From assembly GCF_003362725.1 (NCBI RefSeq), contig NZ_QKTV01000003.1, forward strand, positions 62,001-126,000: a stretch of 64,000 bases of DNA, in the 5' to 3' direction. The translations under genes and the position numbers were made by a program. This DNA comes from Winogradskyella aurantiaca. GTDB lineage: Bacteria; Bacteroidota; Bacteroidia; Flavobacteriales; Flavobacteriaceae. The notes beneath the pieces are model-generated. The model ran no database searches. It had not been told where the DNA came from and was given only the letters and a program-made list of their open reading frames with translations. This document shows positions 1-64,000 of this stretch, one piece after another (position 1 is the stretch's first letter; each line of letters begins with the position of its first letter).

Positions 1-312
1 AACCTCAGAAGAAGTGAATTGATTAGAAATAAAATTGGTGACGTACATTCCCCAAGTGCGGCTATCATTTACAATTCCACCCCATATCTTTCTTGCCTCC
101 CACATACGATCATAAGACTGGTTGTTCTTAAAACCAACATAGAATGCCACAGCAGTACCAATAACGGATACAGGTAGCCATGGAATTACAATCGAGATTA
201 TTTTGTTATAATAAAGTGCCGCCACGACACCCATGAACAACATGAGCCAGATAATTCTTACCCAGCCCCATTTCAACATTTTTAATAAACTGATGCTTTT
301 GGTTGTGATCAT
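1..312 (-). CDS. Bestrophin-family ion channel protein, N-terminal part (runs off left edge)
   Basis: Only the first 104 codons are inside the window; the gene continues beyond base 1. The visible protein has two hydrophobic segments (about residues 18-35 and 40-60) followed by FKNNQSYDRMWEAR at about 61-74, which matches the conserved stretch after the second membrane helix of bacterial bestrophin homologues (YneE/UPF0187). Members are pentameric inner-membrane channels. The ATG at 310-312 overlaps the TGA of the DUF4251 lipoprotein gene upstream by four bases, so the two are probably co-transcribed and translationally coupled. The ion transported cannot be told from this fragment. Confidence 0.8.
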   Translation of the reverse strand, partial: MITTKSISLLKMLKWGWVRIIWLMLFMGVVAALYYNKIISIVIPWLPVSVIGTAVAFYVGFKNNQSYDRMWEARKIWGGIVNDSRTWGMYVTNFISNQFTSSEV

Positions 313-872
313 ACAGGTAATTTATCTATGGATCCTTCGTATCTAATAGAAGTCCTATTGGCACCATATACCTGAACTACAGCACGTTTATTGGTAAAAA
401 CATCCATTTTAACATTAAACTGCTCCGTTCCATTTTTTATCACAAACCTTACCAATACGCGGCTATTCTTATCGTTTTCAATAATTTCCATAGACTGCGG
501 TGTGGTATTAAATTCAATCGCCGTAGATCGGGTATCTGCATAATACCCGGTTTGAACTTCACCATAATAAGGGAGCCGCCCTTCAACATTATCAGTACTA
601 AAATTCAAATAACTATTGTCTTTTTCCAAAACAATTCTAGATCCAACATTTTCAGTCCCTCTAAAAATTGCATCTGTGGCTTCTACCACGGCATTTGTTT
701 GAAGTGGATATGCAATGGTTGCAGAAAACCGGTAATTCTGCGAATTAACAATTTCCTTTATCTCGTTATACTGTTGCAGGTTGTAAGCCTGTTCTGCCTC
801 AGATTTTGAAGGACCACATGACACCATTATTACAGTGCATAAAATTGCGCTAACTCGGTGTAATCGTTTCAT
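309..872 (-). CDS. DUF4251 family lipoprotein
   Basis: A 187-residue exported lipoprotein. The N-terminus has a positive start, a hydrophobic core and a lipobox ending at Cys19 (IMVSC), so it should be lipidated. The body, including the LPYYGEVQTGYY region and the predicted beta strands after it, resembles the DUF4251 family of Bacteroidota, whose function is unknown. Its stop overlaps the start of the bestrophin-type gene. I see no exact promoter box upstream of 872. Confidence 0.75.
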   Translation of the reverse strand: MKRLHRVSAILCTVIMVSCGPSKSEAEQAYNLQQYNEIKEIVNSQNYRFSATIAYPLQTNAVVEATDAIFRGTENVGSRIVLEKDNSYLNFSTDNVEGRLPYYGEVQTGYYADTRSTAIEFNTTPQSMEIIENDKNSRVLVRFVIKNGTEQFNVKMDVFTNKRAVVQVYGANRTSIRYEGSIDKLPV

Positions 873-1127
873 ACATTACATGTTTTGTGATGAACCTAAA
901 TTTACTAAATATTAACGGATGCATTTAGAACTGATTCAGCTTATTATTCTCAATATTTAATGCTTTTCTACAATCGTCCAATAAATTCGATGAATTCCAT
1001 TTTTTATTTTTTGAACGAAAAAAGAAGAATTTCAACTTTAATTTTTTGAAGTCCTTAGTACCCGTGTTTAACTTCAATAATAGAAAAACTGGATTCCCTC
1101 GCCTTGAATATTATAAATTTAGAGATT

Positions 1128-1388
1128 ATGGAAACCACATTATCCTTGTTTAATCAAATTAACAGCCTCTCCTATTGGTTCTTGCATCAATCGCGATTTA
1201 AATGTGTTATTAAGCTGGATGCAGAAATAGACGAATACTACGTAAGTGTCAGAAAAAATAATGAGATACTTTACACTTATTCCATAAACAGATTCAGCAA
1301 AAAAAACAGGAGTTACCTGGAATTTGAATTGCGATCCATCGTTAATCAACTACTCTATTTCAAGGATTACGTTGCTGAAGCATCGTGA
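1128..1388 (+). CDS. Small hypothetical protein (86 aa)
   Basis: I do not recognise this protein. Starting at the ATG at 1128 it has 86 residues, is soluble, rich in Tyr, Asn, Lys and Ile, with no signal peptide or membrane segment. The same frame is open back to a TTG at 1104, but the ATG is more likely. It converges on the DUF2452 gene, with an inverted repeat spanning both stop codons. A 69-codon reading frame lies on the other strand; the plus-strand frame is preferred because it has an ATG and a more normal composition. Coding is likely but not certain. Confidence 0.45.
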   Translation: METTLSLFNQINSLSYWFLHQSRFKCVIKLDAEIDEYYVSVRKNNEILYTYSINRFSKKNRSYLEFELRSIVNQLLYFKDYVAEAS

Positions 1389-1434
1389 CAAGAAAACATT
1401 GTGACCAATGAAAGCTATTTATTATTTCTTGTCA
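1386..1434. repeat. Inverted repeat covering the stop codons of two convergent genes
   Basis: TGACAAGAAA (1386-1395) and its exact reverse complement TTTCTTGTCA (1425-1434) are 29 bases apart. The first arm contains the stop codon of the 1128 gene, and the minus-strand DUF2452 stop lies at 1422-1424. Inside is a second hairpin, CATTG-TGAC-CAATG (1397-1410). It could end transcription from both sides, but there is no T tract, so the role is uncertain. Confidence 0.4.
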
Positions 1435-1862
1435 ACTAATAAACTTGAATTACTGGAGTTATCAAGCTTATCCCAAAGATAATCTGAGGTTAATCTAAAA
1501 CTACCAAGATGTTCAAAACTACAATTCTGTGGCTCTATAATGGATAAAAAAGGTTCCTGTTTCTTGTTATTATATAAATGGTAGACCTCACCAACCTGGG
1601 GTTCAAAACTAAATTTAGCATTGGTCACCAACTCATTATATTCTAACACTACCATTAATTGTTCATACTCCGCTTTAAGAGCTTGATACTTGGTCTTAAG
1701 ATGCTTATTCGCCTTGTATACCTGAGAATTCTTCCAGGTCCCATTATTAGGCATTGTTATTTGTGGCGCCCCTACCCCTGTTGCATATGGCTTAAAGGCA
1801 GCGTCGTATTGTTGAGTATCCTCATTAAAAACAACTAAATCTGGCTTTTTCTTTTTGGTCAT
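1422..1862 (-). CDS. DUF2452 domain-containing protein
   Basis: A 146-residue soluble protein covering the DUF2452 family from end to end. The typical stretches are visible: KPDLVVFNEDTQQYDAAFKPYATGVGAP written as a conserved N-terminal block (residues about 6-33), a coiled middle (KTKYQALKAEYEQL) and the block FSFEPQVGEVYHLY near residue 90. The function is unknown. It starts 11 bases after the FAD oxidoreductase gene and is probably in the same transcript. The ATG at 1862 is followed by a Lys run. Confidence 0.8.
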   Translation of the reverse strand: MTKKKKPDLVVFNEDTQQYDAAFKPYATGVGAPQITMPNNGTWKNSQVYKANKHLKTKYQALKAEYEQLMVVLEYNELVTNAKFSFEPQVGEVYHLYNNKKQEPFLSIIEPQNCSFEHLGSFRLTSDYLWDKLDNSSNSSLLVDKK

Positions 1863-1873
1863 CTGATTTCTAA

Positions 1874-3154
1874 TTAAAGATATTCTGAAGTTAAATTTTC
1901 AACGACCAAACCGTCTTCCAGGCTTTTGATAATTCCTTGGGCAGCACGCTCTCCTGAAATCATCGCTGCATTTAAGGAACTATTCAACAAATAATCTCCA
2001 GCTAAAAAGATTGTGGACTTCAATTTGGTTGTCTCTGGGCTTATGTCGTACTGTAATTCATTTAATTGAGGTAGAGCCTTAGGAATATGAAACAGATGCA
2101 GAAATTCAATACCGGTAATTCCACAATAGGAATCCAATTCAGTTTTAATAATTTCTATCAATTCCTTGTCATCAAAACTATGATCTTTAACTACTGTAAC
2201 TGAAAGGAGTTCTTGATTTCCTTTATGTTCCATATCTAAAGATGAAGAAAAGAATATATTGTTTATAAAAGCATTTTTATCTGCGATCAAACCAATCAGC
2301 GCTTTTTCTATTGACCGTTTTGGAATTTTAAAATAAAGATTGGTACAAGAATGCCATTGAACATTTTGAGATTTCAAGTTAGATATCAAATTCCCAGGAT
2401 CTGTCGCTATTAAGGTAAAATGCGTTGCTAATTTAACTCCATCGTCTAATAGAATTTCTGAGTCACCAACAGATGCAACCTTAGCGCCAAACTGAATAGA
2501 CGTATTCTTCAATTTCAATTTTAATTGATCCGAAATTGCTCCAATACCATCTTTAGGCACAACAGCCAGACCTTCGCCAAACATTTTGTAAACAAATTGA
2601 AACATCCGGCTTGAGGTTTTTAGTTCATCTTCCAAAAAGATTCCAGAGAAAAATGGCTTGAAAAAGGTCTCAATCATTTTTGATGAAAAACCGAGGTCTT
2701 CGAGATATTCTAATGTGCTCACTTCTTTTGAAGAAAAAATTGATTCTATGGATCTGGACTTCAATTGTTTATTAAGATTAAAAATTCTAACCTTGTCGGC
2801 TAGGGTTCCAACATCCGCTATTAAAGTTGACCAAATGAAATTGAAATCACGAATTGGATCTCCAATGGCCATTGATCTTCCATTTTTAAAAACAACAGCA
2901 CCTGGCAATAATTTCTGAAGGTCCAATTGATTGAAATCCAAATATTTTTTGGCCATTGGATAGGCTTCAAGTAACACCTGAAACCCCTGGTCTAATTGGT
3001 AGCCGTCGACTATTTGAGTTTTGACTCTACCACCAACTGAATTGGAAGCCTCTAAGATAACAGGGCGGTACCCTTGAAGTTCTAATACCTGAGCAGCAAC
3101 AAGGCCGCTTACCCCCGCTCCTACAATATGAATTCTATAATCCTCTTTTTTCAT
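1874..3154 (-). CDS. FAD-dependent oxidoreductase, amine oxidase / phytoene desaturase-like
   Basis: A 426-residue flavoprotein. The N-terminal Rossmann motif G12-x-G14-x-x-G17 with the acidic end of the second strand (VILEAS) and the following SVGGRV motif are those of the flavin amine oxidase / phytoene desaturase superfamily. The C-terminal FAD motif (IFLAGDYLLNSSLNAAMISGERAA) is also present, so both halves of the cofactor site are intact. Substrate is unknown; plastid relatives of this subgroup are often annotated as protoporphyrinogen-oxidase-like or amine oxidase-like. It heads a two-gene transcript with the DUF2452 gene and is divergent from the DUF3817/MscS genes. Confidence 0.8.
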   Translation of the reverse strand: MKKEDYRIHIVGAGVSGLVAAQVLELQGYRPVILEASNSVGGRVKTQIVDGYQLDQGFQVLLEAYPMAKKYLDFNQLDLQKLLPGAVVFKNGRSMAIGDPIRDFNFIWSTLIADVGTLADKVRIFNLNKQLKSRSIESIFSSKEVSTLEYLEDLGFSSKMIETFFKPFFSGIFLEDELKTSSRMFQFVYKMFGEGLAVVPKDGIGAISDQLKLKLKNTSIQFGAKVASVGDSEILLDDGVKLATHFTLIATDPGNLISNLKSQNVQWHSCTNLYFKIPKRSIEKALIGLIADKNAFINNIFFSSSLDMEHKGNQELLSVTVVKDHSFDDKELIEIIKTELDSYCGITGIEFLHLFHIPKALPQLNELQYDISPETTKLKSTIFLAGDYLLNSSLNAAMISGERAAQGIIKSLEDGLVVENLTSEYL

Positions 3155-3171
3155 AGCTGTCCTGAAGAAAG

Positions 3172-3179
3172 CAAAGTTA
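3172..3179 (-). promoter_or_regulatory. -7 promoter box for the FAD oxidoreductase gene
   Basis: Read on the minus strand this is TAACTTTG, an exact TAnnTTTG box, about 18 bases before the ATG at 3154. No TTG lies at the usual -33 distance. Confidence 0.5.
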
Positions 3180-3252
3180 AAGATTCAATTTTCAAAAAAG
3201 GCTGAATTCTTATAAGCATGTTAAAATCTTACGCAGAAGTTAAATGAGGTCA

Positions 3253-3260
3253 TAATTTTG
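3253..3260 (+). promoter_or_regulatory. -7 promoter box for the DUF3817/MscS transcript
   Basis: TAATTTTG matches TAnnTTTG. It lies 18 bases before the ATG at 3279 and overlaps the alternative TTG start at 3258, which therefore cannot be used from this promoter. Confidence 0.5.
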
Positions 3261-3278
3261 TTTTTCAATTTTTATAAA

Positions 3279-3557
3279 ATGCAGAATTTGTTTCGCCTTA
3301 TAGCTTTATTAGAAGGAGTTAGTTACATCCTCCTTTTAGGAATTGCCGTACCAATTAAGTACCTATTAGAGGATCCTCAATATGTCAAGCTATTAGGAAT
3401 GCCTCATGGCCTCCTCTTTATATTATACATCGTTCTTGCTATTTGGTTAAAACCCGATTATGGCTGGAATAAAAACCAATTTATTTGGGTAATCATTGCT
3501 TCTATTATACCTTTCGGAACGCTTTATATAGATAGGCGCTATCTGAAAACCAGCTAA
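3279..3557 (+). CDS. DUF3817 domain-containing membrane protein
   Basis: A 92-residue integral membrane protein with three hydrophobic segments and the pattern of DUF3817 (N-terminal LIALLEGVSYILLL; central MPHGLLFILYIVLA; charged C-terminus). The ATG at 3279 is chosen over a TTG at 3258 because the predicted promoter overlaps the latter and because the family starts close to the first helix. Function unknown. The MscS gene begins on the base after its stop, so the two form an operon. Confidence 0.75.
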   Translation: MQNLFRLIALLEGVSYILLLGIAVPIKYLLEDPQYVKLLGMPHGLLFILYIVLAIWLKPDYGWNKNQFIWVIIASIIPFGTLYIDRRYLKTS

Positions 3558-4787
3558 ATGAGACATAAAATTTACGATTTCCTGCTTTCCAAGGGAATTT
3601 CAGAAGGAACAGCGGCATTCCTCAACATGATGGTCTTATTAATTGCCCTTCTCATTGTGGCTTTTATTATAGACTTCATTACCAAACGCATACTTTGGAA
3701 AATATCTGAGAGTGTAGCCAAGCGCACCAGTACTAACTTTGACGATATTCTTATAACTAATAAGCTCCCAAGGAATATAGCTCATATTATTCCACTTATT
3801 ATCCTCATTGAATTTGTGCCAGACGTATTCACTGATTATTTAGACATTGAGGATATTGTAGAAAAAGCGCTTAAAATTATCGCGGTATTCTTAACCCTAA
3901 GTATTGCTAGAAGCTTTTTTAGTTCGGTTAGAGATTACTTAAAAACTAAAAATAGTTTTAAGGACAAACCTATAGATAGCTACATACAGGTGTTTATGAT
4001 TTTTGGTTGGATTCTTGGAATCTTTACCATGGTTGCTATTGTAACTGGTATTTCCTTCTTCCAGTTTCTGGGTTCAATAGGTGCAGCCTCAGCAATTATC
4101 ATTTTGGTATTTAGAGACACCATATTAGGATTTGTTGCTAGTATTCAGGTGACCATTAATGACATGGTACGAATTGGGGATTGGATCACATTTGAAAAAT
4201 ACGGTGCTGATGGTGACGTGACTGAAATTAATCTAGCAACAGTCAAGGTTCAAAACTGGGACAAAACTATTACTACCATTCCAACATATGCCCTCATTTC
4301 AGATTCCTTTAAAAATTGGCGTGGTATGATGGACTCTGGTGGTCGGCGAATTAAACGTTCTGTTATCATTAGAACTGCAAGCATTCATTTTTTAACCCCT
4401 GAAGATATTGAACGTCTGAAAAAAATTGAATTGGTAAGTGATTATATCACAGAAAAAGGGAGTGAAATTGAAAAATTCAATTCGGCAGAGGGTATTGATA
4501 AAAGCGTCCTAATTAATGGACGTAACCTAACTAATTTTGGTGTATTTAGAAAGTACTTATTGACCTACATAGAAAACCATTCTGCGGTTAATAAGGACAT
4601 GACTTTAATGGTTAGACAATTAGAACCAACACCTCAAGGTATTCCAATGGAAATATATGCCTTTAGTAGTGATATCAGGTGGAAGAATTACGAGTTTATT
4701 ATGGGTGATATTTTTGACCATGTTTTAGCCTCAGTCAAATACTTTGATCTTGAAATCTATGAACTGGGCATGCACATAGACGCTTAA
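3558..4787 (+). CDS. MscS-family mechanosensitive ion channel (YbdG-like)
   Basis: A 409-residue inner-membrane channel. There are several membrane helices in the first 185 residues, the last being the pore-lining helix with the MscS-type stretch LGSIGAASAIIILVFRDTILG (about 172-192, shown in part) followed by the VRIGDWI beta-domain motif. The long soluble C-terminal domain with an insertion resembles E. coli YbdG/MscM more than MscS itself. Such channels release solutes on hypo-osmotic shock. It starts immediately after the DUF3817 gene and its stop overlaps that of the convergent thioesterase gene by four bases. Confidence 0.85.
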   Translation: MRHKIYDFLLSKGISEGTAAFLNMMVLLIALLIVAFIIDFITKRILWKISESVAKRTSTNFDDILITNKLPRNIAHIIPLIILIEFVPDVFTDYLDIEDIVEKALKIIAVFLTLSIARSFFSSVRDYLKTKNSFKDKPIDSYIQVFMIFGWILGIFTMVAIVTGISFFQFLGSIGAASAIIILVFRDTILGFVASIQVTINDMVRIGDWITFEKYGADGDVTEINLATVKVQNWDKTITTIPTYALISDSFKNWRGMMDSGGRRIKRSVIIRTASIHFLTPEDIERLKKIELVSDYITEKGSEIEKFNSAEGIDKSVLINGRNLTNFGVFRKYLLTYIENHSAVNKDMTLMVRQLEPTPQGIPMEIYAFSSDIRWKNYEFIMGDIFDHVLASVKYFDLEIYELGMHIDA

Positions 4788-5176
4788 CTTTTATTCAATC
4801 TGTCTCGTACAAACTCGACTTGGGTTTTTCCATGAGGTTTAGGGTTGCCGTTCTCGTCAAGATTTACCATGACAATATTGTCAACTGTTAGTATGGTTTC
4901 TCGTGTCATCATGTTTCTGGCTTCACATTTCAATACTATTGAGGAGCTTCCAAACTTTACAACATCCATACCCAATTCAACAATATCACCTTGTTTGGCC
5001 GAACTCATAAAATTGATTTCTGAAATATATTTGGTAACCACTTTTGAATTTTCCAACTGTACAACCGTATATAAAGCAGCCTCCTCATCAATCCATTCCA
5101 ATAGTCTTCCACCAAATAAAGTAGCATTAGGATTTAAATCTCCTGGTTTAACCCATTTTCTTGTGTGAAATCTCAT
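4784..5176 (-). CDS. Acyl-CoA thioesterase, hotdog fold (YciA-like)
   Basis: A 130-residue single hotdog domain. The motif NPNATLFGGRLLEWIDEEAA near residues 16-35 contains the catalytic Asp and the helix typical of YciA/BACH acyl-CoA hydrolases, which cleave acyl-CoA to free acid and CoA in the cytoplasm. The length is normal for the family. The gene stands alone, with an exact -7 box upstream, and converges on the MscS gene with a four-base overlap of the stop codons. Chain-length preference cannot be told. Confidence 0.85.
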   Translation of the reverse strand: MRFHTRKWVKPGDLNPNATLFGGRLLEWIDEEAALYTVVQLENSKVVTKYISEINFMSSAKQGDIVELGMDVVKFGSSSIVLKCEARNMMTRETILTVDNIVMVNLDENGNPKPHGKTQVEFVRDRLNKS

Positions 5177-5201
5177 AATTAAAATAATTGATTGTTAATA
5201 A

Positions 5202-5209
5202 CAAAGTTA
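5202..5209 (-). promoter_or_regulatory. -7 promoter box for the thioesterase gene
   Basis: Minus-strand TAACTTTG, an exact TAnnTTTG match, about 26 bases before the ATG at 5176. The expected -33 TTG is not at the usual distance. Confidence 0.5.
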
Positions 5210-5286
5210 ACAAGATAACACAAGGTCCATCACCTCATGATTACTATTAATTAAATTTAAATCCATATTCTACTAAATCCTGAATT

Positions 5287-5703
5287 ATGACTTCTAGATC
5301 TGAACACCTACAAGCCGCTAGGCCCACCATTGCTAGTGCTAAAATTCTGCCTGGTATGAGCTCTGAAGAGAAATTCCAAAATGCCACTTTAAGACCTGTT
5401 GTTAAGCTGCAACATGAATTATTAATATCTGTTTTTAGGAATTACATAAGTAAGCACAAGAATGTTTTTTATGAGCTATCTCTTCAAAAACAAATAGATT
5501 ATATAGAAAATGCCATACACAAGGATATGAAGTTTAGAAATAGTGTCAAGGGTATGATCATTGGACAATTCACTATCTCAGAATATGAAGCTTATATTCT
5601 CAATTCCTCTGCTTTAAACAAGCGCATGATGAATATTGTTAAAGAACGTCTAATTGACAGCATTCAAATTTTTACCGAAACTAAAGTGTTAAAGGCTGTA
5701 TAG
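5287..5703 (+). CDS. Conserved hypothetical protein of Flavobacteriaceae (138 aa)
   Basis: A soluble, mainly helical protein with the blocks EEKFQNATLRPVVKLQHELL (about 27-46) and GQFTISEYEAYILNSSALNK-R (about 93-113). I believe this is a widely kept flavobacterial protein that is sometimes labelled glyoxalase; I see no glyoxalase fold or metal ligands that would justify the name. It has an ATG start, no signal peptide and no membrane helix. Single gene between the thioesterase and the DUF2461 gene. Function unknown. Confidence 0.7.
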   Translation: MTSRSEHLQAARPTIASAKILPGMSSEEKFQNATLRPVVKLQHELLISVFRNYISKHKNVFYELSLQKQIDYIENAIHKDMKFRNSVKGMIIGQFTISEYEAYILNSSALNKRMMNIVKERLIDSIQIFTETKVLKAV

Positions 5704-5817
5704 TTATTGTAGTCAAATGACGTTACTTACTGAGGTTTTAACTTGTTGTTTATAATAGGGTAAACTATTTCTATAATGAAATTTTAGTGCTTCTAATTGA
5801 AAAACAACAGTCTGGGT

Positions 5818-6498
5818 TCACTGTATAAGGGATTCCCCGTTTAAATCGGTTGTCAATATATCACTCATCAGATCAAAAAATGGTCGTACAGATTTAAAGG
5901 CGTTATTAACATTAATCATAAAATTCTTATTCAGTACTTCAGAGTCTTTATAAGGTTTTGTAAAAATGTATTGCTTACGTCTAATTAAGTCAATAGCAGG
6001 GTGTTCTTTATTAAATCCTTTTGGTGCCGTCTTGAGAGACTCCCCTACAAAGCCTCCCCAGGCTGTTTTAAAGGACTCAGACTCAAGAATATTTCTAATT
6101 TCAGAATCGTCCATTTCAAATTCTTTACGTATTCGAAACAAGTCTTCTTTGTTTGGCTCCCAAAACCCTGTAGCAATAAAACTTTTGTCATTGGGCTGGA
6201 TGTGCAAATAATAGCCTCCTCTTAATTGAGGCTTAACACGGTGGAAAGATCCACCAAAATGAGTTTTATACGGTAGTTTATTTTTTGAAAATCTAACATC
6301 TCTATATATTCTAAATACCTTAATCCGGTCAATCTGATCATGTGTTTCGAGGAGCTCGCCCAATTGATTGTAAAATTCTTTGACTTCAGATTCAATAGCT
6401 TTGAACTGTGCTTTGCGTTCATTAAACCAATCCCGATTGTTATTATTTTCAAGATTTTTCAAAAAATTAAATACCCCTTTATCTATTTGTTTTTGCAT
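5818..6498 (-). CDS. DUF2461 (TIGR02453) family protein
   Basis: A soluble protein of 226 residues covering the whole DUF2461 family. Characteristic stretches are NNNRDWFNERKAQF near the N-terminus, KVFRIYRDVRFSKNKLPYKTHFGGSF in the middle and GGYYLHIQPNDKSFIATGFWEP after it. Function is unknown. The frame is open to an upstream ATG at 6516 (six more residues), but an exact -7 box at 6525-6532 would place the transcript start only a few bases before 6516, so the ATG at 6498 is preferred and also gives the more usual family length. Confidence 0.8.
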   Translation of the reverse strand: MQKQIDKGVFNFLKNLENNNNRDWFNERKAQFKAIESEVKEFYNQLGELLETHDQIDRIKVFRIYRDVRFSKNKLPYKTHFGGSFHRVKPQLRGGYYLHIQPNDKSFIATGFWEPNKEDLFRIRKEFEMDDSEIRNILESESFKTAWGGFVGESLKTAPKGFNKEHPAIDLIRRKQYIFTKPYKDSEVLNKNFMINVNNAFKSVRPFFDLMSDILTTDLNGESLIQ

Positions 6499-6524
6499 AA
6501 CTATTGACGTTTTCAATGGTGTAT

Positions 6525-6532
6525 CAAAGATA
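6525..6532 (-). promoter_or_regulatory. -7 promoter box that decides the DUF2461 start
   Basis: Minus-strand TATCTTTG, an exact TAnnTTTG box. With transcription starting roughly 5 bases downstream, the ATG at 6516 would have almost no leader and the ATG at 6498 would have about 20 bases. Confidence 0.5.
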
Positions 6533-6616
6533 AACCTATAACAACTGCTTTGAAAAGTTTACGATATTTTTAATATTTGCGCCCAATTGCAGAGAATAAT
6601 GAAAAGGATTAAATAA

Positions 6617-6657
6617 TTTCAATTCTTTTTTTAGCAAATTTGCTAATTGAAAGAATT
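6617..6657. repeat. Nested inverted repeats before the 6697 gene
   Basis: The 16-base palindrome TTAGCAAATTTGCTAA (6631-6646) is flanked by two further pairs of arms: TTTCAATT/AATTGAAA (6617-6624, 6645-6652) and AATTCTTT/AAAGAATT (6621-6628, 6650-6657). The arms compete, so two alternative hairpins are possible. It lies 40 bases before the start of the small 6697 gene. Function unknown; regulation is a guess. Confidence 0.4.
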
Positions 6658-6696
6658 TTCATTATAATGCGATCTGTATTATAACTTCAATCATTT

Positions 6697-6918
6697 ATGG
6701 GTAGACCAGCAACACGACCAACCAAGTTAAAAGACGGATATTACATTGAAATTAGAAACAAAGGTGATAAGTCTGGGGTCAAGATATATAGTGCAACCAA
6801 ACTTCAAATGGAACGGGCCATTAGAATGTACGAAAGATCTAAGCAAGTATACATTCTTGGGGAATCTGTTAATGGCAAGTTCGTAGTTAAAGAACCTGTT
6901 CTTCATACGGCGAGTTAG
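6697..6918 (+). CDS. Small conserved basic protein (73 aa)
   Basis: A 73-residue basic protein starting MGRPATRPTKLKDGYYIEIRN and continuing with short beta-strand-like segments and a helix (KLQMERAIRMYERSK). No signal peptide or membrane helix. The Lys/Arg content would suit nucleic acid binding, but that is only inference. I believe similar short proteins occur in other Flavobacteriaceae. It has a clear ATG and lies alone between two regulatory inverted repeats. Confidence 0.6.
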   Translation: MGRPATRPTKLKDGYYIEIRNKGDKSGVKIYSATKLQMERAIRMYERSKQVYILGESVNGKFVVKEPVLHTAS

Positions 6919-6954
6919 TTACTTAGCCTATCATTTTAATTTATTATTTATAAA

Positions 6955-6982
6955 TTGTTGATTCAATCAGCACAGAAATTTG
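6955..6982 (+). promoter_or_regulatory. Probable promoter of the 7014 membrane protein gene
   Basis: TTG at 6955-6957 and GAAATTTG at 6975-6982 (one mismatch to TAnnTTTG) are separated by 17 bases, the same spacing as the fumC and lpxD promoters in this window. It sits inside a large inverted repeat. Confidence 0.45.
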
Positions 6983-7008
6983 TGCACAATTTTAACTAAT
7001 TGAATCAA
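6958..7008. repeat. Two-level inverted repeat at the 7014 gene promoter
   Basis: Perfect 10-base outer arms TTGATTCAAT (6958-6967) and ATTGAATCAA (6999-7008) enclose an inner hairpin GCACA-GAAATT-TGTGC (6970-6985). The inner loop contains the predicted -7 box and the outer arm ends 5 bases before the ATG. This suits either an operator or a leader hairpin that hides the start. Confidence 0.5.
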
Positions 7009-7013
7009 TAATT

Positions 7014-7436
7014 ATGAGTGAATCAACTACAAACAAGCCACACGTGTGGTTTTGGGTAATTTCTATTGTTGCCCTAATTTGGAATCTGCTAGGCGTCATG
7101 GCTTATCTTGTTCGCGCCTATGCCACGGAAGAAATGATTGCAGCTTTACCACCCGAACAACAGGCTGAATATCTTATTGAATTCCCAGCTTATTATACAG
7201 CTGCATTTGCCACTGCAGTTTTTGCCGGAGCTTTGGGATGTATCGCCTTATTATTAAGAAAGAAGTTTGCCTACTATCTATTTATAGTATCTCTTCTAGG
7301 CGTTTTAGTTCAACAAATCTACTTGTTCTTAAACGTGGATGTTCCAAGTTATGTAATGCCTGTATTAGTGGTACTGGTCTGCATATTTTTAGTTTGGTTC
7401 TCCAAGAAATCCATCAGTAAGGGTTGGATCAAGTAA
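7014..7436 (+). CDS. Four-helix membrane protein of unknown function
   Basis: A 140-residue protein with four predicted membrane helices (about residues 11-32, 58-80, 87-107 and 112-130) and a short basic C-terminus. Flavobacterial relatives are sometimes annotated sugar transporter, but a four-helix protein of this size is not a major facilitator and nothing here supports transport. The loop after helix 1 is acidic (ATEEMIAALPPEQQAEY). It is followed by a strong terminator. Confidence 0.65.
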   Translation: MSESTTNKPHVWFWVISIVALIWNLLGVMAYLVRAYATEEMIAALPPEQQAEYLIEFPAYYTAAFATAVFAGALGCIALLLRKKFAYYLFIVSLLGVLVQQIYLFLNVDVPSYVMPVLVVLVCIFLVWFSKKSISKGWIK

Positions 7437-7457
7437 AACTGAATTATTTAGAATAGA

Positions 7458-7481
7458 AAGGGGATTTATCCCCTTTTTTTT
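7458..7481 (+). terminator. Intrinsic terminator after the 7014 gene
   Basis: AAGGGG-ATTTAT-CCCCTT followed by a run of T. It also touches the stop codon of the convergent TruA-family gene at 7480-7482; on that strand the T tract is poor, so it mainly serves the plus strand. Confidence 0.85.
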
Positions 7482-8265
7482 ATTCAAATGCTATAGAGTG
7501 TAAGATCAATCCAGATGCAGGTGCAATAAAGTTAATCTTATCCAATTCACCAGTTTCTAAAGAAGATTGGATGTGCTTTGAAGTCAATTCTCCATTACCA
7601 ACTCTTATGAGAGCACCCATCATTAAACGTATTTGGTTTCTTCCAAAACCTTTGCCTCTCACCTTCAAAACATAGGACGTTTCTGGAAAGAAATTAGCCC
7701 TATAATCTTGATTCATAGTTATTTCTGAAGAATCAACAGTTCTGTTGTGTATACTGTCATCGTTTGATTTGTAACAATACGCTTTAAAATTATGCGATCC
7801 TTTAAACAATTGAGCAGCTTCCATCATAAGACCAATATTTAGATCCTCCTGAATATTAGTCATAATTGGAGCGCAAAACGGATGATTCTTTTGTCCAAAA
7901 GAAAAAACATAATGGTATTCCTTAATTTTTGAATCCTGTATAACGTTAAAGTTCTTATCAACTTCAATTATGGACAAAGCCTTAATGTCTTGTGGTAGAT
8001 TTAAGTTAAATAAATCTATGAACTCCTTAAAATCAGCAATCGGCGTGTCATAAATAAATAACTCAAAAGCCGCCTCGTTAGCGGATACCATAGCATCAGT
8101 GCGACCAGCACCAAGTGTTTTAAACCTGGTTTCACCGAGAACGTATTTCAGAGTCCGGTCAATCATATGGTGCAAGGTTTTCAACTGAGGTTGTTTTTGC
8201 CATCCATGAAACCGATATCCTAAATATTGGATTTTTACCAGATAATAAAACCGCTTCTCGAACAC
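7480..8265 (-). CDS. TruA-family tRNA pseudouridine synthase, divergent paralogue
   Basis: A 261-residue TruA-family protein, which isomerises uridines in tRNA (TruA acts at positions 38-40). The active-site motif GAGRTDAMVSA is at 52-62 with catalytic Asp57; the usual sequence is GRTDAGVHA, so Gly and His are replaced by Met59 and Ser61. The HNFKAYCYK block and the C-terminal FGRNQIRLMMGALIRVG block are of the family. These replacements suggest a second TruA-like enzyme with altered substrate choice, not the housekeeping TruA. It is the last gene of the his operon, 20 bases after hisIE. In enteric bacteria TruA (HisT) is needed for his attenuation, so the position may be meaningful. Confidence 0.8.
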   Translation of the reverse strand: MFEKRFYYLVKIQYLGYRFHGWQKQPQLKTLHHMIDRTLKYVLGETRFKTLGAGRTDAMVSANEAAFELFIYDTPIADFKEFIDLFNLNLPQDIKALSIIEVDKNFNVIQDSKIKEYHYVFSFGQKNHPFCAPIMTNIQEDLNIGLMMEAAQLFKGSHNFKAYCYKSNDDSIHNRTVDSSEITMNQDYRANFFPETSYVLKVRGKGFGRNQIRLMMGALIRVGNGELTSKHIQSSLETGELDKINFIAPASGLILHSIAFE

Positions 8266-8285
8266 TATTGAAGATTTACTAAATA

Positions 8286-8885
8286 CTATTGATGTCTTGA
8301 TTCCAGAACTGAAACAACATCTTCTAAGGTAAAACCTTTCGCTTTAAGTAACATTAAATAATGAAATAACAAGTCTGCCCCTTCATTTAGAAATAAGTCG
8401 TCATTATTGTCCTTAGCCTCAATAACAATTTCAACCGCCTCCTCACCTACTTTCTGGGCAATTTTATTGATTCCTTTGGCAAATAGAGAAGCCACGTATG
8501 ATGATTGTGAATTGCCTTCAGCTACTCGTGAGTCAATAATTTCTTCTAGACGACTTAAAAATCCAAAGTCAGACTTGTTTTCTTCATACCAGCAGGTATC
8601 AGTACCAGTGTGACAGGTGGGGCCATTTGGTTGAACCTTAACCAATATGGTATCACCATCGCAATCAACTTTCATGTCAATTAATTTGAGAACATTACCA
8701 CTAGTCTCACCTTTGGTCCAAAGTCGGTTTTTGGAACGGGAAAAAAATGTAACCAATCCAGATACCTTTGTTTTTTCAAAAGCCTCTTCATTCATATAAC
8801 CAAGCATCAACACGGTTTTTGTAGTGTTGTCCTGAACAATTACCGGAACTAAACCGTCGCCATTTTTATTAAAATCTATAGTCAT
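8286..8885 (-). CDS. hisIE: Bifunctional phosphoribosyl-AMP cyclohydrolase / phosphoribosyl-ATP pyrophosphatase
   Basis: A 199-residue fusion that carries out steps 2 and 3 of histidine synthesis. The N-terminal HisI half (about 1-105) has the [18 protein letters not shown] and [10 protein letters not shown] motifs that bind metal and substrate; the C-terminal HisE half (about 110-199) has the [14 protein letters not shown] helix with the acidic pyrophosphatase residues. Both halves look intact. It overlaps hisF by four bases (8882-8885), so translation is probably coupled. Confidence 0.97.
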
Positions 8886-9637
8886 AATCTAACCTCTATA
8901 TCCTGTTCTTTAAGTTGTTTCTTTAATTCCATAATTGGAATTTCACCAAAATGGAATACACTAGCTGCCAATGCCGCGTCCGACTTTCCTTCTTTGAAAG
9001 TATCCACAAAATGTTGAACAGTACCCGCTCCACCAGAAGCTATGATAGGAATGTTTACCAAGTCAGACAATTTAGCTAGAGCCTTGTTTGCGAAGCCAGA
9101 TTTAGTTCCATCATGATTCATTGAGGTAAATAAAATTTCCCCTGCGCCTCGTAGTTCAACTTCTACAGCCCATTCAAATAATTTAAGGTCTGTTGGAATG
9201 GTCCCACCTGCCAGGTGCACGTACCATTCATCATCGATTTGTTTCGCATCTATGGCTGCAACGATGCATTGACTGCCAAATTTTTCAGACAATTCATTAA
9301 TTAAATCGGGGCGTTTCACTGCAGCGGAATTAATCGAGACTTTATCAGCACCACAATGCAACAGATCATCAACATCCTCTACCGAGGAAATTCCACCACC
9401 AACCGTAAACGGAATATTAACTTGCTCTGCTACCTTTAAAACCATGTCATGCATGGTCCTTCTGCGCTCTTGAGTCGCTGAAATATCTAAAAAAACCAAT
9501 TCGTCAGCGCCTAATTCCGCATACTGTTTAGCCAAAACCACCGGATCTCCAGCGTCCCTTAGGTCAACAAAATTAACCCCTTTTACGGTGCGGCCGTCTT
9601 TAATATCCAGGCAGGGTACAATTCTTTTTGTGAGCAT
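8882..9637 (-). CDS. hisF: Imidazole glycerol phosphate synthase, cyclase subunit
   Basis: A 251-residue (beta-alpha)8 barrel that closes the imidazole ring using ammonia from HisH, giving imidazole glycerol phosphate and AICAR. Catalytic Asp11 (CLDIKDG) and the second Asp in the AAIDAKQ segment near residue 130 are present, with the two phosphate-binding loops GGGISS and ASGGAG. Length is normal. One base separates it from hisA. Confidence 0.97.
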
Positions 9638-9638
9638 A

Positions 9639-10367
9639 CTAACTATTTGTAATTATAAAATTCTCCAACTCTTTAAGACTAATTCTGTTCTCATAAATTG
9701 CCTTCCCTATAATGACACCTTCGCATCCTAATTCTTCAAGTTGTGGTAATTCCTCAAACTTTGAAATACCTCCTGAAGCAATCAATTTAATACTTGGATT
9801 TCTTTTAAGTATAGCTTCATAAAGCGAAAAAGATGGCCCTTGAAGCATTCCATCCTTTGAGATGTCAGTACAAATTACATAGGTAATTCCTTTGGTCTCA
9901 TAGGATGCTATAAATGGAATTAGATCCAATTCACTATTTTCAAGCCATCCACTAGTTGCTATTTTGCCATCTTTTGCATCTGCGCCTAAAATTATTTTCT
10001 CAGAGCCATGAGTGTTTATCCAGCTTTCAAATAAACCAGGATCTTTAACAGCAATGCTTCCACCAGTAATTTGATTGGCACCGGATTCAAAGGCAATCTT
10101 CAGATCATTATTTGACTTTAATCCCCCACCAAAATCAATCTTTAGTCCAGTTCTTGTTGCAATGGCTTCCAGGACATTATAATTAACAATATGACTCGCC
10201 TTTGCACCATCAAGATCAACCAAATGCAGATACTCAATCCCAGAATCTTCAAAGGATTTGGCTACCTCTAATGGATCTTCATTGTAAACCTTTTTGGTAT
10301 TGTAATCTCCTTTAGTAAGTCTAACACATTTACCATCGATAATATCTATTGCAGGAATAATTCTCAT
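9639..10367 (-). CDS. hisA: ProFAR isomerase (1-(5-phosphoribosyl)-5-[(5-phosphoribosylamino)methylideneamino]imidazole-4-carboxamide isomerase)
   Basis: A 242-residue (beta-alpha)8 barrel for step 4. Catalytic Asp8 ([10 protein letters not shown]) and Asp in CTDISKDGM near residue 128 are visible, as are the GGGLKS and ASGGIS phosphate loops. Its sequence is related to, but clearly distinct from, the neighbouring HisF. One base separates it from both hisF and hisH. Confidence 0.97.
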
Positions 10368-10368
10368 A

Positions 10369-10950
10369 TTATAGATTTAAAAAGTTTTGAAGTAATTTTT
10401 CTCCAATTACACTACTTTTTTCAGGATGAAACTGTACACCAAAAAAATTATCATTCTCTAATGCAGAAGCATAGTTAAATCCATAATCTGTTGTGGCAAT
10501 CGATTCTTCACAATATTCGGCATAATAACTATGCACCAAATACATATAGCTACCTTCTTCTATATCCTTAAATAATGGTGACTTTAAGTCTTTAATAATA
10601 TTCCAGCCCATTTGAGGAACTTTCAAGTCATTTGAAAATCGTTTTACTTCGGTGTCAAATATTCCTAAACCAGTGGTATTCCCTTCTTCGGTATGGTTGC
10701 ACATCAGCTGCATTCCCAAACATATGCCTAATACTGGCTGTTTCAACTGGGGGATTAATGCATTAAGTCCGGATGCTTCTAACTTATTCATAGCAGATTT
10801 TGCTTCACCAACCCCCGGAAATATAACCTTGTCTGATTTTAGTATGTCTTCAGGGTCATCGGATAACTTTGCTTCAAAGCCTAAACGCTGAAAGGCAAAC
10901 TGAATGCTTTTAATATTTCCTGCCCCGTAATTAACAATCGATAATTTCAT
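10369..10950 (-). CDS. hisH: Imidazole glycerol phosphate synthase, glutamine amidotransferase subunit
   Basis: A 193-residue class I amidotransferase that supplies ammonia to HisF. The nucleophile Cys is in [11 protein letters not shown] (near residue 77) and the His and Glu of the triad are in VQFHPEKS near the C-terminus. Its start shares one base with the stop of hisB. Confidence 0.97.
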
Positions 10951-12083
10951 TAGAGTACTCCTTTTGTTGATGGTAAAATCATTTTTTCAACATCGCGCTT
11001 GACTGCCATCTTAAGAGCTTTAGCGAAAGCCTTGAATATCGCCTCAATTTTATGGTGTTCATTATCACCTTCAACTTTAATATTTAAGTTACATTTAGCC
11101 CCATCAGAAAACGACTTAAAGAAGTGGAAGAACATCTCTGTTGGCATTTTTCCAACCATTTCTCGTTTAAACTCCGCATCCCAAACAATCCAATTACGCC
11201 CACCAAAGTCTATAGATACCTGAGCTAATGAATCATCCATAGGCAGACTAAATCCATACCTTTCAATTCCTAATTTGTTACCAAGAGTAGTGGCAAAAAC
11301 CTCACCAAGTGCTATGGCGGTATCCTCTATGGTGTGATGTTCATCAACTTCTAAATCACCATCAACTTGAATATTTAAATCAATTTGACCATGGCGCGCA
11401 ATTTGATCTAGCATATGATCAAAAAAGGCAATTCCCGTATTGATTTGACTTTGGCCCGAACCGTCCAAATTAAGATCGATTTTAATTTTGGTTTCGTTAG
11501 TGTTGCGCTCAAAACTACCTATACGTTCTGTGGATTTTAAAAACTCATATATCTCCTTCCAATCATTAGTTTCAAGCGCTATATATGACGAAAGCTCATC
11601 ATTAGTCACAGTGACCTCATCCGATCCTAAATAGGTCTCATCATTGATATAAATTCCTTTTGAACCAAGATTCTTTGCCAATTCAACATCCGTTAAGCGG
11701 TCTCCAATTACAAATGAATTTTCAAGATCATAGTCACCGTTCATATAATGCATTAACAAGCCTGTATTAGGTTTTCTTGTAGGAGCATTATCTTTTGCAA
11801 ATGTTCTGTCAATTATTTGTTCAGAAAACACAACCCCTTCCTGTTCAAAAGTTTTCATGATAAAATTATGGACTGGCCAAAAAGAATCTTCGGGATATAC
11901 CTCAGTTCCCAGTCCATCCTGATTGGTGACCATGACCAATTCAAAATTCAATTCTTTGGCAATTTTCGACAGATATTGAAATACTTGAGGATAAAACTCA
12001 AGTTTCGAAAAACTGTCTATTTGCTCATCTTCAGGTTCACGAATAAGGGTTCCGTCTCGATCTATGAATAATATAGGTTTCAT
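10950..12083 (-). CDS. hisB: Bifunctional histidinol-phosphatase / imidazoleglycerol-phosphate dehydratase
   Basis: A 377-residue fusion for steps 6 and 8. The N-terminal HAD phosphatase (about 1-165) has Asp8 and Asp10 in FIDRDGT and the FVIGDRLTD motif; the C-terminal IGPD domain (about 185-377) has the metal-binding DEHHTIED and EHHKIEA motifs. The E. coli type of fusion is also common in Bacteroidota. It overlaps hisC by four bases. Confidence 0.97.
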
Positions 12084-13117
12084 TGTAACTCTTTTAATGC
12101 TTTAATAAGTGCTTTATTTTCTGTATTTGTACCCACTGTGAACCTTAAACAATTGTGACATAAAGGTTGGTTGGTTCTGTTTCGAACAACAATTCCTTTT
12201 GAAATAAGTTCTTTATATCGCATATTGGCGTCATCTACTCTTACCAGAATAAAGTTAGCATCAGACTTATAAACCTCATCAATAAATCCAATATCGTCAA
12301 GAGCTTCGAAAAGTTTTTTGCGGTCTTTTAGAATTGTATTCACTTCATCTTTAACATTGGTCAAGTCATTCAATCGTTCTAAAGCTTTCGTTTGTGTTAA
12401 CTGATTAACATTATAAGGCGGTTTAATTTTATTTAGAACAGATATTATAAACTCTGATGCAAAACAGATACCAAGCCTAATACCGGCCAAACCATAGGCC
12501 TTGGACAAAGTCTGCGTTACAATCAAATTAGGAAACTCATTTAATCGACTCAACCAACTCTGACGCGTTGAGAAATCGATATAAGCTTCATCAATAACTA
12601 CAATCCCTCTAAATTTGGCAATTAGTTGCTCCACTAGACTAGCATCAAAACTATTGGCCGTTGGGTTGTTTGGTGAACACAGAAACAGTAGTTTGGATTT
12701 ATTATTTTGGATCTTTAGAATCTCATTAACTTTTGGTTGGAAATTCGAATTAAGCTCAACCTTAATAATCTCTGCGGCATTTAAGTCCGCCAAAACAGAA
12801 TACATTCCATATGTTGGAGGTAATGTGATGACATTATCTTTATTTGGTTCACAAAAGGCACGAAAAATAAGATCAAGGACTTCATCGCTACCATTGCCAA
12901 GTAAGATTTGATTTTCTGGAACTCCTTTTATCTCTGATAGTCTCTTTTTAACTAAAGTTTGCTGGGGATCCGGGTAGCGATTAACCTCGGATTCAAATGG
13001 ATTCTCATTGGCATCAATAAAAACCATATCAGCCGAAGCGTCCTTGTATTCATCCCTAGCAGATGAATAGGCGGTAATTCCTTTTATGTTATCTCTGAGT
13101 AACGATTCGACAGTCAT
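12080..13117 (-). CDS. hisC: Histidinol-phosphate aminotransferase
   Basis: A 345-residue fold-type I PLP enzyme that makes histidinol phosphate from imidazole acetol phosphate and glutamate. The PLP lysine lies in [18 protein letters not shown] near the N-terminus and CSPNNPT in the middle are typical of HisC. It overlaps hisB and hisD by four bases each. Confidence 0.97.
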
Positions 13118-14400
13118 GACTTTAAATCCTTTAATCTTAAGCTTACTGCATTCTTGTGTGCGTCTAAGCCTTCAGCCTCAGCCATCAGTTCTATAGCACC
13201 ACCAATATTCTTAATACCTTCTTCGGATATTTTTTGAAAAGTCATACTTTTTTGAAAACTATCAAGGTTCACACCTGAATAGGCTTTAGAAAATCCGTTG
13301 GTAGGTAATGTGTGATTAGTACCTGAAGCATAGTCACCAGCACTTTCAGGAGTATAATTACCTATAAATACCGAACCAGCGTTTCCAATATTATCCACAA
13401 AATAGGAATCATTTGAGGTTGTAACAATAAAATGCTCTGGGCCATAATCATCTATAATTGTCAAGGCATCTTCAAAATTGGGAACAACTATGGTTCTTGA
13501 ATTTTCTATAGCGCGCTTTGCAATGTTTTTTCGAGGTAGATTCTGTAATTGATTATTAACTTCTTGACTCACTTCTTCGGCAAATGACTCTGAAGTTGTG
13601 ACTAAAATAACCTGACTATCTACCCCATGTTCCGCCTGACTCAAAAGGTCGGATGCTACATAACTAGCCTTGGCAGTTTCGTCCGCCATTACCAAGAGCT
13701 CACTTGGTCCTGCTGGCATATCAATAGCCACTCCATATTTGGTTGCCAATTGCTTTGCAACAGTCACATACTGGTTTCCAGGACCAAATATTTTATATAC
13801 CTGCGGTATGCTTTCTGTTCCGAAGGTCATTCCCGCAATGGCTTGGATACCTCCCACTTTAAAAACTTTGGTGACACCGCATAAACTGGCGGTATACAAT
13901 ATTTCATCTGCAAGTTCACCTTTTTCATTTGGTGGAGAACACAGAACAATCTCCTTTGATCCTGCAATTTTAGCAGGTACTGCTAACATTAGAACCGTAG
14001 AAAATAAAGGTGCTGTCCCACCTGGAATGTAAAGTCCCACTTTTTGAATAGGTCTTTTTTCTTGCCAACATTCTACACCTTTCATGGTATCAACTTTAAC
14101 TCTTTCTGATTTCTGGGCCTTGTGAAATGTTTCGATATTAGATTTAGCTAATTGAATAGCTGATTTCAACTCTGGACTTACTCTACTCGATGCTTTGCTT
14201 AATTCCTCAGCACTAACAACAAGGCTATCAAGATCTACCTCATCAAACTTAGACGTATAGTTTAACAGTGATTGGTCACCATTCTTTCTAACTTCATTGA
14301 AGATTTCGTCAACAGTTTGCTCTATATCATCTACGGTTTTAGTGGGACGCTCAAGCAGCTCTAGCAACAAACTCCTTTCAGGATTCTTATAGATCTTCAT
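13114..14400 (-). CDS. hisD: Histidinol dehydrogenase
   Basis: A 428-residue zinc enzyme that oxidises histidinol to histidine in two NAD-dependent steps. The signature region [14 protein letters not shown] and the [14 protein letters not shown] motif with zinc- and proton-transfer residues are intact, as is EHFIV. The length is normal. Start overlaps the stop of hisG by one base and its end overlaps hisC by four. Confidence 0.97.
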
Positions 14401-15257
14401 TATAGTACCATATTTTCAATTGGACATACCAAAATTCCTTCAGCCCCATTAGCCTTTAGCTCATCAATTACTTCCCAGAAGTCATTTTTATTGATAACAG
14501 AATGCAACGAACTCCAGCCTTCCTTAGCTAGTGGTAAAATGGTTGGAGAGTTCATACCTGGTAGTATTTTACAAATATCATCCAGCTTATCATTAGGAGC
14601 ATTTAGCAACACATACTTATTGGATCTACCTCTTAATACAGACTTTAATCTAAATTGGATCTTATCAATCAGGGCTTGTGATTCTGCGCTAATTGCTGGT
14701 GAGGTGGCCAATACTGCTTCAGATTTCAATAACATCTGAATTTCTTTTAGGCCATTCTTAAACAGCGTACTACCACTAGAAACTATATCACAAATAGCAT
14801 CTGCCAAACCAATATTAGGAGCAATCTCCACAGAACCATTGATTATGTGCAAATTGGCCTTAACTTCTGCTTTTTCAAGATACTGTTCAACTGTGTTTGG
14901 ATAGGAAGTGGCAATTCTTTTTCCTTCCAGATCTTTAAGATTTTCAGCATTGGAAGACTTTGGAACAGCGATAGATACCCGGCACTTGGAAAACCCTAAG
15001 CGTTCCACTATGGTTATGTCCTCACCTTTTTCTATAAGAACATTCTCTCCAATAATGGCAGCATCTACTACCCCATCTCTCAAATATTGAGGGATATCCC
15101 CATTTCTAAGGTAAAATACCTCTAATGGAAAATTTCTGGCAGAGGCCTTAAGTTGGTCTTTGCCATTATCAATGGAAATACCGATTTCTTTTAAAATCTT
15201 CATGGAATCGTCATGAAGACGTCCGGATTTTTGTACTGCAATTTTTAATTTACTCAT
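14400..15257 (-). CDS. hisG: ATP phosphoribosyltransferase, long form
   Basis: The first and committed enzyme of histidine synthesis, joining ATP and PRPP. At 285 residues it is the long form, with a C-terminal ACT-like domain (about residues 215-285) that gives feedback inhibition by histidine; no HisZ is therefore needed and none is seen. The DIVSSGSTLFKNGLKEI stretch holds the PRPP-binding loop. First structural gene after the his attenuator. The ATG at 15257 follows a purine-rich leader. Confidence 0.97.
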   Translation of the reverse strand: MSKLKIAVQKSGRLHDDSMKILKEIGISIDNGKDQLKASARNFPLEVFYLRNGDIPQYLRDGVVDAAIIGENVLIEKGEDITIVERLGFSKCRVSIAVPKSSNAENLKDLEGKRIATSYPNTVEQYLEKAEVKANLHIINGSVEIAPNIGLADAICDIVSSGSTLFKNGLKEIQMLLKSEAVLATSPAISAESQALIDKIQFRLKSVLRGRSNKYVLLNAPNDKLDDICKILPGMNSPTILPLAKEGWSSLHSVINKNDFWEVIDELKANGAEGILVCPIENMVL

Positions 15258-15275
15258 TTTTCTGTCTTAGTTGAA

Positions 15276-15313
15276 AACATCAAATGTTAGAAATAAAAAA
15301 CCCATTTGATGTT
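15276..15313 (-). promoter_or_regulatory. Alternative hairpin between his terminator and hisG
   Basis: AACATCAAATG (15276-15286) is the exact reverse complement of CATTTGATGTT (15303-15313). The second arm includes part of the terminator stem, so this hairpin and the terminator exclude each other. Because it forms only after the terminator has been transcribed, it could act on readthrough RNA near the hisG start. Role inferred. Confidence 0.45.
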
Positions 15314-15326
15314 CTCAAACGGGTTT
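15291..15326 (-). terminator. his attenuator terminator
   Basis: On the minus strand AAACCCGTTTGA (15326-15315), a five-base loop and TCAAATGGGTTT (15309-15298) form a 12-position stem with one mismatch, followed by TTTTTTATTT. It lies between the leader peptide and hisG, as expected for transcription attenuation. Confidence 0.85.
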
Positions 15327-15370
15327 AAAATATCTATTGATTTTATTCAATACATTTCTAACTCGCTTGA
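15315..15370 (-). promoter_or_regulatory. his antiterminator pairing
   Basis: The end of the leader reading frame (15370-15360, codons for Gln-Ala-Ser and the stop) can pair with the 5' arm of the terminator (15315-15325) over 11 positions, with one A-C mismatch and one G-U pair. A ribosome stalled at the His codons would leave this segment free; a ribosome reaching the TAG would cover it. An enclosing 8-base stem, 15377-15384 with 15346-15353, could hold the segment when no ribosome is stalled. Confidence 0.7.
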
Positions 15371-15414
15371 GTGCAAGTATTGAAATGATGATGATGTAAT
15401 TGAATAAAACTCAT
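15358..15414 (-). CDS. hisL: His operon leader peptide with four His codons
   Basis: A short frame encoding MSFIQLHHHHFNTCTQAS then TAG. Residues 7-10 are four consecutive His codons (CAT). It lies upstream of hisG, ends just before the antiterminator and terminator segments, and is too short to be a normal protein. Its role is to measure charged tRNA-His by ribosome stalling, as in enteric his leaders. The E. coli peptide has seven His codons in a row, so four is a weaker but typical sensor. The symbol is given by analogy of position and function. Confidence 0.88.
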   Translation of the reverse strand: MSFIQLHHHHFNTCTQAS

Positions 15415-15430
15415 GTTTCTTTTTCCTGAA

Positions 15431-15438
15431 CAAATTTT
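15431..15438 (-). promoter_or_regulatory. Probable -7 box of the his operon
   Basis: Minus-strand AAAATTTG, one mismatch to TAnnTTTG, with a TTG 21 bases upstream. Transcription would begin about 10 bases before the leader peptide ATG at 15414. Confidence 0.4.
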
Positions 15439-15477
15439 CAGAAAAATATTTTAGAATTCCAAGGTATTAACAAACTT

Positions 15478-16290
15478 TTATTGATTACCTAAAATAATTG
15501 GCATACCTGATTCACCTGATCCAATGATTACCACCTTTGAATTTGGTGATTCCGCCAGTTTATTTGTTGCCTCAATCCCCTTATCCTGGAGGATTTTATC
15601 AGTTAATGACGCACTTAAAATTTTATTAGCATCGGCTTTACCCTGCGCTTCTATACGTTGTTTTTCGGCCTCTTTTTGAGCTGTTACTAATCTAAACTCA
15701 TATTCTAGAGATTCCTGCTCTTGTTTCAATTTACGCTCTATAGCCTGCTTAATGGTTGGAGGCAATTGAACATCCTCGACCAACACTCTTTTAACAATTA
15801 AGTATTGTCCATTTAGAAGCTTAGTAACTTCGTCTAAAATTTCTTGTTCGATAACATCTCGTTTACTTGAATACAATTGCTCTGGAGTGTAACGCCCTAC
15901 AACAGATCTAGCAGCTGCATTAATTGCAGGATCTAGAAGTTCATGTTCATAATCTTCACCTTTAGTTTTAATTAAATTGCCTAAGTTACTATACTCCGGT
16001 TCATACCAAATTGTACCATTAACTTTTACTTCTAATCCATTAACGGATAATACATTCATGTTATCCGAAACAGATTGCTGTCTAACTTTTCTAATTATCA
16101 TTTCATTCCAAGGAGCCACAATATGAAATCCCTCTCCGTAGGTCTTTTCGGTGTTTATTCCATCTCCAAACCGCTCAAAAATTACACCGCCCTCACCTGG
16201 GCCAATAGTCACAGCTGATTTTGCAACTAAAATTATTAAGAACACTATTCCAATTAATATTGGAAGACCAACTTTTGGTAATTTATCCAT
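15478..16290 (-). CDS. Prohibitin-family SPFH (band 7) membrane protein
   Basis: A 270-residue protein with one N-terminal membrane helix (about 8-25), an SPFH/band 7 domain (about 28-200, including GPGEGGVIFERFGDG near the start) and a charged coiled coil (LEYEFRLVTAQKEAEKQRIEAQ shown in part, near 190-215). Prohibitins form large rings or scaffolds in the membrane and often work with FtsH-type proteases. It follows the vWA gene by 11 bases and is the last gene of a fabG-vWA-SPFH unit. Confidence 0.85.
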   Translation of the reverse strand: MDKLPKVGLPILIGIVFLIILVAKSAVTIGPGEGGVIFERFGDGINTEKTYGEGFHIVAPWNEMIIRKVRQQSVSDNMNVLSVNGLEVKVNGTIWYEPEYSNLGNLIKTKGEDYEHELLDPAINAAARSVVGRYTPEQLYSSKRDVIEQEILDEVTKLLNGQYLIVKRVLVEDVQLPPTIKQAIERKLKQEQESLEYEFRLVTAQKEAEKQRIEAQGKADANKILSASLTDKILQDKGIEATNKLAESPNSKVVIIGSGESGMPIILGNQ

Positions 16291-16301
16291 CTGATTTTAA
16301 T

Positions 16302-18335
16302 TTAAATTAATCCGTTATACTTTCTTATAAACCATTCCAAAGATACGGCTATTGCTATTAAAGCTAATAAATAATACCAATCAATTAAGGCTTTAGTTTC
16401 ACGAATCTCTTTTTGAATGGTAACAAAATTTCCATCCTCATTAAGATTAGAAATCAATTCATTTATTGTGTCGCTATCATAAGTCAAACCAAGTTGGTTT
16501 GTAGCCAAGGCACTGAGATAAGAATAGTTAGATCTCAGGTATTGTTGTTCTATATTAAAAGCAATAACAGTGAATACACCCGTCTGCGATATTCTATCTT
16601 TTTTATTGCTTACACTAAATTCATAAGTTCCGGATTCCAAACCACTTAAATCCACCTGATAGCCATCTTCAGCATACAGTAGTGGCAATTCACGTATGTT
16701 GTTAGTCTCTGAATTCTTAATTGATATTGACAAATTAGCCGTATTGTCAATTTCATAAGATTCATTAAAGAATTGTGCTTTAATTAAAATCTCATCGGAG
16801 CTATTGTAAAATGATTCATAATCAACAATAAGACGCTGACGACGTTTATTAGAACTTAAATACTGTACCAGCTTTCCAATAAAGGTGTCAAAATTTTCAA
16901 AGCTTCCAAACCCTAGATACGATTGTGCTCTCCATCTCCAAAGGCCCTCACCAAGAAGAAGACCATGCTTTTCTTCATTAAGTTCCATGGTACTTAACAT
17001 TGGAAAACCTGTGGGATTTCCATTAACCGATTTATAAATAGCGGTCTCAACCGAAGAATTGAAACTTATAGTCCCAAACTCTGATCGCAAAGGCGGAAAA
17101 TCTTCTAATTGAGTATCACTTATTATAAAGGGCCCAAACGCCGTATTTAAATAGGGTTGATATAACTCTTCCTGATAGGTGATTTCCTGGTCATATAGGT
17201 TTTGATTGTCATTTAATAAATCCCAATCTGTCGTGGGGCCGGATATGACCCATGTATTGAAAGTCCCTTCAAATAAAGGTTCTAATATGGCATTAAATGA
17301 AATATCAGGTTGGTATAATACTACTAACTGAAATTCATTCATCCTGCTTGAGAAATCCTTAGGGCTTAGTAATGACACCTCTCGCTGATCATTGCTAGTT
17401 ATAGCTTTCTTAAGGGCACCAATATCCGGATGGGGCCTGTTATAAACAATGGCTACCTTAGTCTTCTGATCAATAACCTCGATTGCAAATTCTTTGCTGT
17501 TATTAGCCTCGTTTTTTTCATTAGATAAAGGCCCTATCTCAACCGAATAATTTTGAATACCTAAGGTATTTGCTGTTAAGACCGCAGTGATAATTTCAGA
17601 AGTGTTTGTTGAATTAAAATCTAAGTTTTGAGAAAAAACAACCGAATTACCATTGGAAATCTTAAGCTGGGCGCTTTGCGACAGCTTACCAGAATAGTTT
17701 ACTAATATTTCAATCTCAAACTTGTTTTTATGATAGACATACCTATTATGATTGACACGGCTAACGGCTAAATCTTCATATGAGGTGGTATCACCAAGAA
17801 CAATGGGATAAATGCTCTTATTACCATTTAACAATGAAAACCTAACATCGGCACCAAAGGTTTGATTACCATCACTTAAGACCAATAATGGGGCTATGGA
17901 CTCTTCAAAAATATCATCATAACCATTTATAAGGCTCGAAAAGTCAGTTTTATTATCATCAAATCCCAGACTATCCAATCTCGTGAAATTGTTTCCGAAC
18001 TTGAAGTATTCAATGTCAAATTTTGAATTTAATTGTGCAGCCTTTCTTATTTCACCCAATACTTGAGACACTTCTGTTTGCAAATTTAGATGCCTCATAG
18101 AGGCAGAATTATCAACCGCAACTACCAGTTTTGGCTTCTTATTTGAATAAGAGACTTGTTCAAATTTTGGATTGATAATGAGGAGTACGACGCAAAATAG
18201 GGTCATACTGCGCAAAAAAGCTAACACCCATTGCTTCGGTCCTCTATCTTTTACCTTAATCACATATTGAAACAGCGCTATAAATAGCGCCGCAACAAAT
18301 GATAATATTAATACTGTAATTGTGGTAAAATCCAT
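16302..18335 (-). CDS. vWA domain-containing membrane protein
   Basis: A 677-residue protein with two N-terminal membrane helices (about 6-25 and 38-60), a von Willebrand A domain whose metal site begins with VVAVDNSASM near residue 70, a long region of beta-rich segments, and a C-terminal membrane helix (about 650-670). The layout resembles the Bacteroidota vWA/BatA-like membrane proteins, but the exact role is unknown. Located between fabG and the SPFH gene with gaps of 11-12 bases, so it is co-transcribed. Confidence 0.75.
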   Translation of the reverse strand: MDFTTITVLILSFVAALFIALFQYVIKVKDRGPKQWVLAFLRSMTLFCVVLLIINPKFEQVSYSNKKPKLVVAVDNSASMRHLNLQTEVSQVLGEIRKAAQLNSKFDIEYFKFGNNFTRLDSLGFDDNKTDFSSLINGYDDIFEESIAPLLVLSDGNQTFGADVRFSLLNGNKSIYPIVLGDTTSYEDLAVSRVNHNRYVYHKNKFEIEILVNYSGKLSQSAQLKISNGNSVVFSQNLDFNSTNTSEIITAVLTANTLGIQNYSVEIGPLSNEKNEANNSKEFAIEVIDQKTKVAIVYNRPHPDIGALKKAITSNDQREVSLLSPKDFSSRMNEFQLVVLYQPDISFNAILEPLFEGTFNTWVISGPTTDWDLLNDNQNLYDQEITYQEELYQPYLNTAFGPFIISDTQLEDFPPLRSEFGTISFNSSVETAIYKSVNGNPTGFPMLSTMELNEEKHGLLLGEGLWRWRAQSYLGFGSFENFDTFIGKLVQYLSSNKRRQRLIVDYESFYNSSDEILIKAQFFNESYEIDNTANLSISIKNSETNNIRELPLLYAEDGYQVDLSGLESGTYEFSVSNKKDRISQTGVFTVIAFNIEQQYLRSNYSYLSALATNQLGLTYDSDTINELISNLNEDGNFVTIQKEIRETKALIDWYYLLALIAIAVSLEWFIRKYNGLI

Positions 18336-18347
18336 ATAATTGGTTTG

Positions 18348-19088
18348 CTATGTTAGCATACCTCCATCCACATTTAAGGTTTGTCCTGTCACATAGGCAC
18401 TCATATCACTGGCTAGAAAGACACAGGCATTAGCAATATCTTCAGGAGTACCACCTCGTTTTAATGGAATGGCTGCCCTCCATCCTTTCACTGTTTCTTC
18501 ATCTAGCTTTGCAGTCATTTCAGTTTCGATAAAACCAGGAGCAATAACATTACATCTGATGTTTCTTGATCCAAGTTCTAAGGCTACAGACTTTGAAAAC
18601 CCAATAATTCCAGCTTTTGAAGCGGCATAATTAGTTTGACCAGCGTTACCTTTAACACCAACCACAGAACTCATGTTAATAATGGATCCTTTACGTTGTT
18701 TAAGCATGGTCCTTTGAACGGCTTTGGTCATGTTAAAAACCGATTTAAGGTTGACTTCAATTACTTTGTCAAAATCCTCTTCCCCCATACGCATCAATAA
18801 GTTGTCTTTTGTAATACCGGCATTATTGATAAGAATATCGATAGCTCCAAAATCTTCTAATACCTGATCAACTAGTTCTTGTGCCTCTGTGAAACTAGCG
18901 GCATTACTTTGGTAGCCCTTAGCTTTAATTCCAATATCCGACAATTCTTTTTCCAATGCTTTAGCTGCATCTACTGATGAACTATAGGTGAAAGCAACAT
19001 TAGCCCCATTTTTAGCAAATACTTCGGCAATTCCTTTTCCAATTCCACGACTTGCACCTGTTATAATGGCTACTTTATCTTGTAACAT
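18348..19088 (-). CDS. fabG: 3-oxoacyl-[acyl-carrier-protein] reductase
   Basis: A 246-residue short-chain dehydrogenase. TGASRGIG near residue 10 binds NADPH, NNAG lies in the middle, and Ser, Tyr and Lys of the catalytic set are in NMSSVVG and YAASK (near 153-157). It has the full length and C-terminal IDGG-type ending of FabG (NVDGGMLT). It reduces 3-oxoacyl-ACP in fatty acid elongation. It has its own -7 box and heads the unit with the vWA and SPFH genes. Confidence 0.93.
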   Translation of the reverse strand: MLQDKVAIITGASRGIGKGIAEVFAKNGANVAFTYSSSVDAAKALEKELSDIGIKAKGYQSNAASFTEAQELVDQVLEDFGAIDILINNAGITKDNLLMRMGEEDFDKVIEVNLKSVFNMTKAVQRTMLKQRKGSIINMSSVVGVKGNAGQTNYAASKAGIIGFSKSVALELGSRNIRCNVIAPGFIETEMTAKLDEETVKGWRAAIPLKRGGTPEDIANACVFLASDMSAYVTGQTLNVDGGMLT

Positions 19089-19145
19089 ATTTTTACTTTT
19101 TTAATTATTGATTGGTTAATTAGTTACCTTAAAACAACTTAATTT

Positions 19146-19153
19146 CAAAGATA
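19146..19153 (-). promoter_or_regulatory. -7 promoter box for fabG
   Basis: Minus-strand TATCTTTG, an exact TAnnTTTG box about 58 bases before the fabG ATG and just after the sucD terminator. Confidence 0.5.
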
Positions 19154-19177
19154 GAAGATACAATTTGTATGATATAA

Positions 19178-19207
19178 AAAAACCTTACAAGATTTTGTAA
19201 GGTTTTT
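19178..19207 (-). terminator. Intrinsic terminator after sucD
   Basis: Arms of at least 12 bases (AAAACCTTACAA and TTGTAAGGTTTT) around a four-base loop, with T runs on both strands. It separates sucD from fabG and should work in either direction. Confidence 0.88.
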
Positions 19208-19232
19208 AACAGTATTTTTATAAAACTACGGG

Positions 19233-20105
19233 CTAGCCCAATACTTCGGCCACTTTTTTACCAATTTCAGCAGGCGAATCCACCACATGGATACCACAGG
19301 CTCGCATAATTTTTTTCTTGGCTTGAGCAGTATCATCACTTCCACCTACAATAGCACCGGCATGCCCCATGGTTCTCCCAGCAGGAGCAGTTTCACCAGC
19401 AATGAAACCTACAATAGGTTTGGAACTACCACTTGATTTATACCAATTGGCTGCATCTGCCTCTAACTGCCCACCTATTTCACCAATCATTACAACGGCT
19501 TCAGTTTCTGGGTCATTGATCAATAGCTCAACAGCCTCTTTGGTTGTGGTTCCAATAATAGGATCCCCACCAATTCCAATAGCAGTAGTAATACCTAGGC
19601 CTTGTTTCACAACTTGATCAGCAGCCTCATAAGTCAAGGTACCTGACTTAGAAACAATACCTACTTTTCCCTTCTTAAAGACAAAACCAGGCATAATACC
19701 TACCTTAGCCTCATCAGGTGTAATTACACCGGGGCAATTTGGACCTACCAATCTACAGTCTCTATCTTTAACATAATCAGAGGCCTTAATCATATCTGCA
19801 ACTGGAATTCCTTCAGTAATTGTAATTATGACTTTAATTCCCGCATCAGCAGCTTCCATTATTGCATCAGCAGCAAATGCTGGTGGAACAAAAATGATGG
19901 ATGTATCAGCAGCAACAGCATCAACCGCTTCTTTAACAGTGTTAAATACGGGTTTGTCAAGATGAGTTTGCCCTCCCTTTCCTGGAGTAACACCCCCAAC
20001 GACATTTGTACCATATTCAATCATTTGACCTGCGTGAAATGTTCCTTCACTACCAGTAAATCCTTGTACTATAATTTTAGAATCTTTATTAACTAAGACG
20101 CTCAT
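19233..20105 (-). CDS. sucD: Succinyl-CoA synthetase (ADP-forming), alpha subunit
   Basis: A 290-residue alpha subunit of the TCA-cycle enzyme that makes ATP from succinyl-CoA. The N-terminal CoA-binding Rossmann part ([16 protein letters not shown]) and the C-terminal GHAGAIVGG, with the His that is phosphorylated during catalysis, are intact. The beta subunit gene sucC is not adjacent. It has its own -7 box 32 bases upstream and a strong terminator, so it can be expressed apart from the lipid A genes before it. Confidence 0.95.
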
Positions 20106-20137
20106 ATTTGTCTGATTATTTAATTTTTATTGCGCTG

Positions 20138-20145
20138 CAAAAATA
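20138..20145 (-). promoter_or_regulatory. -7 promoter box for sucD
   Basis: Minus-strand TATTTTTG, exact TAnnTTTG, about 33 bases before the sucD ATG. Confidence 0.5.
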
Positions 20146-20173
20146 ATCCTTATAATAGGAAAACAGAAGATTA

Positions 20174-21115
20174 TTATTTACTTATTTTTTTTAGCTGTTC
20201 TAGGATATCAGGAATTTTGCGAATTGCTGCAATCTCCTTGTATTTTGATCGGAATTCGTCTGCGGGAGTACCAAAATAGTGCTTGCCGCCTTCCAGAGAT
20301 TTACTAACTCCTGATTGAGCAGAAATTGTTACCTTATCGCCTATTGTAATTCCACTTGTAACTCCTACCTGGCCCCAAATGGTCACTTCATCGCCAATTA
20401 CAACGCAGCCCGCAATTCCAGTATGTGATGCTATAAGACATTTTTTACCAATAACAGTATCATGTCCTATTTGAATCTGATTATCTAACTTAGAACCAGA
20501 CCTGATAGTTGTTGCCGCAGTAACACCTCTGTCGATGGTACAAGATGCACCGATATGGACATCATCTTCAATTACAACATGGCCACCAGAAATCAATTGA
20601 TCATAACCTTCTGGCCGTTTCTTGTAATAAAAGGCACTTGCACCTAAAACTGTGCCTGAATGAATGATGACATTATTTCCAATAATAGTATCATCATAAA
20701 CAGTGACATTAGGATGGATTACACAATTATCACCTATCACCACATTATTTCCAATAAATACATTGGGTTGAATAATAGTATTTTCACCAATCCTAGCCGA
20801 TTCCGCAATGGATGCATTTGCAGCCCTAAATGGTTTAAAGTGCTTAGTAAGTTTATTAAAATCTCTAAACGGATCTTCGGATACCAACAATGCCTTTCCT
20901 TCGGGACACTCCACTTTTTTATTAATCAAGACGATCGTCGCAGCGGAATTTAAGGCCTTATCATAATACTTAGGATGATCTACAAATACAATGTCTCCTG
21001 ATTCTACTACATGGATTTCATTCATGCCATGAACAGGAAAATCAGGTTCACCAACATACTCAGCATTGATAAGTTCAGCTATATATTCTAAGGATTGTAC
21101 AGTTGGGAATTTCAA
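20174..21115 (-). CDS. LpxD-like UDP-3-O-acylglucosamine N-acyltransferase, second copy
   Basis: A 313-residue protein with an LpxD-type N-terminal domain (about 1-95) and a left-handed beta-helix of hexapeptide repeats (about 100-285; for example IGDNCVIHPNVTVYDDTIIG). The conserved His in IQIGHDTVIG and the following ASHTGIAG are kept as in LpxD. It is clearly different from the first lpxD at 23902 in the same cluster. It may acylate a different substrate or take a different acyl chain. Six bases after efp. Confidence 0.8.
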   Translation of the reverse strand: MKFPTVQSLEYIAELINAEYVGEPDFPVHGMNEIHVVESGDIVFVDHPKYYDKALNSAATIVLINKKVECPEGKALLVSEDPFRDFNKLTKHFKPFRAANASIAESARIGENTIIQPNVFIGNNVVIGDNCVIHPNVTVYDDTIIGNNVIIHSGTVLGASAFYYKKRPEGYDQLISGGHVVIEDDVHIGASCTIDRGVTAATTIRSGSKLDNQIQIGHDTVIGKKCLIASHTGIAGCVVIGDEVTIWGQVGVTSGITIGDKVTISAQSGVSKSLEGGKHYFGTPADEFRSKYKEIAAIRKIPDILEQLKKISK

Positions 21116-21121
21116 TTGAAA

Positions 21122-21688
21122 TTATTCTTTAATACGTTCTTTGTAGGTTCCTTTTTCCGTTTCAACCTTAATTTTATCGCCTTCGTTTATAAATAATGGC
21201 ACATTAATAGTTGCGCCCGTTTCAACTGTAGCCGGTTTGGTGGCATTAGTAGCAGTATTACCTTTGACTCCTGGTTCTGTGTGTGTTACTTCCAAAATAA
21301 CACTAGCAGGCATCTCAACCGATAAGGGTAAACCATCCTCAGTATTAATTAAAACAGTAACAACTTCACCTTCTTTCATGAGGTCTGGACGATCCAGTGT
21401 ACTTTTTTGAAGTGCAATTTGAGAATAATCAGCAGTATTCATGAAATGATAATCATCAACATCATTATACAGATACTGAAATTTATGAGTTTCAACCCGG
21501 ACATCTTCAATTTTATGACCTGCAGAAAAGGTGTTATCGATAACTTTTCCTGTCGTAACACTTTTAAGCCTGGTTCTTACAAATGCAGGGCCCTTACCAG
21601 GTTTTACATGTAAGAATTCAATGATTTTATAGATATCGTTGTTGTATTTAATACATAATCCATTTCTAATATCTGATGTACTTGCCAT
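21122..21688 (-). CDS. efp: Elongation factor P
   Basis: A 188-residue EF-P with the usual three domains; it binds between the P and E sites and relieves stalling at polyproline. The loop KPGKGPAF carries Lys32, equivalent to the lysine that is modified in E. coli. No modification gene is nearby. It sits within the lipid A cluster, 28 bases after lpxA. Confidence 0.96.
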   Translation of the reverse strand: MASTSDIRNGLCIKYNNDIYKIIEFLHVKPGKGPAFVRTRLKSVTTGKVIDNTFSAGHKIEDVRVETHKFQYLYNDVDDYHFMNTADYSQIALQKSTLDRPDLMKEGEVVTVLINTEDGLPLSVEMPASVILEVTHTEPGVKGNTATNATKPATVETGATINVPLFINEGDKIKVETEKGTYKERIKE

Positions 21689-21716
21689 AATTAATACTGA
21701 TCAACAGTGTTTAAAA

Positions 21717-22502
21717 TTAATTTGATTTAAAATACCCTTTCATTATTCCGCGGTGGGAGTTTTTGATAAACTGCAATATTTCATCGCGTTCAGGAGTTGC
21801 GGCCACTTCTGCTTCAATGATTTCAGAGGCCTGGGTATTGTTATAATTTCTTTGGTATAAAATTCTATAAATATTTTGAATCTCCCGGATCTTCTCTGTA
21901 GAATAACCTCGACGTCTTAACCCAACAGAATTGATGCCTACATAGGACAATGGCTCGCGAGCGGCTTTAACAAACGGTGGAACATCCTTTCTTACTAATG
22001 AACCACCAGTAACAAAGGCATGATTTCCAATGGAGCAAAACTGGTGAACAGCCGCCATACCTGCTAAAACTACATAGTCGCCTACGGTTATATGTCCCGC
22101 CAAGGTACTATTGTTTGAAAAAATACAGTTATCCCCAACAATACAATCATGCGCCACGTGGCAGTACGCCATAATAAGACAATTATTACCTATAACAGTC
22201 TTCATTCTATCGGTTGTACCGCGATTAATGGTTACACACTCTCTAATGGTAACATTATCACCAATCTCGGCAGTCGTGTCTTCATCATTATATTTTAAAT
22301 CCTGAGGTACAGCCGAAATTACCGCCCCTGGAAATATGTTGCAGTTTTTACCAATTCTTGCACCTTCCATGATGGTGACGTTACTGCCAATCCAGGTTCC
22401 TTCGCCGATAACTACATTATTATGAATGGTGGCAAATGGTTCTATGACCACATTTTTGGCAATCTTCGCACCAGGGTGCACATATGCTAACGGTTGATTC
22501 AT
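21717..22502 (-). CDS. lpxA: UDP-N-acetylglucosamine acyltransferase
   Basis: A 261-residue acyltransferase for the first step of lipid A synthesis. It has the hexapeptide beta-helix and the catalytic His in YCHVAHDCIVGD (near residue 124), then a C-terminal helical region. Length is normal. It follows the lpxC-fabZ gene by six bases. Confidence 0.96.
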   Translation of the reverse strand: MNQPLAYVHPGAKIAKNVVIEPFATIHNNVVIGEGTWIGSNVTIMEGARIGKNCNIFPGAVISAVPQDLKYNDEDTTAEIGDNVTIRECVTINRGTTDRMKTVIGNNCLIMAYCHVAHDCIVGDNCIFSNNSTLAGHITVGDYVVLAGMAAVHQFCSIGNHAFVTGGSLVRKDVPPFVKAAREPLSYVGINSVGLRRRGYSTEKIREIQNIYRILYQRNYNNTQASEIIEAEVAATPERDEILQFIKNSHRGIMKGYFKSN

Positions 22503-22508
22503 TTTGTC

Positions 22509-23915
22509 TTATTTAACTTTAGAGATTTGAGCCATGAGTTCAGCTTCTGCGCATAATTTCCCATTGGCATAGGCATACCCTTGCATATGACAAATCCCTC
22601 GTCTAATTGGAGTTATTAAGGTACACTTGAAAATAAGGGTATCACCAGGAACTACCTTCTGTTTAAATTTCACCTTATCAATTTTCATAAAATACGTGAG
22701 ATAGTTTTCAGGGTCTGGCACAGTACTTAGCACCAAGATACCCCCGGTCTGGGCCATTGCCTCTACAATTAAAACCCCTGGCATTACTGGTGCCCCAGGA
22801 AAGTGACCACGAAAGAAGTCTTCATTCATAGTCACGTTTTTCATACCTACCACATGTTCTTCGGTAAGTTCAAAAATTTTATCTATTAGTAAGAATGGTG
22901 GTCTATGAGGTAGCATAGCCATAATCTCATTAACATCCTTTAATGGTTCGGCGCCAAGATCTATACTAGGTACGTTATTACGACGCTCATTTTTAATCAC
23001 CTTTTGCATTTTCTTAGCAAACTGTGTATTAACAAAATGCCCAGGCTTATTAGCTATCACCTTGCCACGCAATCGAACACCTATTAGAGCCAAATCACCA
23101 ACCACATCAAGTAGTTTGTGTCTAGCTGCTTCATTTGGATAGTGCAAGGTCAGGTTATCTAAAATACCATTCGGTTTTACTGCTATACTTTCTTTATTAA
23201 AAGCCTTTTTCAATTTTTCAATGGTACTGTCAGAGATCTCCTTATCCACATAAACAATAGCATTGTTGAGATCACCACCTTTTATTAACCCATGTTCCAA
23301 TAACATTTCTAATTCATGCAGAAAGCTAAACGTTCTTGATTTAGATATTTCAGTTTTGAAATCTGATAACTTAGACAGGGTAGCATTTTGAGTTCCTAAA
23401 ACTTTGGTCCCAAAATCCACCATGGTCGTAATCTGATAATTCTTGGAAGGCATGAGAATAATTTCGCTTCCTGAATCCTCATCATAATAAGAAATGTTCT
23501 CAGTAACTACATACTCTTCTCTCACCGCCTCTTGCTCGACTACACCAGAAATTTCCAATGCCTCTATAAAAAATTTCGAAGAACCGTCCATAATGGGTGG
23601 TTCAGAAGCATTCAGTTCAATTATAACATTGTCAAGATCCAAACCTACTAAAGCCGCCAGTACATGCTCCGATGTCTGAATGACTACTCCATTCTTCTCA
23701 AGGCAGGTGCCTCGTTGTGTATTAGTTACATAACCAGCACTTGCTTCAATAGTAGGTTCACCTTCTAAATCAACACGTTTAAAAGCAAATCCAGTATTTT
23801 CTGGTGCCGGCTTAAATTTTAAAGTGACCTGATCACCAGTATGTAATCCCACTCCTTTTAAAGATACCTCTTTAGAAATGGTCTTTTGTTTTATCTCGGT
23901 TTTAACTATTCCCAT
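22509..23915 (-). CDS. lpxC-fabZ: Bifunctional UDP-3-O-acyl-N-acetylglucosamine deacetylase / 3-hydroxyacyl-ACP dehydratase
   Basis: A 468-residue fusion typical of Bacteroidota. The N-terminal LpxC part (about 1-305) is the zinc deacetylase that commits the pathway; its zinc and active-site regions ([29 protein letters not shown]) are visible. The C-terminal FabZ hotdog (about 325-468) has the catalytic His in [21 protein letters not shown] (shown in part) and the Glu that follows. Both halves look active. Its start overlaps lpxD by 14 bases. Confidence 0.96.
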
Positions 23916-24930
23916 CTAATTTTTTTTCAATATCCGAAATGGTTTTTACCCATTTTGGGAAATTTTTAAAGTGTACATAGGATTTATTATAATCTGCATA
24001 TGCTAATGCAGGTGATCCTTGTAACACCTCATTATCTTTTACATTTCTACCAATTCCTGACTGCGCTTGGATTTTTACATTATTACCAATAGTAATATGA
24101 CCTACGATTCCTACCTGTCCCCCGATTTGACAATTCTCACCAATCTTAGTAGATCCGGCAATTCCTGTTTGGGCTGCAATTACAGTATTTCTGCCAATTT
24201 CAACATTATGAGCAATTTGAATTTGGTTATCCAATTTAACCCCACGGCGGATTATGGTAGACCCTAAAGTTGCTCTGTCTATAGTAGTACCGGCTCCAAT
24301 ATCTACATAATCCTCAAGAATCACATTTCCTATCTGCGGAACTTTGGAGTATTCTCCTTTTTCATTCGGTGCAAAACCAAAACCATCTGCCCCGATAATA
24401 GCCCCTGAATTAATCACACAGTTGTTTCCAATAATACAGTCTGAATACACCTGGCTGCTCGAAAATATAATGGTATTATCACCAATTTCTACATTATCAC
24501 CCACGTATGAATTTGGAAAGATCTTGACATTGTCGCCTATTTTCACATTGTCACCTATATATGAGAAGGCACCTACGTAGATATTTTCACCATAGGAAAC
24601 TGAGTCAGATATAAAAGACGGGGTCTCAATCCCCGATTTATTAAGTTTGATTTGGTTGTAATACTCTAATAATTTTGAAAAAGCCTTATAGGCGTCCTGG
24701 ACTTTAATGAGAGTCGTTGTAATTTCCTGTTCAGGCTCAAAATCTTCGTTGACAATAGTTATACTAGCTTTGGTAGTGTAGATGTAGCTTTTGTACTTAG
24801 GATTTGCCAAGAAGGTTAAAGATCCTTTTACTCCCTCCTCGATCTTTGCCAATTTAGAGACCTCAGCTTCTGGATTTCCTACTACTTCACCTTCTAATAT
24901 TCCTGCTATTTGCTGTGCTGTGAATTTCAA
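23902..24930 (-). CDS. lpxD: UDP-3-O-(3-hydroxyacyl)glucosamine N-acyltransferase
   Basis: A 342-residue LpxD for the third step of lipid A synthesis. It has the N-terminal uridine-binding domain (about 1-95), a long hexapeptide beta-helix, the His in [10 protein letters not shown] and a C-terminal helix. At full length and first in the operon, it is the better candidate for the housekeeping LpxD of the two copies. A promoter with both boxes lies just upstream. Confidence 0.95.
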
Positions 24931-24958
24931 TTAATGATTAAATAGATTGTGATTAGCG

Positions 24959-24986
24959 CAAAAATAGAAAAAATGATCTAATCCAA
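24959..24986 (-). promoter_or_regulatory. Promoter of the lpx operon
   Basis: On the minus strand TTG (24986-24984), a 17-base spacer and TATTTTTG (24966-24959), an exact -7 box. Both boxes match the Bacteroidota consensus. The -33 part overlaps the end of the HD-domain gene. The lpxD ATG is about 29 bases downstream. Confidence 0.7.
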
Positions 24987-26204
24987 AGATTTGGGATAGC
25001 ATAAGTAATACTTGGTGATGGAATTAGAAATATCACCAATATTCAGGTGATTAGATACTTTATTTAGAGGTTTAATTTTGCCCGTCTTTAGCAATACCTT
25101 TATAGGTTGTGCTTTAGGGTTGTAGGCTCTATTTGAAATCTCGTTGGTAAAAACAAAGTAACCAGCTTCATAATTGGACAGTTCATTACGTTGTGCGAAG
25201 TTTTTTCGAAGTTCCTCAACTTTGGACTTACTAAATCGCTTAGTTTTCATTTTTATACGAAGGAGATTTCTGTTAATAAGCATATGACTTAATCGACTCA
25301 AGACAAAATCCTTATGGCCCATCCATTCTTTTAAAGCTGATAAGACGTCATAGTCATCTAGAAAGGCAAATTTCTGAAGATTAGCCTCGTTCATTTCTCC
25401 CATACCGACTGAATGACTCAAAAAGTACTGCAAGCTCTCACTACCTTTTACTGATTGCCCATTCTCCACTAACTCCTTAGCGCGCTTTAAAATACGCATA
25501 AGCAACTCCTCTGCTACAATTCCAGTCTTATGCAAATAGACCTGCCAATACATGAAACGTCTGGCAATTAAAAACTTTTCTACACTGTAAACACCTTTTT
25601 CCTCAATCACCAATTCGTCATCAATAACATTCATCATTGTAATGAGACGCTCGCTATTAATATTCCCTTCGGCAACTCCCGTATAAAAACTGTCGCGTTT
25701 AAGGTAATCTGCTCTATCCATATCGATCTGACTAGATATTAGTTGCCCCATAAATCGTCGATGATGATCTCCTTTGAATACAGATATAGCCAACTCAAGT
25801 TGGTTATTGAATTGCTTATTCAAGGATTCCATAAATTTAAGTGATAAGAATTCGTGTGGAATACCATCAACAATGCTGTGCTCCATGGCATGCGAAAAAG
25901 GTCCATGGCCTATATCATGAAGCATTATCGCAATGTAAAGTGCTTGCTCTTCATCTTCTGAAATGACTACTTGTTTTGAGCGTAATACCTGAACTGCTTT
26001 TTGCATCAAAAACATACTTCCAAGCGCATGATGAAAGCGTGTATGATGAGCTCCTGGGTAAACTAAATACGACAATCCCATTTGGCTAATCCTTCTCAGT
26101 CTTTGAAAAAAAGGATGTTCAATTAAATCAAATATTAAGGCATTTGGAATTGTAATAAAACCGTAAATTGGATCGTTAAATATCTTGAGCTTATTATTGA
26201 GCAC
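24978..26204 (-). CDS. HD-domain phosphohydrolase (dGTPase-like)
   Basis: A 408-residue HD protein. The metal residues are in HHTRFHHALGS near residue 50 and MLHDIGHGPFSHAMEH near residue 93, with the later Asp in QIDMDRADYLKRDS. This is the arrangement of the YpgQ/YdhJ-type and dGTP triphosphohydrolase-like HD proteins. Nucleotide substrate is likely but not shown. Divergent from porX with 34 bases between the starts. Confidence 0.8.
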   Translation of the reverse strand: MLNNKLKIFNDPIYGFITIPNALIFDLIEHPFFQRLRRISQMGLSYLVYPGAHHTRFHHALGSMFLMQKAVQVLRSKQVVISEDEEQALYIAIMLHDIGHGPFSHAMEHSIVDGIPHEFLSLKFMESLNKQFNNQLELAISVFKGDHHRRFMGQLISSQIDMDRADYLKRDSFYTGVAEGNINSERLITMMNVIDDELVIEEKGVYSVEKFLIARRFMYWQVYLHKTGIVAEELLMRILKRAKELVENGQSVKGSESLQYFLSHSVGMGEMNEANLQKFAFLDDYDVLSALKEWMGHKDFVLSRLSHMLINRNLLRIKMKTKRFSKSKVEELRKNFAQRNELSNYEAGYFVFTNEISNRAYNPKAQPIKVLLKTGKIKPLNKVSNHLNIGDISNSITKYYLCYPKSLD

Positions 26205-26229
26205 TTGATGATTTTATTACCTAGAAGCG

Positions 26230-26237
26230 CAAATATA
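26230..26237 (-). promoter_or_regulatory. -7 promoter box for the HD-domain gene
   Basis: Minus-strand TATATTTG, exact TAnnTTTG, about 26 bases before the ATG at 26204 and directly before the porX ATG on the other strand. Confidence 0.5.
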
Positions 26238-26238
26238 C

Positions 26239-27792
26239 ATGAACCAATTTAATATCCTTTGGGTTGACGATGAAATTGACCTGCTGAAACCTCATATAAT
26301 ATTCCTTAATAATAAAGGCTATTCTGTCACCTCGTGCCAAAGCGGAATGGAGGCTTTAGAAATGATAAAAGAAGATAGTTTTGATATCGTTTTTCTTGAT
26401 GAGAACATGCCAGGTCTATCAGGTCTAGAGACTCTTAATTCTATAAAAGAAAAGGAATCTAATCTTCCAGTTGTTATGATTACCAAAAGCGAGGAAGAGT
26501 ATATCATGGAAGAAGCAATTGGTAACAAAATCGCGGATTATCTCATTAAGCCAGTAAATCCAAACCAAATATTACTAAGCTTAAAGAAAAACCTGGACCA
26601 CAATCGATTGATTTCGGAAAAAACTACGTCCAATTACCAACAAGAATTTCGAAAGATTGCTATGGATCTGGCAATGATTAATAGTCATGAGGAGTGGGCA
26701 GAATTGTATCAAAAATTGATTTATTGGGAACTCGAGTTGGATCAGATCCAGGATTCCGGTATGATTGATATTCTTGAATCACAGAAAGTAGAGGCCAACC
26801 TGCAGTTTGGAAAGTTTGTTGAGAAGAACTATCAGGATTGGTTTGATGGTAATGGGGATGCCCCAATGTTGTCCACCGACTTAATCAATAAAAAAGTATT
26901 ACCCCATATCAGACGAAATGAAAAGGTACTTTTAGTAGTTATTGACAATTTGCGATATGATCAATGGAAATCTATTGAAAAGCACATAAGTCCTTTTTAC
27001 GATAAAACTCAAGAGATGTCCTACTACAGTATTCTTCCAACGGCAACCCAGTATGCGCGAAATGCAATTTTCTCGGGATTAATGCCTTCTGACATGGAAA
27101 AACACCACCCGAATCTTTGGAAAAATGACATGGATGAGGGAGGTAAAAATTTACATGAAGCTGAGTTTCTTGAAGCGCAACTTTCGCGTTTAGGAATGCG
27201 AGATGTTCAGTTTAGCTATCATAAGATCACCAATCTTAAGTCCGGTAGAAAGTTGGCTGATAATTTAAAAGCCCTTGGCAATAATGACTTGAATGTGGTA
27301 GTTTATAACTTTGTAGATATGCTGTCTCATTCCAAAACAGAAATGGAGGTAATAAAGGAGCTTGCGTCAAACGACAAGGCCTACAGATCCTTAACAGAAA
27401 GTTGGTTTAAAAATTCACCTCTACTGGATATCATTAAAAATGCACAATCACTTGGACTTAAACTTATATTAACTACCGATCACGGTACCATCAATGTAAA
27501 ATCTCCAAGCAAGGTTATTGGTGACAGAGATACAAGTTTAAATTTACGTTATAAAACAGGACGCAGTTTAACCTATCAAGGTAAAGATGTCTATGCGGCA
27601 AAGGATCCAAAATCAATCAAACTGCCTGCTATGAGCATGAGTAGTTCCTTTATATTTGCGAAAGGAGATCTATTTTTAGCCTACCCCAACAACTTCAATC
27701 ATTATGTTAGTTACTACAGAAACACCTATCAACACGGTGGAATTTCACTGGAAGAAATGATAATACCATATGTTGAGTTCTCTCCTAAATAA
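26239..27792 (+). CDS. porX: PorX, response regulator with alkaline-phosphatase-like (PglZ) effector domain
   Basis: A 517-residue protein with an N-terminal receiver domain (about 1-120; acidic pair D10/D11, phosphoacceptor Asp54 in FLDENMPG, Lys in YLIKPVNP) and a C-terminal PglZ/alkaline phosphatase-type domain (VVIDNLRYDQW near residue 233, LTTDHGTINV near 412). This is the architecture of PorX, which in Porphyromonas gingivalis acts with the kinase PorY to control type IX secretion genes. All key residues are present. No porY is in the window. It is divergent from the HD gene and followed by tsaE. Confidence 0.92.
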   Translation: MNQFNILWVDDEIDLLKPHIIFLNNKGYSVTSCQSGMEALEMIKEDSFDIVFLDENMPGLSGLETLNSIKEKESNLPVVMITKSEEEYIMEEAIGNKIADYLIKPVNPNQILLSLKKNLDHNRLISEKTTSNYQQEFRKIAMDLAMINSHEEWAELYQKLIYWELELDQIQDSGMIDILESQKVEANLQFGKFVEKNYQDWFDGNGDAPMLSTDLINKKVLPHIRRNEKVLLVVIDNLRYDQWKSIEKHISPFYDKTQEMSYYSILPTATQYARNAIFSGLMPSDMEKHHPNLWKNDMDEGGKNLHEAEFLEAQLSRLGMRDVQFSYHKITNLKSGRKLADNLKALGNNDLNVVVYNFVDMLSHSKTEMEVIKELASNDKAYRSLTESWFKNSPLLDIIKNAQSLGLKLILTTDHGTINVKSPSKVIGDRDTSLNLRYKTGRSLTYQGKDVYAAKDPKSIKLPAMSMSSSFIFAKGDLFLAYPNNFNHYVSYYRNTYQHGGISLEEMIIPYVEFSPK

Positions 27793-27893
27793 CTCCACAA
27801 AAAGCAAAAAAATCGGATGAAATACATTTTTTTCTAGGTTTTTTGGCTTTTTTGACGTACTATTGTAGCGTATTTCATAATGTTATACGGACA

Positions 27894-28325
27894 ATGGAAA
27901 CAATATATTCATACGATTTGAATCAACTTGAGAGTGTTAGCCATGATATTTTAAGGGCTTTCGATTCCAAGGTTGTTGTATTTATTGGTGAGATGGGAAG
28001 CGGTAAAACCACCCTTGTTAAGGCTTTACTAAAGCAGATGGGTGGGCAAGATACCGGTAACAGCCCTAGTTTTTCATTGGTGAATGAGTATGAAACAGAT
28101 GAAGGAACAGTCTATCACTTTGATTTGTATAGAATAAATGATGTCTCAGAAATATGGGATATGGGTTTTGAAGACTATTTAAGTGCGGAGAATTGGCTAT
28201 TTATTGAATGGCCAGAGCTTATATTGGACCAAATTCCTTCAGATTTTAATAAAATTGAGATACAAAATGTATCAGAAATGTCAAGATCCCTCAAATTGAC
28301 CATAAATAACACAGTATTAACCTAA
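27894..28325 (+). CDS. tsaE: tRNA threonylcarbamoyladenosine biosynthesis protein TsaE
   Basis: A 143-residue P-loop ATPase that helps TsaB/TsaD make t6A37 in tRNAs reading ANN codons. Walker A is GEMGSGKTTLVKAL near residue 32 and the FYLDLYR-equivalent is YHFDLYRI; the later WPE motif is intact. The ATG at 27894 is preferred; the frame is open to 27843, but that would add 17 residues with no family match. It follows porX by about 100 bases. Confidence 0.93.
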   Translation: METIYSYDLNQLESVSHDILRAFDSKVVVFIGEMGSGKTTLVKALLKQMGGQDTGNSPSFSLVNEYETDEGTVYHFDLYRINDVSEIWDMGFEDYLSAENWLFIEWPELILDQIPSDFNKIEIQNVSEMSRSLKLTINNTVLT

Positions 28326-28351
28326 AAGTATGCTATGACAGACATCTAAAA

Positions 28352-28409
28352 CGTAAGATTCTTACGGACATTCCAACGAAATATAGGCTGAATTACGGAA
28401 AAACCGTAA
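28352..28409. repeat. Two palindromes upstream of the small exported peptide gene
   Basis: CGTAAGATTCTTACG (28352-28366) is palindromic apart from its centre. TTACGG-AAAAA-CCGTAA (28393-28409) is a second inverted repeat. Both contain CGTAA/TTACG half-sites, so a single dimeric protein might bind both. They lie 64-120 bases before the -7 box of the next gene. Confidence 0.4.
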
Positions 28410-28472
28410 CGGCAAGGTTCAAATTCATCGGATTTTAACACGTTAGCATTTTATCAGGGAAGCACTCTCAGG

Positions 28473-28480
28473 TAATTTTG
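28473..28480 (+). promoter_or_regulatory. -7 promoter box for the 28512 peptide gene
   Basis: TAATTTTG, exact TAnnTTTG, 31 bases before the ATG at 28512. Confidence 0.5.
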
Positions 28481-28511
28481 TAGCAGTATTAATTAATTAA
28501 TCCCTTGAATT

Positions 28512-28649
28512 ATGAAAAAACTAATTTTAGCTGTAGCCATCTTTGGAGGAATGTTATTTACTGCACAAGCAACAAATATCATCGACATCAATGATCAAGT
28601 TACTACACAAGTTGACGGAAAGAAACTTAAGCCGCCCACACACGGATAA
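28512..28649 (+). CDS. Small exported peptide (45 aa)
   Basis: A 45-codon frame that starts MKKLILAVAIFGGMLFTAQA, a convincing signal peptide with probable cleavage after AQA (residue 20). The mature part would be only about 25 residues: neutral to basic, ending in KKLKPPTHG. It has an ATG, a -7 box upstream and the codon usage of a real gene. No known family is recognised. Its last 59 bases overlap, in another frame, the only ATG of the downstream membrane protein gene. Confidence 0.6.
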   Translation: MKKLILAVAIFGGMLFTAQATNIIDINDQVTTQVDGKKLKPPTHG

Positions 28650-29148
28650 GATTTCTTATAACAAAAAGAGAATTTTAACAGGGAGTATCTTAGCTACATT
28701 AATAGCCGGTACTCCCTTTTTATTTTATCTCTACGAATATGTACCAGATGTCCAAAAATGGGATAACTTCTTATTTACCTATGAGAGTTATTATTACCAA
28801 AGTGCTAATGCTGCTGCTTGGATATTCATGATGAAAGTGATTCCACTTATCCTCTCTTTAATTTGGTTTTTTACTTGTAAGCACTGGTGGTATCATGCGT
28901 TAATAGTGCCAATTACGATGTTTTCTTTTCAATTGATAACTTTCCTAATTGAGGATTCCAAACCAATTGATGAGTTTCAAATAATTTGGTTACTTCCAAT
29001 TATGGCTCTAGTTTTTCCTTCAATCTATCTTATTAGAGCAAAAATGTTTAACAAGTTAAATGATGCTAATAAAACCATGGAAGAACTCGAAGAAGAATTT
29101 ATGATCAAACCAAAAGACTTTATGGGTAGGCTTAAGCAGTACTTTTAA
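28591..29148 (+). CDS. Four-helix membrane protein, start uncertain
   Basis: An integral membrane protein with about four helices (KRILTGSILATLIAGTPFLF, AAWIFMMKVIPLILSLIWFF in part, a third around HWWYHALIVPITMFSF, and IIWLLPIMALVFPSIYLI), then a charged tail ending in GRLKQYF. I believe related proteins are found in other Flavobacteriaceae; function unknown. The frame is open from 28543, but the only ATG before the first helix is at 28591, inside the 45-codon peptide gene. An ATT at 28651, one base after that gene's stop, is another possible start. Either way translation looks coupled to the peptide. Confidence 0.6.
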   Translation: MIKLLHKLTERNLSRPHTDKISYNKKRILTGSILATLIAGTPFLFYLYEYVPDVQKWDNFLFTYESYYYQSANAAAWIFMMKVIPLILSLIWFFTCKHWWYHALIVPITMFSFQLITFLIEDSKPIDEFQIIWLLPIMALVFPSIYLIRAKMFNKLNDANKTMEELEEEFMIKPKDFMGRLKQYF

Positions 29149-29172
29149 ACTTGTCTTTACAGTATAAATTTA

Positions 29173-29205
29173 AAAAGTCACCAAATTGGTGACTTTTCTT
29201 TTTTT
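29173..29205 (+). terminator. Intrinsic terminator before ald
   Basis: AAAAGTCACCAA and TTGGTGACTTTT form a long stem with a tight loop, followed by a C and a run of T. It ends the transcript of the membrane protein gene. Confidence 0.87.
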
Positions 29206-29335
29206 ATCTAAACTTTATATAAAATAGCAATCGCAACCCATGTACTAGGTAAGTATCATACTGAGATTTTGAATAGTTCCAACCAAGTCATGCCTTTTCT
29301 ATCAAAAATTAGTAATTTTATTTTATATCCATTTT

Positions 29336-30535
29336 ATGAACCAACCAAAAACTCCATTCACGAAGGCGCAGTTACTTCCTCAAGAAGAAACATTAGAGGT
29401 TTTAAGAAAAAAAGGAGACTTATTTATTGGAATACCTAAAGAAACTCATTTCCAAGAAGAACGTGTTTGCCTTACCCCCGATGCCGTCTCAGCCCTAACA
29501 GCCAACGGACATCGAATTATGGTAGAAAGTGAAGCGGGTCTTGGTGCTAACTATTCAGATCGGGATTATAGTGAAGCCGGAGCTGAAATAAGTAAGGATA
29601 GAACCAAGGTGTTTGGTTGTCCTATAGTTTTAAAAGTAGAACCACCATCTCTTGATGAAATTGAATTGTTAAGCCCTCAAACTCTTTTAATCTCTGCTTT
29701 ACAACTTAAAACACAAAACAAATCTTATTTTGAGGCTTTAGCTAAAAAACGAGTAACAGCACTAGCATTTGAGTTTATCAAAGATGAAGATGGGGCTTAT
29801 CCGGCAGTGCGCTGTTTAAGTGAAATTGCAGGAACAGCGTCCATCCTAATCGCCTCTGAAATTATGTCTAACGTCAACGGAGGTAATGGGGTCATGATGG
29901 GTAACATTAGTGGTGTCCCACCTACCGAAGTTGTTATTTTGGGAGCAGGAACAGTTGGGGAATTTGCTGCAAGATGTGCTATTGGACTTGGTGCTAATGT
30001 CAAAGTTTTTGACAATTCCATTACAAAATTGCGTAGGCTCCAATCAAATCTGGGGCGCACCGTTTACACATCCACAATGCAGCCAAAGAATTTATTAAAA
30101 TCGCTTCAACGCTGTGATGTAGCTATTGGCGCCGTTAGAGGTAATAACCGATCCCCAATTATTGTTACTCAGACTATGGTAGAACTAATGAAACCTGGTT
30201 CTGTGATCATTGATGTAAGTATAGATATGGGCGGATGTTTTGAAACTTCCGAAGTTACAACGCACGATCATCCTACCATTGAAAAAAATGGTGTCATACA
30301 TTATGGGGTCCCTAATATTCCAGCTCGTTATTCTCGTTCAGCATCAGTTTCCATTAGCAATATCTTCACCCCTTATTTGTTACAAATTGGTGAAAGTGGC
30401 GGTATAGAAAATGCCCTTAGACACGATAGAGGTTTAAAAAATGGGTTGTATTTTTACCACGGTATTTTAACCAATAGATCTGTTGCCGATTGGTTTGGTC
30501 TCGATTGTAGCGATGCCAATTTGCTGATTTTTTAA
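29336..30535 (+). CDS. ald: Alanine dehydrogenase
   Basis: A 399-residue member of the alanine dehydrogenase / pyridine nucleotide transhydrogenase family, which interconverts alanine and pyruvate plus ammonia with NAD. The N-terminal IGIPKETHFQEERV motif and the Rossmann motif VVILGAGTVGEFAAR near residue 200 are clear. It is slightly longer than Bacillus Ald because of an N-terminal extension of about 30 residues, common in Bacteroidota. The following DUF4258 gene is nine bases away. Confidence 0.9.
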   Translation: MNQPKTPFTKAQLLPQEETLEVLRKKGDLFIGIPKETHFQEERVCLTPDAVSALTANGHRIMVESEAGLGANYSDRDYSEAGAEISKDRTKVFGCPIVLKVEPPSLDEIELLSPQTLLISALQLKTQNKSYFEALAKKRVTALAFEFIKDEDGAYPAVRCLSEIAGTASILIASEIMSNVNGGNGVMMGNISGVPPTEVVILGAGTVGEFAARCAIGLGANVKVFDNSITKLRRLQSNLGRTVYTSTMQPKNLLKSLQRCDVAIGAVRGNNRSPIIVTQTMVELMKPGSVIIDVSIDMGGCFETSEVTTHDHPTIEKNGVIHYGVPNIPARYSRSASVSISNIFTPYLLQIGESGGIENALRHDRGLKNGLYFYHGILTNRSVADWFGLDCSDANLLIF

Positions 30536-30544
30536 TACAATTCA

Positions 30545-30916
30545 ATGAAGTTTATCAACCGACTTGGGTATTACCTAGGTGGATTTGCCATAGGTTTAGT
30601 AATCCTTGCCTTTATTTTAAATGGTAAAGATGCATCCTGTGATTATAGCCCTAATGCCAGGACCGTTAAAAACATTACTTCAAAACCTATCACCTACAGT
30701 GCATCTGCTAAGGAACTAGCTTTAAGCAAAGGTATAGACAGCATAGATGTTATCAACTTGATCAAATATGGAGACGTTGCTTTTAATAAGAGTATTATCA
30801 ACGAAGACAGTTGTAACACCTATGTAATAGAAAACTCTTTTAAAGAACAGCCTGTAGAGTTGACTATCATGAACTGTGAATCCCAAGCCTTCCTAGCAGA
30901 TATTAAAATGGACTAG
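30545..30916 (+). CDS. DUF4258 domain-containing membrane-anchored protein
   Basis: A 123-residue protein with an N-terminal membrane helix (about 8-26) and a periplasmic DUF4258 domain with three Cys (near residues 33, 89 and 109) that could form disulfides. It lies nine bases after ald and one base before the aminotransferase gene, so it is within an ald-DUF4258-aminotransferase transcript. Function unknown. Confidence 0.7.
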   Translation: MKFINRLGYYLGGFAIGLVILAFILNGKDASCDYSPNARTVKNITSKPITYSASAKELALSKGIDSIDVINLIKYGDVAFNKSIINEDSCNTYVIENSFKEQPVELTIMNCESQAFLADIKMD

Positions 30917-30917
30917 T

Positions 30918-32039
30918 ATGGCCTTTAAGATTTGGCTTTCTCCCCCTCATATAGGTACCGATGAAGTATCCTATATAGAGATGGCATTAAAAGCCAATCA
31001 TCTCGCCTATTTTGGGGAGAATACAATTGAGTTTAACTCTTCACTAAGAGCATACAGCCAAACAAAATATGCCGTTTTAACCAATTCAGGAACATCGGCT
31101 ATTCATTTAGCATTAAAAGTCCTCGGTGTTGAATCAGGTGATCATGTGATTTGTCAGTCTAATAGTTTTGTGGCTTCTGCAAATCCAATATTATACCTTA
31201 ATGCAATCCCAGTGTTTATTGATTCAGAGAAAGACACCTGGAATATGAGTCCGGATTTGTTGGATGAGGCCCTTAATACCCTGAAAAAGAAAGGAATTAA
31301 ACCAAAGGCCATTATTAGTGTGGATCTCTATGGAATGCCATGTGAATATGACGGTATTCGAAAAATTGCGAATAACCATGAAGTTCCAATTCTTGAAGAT
31401 AGCGCCGAAGCATTAGGGAGCTCATACAAGGGTATTCCTTGCGGTAATTTAGGTTCCATTGGCGTTTATTCATTTAATGCCAACAAGATCATAACAACCT
31501 CTGGTGGTGGCGCTCTTGTAACCAATAGTAAAGACTATTGTGTTAGGGCCGATTACCTTGCTAATCAGGCTAAAGCAGATAAGGCTTATTTATGGCATGA
31601 AGAACTTGGCTATAATTATAAATTTTCAAATGTATTGGCAGGAATTGGTGTGGCGCAACTGAATCGATTAGATGAATACACTAGAAGACGGAGGCATATA
31701 TTTAATGTCTATCAAAAAAAGCTATGCGATTTAAATCCAGAAGTGTCCTTTCAGAAAGAGTCTTCAGATTCTTATTCTAATCGCTGGTTGAGCTGTTTTA
31801 CTTTTACCTCATTTGAACAAAAAGAGAGTGTGAAACAAGCTTTATTAAATGCGAATATTGAATGCAGGAGTTTATGGTTTCCACTCCACAAACAACCTGT
31901 TTTTAGACAAGCTCTAAGTTTCAACAATGGAGTATCTGAGGACTTATTCGAGAAAGGCCTATGTCTTCCTAGCGGATCAAACCTTCAAGCAAATCAACTT
32001 GAAGAAATCATTAGTGTTATCAGTGAACAAATAAAGTAG
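30918..32039 (+). CDS. DegT/DnrJ/EryC1/StrS-family sugar aminotransferase
   Basis: A 373-residue PLP enzyme that puts an amino group on a keto sugar nucleotide. The PLP lysine is in SFNANKIITTSGGGALV near residue 190 and the ILEDSAEALGSSYKG motif near 157 holds the conserved Asp. It resembles PglE/LegC-type enzymes that make 4-amino sugars. The next gene is a FlaA1/PglF-type 4,6-dehydratase, so the two could make UDP-4-amino-4,6-dideoxy-sugar. That pathway assignment is inference. Confidence 0.87.
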   Translation: MAFKIWLSPPHIGTDEVSYIEMALKANHLAYFGENTIEFNSSLRAYSQTKYAVLTNSGTSAIHLALKVLGVESGDHVICQSNSFVASANPILYLNAIPVFIDSEKDTWNMSPDLLDEALNTLKKKGIKPKAIISVDLYGMPCEYDGIRKIANNHEVPILEDSAEALGSSYKGIPCGNLGSIGVYSFNANKIITTSGGGALVTNSKDYCVRADYLANQAKADKAYLWHEELGYNYKFSNVLAGIGVAQLNRLDEYTRRRRHIFNVYQKKLCDLNPEVSFQKESSDSYSNRWLSCFTFTSFEQKESVKQALLNANIECRSLWFPLHKQPVFRQALSFNNGVSEDLFEKGLCLPSGSNLQANQLEEIISVISEQIK

Positions 32040-32069
32040 AGAATCTTATCTTTAGTGCCTCATTAAGGC

Positions 32070-33464
32070 ATGGTACAACAACAGCTACTTTATATCAATT
32101 CAGACTTAGCACTACAGTCTTATCGTTTCTACAAAAATGTTAATACATTACCATTTACAAATACCACTGCGTTATTAGGCTCAAATTTAGCTCATAAACA
32201 GTTGCGATTTAAGCACTTTGATTTATCAGATTTAGATTCTTTAAGAATTGGCAGTTCTGTATCACGTGATATTCTAGTTGCCACACCCATCTCTAATATC
32301 GTATCATGCTTGGAAGATTTGAGGTTTTTAGAAGCTTTAGGGTTCGATATGAAAATAATAACTAGTTCTGAGTTTTGGAATAAAAAATCAACTCCTGAAT
32401 TACACCTTAAAACCTTTAACACAACTGAGGTTATAAAATACCAACCCGTTAATAAGCCTGGTAATTTAGAATTCTACAAAGATAAAACCATACTTATCAC
32501 AGGTGCGGGCGGTAGCATTGGGAATGAACTCTTAGATTATATAAAGGGCATCAAGTTCAACAAACTCATACTTTTGGATCACTCGGAGTATGCCATTCAT
32601 CATCTTAAACTTAAGATTAGAAATGAATCAGATGCTAATATTGAAATTGTAATTGGTAGCATTCGTGATAAGAATAAACTTAGAACGATTTTCACAAAAT
32701 ACGCTATTAATATTGTTTTTCACCTAGCAGCTTATAAACATGTTGGTATCATGGAAGCAGATCCCTATGAGGCGTTTAAATGCAATGTTATTGGCACTAA
32801 AAACCTATTAGACCTATCAGATCAGTTTGAGGTGAGTCAATTCAATTTTATCTCAACCGACAAAGCTGTTAATCCCTTAGGTGTTATGGGATTGACTAAA
32901 AAGCTCGCCGAATCATATATGTTGAATTACAAAAGTAACACCAAGGTAACAGTTCTTAGATTTGGCAATGTCTTTGGCTCTAGCGGAAGTGTAGTTGAAA
33001 ATTTTGAGTCAGCTATTTCTAAAAATGCTACTCTTAGAATCTCTCATAAACACATGAAACGTTATTTTACCCTACCTAAGGACATCGCTTCGTTTATAAT
33101 GAGCAGTCCTTTGTATGCCAACCATAAGGATACGATGGTCTTCAATGTATCTGAGCAAACATCCATTTTAGACTTAGCAAAAGTAATTTTACTCCTTAAG
33201 GGTTATCCAAATAATTTTAATTATCCAATTGAAATTACTAACAGTAAAAACCAAGAAAAACTTCAAGAAGAACTATATAACCCCAATGAATTGGTGAAAA
33301 ATACCGAATGCAATCAAATAAATAGGATCCCATTCACGGTAGAAGACAATAACATAATTGAACAGATTCAGTCATTTAACACCCTATTAAATAAGTATCC
33401 TGAACGCGTAAGTTTTGAATTATTACAAAGTCTTTACAAAAAAACTAAAATCATTAAAGCTTAA
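32070..33464 (+). CDS. FlaA1/CapD-family nucleoside-diphosphate sugar 4,6-dehydratase (soluble form)
   Basis: A 464-residue SDR enzyme. The NAD motif TGAGGSIG is near residue 147, the AAYKHV segment near 223, and the active-site stretch STDKAVNPLGVMGLTKK follows, with Met replacing the usual SDR Tyr as in PglF/WbpM. The first 130 residues look like the nucleotide-binding N-terminal domain of these proteins, but the four membrane helices seen in PglF are missing. Probably makes UDP-4-keto-6-deoxy-sugar for the aminotransferase just upstream. Converges on the proline dehydrogenase gene with a four-base overlap. Confidence 0.85.
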   Translation: MVQQQLLYINSDLALQSYRFYKNVNTLPFTNTTALLGSNLAHKQLRFKHFDLSDLDSLRIGSSVSRDILVATPISNIVSCLEDLRFLEALGFDMKIITSSEFWNKKSTPELHLKTFNTTEVIKYQPVNKPGNLEFYKDKTILITGAGGSIGNELLDYIKGIKFNKLILLDHSEYAIHHLKLKIRNESDANIEIVIGSIRDKNKLRTIFTKYAINIVFHLAAYKHVGIMEADPYEAFKCNVIGTKNLLDLSDQFEVSQFNFISTDKAVNPLGVMGLTKKLAESYMLNYKSNTKVTVLRFGNVFGSSGSVVENFESAISKNATLRISHKHMKRYFTLPKDIASFIMSSPLYANHKDTMVFNVSEQTSILDLAKVILLLKGYPNNFNYPIEITNSKNQEKLQEELYNPNELVKNTECNQINRIPFTVEDNNIIEQIQSFNTLLNKYPERVSFELLQSLYKKTKIIKA

Positions 33465-34624
33465 ATCTTTCTTCGGGTACGCTCACGTTTAATAAGTTCA
33501 AGTTCCCGATTGGTCTGTCCAGCTACTGATGTATTTTCCTCAGCTCTTCTAATAAGATATGGCATCACGTCTTTTACAGGCCCAAATGGTACATACTTGG
33601 CCACATTATAACCTTCCTGAGCCAGGTTAAAGCTAATGTGATCACTCATACCATACAGCTGGCCAAACCAAATTCTATGATCATTCCTTTCTAATCCTTT
33701 ATTGCCCATTAAATCCATGGCCAGGTAACAACTTTTTTCATTGTGGGAACCTATAAAAATGCTAATATCCTCTATATTATCTATTATGTAAGACAGACTA
33801 TCATTAAAGCTTTTGTCAGATGCCGCTTTATCAACACAAATGGGCGATTTATAGCCGTGCTCGTTAGCCCGTTCACGCTCTTTTTCCATGTAAGCACCTC
33901 TAACAATCTTTGCACCAATGAAAAAACCAGCCTCCTGAGCGCGCTTGTGAAGCGCTTTCAAATAATCTAATCGATCCCAGCGATAACACTGAAAGGTGTT
34001 AAAAACAATTGGTTTTACTTTATTATAACGACCCATCATTTCCTCAACCAATTCGTCAGCGGCATCTTGCATCCAACTTTCCTCACCATCGATTAAAACC
34101 TCTACATCATTTTCCGAAGCGGTCTTACAAACCTTGTCAAAACGGTTAACAACACGATCCCACTCTTCCAACTCCGCTCTGGACAACTCCTGCCCTGCTG
34201 ATATTTTTTCATATAAGGCAAAACGACCAAATCCTGTTGGTTTAAACACAACTATGGGCATCGATTCTTTTTCTTTACAGAAACTCACGATTTTAAGAAC
34301 CTTTTCCATGGCGTTATCAAATTGTTCTTCCGTCTCTTTTCCTTCAACTGAATAATCCAATACCGAACTCACCTTTTTTCCATAAAGGTTTTCAATAACT
34401 TTTAAGCAATCGTCTTCACTAACACCACCACAAAAATGATCGAAAACTGTAGAACGTATAAGCCCCTCTACAGGCAGATTAGCTTTTAATGCAAAATTTG
34501 TAGCTGCCGTTCCAATGCGAACTAATGGTTGGTTAGAGATCATTTTGAACAAAAAGTAGGCGCGTTCAAGTTCAGAATCTGATTTGAGTGAAAACGCGAC
34601 TTGAGTATTATCGAAAAGAGTCAT
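33461..34624 (-). CDS. Proline dehydrogenase
   Basis: A 387-residue single-function proline dehydrogenase, an FAD barrel that oxidises proline to pyrroline-5-carboxylate. The conserved GAKIVRGAYMEKERERA stretch (near residue 240) and the C-terminal YLIRRAEENTSVAGQ with the two Arg that bind substrate are present. The P5C dehydrogenase is not nearby. It stands alone with its own -7 box and overlaps the convergent dehydratase gene at its stop. Confidence 0.9.
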   Translation of the reverse strand: MTLFDNTQVAFSLKSDSELERAYFLFKMISNQPLVRIGTAATNFALKANLPVEGLIRSTVFDHFCGGVSEDDCLKVIENLYGKKVSSVLDYSVEGKETEEQFDNAMEKVLKIVSFCKEKESMPIVVFKPTGFGRFALYEKISAGQELSRAELEEWDRVVNRFDKVCKTASENDVEVLIDGEESWMQDAADELVEEMMGRYNKVKPIVFNTFQCYRWDRLDYLKALHKRAQEAGFFIGAKIVRGAYMEKERERANEHGYKSPICVDKAASDKSFNDSLSYIIDNIEDISIFIGSHNEKSCYLAMDLMGNKGLERNDHRIWFGQLYGMSDHISFNLAQEGYNVAKYVPFGPVKDVMPYLIRRAEENTSVAGQTNRELELIKRERTRRKI

Positions 34625-34646
34625 AACTAAAACTTAAATTGCATAG

Positions 34647-34654
34647 CAAATATA
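34647..34654 (-). promoter_or_regulatory. -7 promoter box for proline dehydrogenase
   Basis: Minus-strand TATATTTG, exact TAnnTTTG, about 23 bases before the ATG at 34624. Confidence 0.5.
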
Positions 34655-34716
34655 TTTAGAACCGAGAACACTTTTTTAAAAATCTCCTTAATTTCACCAC
34701 TTGAAAGAAAGTTTAA

Positions 34717-35787
34717 ATGAATTCTATTATATCCGGTGATTCTGTTGTTCATTTTGGTAATACAGGATACGATACTTTTAATGATTTAATTATAAATGCA
34801 AATTACTCTAAGTATTTTGTTATCGTTGATTCTAACACTCATGAAAACTGCTTAGGTATTTTTTTAAGTAAAACAAAAATACCATCAGAATCATTAGAAC
34901 TCATAGAAATTCCTGTAGGTGAATCCTATAAAACCATTGATACCTGTACGCAGGTGTGGCAAGCCTTATCCGATTTGGGAGCAGATCGACAAAGCCTTGT
35001 TATAAATCTGGGAGGTGGCGTTGTCACTGACCTTGGTGGTTTCGTGGCTTGCACCTTTAAACGAGGTATCGACTATGTAAATGTTCCTACAAGCTTACTT
35101 GCTATGGTGGACGCCTCAGTCGGTGGTAAAACTGGTGTTGACCTTGGGGTTCTTAAAAATCAGGTTGGGGTTATATCCAACGGTAAAATGGTATTAATAG
35201 ATGTTACTTATCTCAATACACTGTCTCAGGATCAAATGAAATCGGGTTTAGCCGAAATGCTTAAACACGGATTAATCGCCGATTCCAATTATTGGAAAAA
35301 ACTAAATAGTCTTAGCGAACTCAATTGGGAGGACTTGGGAAGTCTAATTCACAGGTCAATTGAGATTAAAAACGAAGTTGTTACAAAAGACCCAACAGAA
35401 AAAGGCCTACGAAAGTCTTTAAATTTTGGTCATACCTTAGGACATGCCATAGAAAGTTACCATCTCAAAACAGAGGAAAAAAATGATCTTCTACATGGGG
35501 AAGCAATTGCCATTGGAATGGTATTAGAATCGTATTTATCTTTCAAATTAAATGCGCTTGACCACAAAGATCTTCTGGAAATAAAAGATACTTTTAATTC
35601 CATTTATCAGGCGATTCAATTTGATCCAGACGACATCAGACACATCATAGACCTGATGAAACATGACAAAAAGAACAGTCATGGTAAAGTAAAGTTTGCC
35701 TTACTCAATCATCTTGGTCAACCACAATTAGATTGCGTGGTCGATAACAGTCTCATTCTTGAAGCCTTTGAATTTTATGCGAATTAG
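34717..35787 (+). CDS. aroB: 3-dehydroquinate synthase
   Basis: A 356-residue enzyme for step 2 of the shikimate pathway. The NAD-binding GGGVVTDLGGFVA segment, PTSLLAMVDASVGGKTGVD (about 125-143) and the zinc ligands in KGLRKSLNFGHTLGHAIE and LHGEAIAIGM are intact. It is the only shikimate gene in the window. Its stop overlaps the end of the convergent DinB pseudogene by four bases. Confidence 0.95.
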   Translation: MNSIISGDSVVHFGNTGYDTFNDLIINANYSKYFVIVDSNTHENCLGIFLSKTKIPSESLELIEIPVGESYKTIDTCTQVWQALSDLGADRQSLVINLGGGVVTDLGGFVACTFKRGIDYVNVPTSLLAMVDASVGGKTGVDLGVLKNQVGVISNGKMVLIDVTYLNTLSQDQMKSGLAEMLKHGLIADSNYWKKLNSLSELNWEDLGSLIHRSIEIKNEVVTKDPTEKGLRKSLNFGHTLGHAIESYHLKTEEKNDLLHGEAIAIGMVLESYLSFKLNALDHKDLLEIKDTFNSIYQAIQFDPDDIRHIIDLMKHDKKNSHGKVKFALLNHLGQPQLDCVVDNSLILEAFEFYAN

Positions 35788-36293
35788 AGGTATCGTTGCT
35801 TAATAACGTTCTGATGGTGCATTTCATGACCCAGTATTATGAATCCAAGAGCACCAGCACTAATTCTATTGCCATTAACAGACCCTGCCATTTCTAATTG
35901 ATGGACTGTCAAATGCTTAAAAAGTAGAATTGTACTTTTCCTTACCTACACATACATTTCAATCAATTCAGCTAACCGCACTTCGTTAGCTTGAGCGTTT
36001 AAAACAAAAACATCTTGATCAAAACTTTTTAAACCTTCTCCTTCCCCCCTTATAATTTTGAGTGCTCGATATGAAAATATTCGCTCTGTATCGATTAAAT
36101 GCAAAATGATGTCTTTTGGCGTCCATTTCCCAGGCTCATATGCAAACTCATGCAGTTCTTCTGGAATCGCTTCAAAAAAACCTGAAAGTTTATGAAGGTT
36201 GGTTTCTAATTTTTTAATGAGATCAGTCCCTAGAGCTAATTGCACATATGGTAAATAATATTCTGGATAAGATTGCTTGTCGGGTTGGTACAT
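35784..36293 (-). pseudogene. DinB-family (DfsB/YfiT-like) protein broken by an in-frame TAG
   Basis: The frame is intact for 115 residues and then meets TAG at 35948-35946. Read through, it continues in the same frame for 53 more residues to TAA at 35786-35784, with the typical DinB C-terminus: VRKSTILLFKHL, NGNRISAGALGFIILGHEM and HHQN. The first metal ligand His is in ILHLIDTERIFSYRAL; the other His residues (GHEMHH) lie after the stop. A single amber codon therefore removes part of the metal site and the last helix. It is either a recent pseudogene, a read-through gene or a sequencing error. These are usually metal-dependent transferases or hydrolases. Confidence 0.85.
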
Positions 36294-36322
36294 AAAAAAG
36301 AAACCCCTTAAAAAAGGGGTTG
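36292..36322 (-). terminator. Intrinsic terminator after the Lrp-type gene
   Basis: AACCCCTT and AAGGGGTT with an A/T loop; on the minus strand it is followed by TTTCTTTTTT. It ends only a few bases before the DinB start, so that gene relies on readthrough or is barely expressed. Confidence 0.85.
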
Positions 36323-36342
36323 TGTCTAATTTTTTTTAAATA

Positions 36343-36822
36343 TTAAAGCTCATTGAAAATGGTGTGCATCAATCGTTTCTTATCATTGATACTTTCCTCA
36401 AGTGATATCATAGTTTCGGTTCTGTATACTCCTTCTATATCATCAAGCATAAAGATGACATCTTTTGCATGCATGGTATCTCGTGCTCTTACTTTACAAA
36501 ATATATTAAACTTTCCTGTAGTTATGTGTGCAACTGTCACATAAGGAATTTCGTTAATTCGCTCCAACACAAACTTGGTTTGTGATGTATTTTGTAAAAA
36601 GACCCCGACATAGGCGATAAATGAATAGCCTAGTTTTTTGTAATCAAGTGTTAATGAAGAACCCTTAATTATACCTGCCTCTTCCATCTTTTTTACACGA
36701 ACATGAACTGTTCCAGCGGAGATTAATAATTTCTTGGCAATATCTGTGAATGGAATTCTTGTGTTGTCAATCAACATGTCAAGAATTTGGTGATCTATCT
36801 CGTCTAATTTGAATTTTCCCAT
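36343..36822 (-). CDS. Lrp/AsnC-family transcriptional regulator
   Basis: A 159-residue regulator with an N-terminal winged helix-turn-helix (about 6-60; IPFTDIAKKLLISAGTVHVRVKKME shown in part) and a C-terminal RAM effector domain (about 68-150). Such proteins bind amino acids or similar ligands and form octamers. Its own promoter has an exact -7 box and a 14-base palindrome at the likely -33 region, which suggests self-regulation. Ligand unknown. Confidence 0.88.
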   Translation of the reverse strand: MGKFKLDEIDHQILDMLIDNTRIPFTDIAKKLLISAGTVHVRVKKMEEAGIIKGSSLTLDYKKLGYSFIAYVGVFLQNTSQTKFVLERINEIPYVTVAHITTGKFNIFCKVRARDTMHAKDVIFMLDDIEGVYRTETMISLEESINDKKRLMHTIFNEL

Positions 36823-36844
36823 AGCTGTGTCTTTAAACTAAATG

Positions 36845-36852
36845 CAAAAATA
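36845..36852 (-). promoter_or_regulatory. -7 promoter box for the Lrp-type regulator gene
   Basis: Minus-strand TATTTTTG, exact TAnnTTTG, 23 bases before the ATG at 36822. Confidence 0.5.
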
Positions 36853-36861
36853 ATAGAATTT

Positions 36862-36875
36862 TATTATCGATAATA
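36862..36875. promoter_or_regulatory. 14-base palindrome at the Lrp-type gene promoter
   Basis: TATTATCGATAATA is a perfect palindrome starting 10 bases upstream of the -7 box, so bound protein would cover the -33 region. It is probably the regulator's own operator; this is inference from position. Confidence 0.5.
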
Positions 36876-36893
36876 CACTAAATCGACCAATTT

Positions 36894-38015
36894 TTAAGGT
36901 TTTATCAAAATTTTTTCATTTTTTATGACTACGAAATCGATTTCGTCACCTTCTTTAATTGGATTTTTTTTTGAAAATTCTATGATTTCCGCCTTAGCAT
37001 CTAGTTCATTATGACCCAGATAACCGGTTAATTTTCCTATAGTCTCGACCTTAGGAATAAAACTTATGGTGCCCTTATCTAAAATCTCTTCAAATAATAG
37101 TCCAACATCTACAATTTTAGCATCCCTAGTTTGTACGTTTCGGATGATAACATCCAAATAGCTTTTAGCGTTCAAAGGAATGTTCCAATACCCCGTTTCA
37201 TCAACAATCGCTAACTTTTGAATACGCTTTAATAAACTTATGTATGATAGAAACACATAATAACGCGTCTTTTCTCTATCATAATCCTCAGGAAAATGCC
37301 CTGCTTCAAATAATATTGTTGGTACGCCAAGAGACTGAAATGTATCGCCAGTGCAATTTAGATTAAAAGCATCAGCATATAACCCAATACTTCCGGGCAA
37401 ATAACCCTTGAGATCTTCATAAATTCCATAAATCAAATGCATGGCTGTTTTTCTATTTGATGGAATAGATCTATCAGTATTAGATGCTGGCGCCAAAAAA
37501 GATAAGGTCGCCGACTTACCCATCTCACCAGCTGCGTAAATGGTTCGCTGTCCGTGAAGGTTTAAGCAATAGTCAGGTTTAAATTGATGGAATGCCTCAA
37601 AAAGCACTTTTGTTTCAGGTTGTGAACGATCTTGGGCATCCCTGTTAAGATCAACTTGGTTAGCATTAAACCTAGTATAAAAATGTGCACCGTCAGGGTT
37701 TAGAATTGGGATAATTAAAAAATTAAAATACTTTAATAACTCTTTAGATGAAATTAAGTAATTGATTAAATCAAAGGTCGCTTTAGTGGTGGTTGATTCA
37801 TTTCCATGCATTTGGGACCACATCATTATTTTGATTTTTCCTTGCCCAAGCTTTAAACCAAAAATAGATCTGTTATCGGCAGAAGTTCCAAGCTTCGTAA
37901 CAATAACCTCCTTAGGCAAGTCATTAAGCAACGGCTCAATATGTTGATTGGTTATATACCGACCAAACAATGTTTTCTCCTTAATTAATGAATATTTGGT
38001 TTCAGAAAATATCAC
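36894..38015 (-). CDS. M14-family zinc carboxypeptidase
   Basis: A 373-residue M14 metallopeptidase. Zinc ligands His70 and Glu73 are in MHGNEST and the third His in NLHGQRT; the DLNRDA motif binds substrate carboxylate and the Glu of ILFEAGH is the likely catalytic residue. There is no signal peptide, so it should be cytoplasmic; M14 members of this type cleave peptides or amides. A C-terminal 90-residue beta domain follows. The gene is divergent from the XRE regulator, which probably controls it. Confidence 0.83.
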   Translation of the reverse strand: MIFSETKYSLIKEKTLFGRYITNQHIEPLLNDLPKEVIVTKLGTSADNRSIFGLKLGQGKIKIMMWSQMHGNESTTTKATFDLINYLISSKELLKYFNFLIIPILNPDGAHFYTRFNANQVDLNRDAQDRSQPETKVLFEAFHQFKPDYCLNLHGQRTIYAAGEMGKSATLSFLAPASNTDRSIPSNRKTAMHLIYGIYEDLKGYLPGSIGLYADAFNLNCTGDTFQSLGVPTILFEAGHFPEDYDREKTRYYVFLSYISLLKRIQKLAIVDETGYWNIPLNAKSYLDVIIRNVQTRDAKIVDVGLLFEEILDKGTISFIPKVETIGKLTGYLGHNELDAKAEIIEFSKKNPIKEGDEIDFVVIKNEKILIKP

Positions 38016-38036
38016 GTCTTATAAATCTATGTATGA

Positions 38037-38044
38037 CAAAGGTA
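38037..38044 (-). promoter_or_regulatory. -7 promoter box for the M14 peptidase gene
   Basis: Minus-strand TACCTTTG, exact TAnnTTTG. The first XRE-type palindrome (38057-38070) begins 12 bases upstream and so covers the -33 region. Confidence 0.55.
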
Positions 38045-38056
38045 CTTAAAGTCAAT

Positions 38057-38070
38057 GTTACATATGTAAA
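38057..38070. promoter_or_regulatory. Operator-like palindrome 1 (M14 side)
   Basis: GTTACATATGTAAA, one mismatch to TTTACAnnTGTAAA; contains the perfect palindrome TTACATATGTAA. Located at the -33 region of the M14 promoter. Confidence 0.6.
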
Positions 38071-38089
38071 CACCATTATAATGAATTTG

Positions 38090-38103
38090 TTTACAATTGG
38101 TAG
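38090..38103. promoter_or_regulatory. Operator-like half-site 2 (M14 side)
   Basis: TTTACAATTGGTAG: the left half TTTACA is exact and the right half is degenerate. It starts 33 bases after site 1, close to three helical turns. Confidence 0.4.
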
Positions 38104-38279
38104 GGAATTTCCAAAGCCTAAATACTCCAAGACTATTAATTATTGAAAAATTATCAATGAACTTTTATTAAGTATTATATTATATTTATTTTCAGTAATT
38201 TACAATATATTATATCAACATTATATTTAATAATATATCAAAATATACAAGAGAATATATCCTTTATTATTTTAATTTA

Positions 38280-38293
38280 TTTACATTTGTAAA
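38280..38293. promoter_or_regulatory. Operator-like palindrome 3, overlapping the XRE gene -7 box
   Basis: TTTACATTTGTAAA, both arms exact. It contains TACATTTG (38282-38289), an exact TAnnTTTG -7 box for the XRE gene, so bound repressor would block polymerase. Confidence 0.65.
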
Positions 38294-38313
38294 CTGATCA
38301 CAGTTAAATAGAA

Positions 38314-38329
38314 GTTTACAATGGTAAAC
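38314..38329. promoter_or_regulatory. Operator-like palindrome 4, over the XRE start codon
   Basis: GTTTAC-AATG-GTAAAC, perfect six-base arms; it spans the ATG at 38321-38323 and starts 35 bases after site 3 when aligned to the same consensus. Confidence 0.6.
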
Positions 38330-38683
38330 AACACTGATTTTTCAAAAAGACTTCAAAAAATCATTGCTTATTACGAAGAAACCGCTTCGGGTTTTGCTGA
38401 AAAAATAGGAGTACAACGATCAAGCATTTCTCATGTGCTTTCTGGAAGAAATAAGCCTAGTCTGGATTTTGTTATGAAAGTTTTAAAGGCTTATCCAGAT
38501 GTAAACATGTATTGGCTTTTAAATGGTAAAGGATCCTTCCCCTCTCAACAAGAGACCAGCCTCATTCATAAAGAAAATAATACACATAAAAATAAACCTT
38601 CGATACAATTACCAAAACCAGATACAGAGATAGAACGTGTTGTTATTTTTTTTAAGGATGGTAGCTTTAAAAGCTATGAATGA
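38321..38683 (+). CDS. XRE-family helix-turn-helix transcriptional regulator
   Basis: A 120-residue protein with an N-terminal Cro/CI-type helix-turn-helix (about 10-65; FAEKIGVQRSSISHVLSGRNKPS shown in part is helix 2-3) and a short basic, disordered C-terminus. Four palindromic sites in its upstream region, two of them on its own promoter and start codon, point to auto-repression and control of the divergent M14 peptidase gene. It may sense a peptide or peptidase product; unknown. No toxin or phage gene is nearby. Confidence 0.85.
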   Translation: MVNNTDFSKRLQKIIAYYEETASGFAEKIGVQRSSISHVLSGRNKPSLDFVMKVLKAYPDVNMYWLLNGKGSFPSQQETSLIHKENNTHKNKPSIQLPKPDTEIERVVIFFKDGSFKSYE

Positions 38684-38710
38684 GTGCAAGAATATCTATT
38701 TTTGCTACTT

Positions 38711-39103
38711 ATGCGTCACCAACTTCTTTTAATAAGCTTAAGTCTTTTAGTTTTACAATCTTGTTATGAGGTTCAAAGAAACTGTAATGACTTTAAAACT
38801 GGTAGATTTTCATTTTCATACATGATCAACGGTAAAGAAATCACTACTGAATTCGAACGTACGAATTCCTTCAACATAGACTATGTAAACGGGATTGCTG
38901 ACAGTTCAAGCATTAGATGGATCAACGATTGTGAATTTGTTTTAAAAAAGTTGCATCCCAAAAACAGGGAGGAAGAAAAGGGGATTCACATGAAGATTTT
39001 AACAACTACCGATTCTTCTTATACTTTTGAATATAGATTGGCAGTTAAAGAAGCCAATAAACAGAAACGGGTAGAAAAAGGAACCGCTTTAAGAATCGAT
39101 TAA
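38711..39103 (+). CDS. Small lipoprotein of unknown function
   Basis: A 130-residue lipoprotein: signal MRHQLLLISLSLLVLQSC with the lipobox Cys at residue 18 (LQSC), then a beta-rich domain. The frame is open to a GTG at 38684, but the ATG at 38711 gives the clean signal peptide. I believe similar proteins are sometimes labelled DNA topoisomerase IV in databases because they lie near parC; there is no topoisomerase feature here. It shares one base with the start of the TerC gene, so these two are in one operon with the XRE gene. Confidence 0.7.
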   Translation: MRHQLLLISLSLLVLQSCYEVQRNCNDFKTGRFSFSYMINGKEITTEFERTNSFNIDYVNGIADSSSIRWINDCEFVLKKLHPKNREEEKGIHMKILTTTDSSYTFEYRLAVKEANKQKRVEKGTALRID

Positions 39104-39921
39104 TGATTGACTTTCTATTATCCACAGACGCCATAATGGCTTTATTAACTCTGACCATTCTGGAAATTGTTTTAGGAATAGACAATATTGTTTTTATTTC
39201 TATTGCTGCCAATAAGCTACCTGATAATCAAAGAGCCAGAGCAACTAATATTGGATTAATCCTGGCGATGGTACAACGAATTATTTTGTTGTTTTTTGTT
39301 TCGTTTCTGGTTGGACTTAAAGAACCCTTTTATACAGTAAATACGGAATGGATACAAATGGCCATAAGTTGGCAAGCCTTAATTCTTTTAGGTGGAGGCC
39401 TTTTTCTTATTTACAAGAGTACTTCAGAAATAAAAGATAAAGTTGAAACCCCAAAACAGGATGCCGAAAACATTAAAGCAAAAGCTATCAAATCCCTGAA
39501 GCAAGCCATTACACAAATCTTAATAATAGATTTTATTTTTTCAATCGATTCTATTCTTACGGCTGTTGGTATGACCAATGGACTTCACCCTAATAACAAC
39601 TACACGTTGGTCTTGATGATCATAGCTGTGGTGATATCAATTGTTATTATGATAGCCTTTGCCAATACCATTCGGGAATTTATTAATGCACATCCAAGTA
39701 TGCAGGTACTCGGCCTGGCGTTCCTTATATTAATTGGCTTTATGCTGATTACTGAAGCAGCACATTTATCTCATACCGTTATATTTGGTAGATCAGTAGG
39801 AGCTATACCAAAAGGTTATCTGTATTTTGCTATAACCTTTTCCTTAAGTATCGAATTTTTAAACCATAAAATTCGAAAGAAGTCCAAAACCGAAAGTCCA
39901 GATAAGCAGGAATCAGAATAG
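39103..39921 (+). CDS. TerC-family integral membrane protein
   Basis: A 272-residue TerC-type protein with about seven membrane helices. The motif LEIVLGIDNIVFISIAANKLP (in part, near residue 20) with acidic residues in helices, and IIDFIFSIDSILTAVGM near 140, are typical. Relatives are linked to manganese or other metal export and tellurite resistance. Its stop lies within the end of the convergent parC gene (nine-base overlap). Confidence 0.87.
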   Translation: MIDFLLSTDAIMALLTLTILEIVLGIDNIVFISIAANKLPDNQRARATNIGLILAMVQRIILLFFVSFLVGLKEPFYTVNTEWIQMAISWQALILLGGGLFLIYKSTSEIKDKVETPKQDAENIKAKAIKSLKQAITQILIIDFIFSIDSILTAVGMTNGLHPNNNYTLVLMIIAVVISIVIMIAFANTIREFINAHPSMQVLGLAFLILIGFMLITEAAHLSHTVIFGRSVGAIPKGYLYFAITFSLSIEFLNHKIRKKSKTESPDKQESE

Positions 39922-42576
39922 CGATGCTTGCCCTGTCTCGTCTACTTCCCCATTTGGCTCAGCTGCAGTATCAGAATCAACAGCAGGAGCATCTTTATTT
40001 GCATCACTCTCTTGAGGCGCAACCATCTTAGCTTCCACCACCTCTATATCATTAGCAGAAAGTTCTTTAGGCGGTTCAAAAGGTAACGGGTCAAGTAAAC
40101 TAATTTGATTAATTTTTTCTTTTGTTAATTGGTTCCCAAGCGCACTAATGCCTTTAACGGAAATAAAATTCTCTAAATCAACTTGCATGTTAGGTTTTCT
40201 GTCCTTACCACGTTCCTTTGTAAACTCAACGTCGGCTACTGGACGCCAATCTGTTGACACAATTTCTAATTGTGAATTGGGATGATCTGAAATAAATGTC
40301 TCTTCCCGCCCTTCATTTTCAATCAAAAACCTCTTGACAAAATAGCGTTCTTTACCCCCATCAAAATATATAGCAGAGATTGGTTTTTTAGGCACCCATT
40401 TTTCAAGCACAATCATGTCATTATCAAAACGAGTCGTCAATTCAGGAATAATAGTTTTAACTATGCCAGACTGAGTTATAATTAATAAGCGGTCTTCACC
40501 TCTGAATTCACCAATGAGTTCGCCTCTTTCATCCACATTAAGTCGCTGAACGGTATCATCAAACCAAATTTTACGAGGTTTTAAGGTTGAAACTCCTTTC
40601 TCTTTTAATTCGATTCTTTTCACCGAATATTTAGTGACCAAATTTCCTTTTGAGCCTCTACCTTTAATGAGAATATCAGCAAAATCTATATCCCATTTCA
40701 ACTTCTTAACACTTCCTACTTGTCTTAAAAGTACCGTTACAATTTCGGCCTCCCCATTCGGGTTGGCAGAAAAGTAAAGGACATTTGAGGACTTTGAACC
40801 ATTAGTTAAATCATACTCTCTGTCTCTGGTAATGCTCGTGACCGAAAATCGCTTGATGTAGGTAGCCCCCCCTTTTCCATCTCGATAAATTAAATTATAC
40901 ACCGTTCGACTGTCTTTCTTTTTAAAGACAGCTACATGAATAATATTTTTTCCAACAAAGGTTTTTGATTCAACCTTGGTCACCATCATTTTGCCCTCCT
41001 GAGTAAACACAATGATATCATCGATATCGCTACAATCACAAACGTATTCTTCACGACGCATGCCCGTTCCAACGAAACCTTCAGCTCTATTGACATAAAG
41101 TTTGGTGTTCCTGATGACCACCTTGGTAGCATCTACATCATCAAAGACTCTTATCTCGGTCTTTCGCTCTTTGCCTTCCCCGTATTCTTTCTTAAGCCTT
41201 TGGAAATAAGCCTCGGCAAAGTCAATAAGATTTGCTAAATGATGTTTCACCTCTTCTATTTGTTCGTCCAAAGCCTCAATTCGCTGAGTAGCTTTATCGA
41301 TATCGAACTTTGAAATACGCTTAATTCTTATTTCTGTAAGCCTGGTGATATCTTCTGTCGTTACAGCTCTAAGAAGGTGTTTGGTATGAGGCTTTAATCC
41401 TTTATCAATGGCACTGATAACCCCTTCCCATGTTTCCTCTTCTTCTATATCTCTATAAATTCGGTTTTCAATGAAAATGCGTTCGAGGGAGGCAAAATGC
41501 CACTGCTCTTGCAGCTCCTTCAACCGTATCTCTAAATCATTTTTCAGTAATTCAACGGTGTTATCCGTTGATTTCCTTAGCATTTCTGAAACACCTATAA
41601 AGATGGGTTTATTATCTTCAATAATGCAGCCGAGTGGGGAAATGGACATTTCACAATTTGTAAAGGCATATAAGGCATCTATGGTTTTATCAGGCGAAAT
41701 ACCAGAAGGCAGATGTACTAAAATTTCAACTTCAGCCGCTGTATTATCTTCTATCTTTTTGATCTTGATTTTCCCCTTGTCATTAGCTTTAAGAATGGAG
41801 TCAATAAGCGATGATGTTGTGGTGGCAAATGGAATCTCGGTGATAACCAGAGAATTCTTATCACGTTGCGAAATACGGGCTCTAACACGTACCTTTCCGC
41901 CTCTATTCCCATCATTATAGTTAGTAGCATCAATAATTCCTGAGGTTGGAAAATCAGGCACTAGAGTGAAGCGTTTTCCTCTTAGATGCTTTATGGAGGC
42001 ATCAATTAACTCAAGAAAATTGTGAGGTAAAATCTTTGTAGACAATCCTACCGCAATACCTTCTGCACCTTGAGCCAATAACAATGGAAATCGCACAGGA
42101 AGATTAATAGGTTCTTTTCGTCGACCATCATAAGAAGATTGCCATTCAGTAATCTTTGGATTATACAATATTTCCAGGGCAAACTTAGAAAGACGCGCTT
42201 CGATATATCGTGATGCCGCAGCACTATCACCTGTTAAAATATTACCCCAGTTACCCTGCGTATCTATCAGTAAATTCTTTTGACCAATTTGCACCATGGC
42301 ATCAGCGATGCTTGCATCTCCATGAGGGTGATATTGCATGGTATGCCCAACAATATTGGCAACTTTGTTATACCGCCCGTCATCCAAATCTTTCATGGAA
42401 TGCATGATGCGGCGTTGAACCGGTTTAAAGCCATCTTCAATAGCAGGAACAGCCCGTTCCAAAATCACATAGGAGGCATAATCTAAAAACCAATCCTTGT
42501 ACATACCAGTGACCTTAGTGATGGTCTCATGGTTTCCATTATCATTTGGTAATAATTCCTCTAACTCTTCCGACAT
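39913..42576 (-). CDS. parC: DNA topoisomerase IV subunit A
   Basis: An 887-residue type IIA topoisomerase breakage-reunion subunit. The catalytic Tyr is in DSAAASRYIEARLSKFA (about residue 126), and the helix YHPHGDASIADAMV holds the quinolone-contact positions: the usual Ser is Ala and the acidic residue is Asp. The C-terminal domain has beta-pinwheel-like repeats and an acidic tail (residues about 850-887). With ParE it decatenates daughter chromosomes. It follows the 155-aa membrane protein gene by three bases. Confidence 0.93.
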   Translation of the reverse strand: MSEELEELLPNDNGNHETITKVTGMYKDWFLDYASYVILERAVPAIEDGFKPVQRRIMHSMKDLDDGRYNKVANIVGHTMQYHPHGDASIADAMVQIGQKNLLIDTQGNWGNILTGDSAAASRYIEARLSKFALEILYNPKITEWQSSYDGRRKEPINLPVRFPLLLAQGAEGIAVGLSTKILPHNFLELIDASIKHLRGKRFTLVPDFPTSGIIDATNYNDGNRGGKVRVRARISQRDKNSLVITEIPFATTTSSLIDSILKANDKGKIKIKKIEDNTAAEVEILVHLPSGISPDKTIDALYAFTNCEMSISPLGCIIEDNKPIFIGVSEMLRKSTDNTVELLKNDLEIRLKELQEQWHFASLERIFIENRIYRDIEEEETWEGVISAIDKGLKPHTKHLLRAVTTEDITRLTEIRIKRISKFDIDKATQRIEALDEQIEEVKHHLANLIDFAEAYFQRLKKEYGEGKERKTEIRVFDDVDATKVVIRNTKLYVNRAEGFVGTGMRREEYVCDCSDIDDIIVFTQEGKMMVTKVESKTFVGKNIIHVAVFKKKDSRTVYNLIYRDGKGGATYIKRFSVTSITRDREYDLTNGSKSSNVLYFSANPNGEAEIVTVLLRQVGSVKKLKWDIDFADILIKGRGSKGNLVTKYSVKRIELKEKGVSTLKPRKIWFDDTVQRLNVDERGELIGEFRGEDRLLIITQSGIVKTIIPELTTRFDNDMIVLEKWVPKKPISAIYFDGGKERYFVKRFLIENEGREETFISDHPNSQLEIVSTDWRPVADVEFTKERGKDRKPNMQVDLENFISVKGISALGNQLTKEKINQISLLDPLPFEPPKELSANDIEVVEAKMVAPQESDANKDAPAVDSDTAAEPNGEVDETGQASLF

Positions 42577-42579
42577 ATA

Positions 42580-43047
42580 TTATTTTGTCTTTTTATTCTC
42601 TTTTATAATTTTACTCAGAGATTGCCTTATGTATCTGAGTTTTCTGCGTTTAACTAAAGTCACATTAAATCTAGCCTTATGCTGTTTATCATGCCTATCG
42701 GAGTACAGAACCACTAATTGATTGTAGACATAAAAGCGTTTAATTTTAAAACCTAACACTTTTTTCTTTTCTATTTCAATCTTATGCTCGCGATAATTCA
42801 AATAATCTGATAGCAGCAAACCACGATTTATGATGATCAAATTTGGACCATCGCTATCATATTCAAAAAACCTTGCGATTCCATGAATAATTACGGCCAC
42901 CACCAAGGTGCCAAAAAACACATAAAGAGACCCGTCTGATATGGCATCAAAACTTTGAAAAACTGTTGCTAGAAGAACGGCTACAACAATAAGAACAAAG
43001 TATACCGAAATGATAAAATTCCTGACGCTTCCGTTGTCTGTCCTCAT
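42580..43047 (-). CDS. 155-aa membrane protein between parE and parC
   Basis: A protein with two N-terminal membrane helices (about 9-28 and 38-58) and a basic cytoplasmic domain with beta-strand-like segments similar in outline to a PH-like fold (KKKVLGFKIKRFYVYNQLVVLYS), ending in basic helices. Function unknown. Its gene is two bases after parE and three bases before parC, so it is made together with the topoisomerase subunits. Confidence 0.65.
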   Translation of the reverse strand: MRTDNGSVRNFIISVYFVLIVVAVLLATVFQSFDAISDGSLYVFFGTLVVAVIIHGIARFFEYDSDGPNLIIINRGLLLSDYLNYREHKIEIEKKKVLGFKIKRFYVYNQLVVLYSDRHDKQHKARFNVTLVKRRKLRYIRQSLSKIIKENKKTK

Positions 43048-43049
43048 GA

Positions 43050-44903
43050 TTATTCCTCCACAAGATCTAATTCAACCTTAAGGTTATTGATAATAAATTC
43101 CTGCCTTGAAGGTGTATTTTTACCCATGTAGAAGGACAACAACTCGTCTACAGACATTTCTTTATCAATCATAACGGGATCTAAGCGCATATCATCGCCA
43201 ATAAAGTGCTTAAATTCATCAGGTGAAATCTCACCAAGACCCTTAAAACGGGTAATCTCAGGCTTAGGCTTTAATTTTTCAATCGCATTAATGCGCTCTT
43301 CTTCGGTATAACAATAAATGGTTTCTTTCTTATTTCTGACTCTAAACAAAGGGGTTTGCAAAATATACAAATGCCCTTCTTTTATCAATTCTGGGAAGAA
43401 CTGCAGAAAGAAGGTGATTAGTAACAATCTAATATGCATACCATCTACATCGGCATCGGTGGCAATAACCACATTGTTATAACGCAAATCCTCAAGAGAT
43501 TCTTCTATGTTAAGTGCAGCCTGAAGTAAATTAAACTCCTCATTCTCATACACGATCTTCTTGGACAACCCATAAGAATTTAAGGGCTTTCCTTTTAGAC
43601 TAAATACCGCCTGGGTATTAACATCTCTTGATTTAGTAATACTTCCAGAGGCAGAATCACCCTCAGTTATAAAAAGAGTTGTTTCAAGGCTTCGCTCGTT
43701 TTTAGCATCCCCAAAATGCACCCTGCAATCTCTTAGTTTTTTATTGTGTAAACTAGCTTTCTTGGCACGATCCCTAGCCAATTTTCTAATACCTGATAAT
43801 TCTTTACGCTCCTTCTCTGCCTGAAGGATTTTTCTTTGAAGTTTTTCGGCAGTCTCAGGATTCTTGTGTAAATAATTGTCAACGTTTTTCTTGACGTAAT
43901 CATTAATATAGGTGCGAACTGTAGGATGATCTCCTCCCATTTCTGTAGACCCCAATTTGGTTTTTGTCTGACTTTCAAAAACCGGCTCCATCACTTTAAT
44001 GGCAATAGCAGCAACTATTGATTTTCTAATATCTGAGGCATCGTAATTCTTTCCAAAAAAATCACGTACCGTCTTGACCATAGCCTCTCTAAATGCCGCT
44101 AAATGCGTACCTCCTTGAGTCGTGTTTTGACCATTTACAAAGGAATGGTATTCCTCTGAATACTGCGTTTTACTATGTGTTATAGCCAACTCAATATCTT
44201 CGCCTCTTAAATGAATAATTGGATAGAGCTGATCTGCCTCTACGATATTCTCAGAAAGAAGATCCTTAAGACCATTTTCACTTACAAATTTTTCACCGTT
44301 AAAAACAATGGTCAGACCTGGATTAAGATAGACATAATTCTTGAGCATCTTTACGATGTACTCATTTCGGTATTTGTAATTCTTAAAAATAGAATTATCA
44401 GGAACAAAGGTTACTTTTGTCCCTTTGCGTCTTGAAGTGTCTTCTAGCAGCTCCTGGTTGGTTAAACTACCCATTTCAAATTCTGCAGATGCAGATTTAC
44501 CATCCCTGTTGGATTCTACTCTAAAATAGGTCGACAACGCATTAACCGCCTTAGTACCAACCCCATTAAGACCTACAGACTTTTTGAAGGCCTTGGAATC
44601 GTATTTTCCACCTGTGTTCATTTTCGACACGACATCCACAACCTTTCCCAAAGGTATTCCACGTCCATAATCCCTGACCATGACGCGTTCACCTTGAACT
44701 GATATCTCAATTGTTTTACCAGCACCCATAACAAACTCATCAATGGAGTTGTCTAAAACCTCTTTAAGAAGAATGTAAATACCATCATCTGGCGAAGAAC
44801 CATCACCCAACTTTCCAATATACATTCCTGGGCGCATTCTAATATGCTCCTTCCAGTCCAGAGAACGAATATTATCTTCAGTATAGTTGGTTTGCTGTGC
44901 CAT
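43050..44903 (-). CDS. parE: DNA topoisomerase IV subunit B
   Basis: A 617-residue ATPase subunit. The GHKL ATP site ([14 protein letters not shown], then DYGRGIPLG), the KALNGVG-type loop [14 protein letters not shown], the TOPRIM motif EGDSASGS and the [12 protein letters not shown] metal site are all visible. The length is that of ParE without the GyrB insertion. First gene of parE-(155 aa)-parC. The upstream 143 bases hold no exact -7 box. Confidence 0.93.
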
Positions 44904-45046
44904 AGGTCTCAGTAAATTTTAGGAATAAAAGCTAATATAAGACCTTACCTCATAAAAAGAAATACAAGGCACACAAAGTAATTAACAATAAAAAGTATTG
45001 AATTGTTGAGAATTTAAAAACTTAGAAAACCAAAGTCTATTGGGTT

Positions 45047-46141
45047 CTAAACGTTAAAAAGGAAATGCATTATGTCTCCATCCTGAACCACATAGTTTTT
45101 TCCCTCAACACGCATTTTTCCTGCCTCCTTAACTTTGGCTTCGCTACCATAATTAATGTAGTCGTCGTAGGCAATTACTTCAGCTCTAATAAACCCTTTT
45201 TCAAAATCGGTATGAATAACACCAGCTGCCTCTGGCCCTGATGCTCCAATATTAACCGTCCAAGCTCTTACTTCTTTAGGACCAGCTGTGAAGTAGGTTT
45301 GTTGTTTTAATAATTGATAGGCTGATCTTATAAGCTTTGCCGACCCTGGCTCTTCCAATCCTATATCCTCAAGGAACATTTGTCGCTCCTCATAGTCATC
45401 CAACTCATTAATATCTGCTTCAGTTCCAACAGCCAGCACAAGAACTTCCGCGTCTTCATTAGCCACAGCAGCTCTTACCTGTTCCACATAGTCATTACCA
45501 GAAACAGCGGCGCTTTCATCGACATTGCACACATACATCACAGGCTTATCTGTAATCAATTGAAGTGGCTCTACATAATCTTCATAATCTTCATTGGAAA
45601 ACTCTAAAGACCTTACCGAATTTCCAGATTCCAAGCCTTCTTTAATCTTTAAGAGAATAGCTTCTTCTGCTTGCGCTTCTTTATTTCCGGTTCTGGCAGC
45701 TCTCCCAACTTTATCAAGTTTCTTTTCTGTTGATTCCAGATCCTTCAGCTGCAATTCAATATCAATGGTCTCTTTATCTCGTATTGGATCTACACTACCG
45801 TCTACGTGCACCACATTATCATTATCAAAGCAACGTAACACATGAAGAATGGCGTCTGTTTCTCTAATATTAGCTAAAAACTGATTTCCTAAGCCTTCAC
45901 CTTTGCTTGCTCCCTTTACCAATCCAGCAATATCAACAATCTCTACAGTAGCAGGGATCACCTTCTCAGGGTTTACTAATTCCTCCAATTTAACCAATCT
46001 TGGATCTGGTACATTAACAACACCAATATTTGGTTCAATAGTACAAAATGGGAAATTTGCGCTCTGCGCTTTGGCATTGGATAGGCAATTAAACAAAGTT
46101 GATTTTCCAACATTAGGTAATCCTACGATTCCAGCTTTCAT
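45047..46141 (-). CDS. ychF: Redox-regulated ATPase YchF
   Basis: A 364-residue Obg-family P-loop protein that prefers ATP. G1 is GLPNVGKSTLFNCL near residue 7; the altered G4 (NVDE in place of NKxD) fits ATP preference; a helical insert and a C-terminal TGS domain follow. It binds ribosomes and is linked to oxidative stress. Monocistronic, with an exact -7 box 45 bases upstream. Confidence 0.95.
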   Translation of the reverse strand: MKAGIVGLPNVGKSTLFNCLSNAKAQSANFPFCTIEPNIGVVNVPDPRLVKLEELVNPEKVIPATVEIVDIAGLVKGASKGEGLGNQFLANIRETDAILHVLRCFDNDNVVHVDGSVDPIRDKETIDIELQLKDLESTEKKLDKVGRAARTGNKEAQAEEAILLKIKEGLESGNSVRSLEFSNEDYEDYVEPLQLITDKPVMYVCNVDESAAVSGNDYVEQVRAAVANEDAEVLVLAVGTEADINELDDYEERQMFLEDIGLEEPGSAKLIRSAYQLLKQQTYFTAGPKEVRAWTVNIGASGPEAAGVIHTDFEKGFIRAEVIAYDDYINYGSEAKVKEAGKMRVEGKNYVVQDGDIMHFLFNV

Positions 46142-46185
46142 ATAATCATTTTAAAGTAAAAACGGCACTGCGTTTGAATTGGCGG

Positions 46186-46193
46186 CAAAGATA
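46186..46193 (-). promoter_or_regulatory. -7 promoter box for ychF
   Basis: Minus-strand TATCTTTG, exact TAnnTTTG, 45 bases before the ATG at 46141. Confidence 0.5.
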
Positions 46194-46306
46194 ATTAAAT
46201 ATTCAATCCTGATGACCTACCTACCAATGAGATTGAGATCGAATATTTTGTAATTTGTAACAAAAGAATTGCTGGCTCGTTGAGCTTTTATAAACCATCA
46301 ATCGTC

Positions 46307-47791
46307 ATGAAAAAGAATCTTTTCTTAAGCTTACTTTTTGCTTTTAGTTTAGTTACATATTCTCAAGAAATTTCAGGTAGAATTCTGGACTCCAAAGGTG
46401 AACCTGTAATTTTTGCTGCAGTCCAAAATAATGAGTCAAGCGGAGTCATCACCAACGAAGAAGGCTATTTTAGTATTACTTTAGATGAAAGACGCAACTT
46501 CATAACTATTAGTTGTTTGGGCTTTGAAACAATAGATGTACCCCTTTCTGATTTAAAAGCTAATAATTTTATCGTTGTTCTTAAAGAACAGGTGAACGAA
46601 TTGGATACTGTATTTCTGTCCAACAGCGAATTAGATGTCGAGGAAATCATTAGAAAGGCCAATGAAAATCTGACTTCAAATTATAAAAATGAAGGCATCA
46701 CTTACCGGTTGTTTTATCGCGGTACTGAATACAACCAATTCAATAAATTAGAATTTGAAATTAACAAGGCTTCCGGTTTTAAAAAACGAGAATTAACCGC
46801 TGTTAATCTAAGTCTTGACTCTCTAACTAATGATATTAAAGATAGTCAGTCCATTGATTTCACAGATTACCTAGCTGATCTAATGATTCTTGATAAAGAA
46901 AATGCGAAACTTGATGTGGTAAAGGCCACCAAACTCATAGATACTAAAAATTCTATTTCTGTTGATAGAATTCAAAAAAGGGCTCAAGACATTTTCCTAA
47001 CCTATCTCGACACAACAAAAACCTACAAACTTAAAACTGGACTCCTTAAAATTGAAGATTCCTTAAGCCTTAATGATGGCGACGGGAAAAGAAATGACAA
47101 AAAAGAAGAAGTTAGTGCTTTGGAATATGACACTTCCAATCTTAAAGACAAGAGTCATGAACACCTGCACATCTCTCAAATTTACGATGGTACAACCCTT
47201 CGGAATTTACTAGATGATGATTTATATGACTATGAGTATGTCAATTCAACCATGTTCAATGGGGAGTTAGTTCACATGATTGCCTATGAACCAAGGCGAT
47301 CCAAGGCAAAATTTGAAGGGATATTATTTATTTCTGATGACTCCTATGCCGTCATTAAAGCGGATTACAAATACGCCAAAGGTAAGCGTGGTGAAAAACT
47401 AAACCTTAAATTATTGTTAGGAATTAAATTCGTAGAAAACGTTAAGGAAGGTACTATCATTTTTACTCGAGATGAAGACTACTATCAACCAAAATACATC
47501 AAAGAGGAAACCGGATCGTATTTTTATGTGAACAGACCCTTAAAATTCATTGAGAATAGTCCGTCACGAAGAAAAGTTGGTTTTAAATTTTTGATTGAAG
47601 GCAACAACCGAAATAAAAGCGAACTCCTCATCGTATCACAATCGGATTTGAACAAACAGGCCTTCGATGAATTCTCTGAATTAGAAAAAACCCCTTATGA
47701 ACGTCTTAAGGTTTATGACCCTAGCATTTGGAAGAATTACACGTCTCTAGAGCCTTTACAAGAAATGAAAACGTTTAAAGCAGAAGAATAA
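46307..47791 (+). CDS. Exported protein with carboxypeptidase-like regulatory domain
   Basis: A 494-residue secreted or outer-membrane-associated protein: signal peptide (MKKNLFLSLLFAFSLVTYSQ), then a carboxypeptidase D regulatory-like beta sandwich (about 20-105, ISGRILDSKGEPVIFAAVQ) and a long domain resembling those of Bacteroidota surface proteins with this N-terminal module. No membrane barrel is obvious. The ATG at 46307 is preferred to a TTG at 46280 because it starts the signal peptide directly. Converges on the ferredoxin gene. Function unknown. Confidence 0.75.
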   Translation: MKKNLFLSLLFAFSLVTYSQEISGRILDSKGEPVIFAAVQNNESSGVITNEEGYFSITLDERRNFITISCLGFETIDVPLSDLKANNFIVVLKEQVNELDTVFLSNSELDVEEIIRKANENLTSNYKNEGITYRLFYRGTEYNQFNKLEFEINKASGFKKRELTAVNLSLDSLTNDIKDSQSIDFTDYLADLMILDKENAKLDVVKATKLIDTKNSISVDRIQKRAQDIFLTYLDTTKTYKLKTGLLKIEDSLSLNDGDGKRNDKKEEVSALEYDTSNLKDKSHEHLHISQIYDGTTLRNLLDDDLYDYEYVNSTMFNGELVHMIAYEPRRSKAKFEGILFISDDSYAVIKADYKYAKGKRGEKLNLKLLLGIKFVENVKEGTIIFTRDEDYYQPKYIKEETGSYFYVNRPLKFIENSPSRRKVGFKFLIEGNNRNKSELLIVSQSDLNKQAFDEFSELEKTPYERLKVYDPSIWKNYTSLEPLQEMKTFKAEE

Positions 47792-47792
47792 A

Positions 47793-48146
47793 TTAATCTT
47801 CCGGGTGCATAAAGCGTTGTTTCCCTAGTAATTCCTCTTCCGTCTCAACAATATCTTCGTCAGGAACACAACAGTCAACCGGACATACAGCAGCGCACTG
47901 GGGTTCTTCATGGAATCCCATACATTCCGTACACTTATCTGGCGCAATGTAGTAGATTTCGTCACTTATAGGCATCTGTGGTTCATCCGCATCAACAGCT
48001 TTGCCATTAGGAAGTACCACTTTACCTGACAAACTGGTCCCGTCGTTATATCTCCAGTCATCCGCACCCTCATAAATTGCGGTATTTGGGCATTCAGGTT
48101 CACACGCACCACAATTTATGCATTCATCAGTGATAATTATCGCCAT
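47793..48146 (-). CDS. 4Fe-4S dicluster ferredoxin
   Basis: A 117-residue ferredoxin. The first cluster motif is [12 protein letters not shown] (residues 9-20); the second set, [22 protein letters not shown], is interrupted in the way seen in bacterial 2[4Fe-4S] ferredoxins (residues about 74-95). An insert of about 45 residues separates them. The frame is open to 48218, but the ATG at 48146 fits family length and promoter position. Electron partner unknown. Divergent from the acyl-CoA reductase gene. Confidence 0.9.
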
Positions 48147-48170
48147 GATTATTTTTCTTTTTCGTTTGCG

Positions 48171-48178
48171 TAAATTTG
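48171..48178 (+). promoter_or_regulatory. -7 promoter box for the acyl-CoA reductase gene
   Basis: TAAATTTG, exact TAnnTTTG, 43 bases before the ATG at 48222. Confidence 0.5.
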
Positions 48179-48183
48179 CACTG

Positions 48184-48191
48184 CAAAAATA
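48184..48191 (-). promoter_or_regulatory. -7 promoter box for the ferredoxin gene
   Basis: Minus-strand TATTTTTG, exact TAnnTTTG, about 38 bases before the ATG at 48146, with a TTG 20 bases upstream. It supports the start at 48146; the start at 48218 would lie upstream of the promoter. Confidence 0.55.
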
Positions 48192-48205
48192 ATACCTCAG
48201 GTATT
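48191..48205. promoter_or_regulatory. Palindrome between the divergent ferredoxin and acyl-CoA reductase promoters
   Basis: AATACCT-C-AGGTATT, perfect seven-base arms. It lies in the ferredoxin promoter spacer and just downstream of the acyl-CoA reductase start site, so one protein could affect both. Confidence 0.45.
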
Positions 48206-48221
48206 GATACGCAAGCATTAG

Positions 48222-49280
48222 ATGAATCTAGACAACAGAATTAAGGCCTTTGCAAATCTTGGCACTCTTTTAAAGGAATTTCTTAAAAGGAAAGACCAAA
48301 CTAGTATCGAAGCAGATAACACTGGAAGCACATTTCAGGTTTTAAATGATTCTTTTAGGAGGACACATCAAAAGAACGCTTGGTTTACCGAATCGAATAT
48401 CAAGTACAGTTTTTCGCAATGGTCCCAGTTATTAACAGTTAATAACCTGATAGAATGGACTAATAATTACAACTTTGAGTCCCAGACGCCAAAAAAAGTA
48501 GCAATTATAATGGCGGGCAACATTCCCTTGGTAGGGTTTCACGATTTTTTGTCCGTTTTAATCTGTGGTCATCATGTCATTGTTAAACAGTCTTCTAATG
48601 ATGATGTACTTCTAAACACCTTATGTCAACTCTTATTTGAAATTGAACCAAGATTTTCAGAACGTATTGAATTTACAGATGGACAATTGACAAATTTTGA
48701 AGCGGTGATTGCTACAGGAAGCAACAATACAGCCAGGTATTTCGAATATTATTTTAAGGATGTTCCAAGTATTATTAGAAAAAATAGAACATCTGTTGTC
48801 GTATTGTCAGGAAATGAATCGGCCGAAACTCTTGAGGCCTTATCAGAGGATATCTTCAGGTATTATGGTTTGGGCTGTAGAAATGTTTCTAAACTATACG
48901 TTCCTCAGGATTATAATTTTGATGCTTTCTTTAACGCCATTTATAAATGGCACCCAATAATTCACGAACACAAGTACGCTAACAATTATGACTACAACAA
49001 AGCTGTTTATTTAATGAGCGAATTTGATATGTTGGACAATGGTTTTCTAGTTTTAAAACAAGATGAACAATTAACCTCACCAATTGCCACTTTAAACTAT
49101 GAGTTTTATAATGACAGAGCGTCATTAAACTCTCACTTAGATTCAATAAGTGAGGATATTCAGTGTATTGTCTCTTCTGGTTTTAGAGATGATGAGGTTT
49201 CTTTTGGAACAACGCAACAACCGGGATTGATGAGCTATGCAGATGGTGTTGACACTGTTGAATTCCTGTTGACAATATGA
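48222..49280 (+). CDS. Acyl-CoA reductase, LuxC family
   Basis: A 352-residue protein of the LuxC/acyl-CoA reductase family within the aldehyde dehydrogenase superfamily. It has the Rossmann-like part ([19 protein letters not shown]) and the [10 protein letters not shown] stretch whose Cys is the likely acyl-binding residue (GLGCRNVSK, near residue 225). It would reduce acyl-CoA to aldehyde; no luciferase genes are here, so a lipid or wax role is more likely. Next to a ferredoxin on the other strand, which may or may not be a partner. Confidence 0.82.
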
Positions 49281-49353
49281 TCTAAAAAAATAGCATTTTA
49301 ATAACAATTACATTCCTTTTTATTAGCACCTTTGCAGCGAAAACTAACGTATT

Positions 49354-50418
49354 ATGATCAAGAAACACAACTTTAGCGCAGGCCCTTGCGTTTTACCAAA
49401 ATCAGTGATGCAAAAGGCCTCAGAGGCCGTTCTAGATTTTGATAATGGTTTATCCTTACTCGAAATATCGCACCGCAGTAAACCATTTGTGGATGTCATG
49501 GAACAGGCCCGTGCATTAGCGCTGGAACTGCTTGGACTTGAAGGTAAGGGCTACAAGGCATTATTCCTTCAAGGAGGTGCAAGTACGCAGTTTTTAATGG
49601 TAGCACTCAATCTTCTTGAAAAACGGGCAGGATACTTAAATACAGGTACTTGGAGTGATAAGGCCATTAAAGAAGCTAGAATCTATGATGATATCTATGA
49701 AGTAGCTAGTTCTAAAAGTGCTAATTTCAATTATATCCCAAAGGGCTATGATATTCCGGATGACTACGATTACTTTCATTGCACATCAAATAATACCATT
49801 TTCGGGACCCAGATAAAAGAATTCCCTACCCCTTCCATTCCTATGGTTTGCGATATGAGTAGTGATATTTTCTCAAGACAGTTAGATTTTTCTAAGTTTG
49901 ATATCATCTATGCTGGTGCACAGAAGAATATGGGCCCTGCAGGTACTACTTTAGTGGTTGTTAAAGAAGATGTACTTGGTAAAGTATCCAGAAAGATACC
50001 ATCTATGATGGATTATAAAGTTCATATAGGAAAAGGCAGTATGTTTAATACTCCCCCTGTTTTTCCAGTTTACGTTTCTATGTTAACCATGCAATGGCTT
50101 AAAGAATTAGGAGGTATAGCAGCTATCGAAGAGGAAAATGAAAAGAAAGCTTCATTGATTTATTCTGAGATCGACTTAAATCCATTATTTAAGGGTTTTG
50201 CAGTAAAAGAAGACAGATCATCCATGAATGCCACTTTTACATTAGAAAATGAAAACCTGAAAGAAACCTTTGACGCTATGTGGAAAGAAGCAGGAATCAA
50301 TGGACTAAACGGTCATAGAAGTGTTGGTGGTTATAGAGCTTCTATGTACAATGCCTTAAGCCTTGACAGTGTTAAAGCATTAGTTGAAGTAATGAGTGAA
50401 TTAGAGCGAAAAGCTTAA
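49354..50418 (+). CDS. serC: Phosphoserine aminotransferase
   Basis: A 354-residue PLP enzyme that makes phosphoserine from 3-phosphohydroxypyruvate. The PLP lysine is in IIYAGAQKNMGPAGTTLVV near residue 192; the N-terminal NFSAGPCVLP and FLQGGAST motifs are typical. It is followed 19 bases later by serA, the preceding enzyme of the pathway. Confidence 0.96.
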   Translation: MIKKHNFSAGPCVLPKSVMQKASEAVLDFDNGLSLLEISHRSKPFVDVMEQARALALELLGLEGKGYKALFLQGGASTQFLMVALNLLEKRAGYLNTGTWSDKAIKEARIYDDIYEVASSKSANFNYIPKGYDIPDDYDYFHCTSNNTIFGTQIKEFPTPSIPMVCDMSSDIFSRQLDFSKFDIIYAGAQKNMGPAGTTLVVVKEDVLGKVSRKIPSMMDYKVHIGKGSMFNTPPVFPVYVSMLTMQWLKELGGIAAIEEENEKKASLIYSEIDLNPLFKGFAVKEDRSSMNATFTLENENLKETFDAMWKEAGINGLNGHRSVGGYRASMYNALSLDSVKALVEVMSELERKA

Positions 50419-50437
50419 AAAAATAACGAATAGGAAA

Positions 50438-51388
50438 ATGAAAGTATTAGCAAACGATGGTATTTCACAAAGCGGTATTGATGCATTAGAATCTGCTGGC
50501 TTTAATGTTGAAACCACTACAGTTGCTCAGGAACAACTGGTGAACTATATCAATTCTAATGAAATTGATGTATTGCTTGTTAGGAGTGCTACAAAGGTTA
50601 GAAAGGACATCATTGATAATTGTGCCTCTTTAAAAATCATTGGTCGTGGTGGCGTAGGTATGGATAATATCGATGTCGATTATGCAAGAGAAAAAGGTCT
50701 TCACGTCATTAACACCCCTGCAGCTTCATCAAGTTCAGTAGCCGAGTTAGTCTTTGCGCATTTATTTGGAAGTGTACGTTATTTATACGACGCTAACAGG
50801 AATATGCCTCTAGACGGAGATTCACGTTTTAAAGCTTTAAAAAAGAACTATGCTAAAGGAAGTGAGCTGAGAGGAAAAACCCTCGGAATTGTGGGCTTTG
50901 GTAGAATAGGTCAAGAAGTGGCAAAAATTGCAATTGGAATTGGTATGAAGGTTATTGCCTCAGATAAATTTGTTGACGAAGCTACTATTGCACTTGACTT
51001 TTTTAATGGTGAAACCATGAATTTTAACATTAAAACCACCTCTATGGATGAGGTCTTATCCAATTCTGATTATATAACACTGCACGTTCCGGCTCAAAAA
51101 GAGTATGTCATTGGACAAAATGAAATAACTAAAATGAAGGATGGAGCAGGTATTATTAACGCTGCTCGTGGTGGTGTCATTGATGAAGTAGCTTTGATTG
51201 CCGCCTTAGAAAGTGGTAAACTCTCATTTGCAGGACTAGATACATTTGAAAATGAACCAAAACCTGCAATAAAAGTATTGATGAATCAACGTGTCTCATT
51301 AACTCCTCATATTGGCGCAGCCACTAGTGAGGCTCAAGACAGAATCGGTACCGAATTAGCATCGCAAATCATTGAGATATTGAACTAA
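50438..51388 (+). CDS. serA: D-3-phosphoglycerate dehydrogenase, short form
   Basis: A 316-residue NAD enzyme for the first step of serine synthesis. GFGRIGQEVAK near residue 150 binds NAD, and the catalytic Arg, Glu and His are in INAARGGVIDE, FENEP and TPHIGAATSEA. It lacks the C-terminal ACT domain of E. coli SerA, so it should not be feedback inhibited by serine in that way. Second gene of serC-serA, followed by a terminator. Confidence 0.92.
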   Translation: MKVLANDGISQSGIDALESAGFNVETTTVAQEQLVNYINSNEIDVLLVRSATKVRKDIIDNCASLKIIGRGGVGMDNIDVDYAREKGLHVINTPAASSSSVAELVFAHLFGSVRYLYDANRNMPLDGDSRFKALKKNYAKGSELRGKTLGIVGFGRIGQEVAKIAIGIGMKVIASDKFVDEATIALDFFNGETMNFNIKTTSMDEVLSNSDYITLHVPAQKEYVIGQNEITKMKDGAGIINAARGGVIDEVALIAALESGKLSFAGLDTFENEPKPAIKVLMNQRVSLTPHIGAATSEAQDRIGTELASQIIEILN

Positions 51389-51409
51389 AGATATCTAATT
51401 AATCACTTA

Positions 51410-51439
51410 AAAACCTTCGTTAATCACGAAGGTTTTTTT
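51410..51439 (+). terminator. Intrinsic terminator after serC-serA
   Basis: AAAACCTTCGT-TAATC-ACGAAGGTTTT followed by T residues; an A run on the other side could serve the opposite strand too. Confidence 0.9.
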
Positions 51440-51451
51440 ATATTATAGTTT

Positions 51452-51904
51452 ATGAAAGCTGCTAATTTCAAAATTGTCATCCTATCGATACTTGTTATGG
51501 TCGTTGGCCTTTCTTGCAAATCGACTGATCGTGGACAATTGAGCACTGATGAAGAGTCAGTTAATAAAATTGAAAATGATACTGTTAGCATAGCAAACGA
51601 AGATGTTGGGTATGAGATCATCATTATAGAACCTGGATTTAATGCATTTTTAAAAGGAACTGCAAGACAAGAAGGTTATTATGATCAGTCTTTATTAGAG
51701 TCCAGAAATAGTCTTTTTGTACGTCAGTGGAACATAAGAGTGACACAACCAAATAACTATGACCCAAATTTATATGAAATGCCTATCAATTATGACCCGC
51801 ATATCGATTATGGCTATGAAGTCAATTATAAACTTTACAACTACTTCATCTTTTTTCAGCTTAAATATAAGCAGCAACTGACCGAATTAGTTCCGCGAAT
51901 TTAG
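51452..51904 (+). CDS. DUF6146 family lipoprotein
   Basis: A 150-residue lipoprotein with lipobox VVGLSC (Cys22) and a domain with the motif YEIIIIEPGFNAFL and RNSLFVRQWNIRV, followed by a Tyr-rich end (NYKLYNYFIFFQLKYKQQL). I place it in DUF6146, a Bacteroidota family without known function. It follows the serA terminator by 12 bases. Confidence 0.72.
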   Translation: MKAANFKIVILSILVMVVGLSCKSTDRGQLSTDEESVNKIENDTVSIANEDVGYEIIIIEPGFNAFLKGTARQEGYYDQSLLESRNSLFVRQWNIRVTQPNNYDPNLYEMPINYDPHIDYGYEVNYKLYNYFIFFQLKYKQQLTELVPRI

Positions 51905-51906
51905 CT

Positions 51907-51914
51907 TACATTTG
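51907..51914 (+). promoter_or_regulatory. -7 promoter box for the DUF6787/TonB receptor transcript
   Basis: TACATTTG, exact TAnnTTTG, right after the DUF6146 stop and 16 bases before the ATG at 51931. Confidence 0.45.
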
Positions 51915-51930
51915 CATCTTTCTTTAGCAA

Positions 51931-52425
51931 ATGAAAAAGTTTAAGGAACGCTGGGAAATAAAGAAAAATTGGCAGTTGTTGTACCCGTTAGTTGGTATAA
52001 TTACCCTTTTATATTCTAGTGTTAAGATAAGTCTTATTTGGTTCCAAGAGGCCGCCCCATTAATTATAGGAGTAGTCAGTTTAGGAATTTTCTTGTTGTT
52101 ATTAAGAATTACCCTTTGGCTTTTTAAGGTACTATCAAAAAAATGGGTACTGACCTATCGTTGGGAAATGATACGTGTATTCATGGTCTTCGCAATCACG
52201 GGATCATCCTCTATGTTTGTTGGTAGACCTATTATAAAACTGATTGGCATTACTAAAGAAAACTTAAATCCAGTGATTTATTGGGCGCTGTTCATTATCA
52301 TTGGGCTTATTTTTTACCAAATTTTACTCGTGTTTTTCGGTTGGCTATTTGGACAGTTTGAGTTCTTTTGGGCTTTTGAAAAGAAAATGTTACGTAGATT
52401 TGGCTTAAAACGCTTTATAGATTGA
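51931..52425 (+). CDS. DUF6787 family membrane protein
   Basis: A 164-residue protein that begins with a soluble KFKERWEIKKNWQL motif, followed by four membrane helices; the loop AITGSSSMFVGRPIIKLIG resembles the DUF6787 signature. Function unknown. Its TGA overlaps the TTG start of the His-rich protein gene, so translation is coupled with the TonB receptor operon. Confidence 0.68.
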   Translation: MKKFKERWEIKKNWQLLYPLVGIITLLYSSVKISLIWFQEAAPLIIGVVSLGIFLLLLRITLWLFKVLSKKWVLTYRWEMIRVFMVFAITGSSSMFVGRPIIKLIGITKENLNPVIYWALFIIIGLIFYQILLVFFGWLFGQFEFFWAFEKKMLRRFGLKRFID

Positions 52426-52754
52426 AAACTAATACAAATAAGGCTCTTTCTCAGCTATTGTCAATAGGACTAATTATAGCCTTATTACTTCCTTATGGTT
52501 TTCAGTTTAGCCATATTCTATCTTCACATGAGCATGAAATTTGTGATGGTGAAACATCTCATCATTTTCATGGTGAAGAGTTTAATTGTGATCTTGATAA
52601 GTATAAAACGAGTATTAACTTTGTTTTACCCCTATTTGTCAATAATCAATCAAGACTTAATAGATATACGACCTACAATAATAGGTATAAAAGTCTCATT
52701 TCATCAAGCAAAGAATCTTCTAAAAACCTCCGAGCACCGCCAGTTCAAGTGTAA
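52422..52754 (+). CDS. His-rich exported protein, possibly metal-binding
   Basis: A 110-residue exported protein starting at TTG 52422 inside the stop of the previous gene; no ATG exists before its signal sequence (about residues 8-26). Just after it comes a His/Glu/Cys/Asp-rich segment: HEHEICDGETSHHFHGEEF near residues 36-54. The rest is basic. I do not recognise a family. The composition and the neighbouring TonB receptor and lipoprotein suggest periplasmic or surface metal capture, such as zinc, copper or nickel; this is inference. Confidence 0.6.
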   Translation: MKTNTNKALSQLLSIGLIIALLLPYGFQFSHILSSHEHEICDGETSHHFHGEEFNCDLDKYKTSINFVLPLFVNNQSRLNRYTTYNNRYKSLISSSKESSKNLRAPPVQV

Positions 52755-52790
52755 TTTTCAATTAATTGAATATTCACTAACAACAACTAT

Positions 52791-55190
52791 ATGAGAATTT
52801 TCATTATGGTATTGGCAATGGTCACATGCAACCTATTGCTAAGCCAGGAATGTAAATACATTTTTAAAGGAACTCTAAAAGACTTTCACGATAACTCGGT
52901 ACTTTCTTCGGCCTTGATTTATTCTAAATCGGAAGGCAAGTCCTTTGTTTCTGATGAAAATGGAAAATTTGAAATAACTGGATTATGCGAAGGATCGCTT
53001 GAATTGGTAATCAGCCATATCGCCTGCGAAACAAAATCTTTAAAGTTTCAAATAAAAGGAGACCGAAGCGAAACGATATTTCTGGAACATCATATTGAGG
53101 CGCTTAATGAAGTGGTTGTTAGTGGTAACTCAATTAAAACTGAATCTAAGACTTTACAGGAAACTTCACTAAAGGAAGACCAACTCTTTAAATATAATGC
53201 TTCAAGTATTGGCGACGCACTTAAAGAGATTAATGGGGTTACTACAATTAACACAGGAAATACAATAGCAAAACCAATGATCAATGGACTGCATAGCAAC
53301 AGGGTTCTAATTATGACTAACGGTGTTCGATTACAAGATCAGGAATGGGGCATAGAACATGCCCCAAATGTTGATCTAACATCGGCAAGCCAAATTACAG
53401 TGATTAAAGGTGCTGGAGCCTTGGCCTATGGTGGGGACGCCATTGGTGGTGTTGTTGTTGTAAATCCAAAAAGAGTGATTCCTACAGACACACTATTTGG
53501 CCAAACTACCGTAGGTGGTCAATCCAATGGCTGGGGTGGTTTCGTTAATTCATCACTAAACAAAGGATTTGACTCCGGATGGTTCATTAATGCTCAAGGA
53601 TCCTTCAGAAAGCACGGTGATTTAAGAGCACCCGATTATAATCTTTCAAACACAGGCCTTGAAGCTGGTGGTTTTACAATCAATACAGGGTTGAGCAAAT
53701 TTGAGTATGGTTTTAAAGTTTATTACAGTTATTTAAGAAATGAAATAGGAATATTAAGGGCCTCACATACTGGAAATGTATCAGATCTAGTAAGAGCCAT
53801 AAATTCAGATATTCCTCTAGTTATTGAACCGTTTACCTATGATATCAATCCTCCAAAACAAGATGTCACACATCAAATCTTTAAAGCTAATTTTTATAAG
53901 CGCCTTCAGAATTTTGGAAAGTTGGATTTAAATTATAATTACCAAAAGAATGATCGTCTGGAGTTTGATATTCGAAGAGGTGACAGATCTGATATCCCAG
54001 CTGTAGATTTAGAGTTACAAACACACACTTTAAATGTTGATGTGGATTATGACGCGGCAGATGCGTATGCATTAAAATTTGGAATTCTAGGGCGTTATCA
54101 GGAAAATTTTCCAAATCCTGACACAGGAGTTAAGCGGCTTATCCCGGATTACAATAAGTATGACTTTGGCGCCTATATCACCTCTGAGTTGGAATATGGC
54201 AGCGGCCACATCCTTGAAGCCGGGTTAAGATATGACCTGAATCATATTGATGCTCTTAAGTTCTATGATAAATCAAGATGGGTAGAACGAGGTTACGATG
54301 TTGATTTTCCTCAATTTGTTGTTGAAGATAGGGGCACACAAATCTTAACAAATCCAGTGTTTACCTATAATAACCTTTCGTTATCATTAGGTACCAGGTT
54401 AGATTTAGGTGAATACTTTGAGTTACTATTAAATTTTTCAAGGGCGATGAGAGCCCCGAACCCAGCGGAGTTGTTTAGCGACGGATTACACCACTCGGCA
54501 GCACGAATTGAACTAGGAGATCTTAGGATTGGTCAGGAAACCTCAAACCGTTTTGCCTCGACCTTATTTTTCAACAAATTAGGTTTTGATGTGCAATTAG
54601 ATCTCTATGTAAATGCCATCAGTGATTTTATATACATAGAGCCGTCAGGGCAAGAGACGACTAATCGTGGGCCATTTCCTGTATGGGAGTATCAAAGTAA
54701 CGATGCCGTCTTAGCTGGTTTCGATTTTAACTTTTCATATCAATTCAATTCATCATGGGATTTTAGAAATCAAACCTCCTATGTGTATGGCCAGAATACA
54801 GACTTAATGCTTCCATTAATTAGCATGCCGCCGTTTCAAACCAGAAATATAGTAGGATATACTAAAACCGATTGGTTTGGATTTAACCTTCAAGTAGAGC
54901 ATCAGTTTGTAGCTGAACAAAAACGTTTTCCTGATAATAATTTTGAAGCGTTTATTCCGGAACTTGGAGAAACCGTTTTGGTGGATATTAGTACCCCACC
55001 ACCAGCCTTTAATTTATTTAATGCTAACGTTAACTGGAACTTTAAAGTAAATACTACAAGTAATTTAAAACTAGCTGTTATTGTCAATAATATATTTGAC
55101 ACGACCTATAGAAATTACTTAAATCAATTGAGATACTTTGCTGATGAAATGGGACGCAATGTATTAGTACAATTACAACTCAATTATTAA
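52791..55190 (+). CDS. TonB-dependent receptor with carboxypeptidase-like N-terminal domain
   Basis: A 799-residue outer-membrane receptor: signal peptide (about 1-18), carboxypeptidase D-like domain (about 22-105), plug (about 115-225, with VIKGAGALAYGGDAIGGVVVV near 205) and a 22-strand-type barrel ending in an aromatic C-terminus (VLVQLQLNY). The plug has the short form IEHAPNVDLTSASQITV found in metal- and small-ligand receptors rather than the SusC type. No SusD gene follows. Its neighbours, a His-rich protein and a lipoprotein, point to metal uptake. Confidence 0.88.
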   Translation: MRIFIMVLAMVTCNLLLSQECKYIFKGTLKDFHDNSVLSSALIYSKSEGKSFVSDENGKFEITGLCEGSLELVISHIACETKSLKFQIKGDRSETIFLEHHIEALNEVVVSGNSIKTESKTLQETSLKEDQLFKYNASSIGDALKEINGVTTINTGNTIAKPMINGLHSNRVLIMTNGVRLQDQEWGIEHAPNVDLTSASQITVIKGAGALAYGGDAIGGVVVVNPKRVIPTDTLFGQTTVGGQSNGWGGFVNSSLNKGFDSGWFINAQGSFRKHGDLRAPDYNLSNTGLEAGGFTINTGLSKFEYGFKVYYSYLRNEIGILRASHTGNVSDLVRAINSDIPLVIEPFTYDINPPKQDVTHQIFKANFYKRLQNFGKLDLNYNYQKNDRLEFDIRRGDRSDIPAVDLELQTHTLNVDVDYDAADAYALKFGILGRYQENFPNPDTGVKRLIPDYNKYDFGAYITSELEYGSGHILEAGLRYDLNHIDALKFYDKSRWVERGYDVDFPQFVVEDRGTQILTNPVFTYNNLSLSLGTRLDLGEYFELLLNFSRAMRAPNPAELFSDGLHHSAARIELGDLRIGQETSNRFASTLFFNKLGFDVQLDLYVNAISDFIYIEPSGQETTNRGPFPVWEYQSNDAVLAGFDFNFSYQFNSSWDFRNQTSYVYGQNTDLMLPLISMPPFQTRNIVGYTKTDWFGFNLQVEHQFVAEQKRFPDNNFEAFIPELGETVLVDISTPPPAFNLFNANVNWNFKVNTTSNLKLAVIVNNIFDTTYRNYLNQLRYFADEMGRNVLVQLQLNY

Positions 55191-55209
55191 ATTTTTTAAA
55201 CAAAAAAAC

Positions 55210-55776
55210 ATGAAAACAATTAAATTATTATTTCTAACACTTTTAACATCAACCTTTATAGTAAGCTGTTCAGATGATGACACTCCGCAACAGATTAACG
55301 AAGAAGAGGTGATTACTACCATGACAGTAACTCTTATACCTCAAGGTGGAGGAACAACAGTGACACTTCAAACTAGAGATTTGGATGGCGACGGACCAAC
55401 ACAACCAGTGATTACCGTTTCTGGACCATTTGCCGCAGGCGTAATTTACAATGGATCAATTGAATTATTAAATGAATTAGAAAATCCAGCTGAGGACATT
55501 ACGGAAGAAGTTGCTGAAGAAGACGACGAACACCAATTCTTCTTTACTGTTGGAGCTGGACTTGGAACAGTGGCTTACTCTGATATGGATGATGATGGTA
55601 ACCCAATTGGCTTAGCATTTGAGTTTACCGCAGGAGGTGCGGCAGCACAAGGCTTATTTGCGGTTACTCTAAGACACGAACCAGACAAGTTTGCACCTGG
55701 AGTAAGCGATGGTGTTATCAATAATGCTGGTGGTGAAACTGATATTGAAACTGCATTCCAGGTATCAGTACAATAA
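55210..55776 (+). CDS. Surface lipoprotein paired with the TonB receptor
   Basis: A 188-residue lipoprotein with lipobox IVSC (Cys20) followed by Ser and an acidic run (SDDDTPQ), a pattern used to send lipoproteins to the outer surface in Bacteroidota. The body is beta-rich with an acidic loop (ITEEVAEEDDEHQFFF) that could bind metal. I believe relatives are labelled type 1 periplasmic binding fold protein, which I cannot confirm. It lies 19 bases after the TonB receptor and is followed by a strong terminator, so it is the last gene of that operon. Confidence 0.72.
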   Translation: MKTIKLLFLTLLTSTFIVSCSDDDTPQQINEEEVITTMTVTLIPQGGGTTVTLQTRDLDGDGPTQPVITVSGPFAAGVIYNGSIELLNELENPAEDITEEVAEEDDEHQFFFTVGAGLGTVAYSDMDDDGNPIGLAFEFTAGGAAAQGLFAVTLRHEPDKFAPGVSDGVINNAGGETDIETAFQVSVQ

Positions 55777-55801
55777 CATACAAAACAGCATAATTTATTT
55801 T

Positions 55802-55829
55802 AAAAAAGCGCCTTTAAAGGCGCTTTTTT
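55802..55829. terminator. Bidirectional intrinsic terminator
   Basis: A perfect 28-base palindrome: A6, GCGCC, TTTAAA, GGCGC, T6. It ends both the TonB operon and the convergent 55828 gene. Confidence 0.92.
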
Positions 55830-56082
55830 ATACTTCTTTTTTAAGGTAATAGGTATAAATCCACATTAATGTAAATGATGGAATTATATCTACTGCTGGT
55901 AAGGCTTCTTCAATAAAGGAAACTACTGCAGCCACTTTTCCTTCCTTTCCAGGAAACATACGCGTCATGATATAGGCGGACAACGGTGCCCAGACAAAAT
56001 CAAATGGTGGAAACACCATAGAAACCATCCCCAATAGGTCACAGAGCAACCCGAATATGAGACGTTTTGTTTTTATATTCAT
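55828..56082 (-). CDS. Small membrane protein (84 aa)
   Basis: An 84-residue protein with two or three hydrophobic segments (about 7-35 and 60-78) and the block PFDFVWAPLSAYIMTRMFPG. I recall similar small membrane proteins of Bacteroidota but no function. ATG start, single gene between the shared terminator and the DUF5916 gene. Confidence 0.6.
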   Translation of the reverse strand: MNIKTKRLIFGLLCDLLGMVSMVFPPFDFVWAPLSAYIMTRMFPGKEGKVAAVVSFIEEALPAVDIIPSFTLMWIYTYYLKKEV

Positions 56083-56197
56083 ACCTTATCTGTAGTTAAT
56101 TTGATAAAATTGTAACGTTGCATTCGTTAAATTTTCACCTTTTTACAACACTTTTTAACGTTTAATTAGTAATGCTTACTGAAGACTAGCAGTAGTT

Positions 56198-58696
56198 TTG
56201 GGCAACCAAAAAAGCCTGACTAACATTTACCTAACTGGCCGCAATACTGAGGAGTTCTTAAGAGTCTGTGTAACACTACTATTAGTATGTTTTTGTGTTA
56301 GTCTAAATGGTCAGTCTCAAGATAAGAAGGTTCTTAATATTCAAAGGATTTCTTCACCTCCCAAGATAGACGGAAAATTTGATGAAGAGATTTGGCAGAA
56401 TGCAGAAATAGCTACAGATTTCGTACAGTTTAGACCTGAAATTGGCAACATAAGAGAAGAATCCCAACGCACCGAAGTAAAGGTGGCCTTCGATGACAAA
56501 GCGATTTATGTGGCAGCTTATTTGTATGATGATCCCGAATTGATTATGAAACAATTGACTGCAAGAGACAACTTTGGGCAAACTGACTTCTTTATGGTAG
56601 TCTTAAATCCTAACAACGATTCTCAAAACGATACTAATTTTATTGTTTTCAGTTCAGGACAGCAGGCAGATGCTATTGCTAATCCTTCCATTGGAGAAGA
56701 TTTTAGTTGGTCTGATGTCTGGGATTCTGCCGTACAAATCAATGAAGATGGTTGGACAGTAGAAATGAAAATACCGTATCGCACTTTACGCTTTGCGAAT
56801 CAAGAAAATCCAACCTGGGGGTTACAATTTCATCGGCAGTTCAGAAGAGAGCGTGCACAATATACCTGGAATCCCATTGACCCGACAAAGGGCAATGTAG
56901 GACTTTATCATGGACAAATGACTGGTCTGGACAATATAGAACCACCTGTAAGACTCAACCTCTACCCCTTTGCAACTGGTGTTATAGACACTTTTGATGG
57001 AGAATCTGATAATTCATTAAATTTTGGAATGGATCTAAAATATGGGATTACGGATAACTTCACTTTAGACTTGACACTAATTCCAGATTTTAGTCAGGTT
57101 GGATTTGATAGAATCGTTTTAAACCTGGGCCCCTTTGAACAAACCTTTGCGGAACAGCGACAATTTTTTACCGAAGGGGTCGACCTTTTTAATAAAGGCA
57201 ATCTATTTTTCTCCAGACGTGTTGGCGGACCACCCAGCGGGAGTGTGGATCTTGACGAAAATGAAGTTGCGGATGTTCCCGATGAAGTAAAAGTTTTGAA
57301 CGCCCTTAAAGTGTCGGGAAGAACGAGAAAGGGTCTTGGTCTAGGGTTCTTTAATGGCATTACAGACAAGACCTATACTACGGTAACTAACACAGAGACT
57401 GGAGAATCACGACGCGAATTAGTTGAACCACTGGCGAATTATAATATTATGGTTATTGACCAACAATTCAACGGTAACTCATCTGTAAGTCTTATTAACA
57501 CCAATGTGACCAGAGAAGGTGACTTTAGAAATGCAAACGCCACAGCATTAGTAGCAAATTTGGTGGATCGAAAAAACATTTGGGGTTTTGATTCTGAGAT
57601 TCGCATGAGTTATGTTGATTATCAGGATGCAGCCTCAGAAACAGGCTGGAGTACATTTTTGAGAGCTGGAAAAGTTGGAGGTAATTGGCGCTATAGTATT
57701 GACCACCGTTATATGGATACCAAGTTTAATATTAACGACTTGGGGTTGAACTTTAGAAACAATCGAAACGATTTTGGAGCTGATGCTTCCTACGAAACGT
57801 TTGAGCCATCGGGAAATTTAAATAGTTATAGAATAAATGTATTTGTCAACTACCGTCGTCTTGTTGACCCAAATACCTATTCAAGATCCAATTTTGGCGG
57901 AGGCTACCGAGCGACTACAAGAAAACTGGATGCCTATGGTTTCAGGTTTAATATGGATCCAGGAAAGCAATATGATTACTTTGAATCGAGAGATGGGCGT
58001 CCATTTATCTTTGAAAATCGCGTGAGTACTGGTGGTTGGATCTCTACCAACTACAATAGAATCTTCGCAATTGATGTTCGTGCCAACATAGCAACACTCT
58101 TTGAAGAGGGTCGGGATTTTTTAGGTTATAATTTTAATATAGGACCGAGAGTTCGTGTTAATGACAAATTACTTCTTGTTTATCGATTTAATTATGATAA
58201 AAGAAATGGAGATCGAGGTTATGCCCTCGAGGAAGATAATCAGCCCATTTTTGGTCAACGAGACCGACAAATAATCACCAATACTCTATCCGCTAATTAT
58301 ACGTTTAACCCTTTCCACATTATCGGTATTAACTTGAGACATTATTGGGATACGGTGCTCTATGATTATGAGCTTTATACCTTGCTTGATAATGGTCGAC
58401 TTACCACAGAGTCAGGTTATAACCTAGATAACGTAAGTTCTGATCCCAATATTAATTTTAGCACCTGGAATTTTGATCTTAACTACTCCTGGCAGTTTGC
58501 ACCAGGTAGCTTTTTAACGGCACTTTACAGGAATCAAATCTTCAATGTTGATGATTTCTCGGACGATGAATTTGGAGAAAGTTTCCAACGTCTGTTCGAT
58601 CAACCCATTAACCATGTCTTTTCATTACGGGTTCAATACTTCATAGATTGGAATGGTTTGAAGTCTGTTTTCAAAAAAAATAATGACAATTCCTAA
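56198..58696 (+). CDS. DUF5916 protein with CBM9-like domain and outer-membrane barrel
   Basis: An 832-residue protein: signal peptide ending near SLNGQS (residue 39), a family 9 carbohydrate-binding-like domain (about 50-230; IDGKFDEEIWQNAE) and a DUF5916 barrel-like region to the aromatic C-terminus. Such proteins are common in Bacteroidota and may bind sugar or peptide at the surface. There is no ATG before the signal core; a TGA lies a few codons upstream of the TTG at 56198, so TTG is the likely start, which is unusual for a large surface protein and may lower its level. Confidence 0.8.
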   Translation: MGNQKSLTNIYLTGRNTEEFLRVCVTLLLVCFCVSLNGQSQDKKVLNIQRISSPPKIDGKFDEEIWQNAEIATDFVQFRPEIGNIREESQRTEVKVAFDDKAIYVAAYLYDDPELIMKQLTARDNFGQTDFFMVVLNPNNDSQNDTNFIVFSSGQQADAIANPSIGEDFSWSDVWDSAVQINEDGWTVEMKIPYRTLRFANQENPTWGLQFHRQFRRERAQYTWNPIDPTKGNVGLYHGQMTGLDNIEPPVRLNLYPFATGVIDTFDGESDNSLNFGMDLKYGITDNFTLDLTLIPDFSQVGFDRIVLNLGPFEQTFAEQRQFFTEGVDLFNKGNLFFSRRVGGPPSGSVDLDENEVADVPDEVKVLNALKVSGRTRKGLGLGFFNGITDKTYTTVTNTETGESRRELVEPLANYNIMVIDQQFNGNSSVSLINTNVTREGDFRNANATALVANLVDRKNIWGFDSEIRMSYVDYQDAASETGWSTFLRAGKVGGNWRYSIDHRYMDTKFNINDLGLNFRNNRNDFGADASYETFEPSGNLNSYRINVFVNYRRLVDPNTYSRSNFGGGYRATTRKLDAYGFRFNMDPGKQYDYFESRDGRPFIFENRVSTGGWISTNYNRIFAIDVRANIATLFEEGRDFLGYNFNIGPRVRVNDKLLLVYRFNYDKRNGDRGYALEEDNQPIFGQRDRQIITNTLSANYTFNPFHIIGINLRHYWDTVLYDYELYTLLDNGRLTTESGYNLDNVSSDPNINFSTWNFDLNYSWQFAPGSFLTALYRNQIFNVDDFSDDEFGESFQRLFDQPINHVFSLRVQYFIDWNGLKSVFKKNNDNS

Positions 58697-58732
58697 TTGT
58701 AGAATTAGCTATTTAAGCTTATTTTCACATTC

Positions 58733-59401
58733 ATGGAACCGATTATTAGTGCAAGCGCTATTTACAAATCCTTTGGTGACCTTCAGGTTTTAAAGGGTGT
58801 TGATATAAATATTTCTAAAGGTGAAATCGTCTCAATTGTTGGACCGTCTGGTGCCGGCAAGACAACTTTACTTCACATATTAAGCACTCTGGATAATCCT
58901 GATGTTCGTGAGGCAACTAAAATATTAATGGATAGTGAGAACATCACAGAGCTTTCAGATAAACAATTAGCCAAGTTTAGGAATCTTAATATTGGTTTCA
59001 TATTTCAGTTTCACCAGTTACTACCGGAGTTCACAGCTCTTGAGAATGTTTGTATTCCTGCATTTATAAATAATCAATCAAAATCTAAAGCTGAAGCTAA
59101 GGCCAAAGAATTACTCGATTATTTAGGCCTATCTAATCGCTACCATCACAAGCCAAATGAGTTATCGGGTGGTGAACAACAACGTGTAGCTGTTGCCAGA
59201 GCTTTAATTAATGAACCTAAGATTATTTTTGCCGATGAACCATCCGGTAATCTGGATAGTGAATCCGCTGATCAACTTCATCAATTATTTTTAGATTTAA
59301 GAGATAAATTTGATCAAACCTTTGTTATTGTTACCCACAACAAAGAATTGGCTGATCTTGCAGATAAAAAACTCACCATGATTGATGGGCAAATAAAATA
59401 A
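58733..59401 (+). CDS. ABC transporter ATP-binding protein, LolD/MacB-like
   Basis: A 222-residue ATPase with Walker [10 protein letters not shown] near residue 39, signature [15 protein letters not shown] near 140, Walker [14 protein letters not shown] and switch His (VTHN). The [10 protein letters not shown] sequence is typical of the LolD/MacB/FtsE group. It may drive LolCE-type lipoprotein release, but no permease gene lies next to it, so the partner is unknown. It begins 36 bases after the DUF5916 gene. Confidence 0.85.
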
Positions 59402-59409
59402 CAGCGAAA

Positions 59410-60486
59410 TTGGGAAGGTCAGGGTTAAATAGGATTAATAAGAATTTCTTTTTTTCAGGATTAATAATGTTTGTGGTGTTATGGTCCTACAGCCAGGAAA
59501 TGCGCCCTTATGATCTTGAAATGCAGGCCAAGCATGCTGAAAAGAAAGGTTATGATCCCACCTACCGCGTCAATTACTTTGAGAACATCATCATTAGAGC
59601 TACATATACTAACAATCTAAATAATCTTCAGTTTTTGGATACTGCAAATGGAAATGCCGTTGATCTTAGACCTGCCGCTGAGAATCTCCTTGGAGTATCA
59701 GTAGATTATAAATGGATTGCAATCGGTGTATCTTATGCACCGCAATTTCTAATAACTACCGCAGACCAGGAATTACAGAATTCAAGTGAAAGCTTAAAGT
59801 TAAATCTTAACTTTTTCTATTCAGATCAATGGCGTCAAGAATTAAATTACACCTACAACAGAGGATTTAAAGTATCATCAAATTTTGACCTAAGAGAACA
59901 AGATATAATTAGATTACAAAATATTGAACTTCAAGTAATACAAGGAAGTACTTATTTTATAGCTAATAAAAACTACTCTTTTAGAGCACATTATGCTCAG
60001 ACAGAACGACAGTTACGCTCCGCTGGCAGCTTAATACCAAAAATTTACTACGGCTATAGTATTTTTAGGCCTACCATAGGTAATTTTTCAGAAACTGATC
60101 AAACAACTGAAGTTGAGAGTTTTGATTTTATTGGTAGTGTTGGATATTTATATACGTTTGTGCACAATCAAAAGTGGATTGCTACTGGGGGGCTTCACCC
60201 GGGGATTGGTTATAATAACTCCAGCTATGAGTACAATAATGACAAAGAAGATATTTTTAATAGTGTCTCCTTTACATTTAAAGGAGAAGTTACACTAGGC
60301 TATAACAGTTATCGATGGTTCTGGGGGGTCAATGGTTTCTGGCAAAACTTTAACAACAGTAATAATCAGAACATCCAACTCAATCGTGACACCTTATTTG
60401 TAATGGCCTATATGGGTTATCGATTTAATGATAATAAGCCAATGCGTAAGTTCTTTGGATGGTTTGAAGATACTTTTGGATTCTAA
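59410..60486 (+). CDS. DUF4421 family outer-surface protein, copy 1
   Basis: A 358-residue exported protein starting at a TTG: the signal core (FFFSGLIMFVVLWSYSQ) is only partly covered by the later ATG at 59467. The mature start, EMQAKHAEKKGYDPTYRVNYFENI (in part), and the C-terminal RFNDNKPMRKFFGWFED are those of DUF4421. The many aromatic beta segments suggest an outer-membrane barrel. Eight bases after the ABC ATPase gene and followed by its close paralogue. Function unknown. Confidence 0.75.
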   Translation: MGRSGLNRINKNFFFSGLIMFVVLWSYSQEMRPYDLEMQAKHAEKKGYDPTYRVNYFENIIIRATYTNNLNNLQFLDTANGNAVDLRPAAENLLGVSVDYKWIAIGVSYAPQFLITTADQELQNSSESLKLNLNFFYSDQWRQELNYTYNRGFKVSSNFDLREQDIIRLQNIELQVIQGSTYFIANKNYSFRAHYAQTERQLRSAGSLIPKIYYGYSIFRPTIGNFSETDQTTEVESFDFIGSVGYLYTFVHNQKWIATGGLHPGIGYNNSSYEYNNDKEDIFNSVSFTFKGEVTLGYNSYRWFWGVNGFWQNFNNSNNQNIQLNRDTLFVMAYMGYRFNDNKPMRKFFGWFEDTFGF

Positions 60487-60535
60487 TTGGAAACAACCAT
60501 AGTGTAGATACTTGCAATATTAAATTGAATAAGGC

Positions 60536-61588
60536 ATGCAAAAAGCATCCCTCTTATGTACTATAATAATTTCATTTTTTGCATCTTCTCAGGAGGTGCC
60601 GGAATATTATCAAGAGATGCAAGCCAGACATGCCAAAGCCTTTGGCTATGATCCTGAGTACCGCGTCAACTATATTGAAAATATTGCTGTTAGAGGTATT
60701 CTCTATACAGATATCGCCAATTATCAATTTAGAAATTTTGATACTGGTGAAACTTACAATTTAAGTCCAGTATCGGAGAGTCTCATAGGTTTTTCCATGG
60801 ATTATAAATGGTTTGCCATCGGATTTTCGTTTGGCCCACGCTTTTTAATGACTTCTGGCGATAAAGAATTAGAGCAGGATAGTGAGTCCTTGAAACTAGA
60901 TTTGAACTTATTTTATTCGGATCAATGGGGTCAAAATTTGTTTTTCTTATACAATAGAGGTTTTAATGTAAAAACCAACAATGAACTCGTTAATGAAGAT
61001 CTCGAGGCATTAAAAGATACTAGAATACAGCTAATTGGCGGAAGTACTTATTACATTCTTAATCCTGATTTTTCATATCGGGCCTATTTAAATCAAACTG
61101 AACGGCAATTAAAATCCGCAGGAAGTTTAGTACCCAAAATCAGCTATTCATTTAGTTCTACTGATCCCAACTTACCATCTGATGATTCAGAAATTGAAGT
61201 TGATAAAATAAAGAGTTTCGACGTTATTGCAGATGTTGGTTATTATTACACTTTTGTACTAAATACTAAATGGTATGCGACACTCGGGGCTCAACCTGGG
61301 GTTGGCTACAACAACTCTAATTATAGAATTCAAAATGCATCATCCATCAACTTCAACAGTATCATATTTACATTTAACGGAGAAGTTGCTCTAGGTTACA
61401 ATAGTTATAGGTGGTTTTTTGGTGCCGTTGGTTATTGGAGAAATTACAACAATACCAACAATGAAAACGATCAGGTTAACAGAGATTCTTCCTATATAAA
61501 AGTGCACTTTGGCTATCGTTTTAATGATAATAGGCCTATGCGAAAGTTTTTTGGTTGGTTTGAAAAAATCTTAGGTCTGGATTATTAG
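60536..61588 (+). CDS. DUF4421 family outer-surface protein, copy 2
   Basis: A 350-residue paralogue of the preceding gene. It has an ATG, a clear signal peptide (SLLCTIIISFFASSQ) and the same blocks: EMQARHAKAFGYDPEYRVNY, SAGSLVPKISYSF, QPGVGYNNSNY and RFNDNRPMRKFFGWFE. The two align along their full length, so this is a tandem duplication. Differences cluster in the loops. Followed by the fumC promoter. Confidence 0.77.
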   Translation: MQKASLLCTIIISFFASSQEVPEYYQEMQARHAKAFGYDPEYRVNYIENIAVRGILYTDIANYQFRNFDTGETYNLSPVSESLIGFSMDYKWFAIGFSFGPRFLMTSGDKELEQDSESLKLDLNLFYSDQWGQNLFFLYNRGFNVKTNNELVNEDLEALKDTRIQLIGGSTYYILNPDFSYRAYLNQTERQLKSAGSLVPKISYSFSSTDPNLPSDDSEIEVDKIKSFDVIADVGYYYTFVLNTKWYATLGAQPGVGYNNSNYRIQNASSINFNSIIFTFNGEVALGYNSYRWFFGAVGYWRNYNNTNNENDQVNRDSSYIKVHFGYRFNDNRPMRKFFGWFEKILGLDY

Positions 61589-61619
61589 AAATTCCACCCT
61601 GTTCATGATAAAAATCATC

Positions 61620-61647
61620 TTGAAGCCTTCCATTTTCCTTAAATTTG
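61620..61647 (+). promoter_or_regulatory. Promoter of fumC
   Basis: TTG (61620-61622), a 17-base spacer and TAAATTTG (61640-61647), an exact -7 box; the fumC ATG is 25 bases downstream. Best promoter on the plus strand of this window. Confidence 0.7.
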
Positions 61648-61672
61648 TGCTTCAAAATAAAATTGATAAATC

Positions 61673-63070
61673 ATGTCCTATAGAATAGAAAAAGACACCA
61701 TGGGGGAAGTTAAGGTACCAGCAGATAAACTGTGGGGTGCACAAACCGAACGTTCACGTAATAATTTTAAAATTGGACCAGCGGCCTCAATGCCACTAGA
61801 AATAGTTTATGGATTCGCTTATTTAAAGAAAGCGGCTGCCTATGCTAATGAAGAATTAGGTGTTTTAACTACCGATAAGAGAGATTTTATAGCTAAGGTC
61901 TGTGATGAGATTCTTGAAGGAAAACATGACGATCAGTTTCCATTAGTTATTTGGCAAACCGGATCTGGTACTCAAAGCAATATGAATGTTAATGAGGTTA
62001 TTGCTAATAGAGCCCACCAAATAGCAGGAAAGACTATTGGGGAAGGTGAAAAAACGATTCAGCCAAATGATGATGTTAATAAGTCGCAGTCTTCTAATGA
62101 CACATTTCCCACTGGAATGCACATCGCAGCATATAAAAAAATAGTTGAGACTACCATTCCTGGTGTCATCCAATTACGCAATACACTGCACAAAAAATCC
62201 ATTGCCTTTAAAGATGTAGTTAAGATTGGACGCACCCACCTTATGGATGCGACTCCTCTTACTTTAGGACAAGAATTTTCTGGCTATGTTTCACAATTAG
62301 ATCATGGTCTTAAAGCTTTAGAAAATACTTTAGCACATTTAAGCGAGTTAGCCTTAGGTGGAACAGCAGTTGGAACTGGTCTAAATACTCCTCAGGGCTA
62401 TGATATCCTCGTGGCTAAGTACATTGCTGAATTCACAGGACATCCATTTGTTACCGCAGAAAATAAGTTTGAAGCGCTTGCGGCTCACGACGCAATTGTT
62501 GAAACACATGGTGCCTTAAAACAGCTTGCAGTGTCGCTTAATAAAATTGCCAATGACATTAGAATGATGGCTTCTGGACCGAGATCAGGGATTGGAGAGA
62601 TTATTATTCCAGCCAATGAACCTGGAAGTTCCATTATGCCAGGAAAAGTAAATCCAACACAATGTGAGGCCCTAACCATGGTCTGCGTTCAGGTGATGGG
62701 TAACGATGTGGCAATCACTGTAGGTGGTACTCAAGGGCATTACGAATTAAATGTGTTTAAACCTGTTATGGCTTATAATCTCTTACAATCGGCACAACTT
62801 ATTGGGGATGCTTGTGTGAGTTTTGAAGAGCATTGCGCTGCAGGAATTGAACCTAACACAAAAGTTATCAAGAACTTATTAAATAATTCACTCATGTTGG
62901 TAACGGCTCTTAACACTAAAATAGGTTATTACAAAGCCGCTGAAATCGCCAATACAGCTCATAAAAATGGCACTACCCTAAAAGAAGAAGCAATCAATTT
63001 AGGATATGTTAATGAAGAAGATTATGATAATTGGGTTAAACCAGAGGAGATGATAGGTAGTCTCAAGTAA
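61673..63070 (+). CDS. fumC: Fumarate hydratase, class II
   Basis: A 465-residue oxygen-stable fumarase of the TCA cycle. The signature [11 protein letters not shown] is near residue 318, and the conserved [19 protein letters not shown] and [19 protein letters not shown] segments (in part) hold substrate and catalytic residues, including the His of THLMDA. Length is normal. Own promoter; followed by a hairpin. Confidence 0.96.
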
Positions 63071-63083
63071 TTTTATGTCTAGA

Positions 63084-63117
63084 AATTCAATATTTTAGTG
63101 ATAACTAATATTGAATT
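63084..63117. promoter_or_regulatory. Hairpin between fumC and the FG-GAP gene
   Basis: AATTCAATATT (63084-63094) and AATATTGAATT (63107-63117) are perfect 11-base arms around 12 bases, ending two bases before the ATG at 63120. Without a T tract it is not a clear terminator; it could hide the start of the next gene in RNA. Confidence 0.45.
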
Positions 63118-63119
63118 AC

Positions 63120-64000
63120 ATGAAAAAAATTACCTTACTGCTGCTCTGTTTCACAACCACTTATCTTACATCACAAACAGAATTTGGGGCCAAATCTTTA
63201 ATTTCTGGGACAGGAACTCAACCTTATCGAATTGATTCAGGTTTTATAGATGAAGATGAATACCCAGATTTTGTCGTCGGTACCTTTGGAAGTAGCACTA
63301 TCGAAGTTTTTCTAAATGATGGTATAGGTGGTTTTGAACCCAAGACTCTAGTAACTAATTCCTTGGCTGGTATTGCAGATATGAAGCTAGTGGATTTAAA
63401 TGATGATATTTTTCTAGATATCCTCGTCTGTGGTGGTACCAAGTTAGTTTGGTTTGCCAATAACGGAGATGGTACTTTTTCTTCTGAAAACACCATTTCA
63501 AGTTCTTTAAATGACGCCTTCTACGTATCACCAGGGCAAATAGATGGTAATACAACAATTGATGTAATGGTTTGCTCTACAGGGGCGAATGAGGTGCTGT
63601 GGTTTTCTAATGATGGTACTGGTACTTTTACGCAAGCATCTGAAGTAGTAGATAACACGATATCAAGACCTTCAGTTATCAGTTTAAAAGATGTTGATAA
63701 TGATGGTGACCTAGACGCTTTGGTTTCAAGCTCAATAGTACCTTCAGGTGGTAGTCCTACACCAAATGGTATTGAGTTATTTATAAATAATTTGGTTGGC
63801 TCTGGAACAGTTTCATTCACTAAAGAGACTGACCCTGTAAGTGAGAATAAGATTTATATGTTTGATACAATATTTGAAGACCCCAACGATTTTCAAAATA
63901 CGGTAATTTTTGCTGCAGATTTTGGGTTTGGGAATCAAGGCTCTTTATATCGAATTGAAGAAGGGGGTTCAGGATATTCAGAAGAGGCTATTTCTACTTC
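63120..64000 (+). CDS. Secreted FG-GAP/VCBS-repeat protein, N-terminal part (runs off right edge)
   Basis: The first 293 codons of a secreted protein. A signal peptide (MKKITLLLLCFTTTYLTSQ) is followed by repeats with the pattern of FG-GAP/VCBS beta-propellers: several D-x-N-D-D or D-x-D-x-D-G segments such as LKDVDNDGDLDALVS near residue 185, which bind calcium in this family. The frame is open to the end of the window. In Bacteroidota such proteins are often large, surface exposed and exported by type IX secretion; the C-terminus that would show this is not visible. Confidence 0.8.
   Translation, partial: MKKITLLLLCFTTTYLTSQTEFGAKSLISGTGTQPYRIDSGFIDEDEYPDFVVGTFGSSTIEVFLNDGIGGFEPKTLVTNSLAGIADMKLVDLNDDIFLDILVCGGTKLVWFANNGDGTFSSENTISSSLNDAFYVSPGQIDGNTTIDVMVCSTGANEVLWFSNDGTGTFTQASEVVDNTISRPSVISLKDVDNDGDLDALVSSSIVPSGGSPTPNGIELFINNLVGSGTVSFTKETDPVSENKIYMFDTIFEDPNDFQNTVIFAADFGFGNQGSLYRIEEGGSGYSEEAIST

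Follow-up and report, generated by a model that had tools for sequence, protein, structure and literature searches.

A predicted ribosome-mediated histidine attenuator in Winogradskyella aurantiaca and a covarying segment between its terminator and hisG

The his operon of the flavobacterium Winogradskyella aurantiaca is very probably (about 0.93 by our estimate) controlled by a His-tRNA-responsive, ribosome-mediated transcription attenuator. We analysed a stretch of 64,000 nucleotides, hereafter the window, in which a preliminary description had claimed a complete histidine attenuator in a flavobacterium. In agreement with that claim, the leader, the antiterminator and the terminator proved to be conserved and to covary in homologues. 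The parts of the attenuator, their order, their spacing and their covariation were observed directly. By analogy to the established his and trp mechanism of E. coli and Salmonella, we propose where the ribosome sits and how the switch would respond to histidine.

The leader region of the his operon

The features of the region are listed below in the direction of transcription.

15358-15414, minus strand: leader ORF MSFIQLHHHHFNTCTQAS, 18 aa; homologous His-run ORFs lie upstream of hisG
15399-15410, minus strand: segment A, in the 5' part of the leader ORF; 12 bp with A', predicted protector stem in untranslated RNA (fold and A:A' covariation)
15385-15396, minus strand: four putative regulatory His codons, CAT ×4, read in the sequence; CAT is also usual in homologues
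15360-15371, minus strand: segment B, 5' strand of the antiterminator, covering the final codons of the leader and its stop; B:C score of 22 in the window
15340-15351, minus strand: segment A', partner of A, directly past the leader stop codon (fold and A:A' covariation)
15315-15326, minus strand: segment C, terminator 5' arm, common to B, D and, in part, E (pairing and covariation)
15310-15314, minus strand: terminator loop GAACA, variable among lineages and covarying with E (loop:E comparisons)
15298-15309, minus strand: segment D, terminator 3' arm (terminator scan and C:D covariation)
15291-15300, minus strand: T tract of the terminator, overlapping the end of D (read in the sequence)
15271-15286, minus strand: segment E, complementary to the terminator 5' arm and loop (dinucleotide shuffles and family covariation)
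14400-15257, minus strand: hisG, first gene of the operon under the predicted control (TIGR00070, 186 bits, and TIGR03455)
8286-14400, minus strand: remainder of the operon, hisD-hisC-hisB (bifunctional)-hisH-hisA-hisF-hisIE (NCBIfam models above cut-offs)

Behind the attenuator lie eight genes in the order hisG-hisD-hisC-hisB-hisH-hisA-hisF-hisIE, all above the NCBIfam cut-offs; hisG does follow the terminator, as had been stated. The nearest named HisG proteins are from Winogradskyella and from Flavobacteriales bacterium ALC-1, at 86-90% identity (loci L032-L057). The 18-residue leader peptide with four consecutive His codons was found as first described, in an ORF running from 15414 to 15358 with the CAT codons at 15396-15385, and a 31-nt spacer separates this ORF from the terminator. 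A run of four His codons occurred once in the window, as compared to 0.16 expected, and 58 times in the whole genome, as compared to 11 matches to the reversed pattern. Four consecutive His codons are therefore not rare enough on their own, and we dropped the run as stand-alone proof of an attenuator; the proof lies in conservation among homologues.

A co-directional ORF (15478-16290, minus strand), which we take to encode an SPFH/prohibitin-type protein, ends 63 nt before the leader. Because the scan listed no terminator-like site between the two on that strand, read-through from this ORF into the attenuator is possible. A flavobacterial −33/−7 promoter consensus was matched upstream of 14 of 112 leaders and in 18 of 2240 shuffled sequences; with no match in the window, it was not retained as a feature of the leader.

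The terminator comprises 12 pairs over 15326-15298, followed by a T tract to 15291 (minus strand). It had been described as strong, and its stem was indeed the longest in a scan of 11.5 kb that gave 10 terminator-like sites. Shuffled sequences yielded 6.8 such sites, so that a site of this type is by itself not rare. The antiterminator pairing put forward earlier, of 15360-15370 with 15315-15325, could be read directly; its 11 positions include one G-U pair and a single mismatch, A-C. According to structure prediction, the fold of the leader RNA surpassed those of all 200 shuffles (z −5.36).

Conservation, covariation and the proposed switch

Leader ORFs upstream of hisG were scored under two criteria. 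Under the strict criterion (ATG start, HH, at least three His, within 260 nt), a His-run leader was present in 183 of 189 non-duplicate upstream regions (loci L002-L193) and in 14 of 1890 shuffled ones, as expected if His codons are kept in homologous leaders. Under the loose criterion (any HH or H-x-H, GTG and TTG starts allowed, 400 nt), a short ORF was present in 159 of 164 upstream regions; 80 of the 164 came from named loci and 82 from relatives, and the window's own region was counted as two overlapping copies. The usual form of the peptide was M-x-F-I-Q-L-H-H-H-H-F-H-T-C-T-Q-A-S, and the His codons of 113 homologous leaders were CAT in 469 cases and CAC in 30. The six upstream regions in which no strict His leader was found were those of L023, which has 118 nt upstream before the contig end, L130, L153 and L158-L160. 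The last three belong to genomes of ∼0.6 Mb that possess hisG and lack the leader; judged by their size, these look like genomes of obligate endosymbionts. At another locus, L006, the leader is shortened by a TAA in place of a Gln codon (MKFIQSHHHHHHICT). By eye, B still pairs there, with a G-U, and the RNA rather than the end of the peptide seems to have been kept.

In the covariation analysis, each segment was scored against its own partner and against partners permuted among loci, a control in which relatedness among the loci remains. The 249 non-duplicate loci were narrowed to 213 with a terminator score of at least 30, to 174 with at least 30 nt to hisG, to 147 by dereplication and to 113 by filtering. 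Across these 113 selected leaders, matched scores exceeded permuted ones for A:A' (18.05 versus a mean of 16.07), B:C (18.83 versus 17.96) and C:D (28.63 versus a mean of 25.02). In each case, none of 2000 permutations reached the matched score, in keeping with the covariation anticipated for homologues. The A:A' score was at least 14 in 93 of the 113 leaders. A B:C score of at least 14 was found in 112 of the 113, a figure conditional on filters, one of which was a peptide pattern that overlaps segment B. Without the peptide filter, B:C scored 18.43 as compared to a permuted mean of 16.66 (0/2000), and among the 182 leaders that have a terminator, 173 scored at least 14 and nine fell below it. 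At loci in which C reads GUCUGA instead of GUUUGA, the matching G was present in D (11/11), in E (11/11) and in every B that was found (6/6); B was not found in five of the 11, and one of the six came from a G-only pattern.

The preliminary description had assigned the role of holding the antiterminator segment to an 8-base stem, 15384-15377 with 15353-15346. The complementarity is present in the window, but the equivalent pairing, between the sequence that follows the His run and the spacer past the stop codon, did not covary in the 113 leaders: the matched score was 10.56 and the permuted score 10.64, with 1458 of 2000 permutations reaching the former. We therefore dropped this stem as the protector. 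The stem able to hold the antiterminator segment is the covarying one, formed by the 5' end of the leader (15410-15399) and the sequence past its stop codon (15351-15340).

The region thus contains the elements of a His-type attenuator, namely a leader ORF, a terminator, a mutually exclusive antiterminator pairing with the right spacing and a protector stem. In 96 of the 112 leaders with a B:C score of at least 14, B starts 12-14 nt past the His run. This distance fits the usual footprint of a ribosome: it would leave B free during a stall, and a ribosome at the stop codon would cover B.

In the proposed switch, scarcity of charged His-tRNA would stall the ribosome in the CAU run, where it would cover A and leave B, which starts ∼12 nt further on, free. 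B would then pair with the terminator arm, C, and RNA polymerase would continue into the operon. When His-tRNA is ample, a ribosome at the stop codon would sit on B, the C:D terminator would form and transcription would end. If the leader is untranslated, A:A' would form and enclose B, again allowing the terminator to form.

According to equilibrium ensembles for the window (L002), the probability of C:D was 0.99 in untranslated RNA, 0.71 with the ribosome stalled at His and 0.99 with the ribosome at the stop codon. Across 113 leaders in the stalled state, the mean probabilities were 0.89 for C:D and 0.05 for B:C, and the terminator was dominant in most. Given this dominance at equilibrium during a stall, antitermination would need to be under kinetic control, as attenuator decisions usually are.

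We weighed two other accounts of this region. An ordinary untranslated leader, in which the His run arose by chance and the terminator serves the gene upstream, would be consistent with the weakness of a His run alone as evidence and with the co-directional ORF that ends at 15478, after which the scan listed no terminator-like site on that strand before the leader. However, the parts are conserved and covary, and His-run ORFs recur outside the order (39/60, versus 23/1200 shuffled), so that we consider this account very improbable. As for control of hisG by a T-box or another known riboswitch family, no Rfam covariance model reached its gathering score in the window. The leader region gave 25 matches at E ≤ 10, all under gathering scores, among which there was neither a T-box nor the gammaproteobacterial His leader, a family that we take to be RF00514. 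The Trp leader model reached 16.5 of 41 bits, far under its cut-off. We give such control next to no credence. The Rfam results also bear out the earlier remark that the parts are built from unrelated sequence.

If the attenuator reading holds, it has a wider implication. Leader-peptide attenuation requires a ribosome that closely trails RNA polymerase and a leader that is translated efficiently. In Bacteroidota, translation starts largely without Shine-Dalgarno pairing. A widespread, covarying His attenuator would mean that transcription-translation coupling is tight enough in this phylum, and it offers a ready reporter with which to test that coupling.

Segment E between the terminator and hisG

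The preliminary description did not include segment E (15286-15271), an extra partner of the terminator arm whose 3' end lies 13 nt before the hisG ATG in the window. The part of E at 15281-15271, GATGTTTTCAA, pairs with TTGAGAACATC, a match reached by none of 100 dinucleotide shuffles, and CATTTGATGTTTTC pairs further with GAGAACATCAAATG. Among 163 loci tested, the observed score was reached by at most one of 100 shuffles in 101 and by at least 50 of 100 in 19. The C:E score was below 20 in 55 of the 174 loci with room for E. In the 119 with a score of at least 20, the 3' end of E was 13-16 nt from the hisG ATG in 64, and E was 29-49 nt away in 21. At L044, L051 and L055, where this distance is 29-36 nt, an extra small hairpin seems, by eye, to have been inserted before the start codon.

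The terminator loop differs among lineages, and E tracks its variants (GTTTGAGTAAATC/GATTTACTCAAAC, GTTTGAGACAATC/GATTGTTTCAAAC, GTTTGAGAATATC/GATATTTTTAAAC and GTCTGAATAAATC/GGTTTATTCAGAC). In a set of 158 core-motif loci, each of 48 loop types being represented once, the matched loop:E score was 13.77, as compared to a permuted mean of 10.55 and a maximum of 11.83 (0/5000). For the analyses by loop column, E was anchored on its stem part only; pairing was then found at each of the six loop columns in 99-116 of 131 loci. Of the loop cells in 110 distinct rows, 83% were paired, as compared to 26-41% when E was slid by 1-3 columns and to a mean of 60% (maximum 65%) when partners were shuffled. 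On a FastTree phylogeny of HisG proteins, the Watson-Crick pair type had changed at least 5-11 times per loop column. A tree-based sign test of loop column 8 comprised six independent pairs, too few to reach significance (median p 0.125); on average, E differed in the same way in 3.6 of these, in the other way in 0.0 and not at all in 2.4. The claim of covariation between E and the loop is carried by the permutation and slide controls, in which relatedness among the loci remains.

When E was placed by best complementarity, as in the GUCUGA comparison and in the same set of 167 core-motif loci, 1758 cells contained 153 G-U pairs and 114 mismatches. This retention of G-U pairs disfavours a DNA-level inverted repeat as the explanation of E. 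Overall, the covariation of E with C and with the loop indicates that the pairing of C and loop with E is under selection.

E is made after the terminator and so cannot influence that termination event. Another role is therefore required, and the proximity of E to the hisG ATG suggests a part in initiating translation or in the fate of the mRNA. Once transcription has read through, E, which closely precedes the start region of hisG, could pair with C and the loop. At equilibrium, C:E was seldom populated (mean probability 0.03-0.05), and E as a thermodynamically dominant structure is unsupported. We also rejected a 'lock' by which E would generally raise B:C: in 87 leaders, the mean for B:C pairs was 0.38 with E and 0.34 with E blocked, hardly a difference. 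Most likely, E would provide a second, post-transcriptional layer. Our best guess is that, through E, the state of the leader would also bear on how hisG is translated or on what becomes of the read-through mRNA.

This second layer may take more than one form. The leader-controlled terminator arm may also decide a helix upstream of the hisG ribosome-binding region and, with it, hisG translation, a possibility to which we assign somewhat less than even odds. It is consistent with the covariation of E with C and the loop, with the 64 of 119 loci in which E ends 13-16 nt from the ATG, and with C being common to E, B and D. Moreover, when B:C was forced in the window RNA, the fold had −32.8 kcal/mol with E paired to the loop and D, and the C:D fold, at −35.2 kcal/mol, was 2.4 lower. 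On the other hand, the ensembles gave just the low C:E probabilities stated above, the helix stops short of the start-codon region, and 21 of the 119 loci have E far from the ATG. That one stalled ribosome would set both transcription of the operon and translation or stability of hisG is a proposal that we make tentatively and consider rather doubtful. We think it unlikely that E is instead an RNA-fate or trans element, either as a duplex that directs an RNase or shields the read-through mRNA, or as a landing site for the terminated leader as an sRNA. The retained G-U pairs would suit such an element insofar as they point to RNA rather than DNA, yet the cis partner is always on the same RNA. 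A precedent would be a trp attenuator RNA of Sinorhizobium, which reportedly acts in trans. PMC7298713 concerns the trp leader peptide. Whatever its role, segment E is a clean, covarying part of a textbook switch.

Range in Bacteroidota and comparison with known attenuators

In other orders of the phylum, a His leader was present in 39 of 60 hisG upstream regions, hand-picked from a ranked phylum-level sample. A downstream terminator accompanied 26 of the 39, and in 19 of these 26 the B:C score was reached by at most 5 of 100 shuffles. Just one of the 26 had a C:E score of at least 20. These sequence data indicate that the attenuator is widespread in Bacteroidota and that E is mostly a feature of hisG in Flavobacteriales. 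The other 13 of the 39 leaders had no terminator above the score cut (L198, L205, L212, L215, L218, L224, L226, L228-L230, L236, L238 and L246); some of these may have a different output, such as occlusion of the ribosome-binding site.

Other amino-acid operons were also surveyed. A Trp-run ORF preceded trpE in 17 of 19 loci from relatives (L286-L304). The trpE of the same genome as the window (L292) has the Trp leader MKKLNQHTWWWNAYDS, with three consecutive Trp codons; its stop codon is 86 nt before trpE, and a terminator comes after it. Upstream of pheA, an ORF with a run of at least three Phe, such as MSNQYFFNGFYFYFFFKRGMGPL, was present in 16 of 30 loci (L316-L345), two of them doubtful by distance, and the terminators found were 4-61 nt from the gene. 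The same scan found no Phe-rich ORF at the genome's own pheA (L333). A scan before thrA, uninformative because 13 of the 30 loci entered it without a coding frame and with start sites unchecked, reported no Thr/Ile-run ORF; the 230 bases examined upstream of the genome's own ilvE-like gene and ilvD contained no leader ORF. None of the terminators found at the 19 trpE and 30 pheA loci had a C:E score above 15. The idea that flavobacterial attenuators carry E in general was dropped, E not being seen for trp and phe.

His attenuation is established in enteric bacteria (E. coli and Salmonella), in which the E. coli attenuator has a segment set A-F. The W. aurantiaca region resembles the enteric one in its His-codon leader, protector stem, antiterminator, intrinsic terminator before hisG and logic. 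By contrast, it has no covariance-model match and fewer segments, and carries the extra segment E between the terminator and hisG. Attenuators in Bacteroidetes/Chlorobi were reportedly predicted by Vitreschak et al. in 2004. We know of no described attenuator with a covarying post-terminator arm that reaches the terminator loop. Among the literature matches listed, which comprised titles and abstract openings and few subscription journals, no post-terminator arm like E was described.

The closest report is PMC9723704 (ISME Commun 2021), whose covered section describes, for Flavobacterium psychrophilum and other Flavobacteriaceae, a structured 5' element that is transcribed and lies before hisG. 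Such elements are noted there for both hisG and pheA, with conservation in further genera and no Rfam hits, and the section speaks of 'strong clues' for leader-peptide attenuation in amino-acid biosynthesis operons. The hisG element thus concerns the same gene in the same bacterial family, is transcribed and lacks Rfam hits. Since it is already in print, the hisG attenuator is of a known kind; as compared to that section, the anatomy at hisG, the covariation, the range in the phylum and segment E are added here. In the covered text of PMC8305728, on the his genes of Bacteroidota, 'leader' does not occur and the one mention of 'attenuat' concerns enterics. The covered text of PMC7366714, on the Bacteroides thetaiotaomicron transcriptome, reports ORFs in 5' UTRs reminiscent of leader peptides and contains neither 'histidine' nor 'hisG'. 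The portions covered of PMC1262725 and PMC4833913 contain nothing on his leaders of Bacteroidota.

As described in the covered part of PMC9413887, his attenuators of Firmicutes have 3-5 consecutive His codons and alternative terminator and antiterminator structures, a layout like that found here in other bacteria, the likeness being one of description only. The same source describes translational attenuators in which a structure sequestering the ribosome-binding site takes the place of the terminator. Their output would be similar to that of the hisG switch if E acts on hisG initiation. Unlike them, the hisG switch keeps its terminator, whose arm gains a further partner in E. The attenuator is therefore of a known kind, well resolved here, and segment E looks new.
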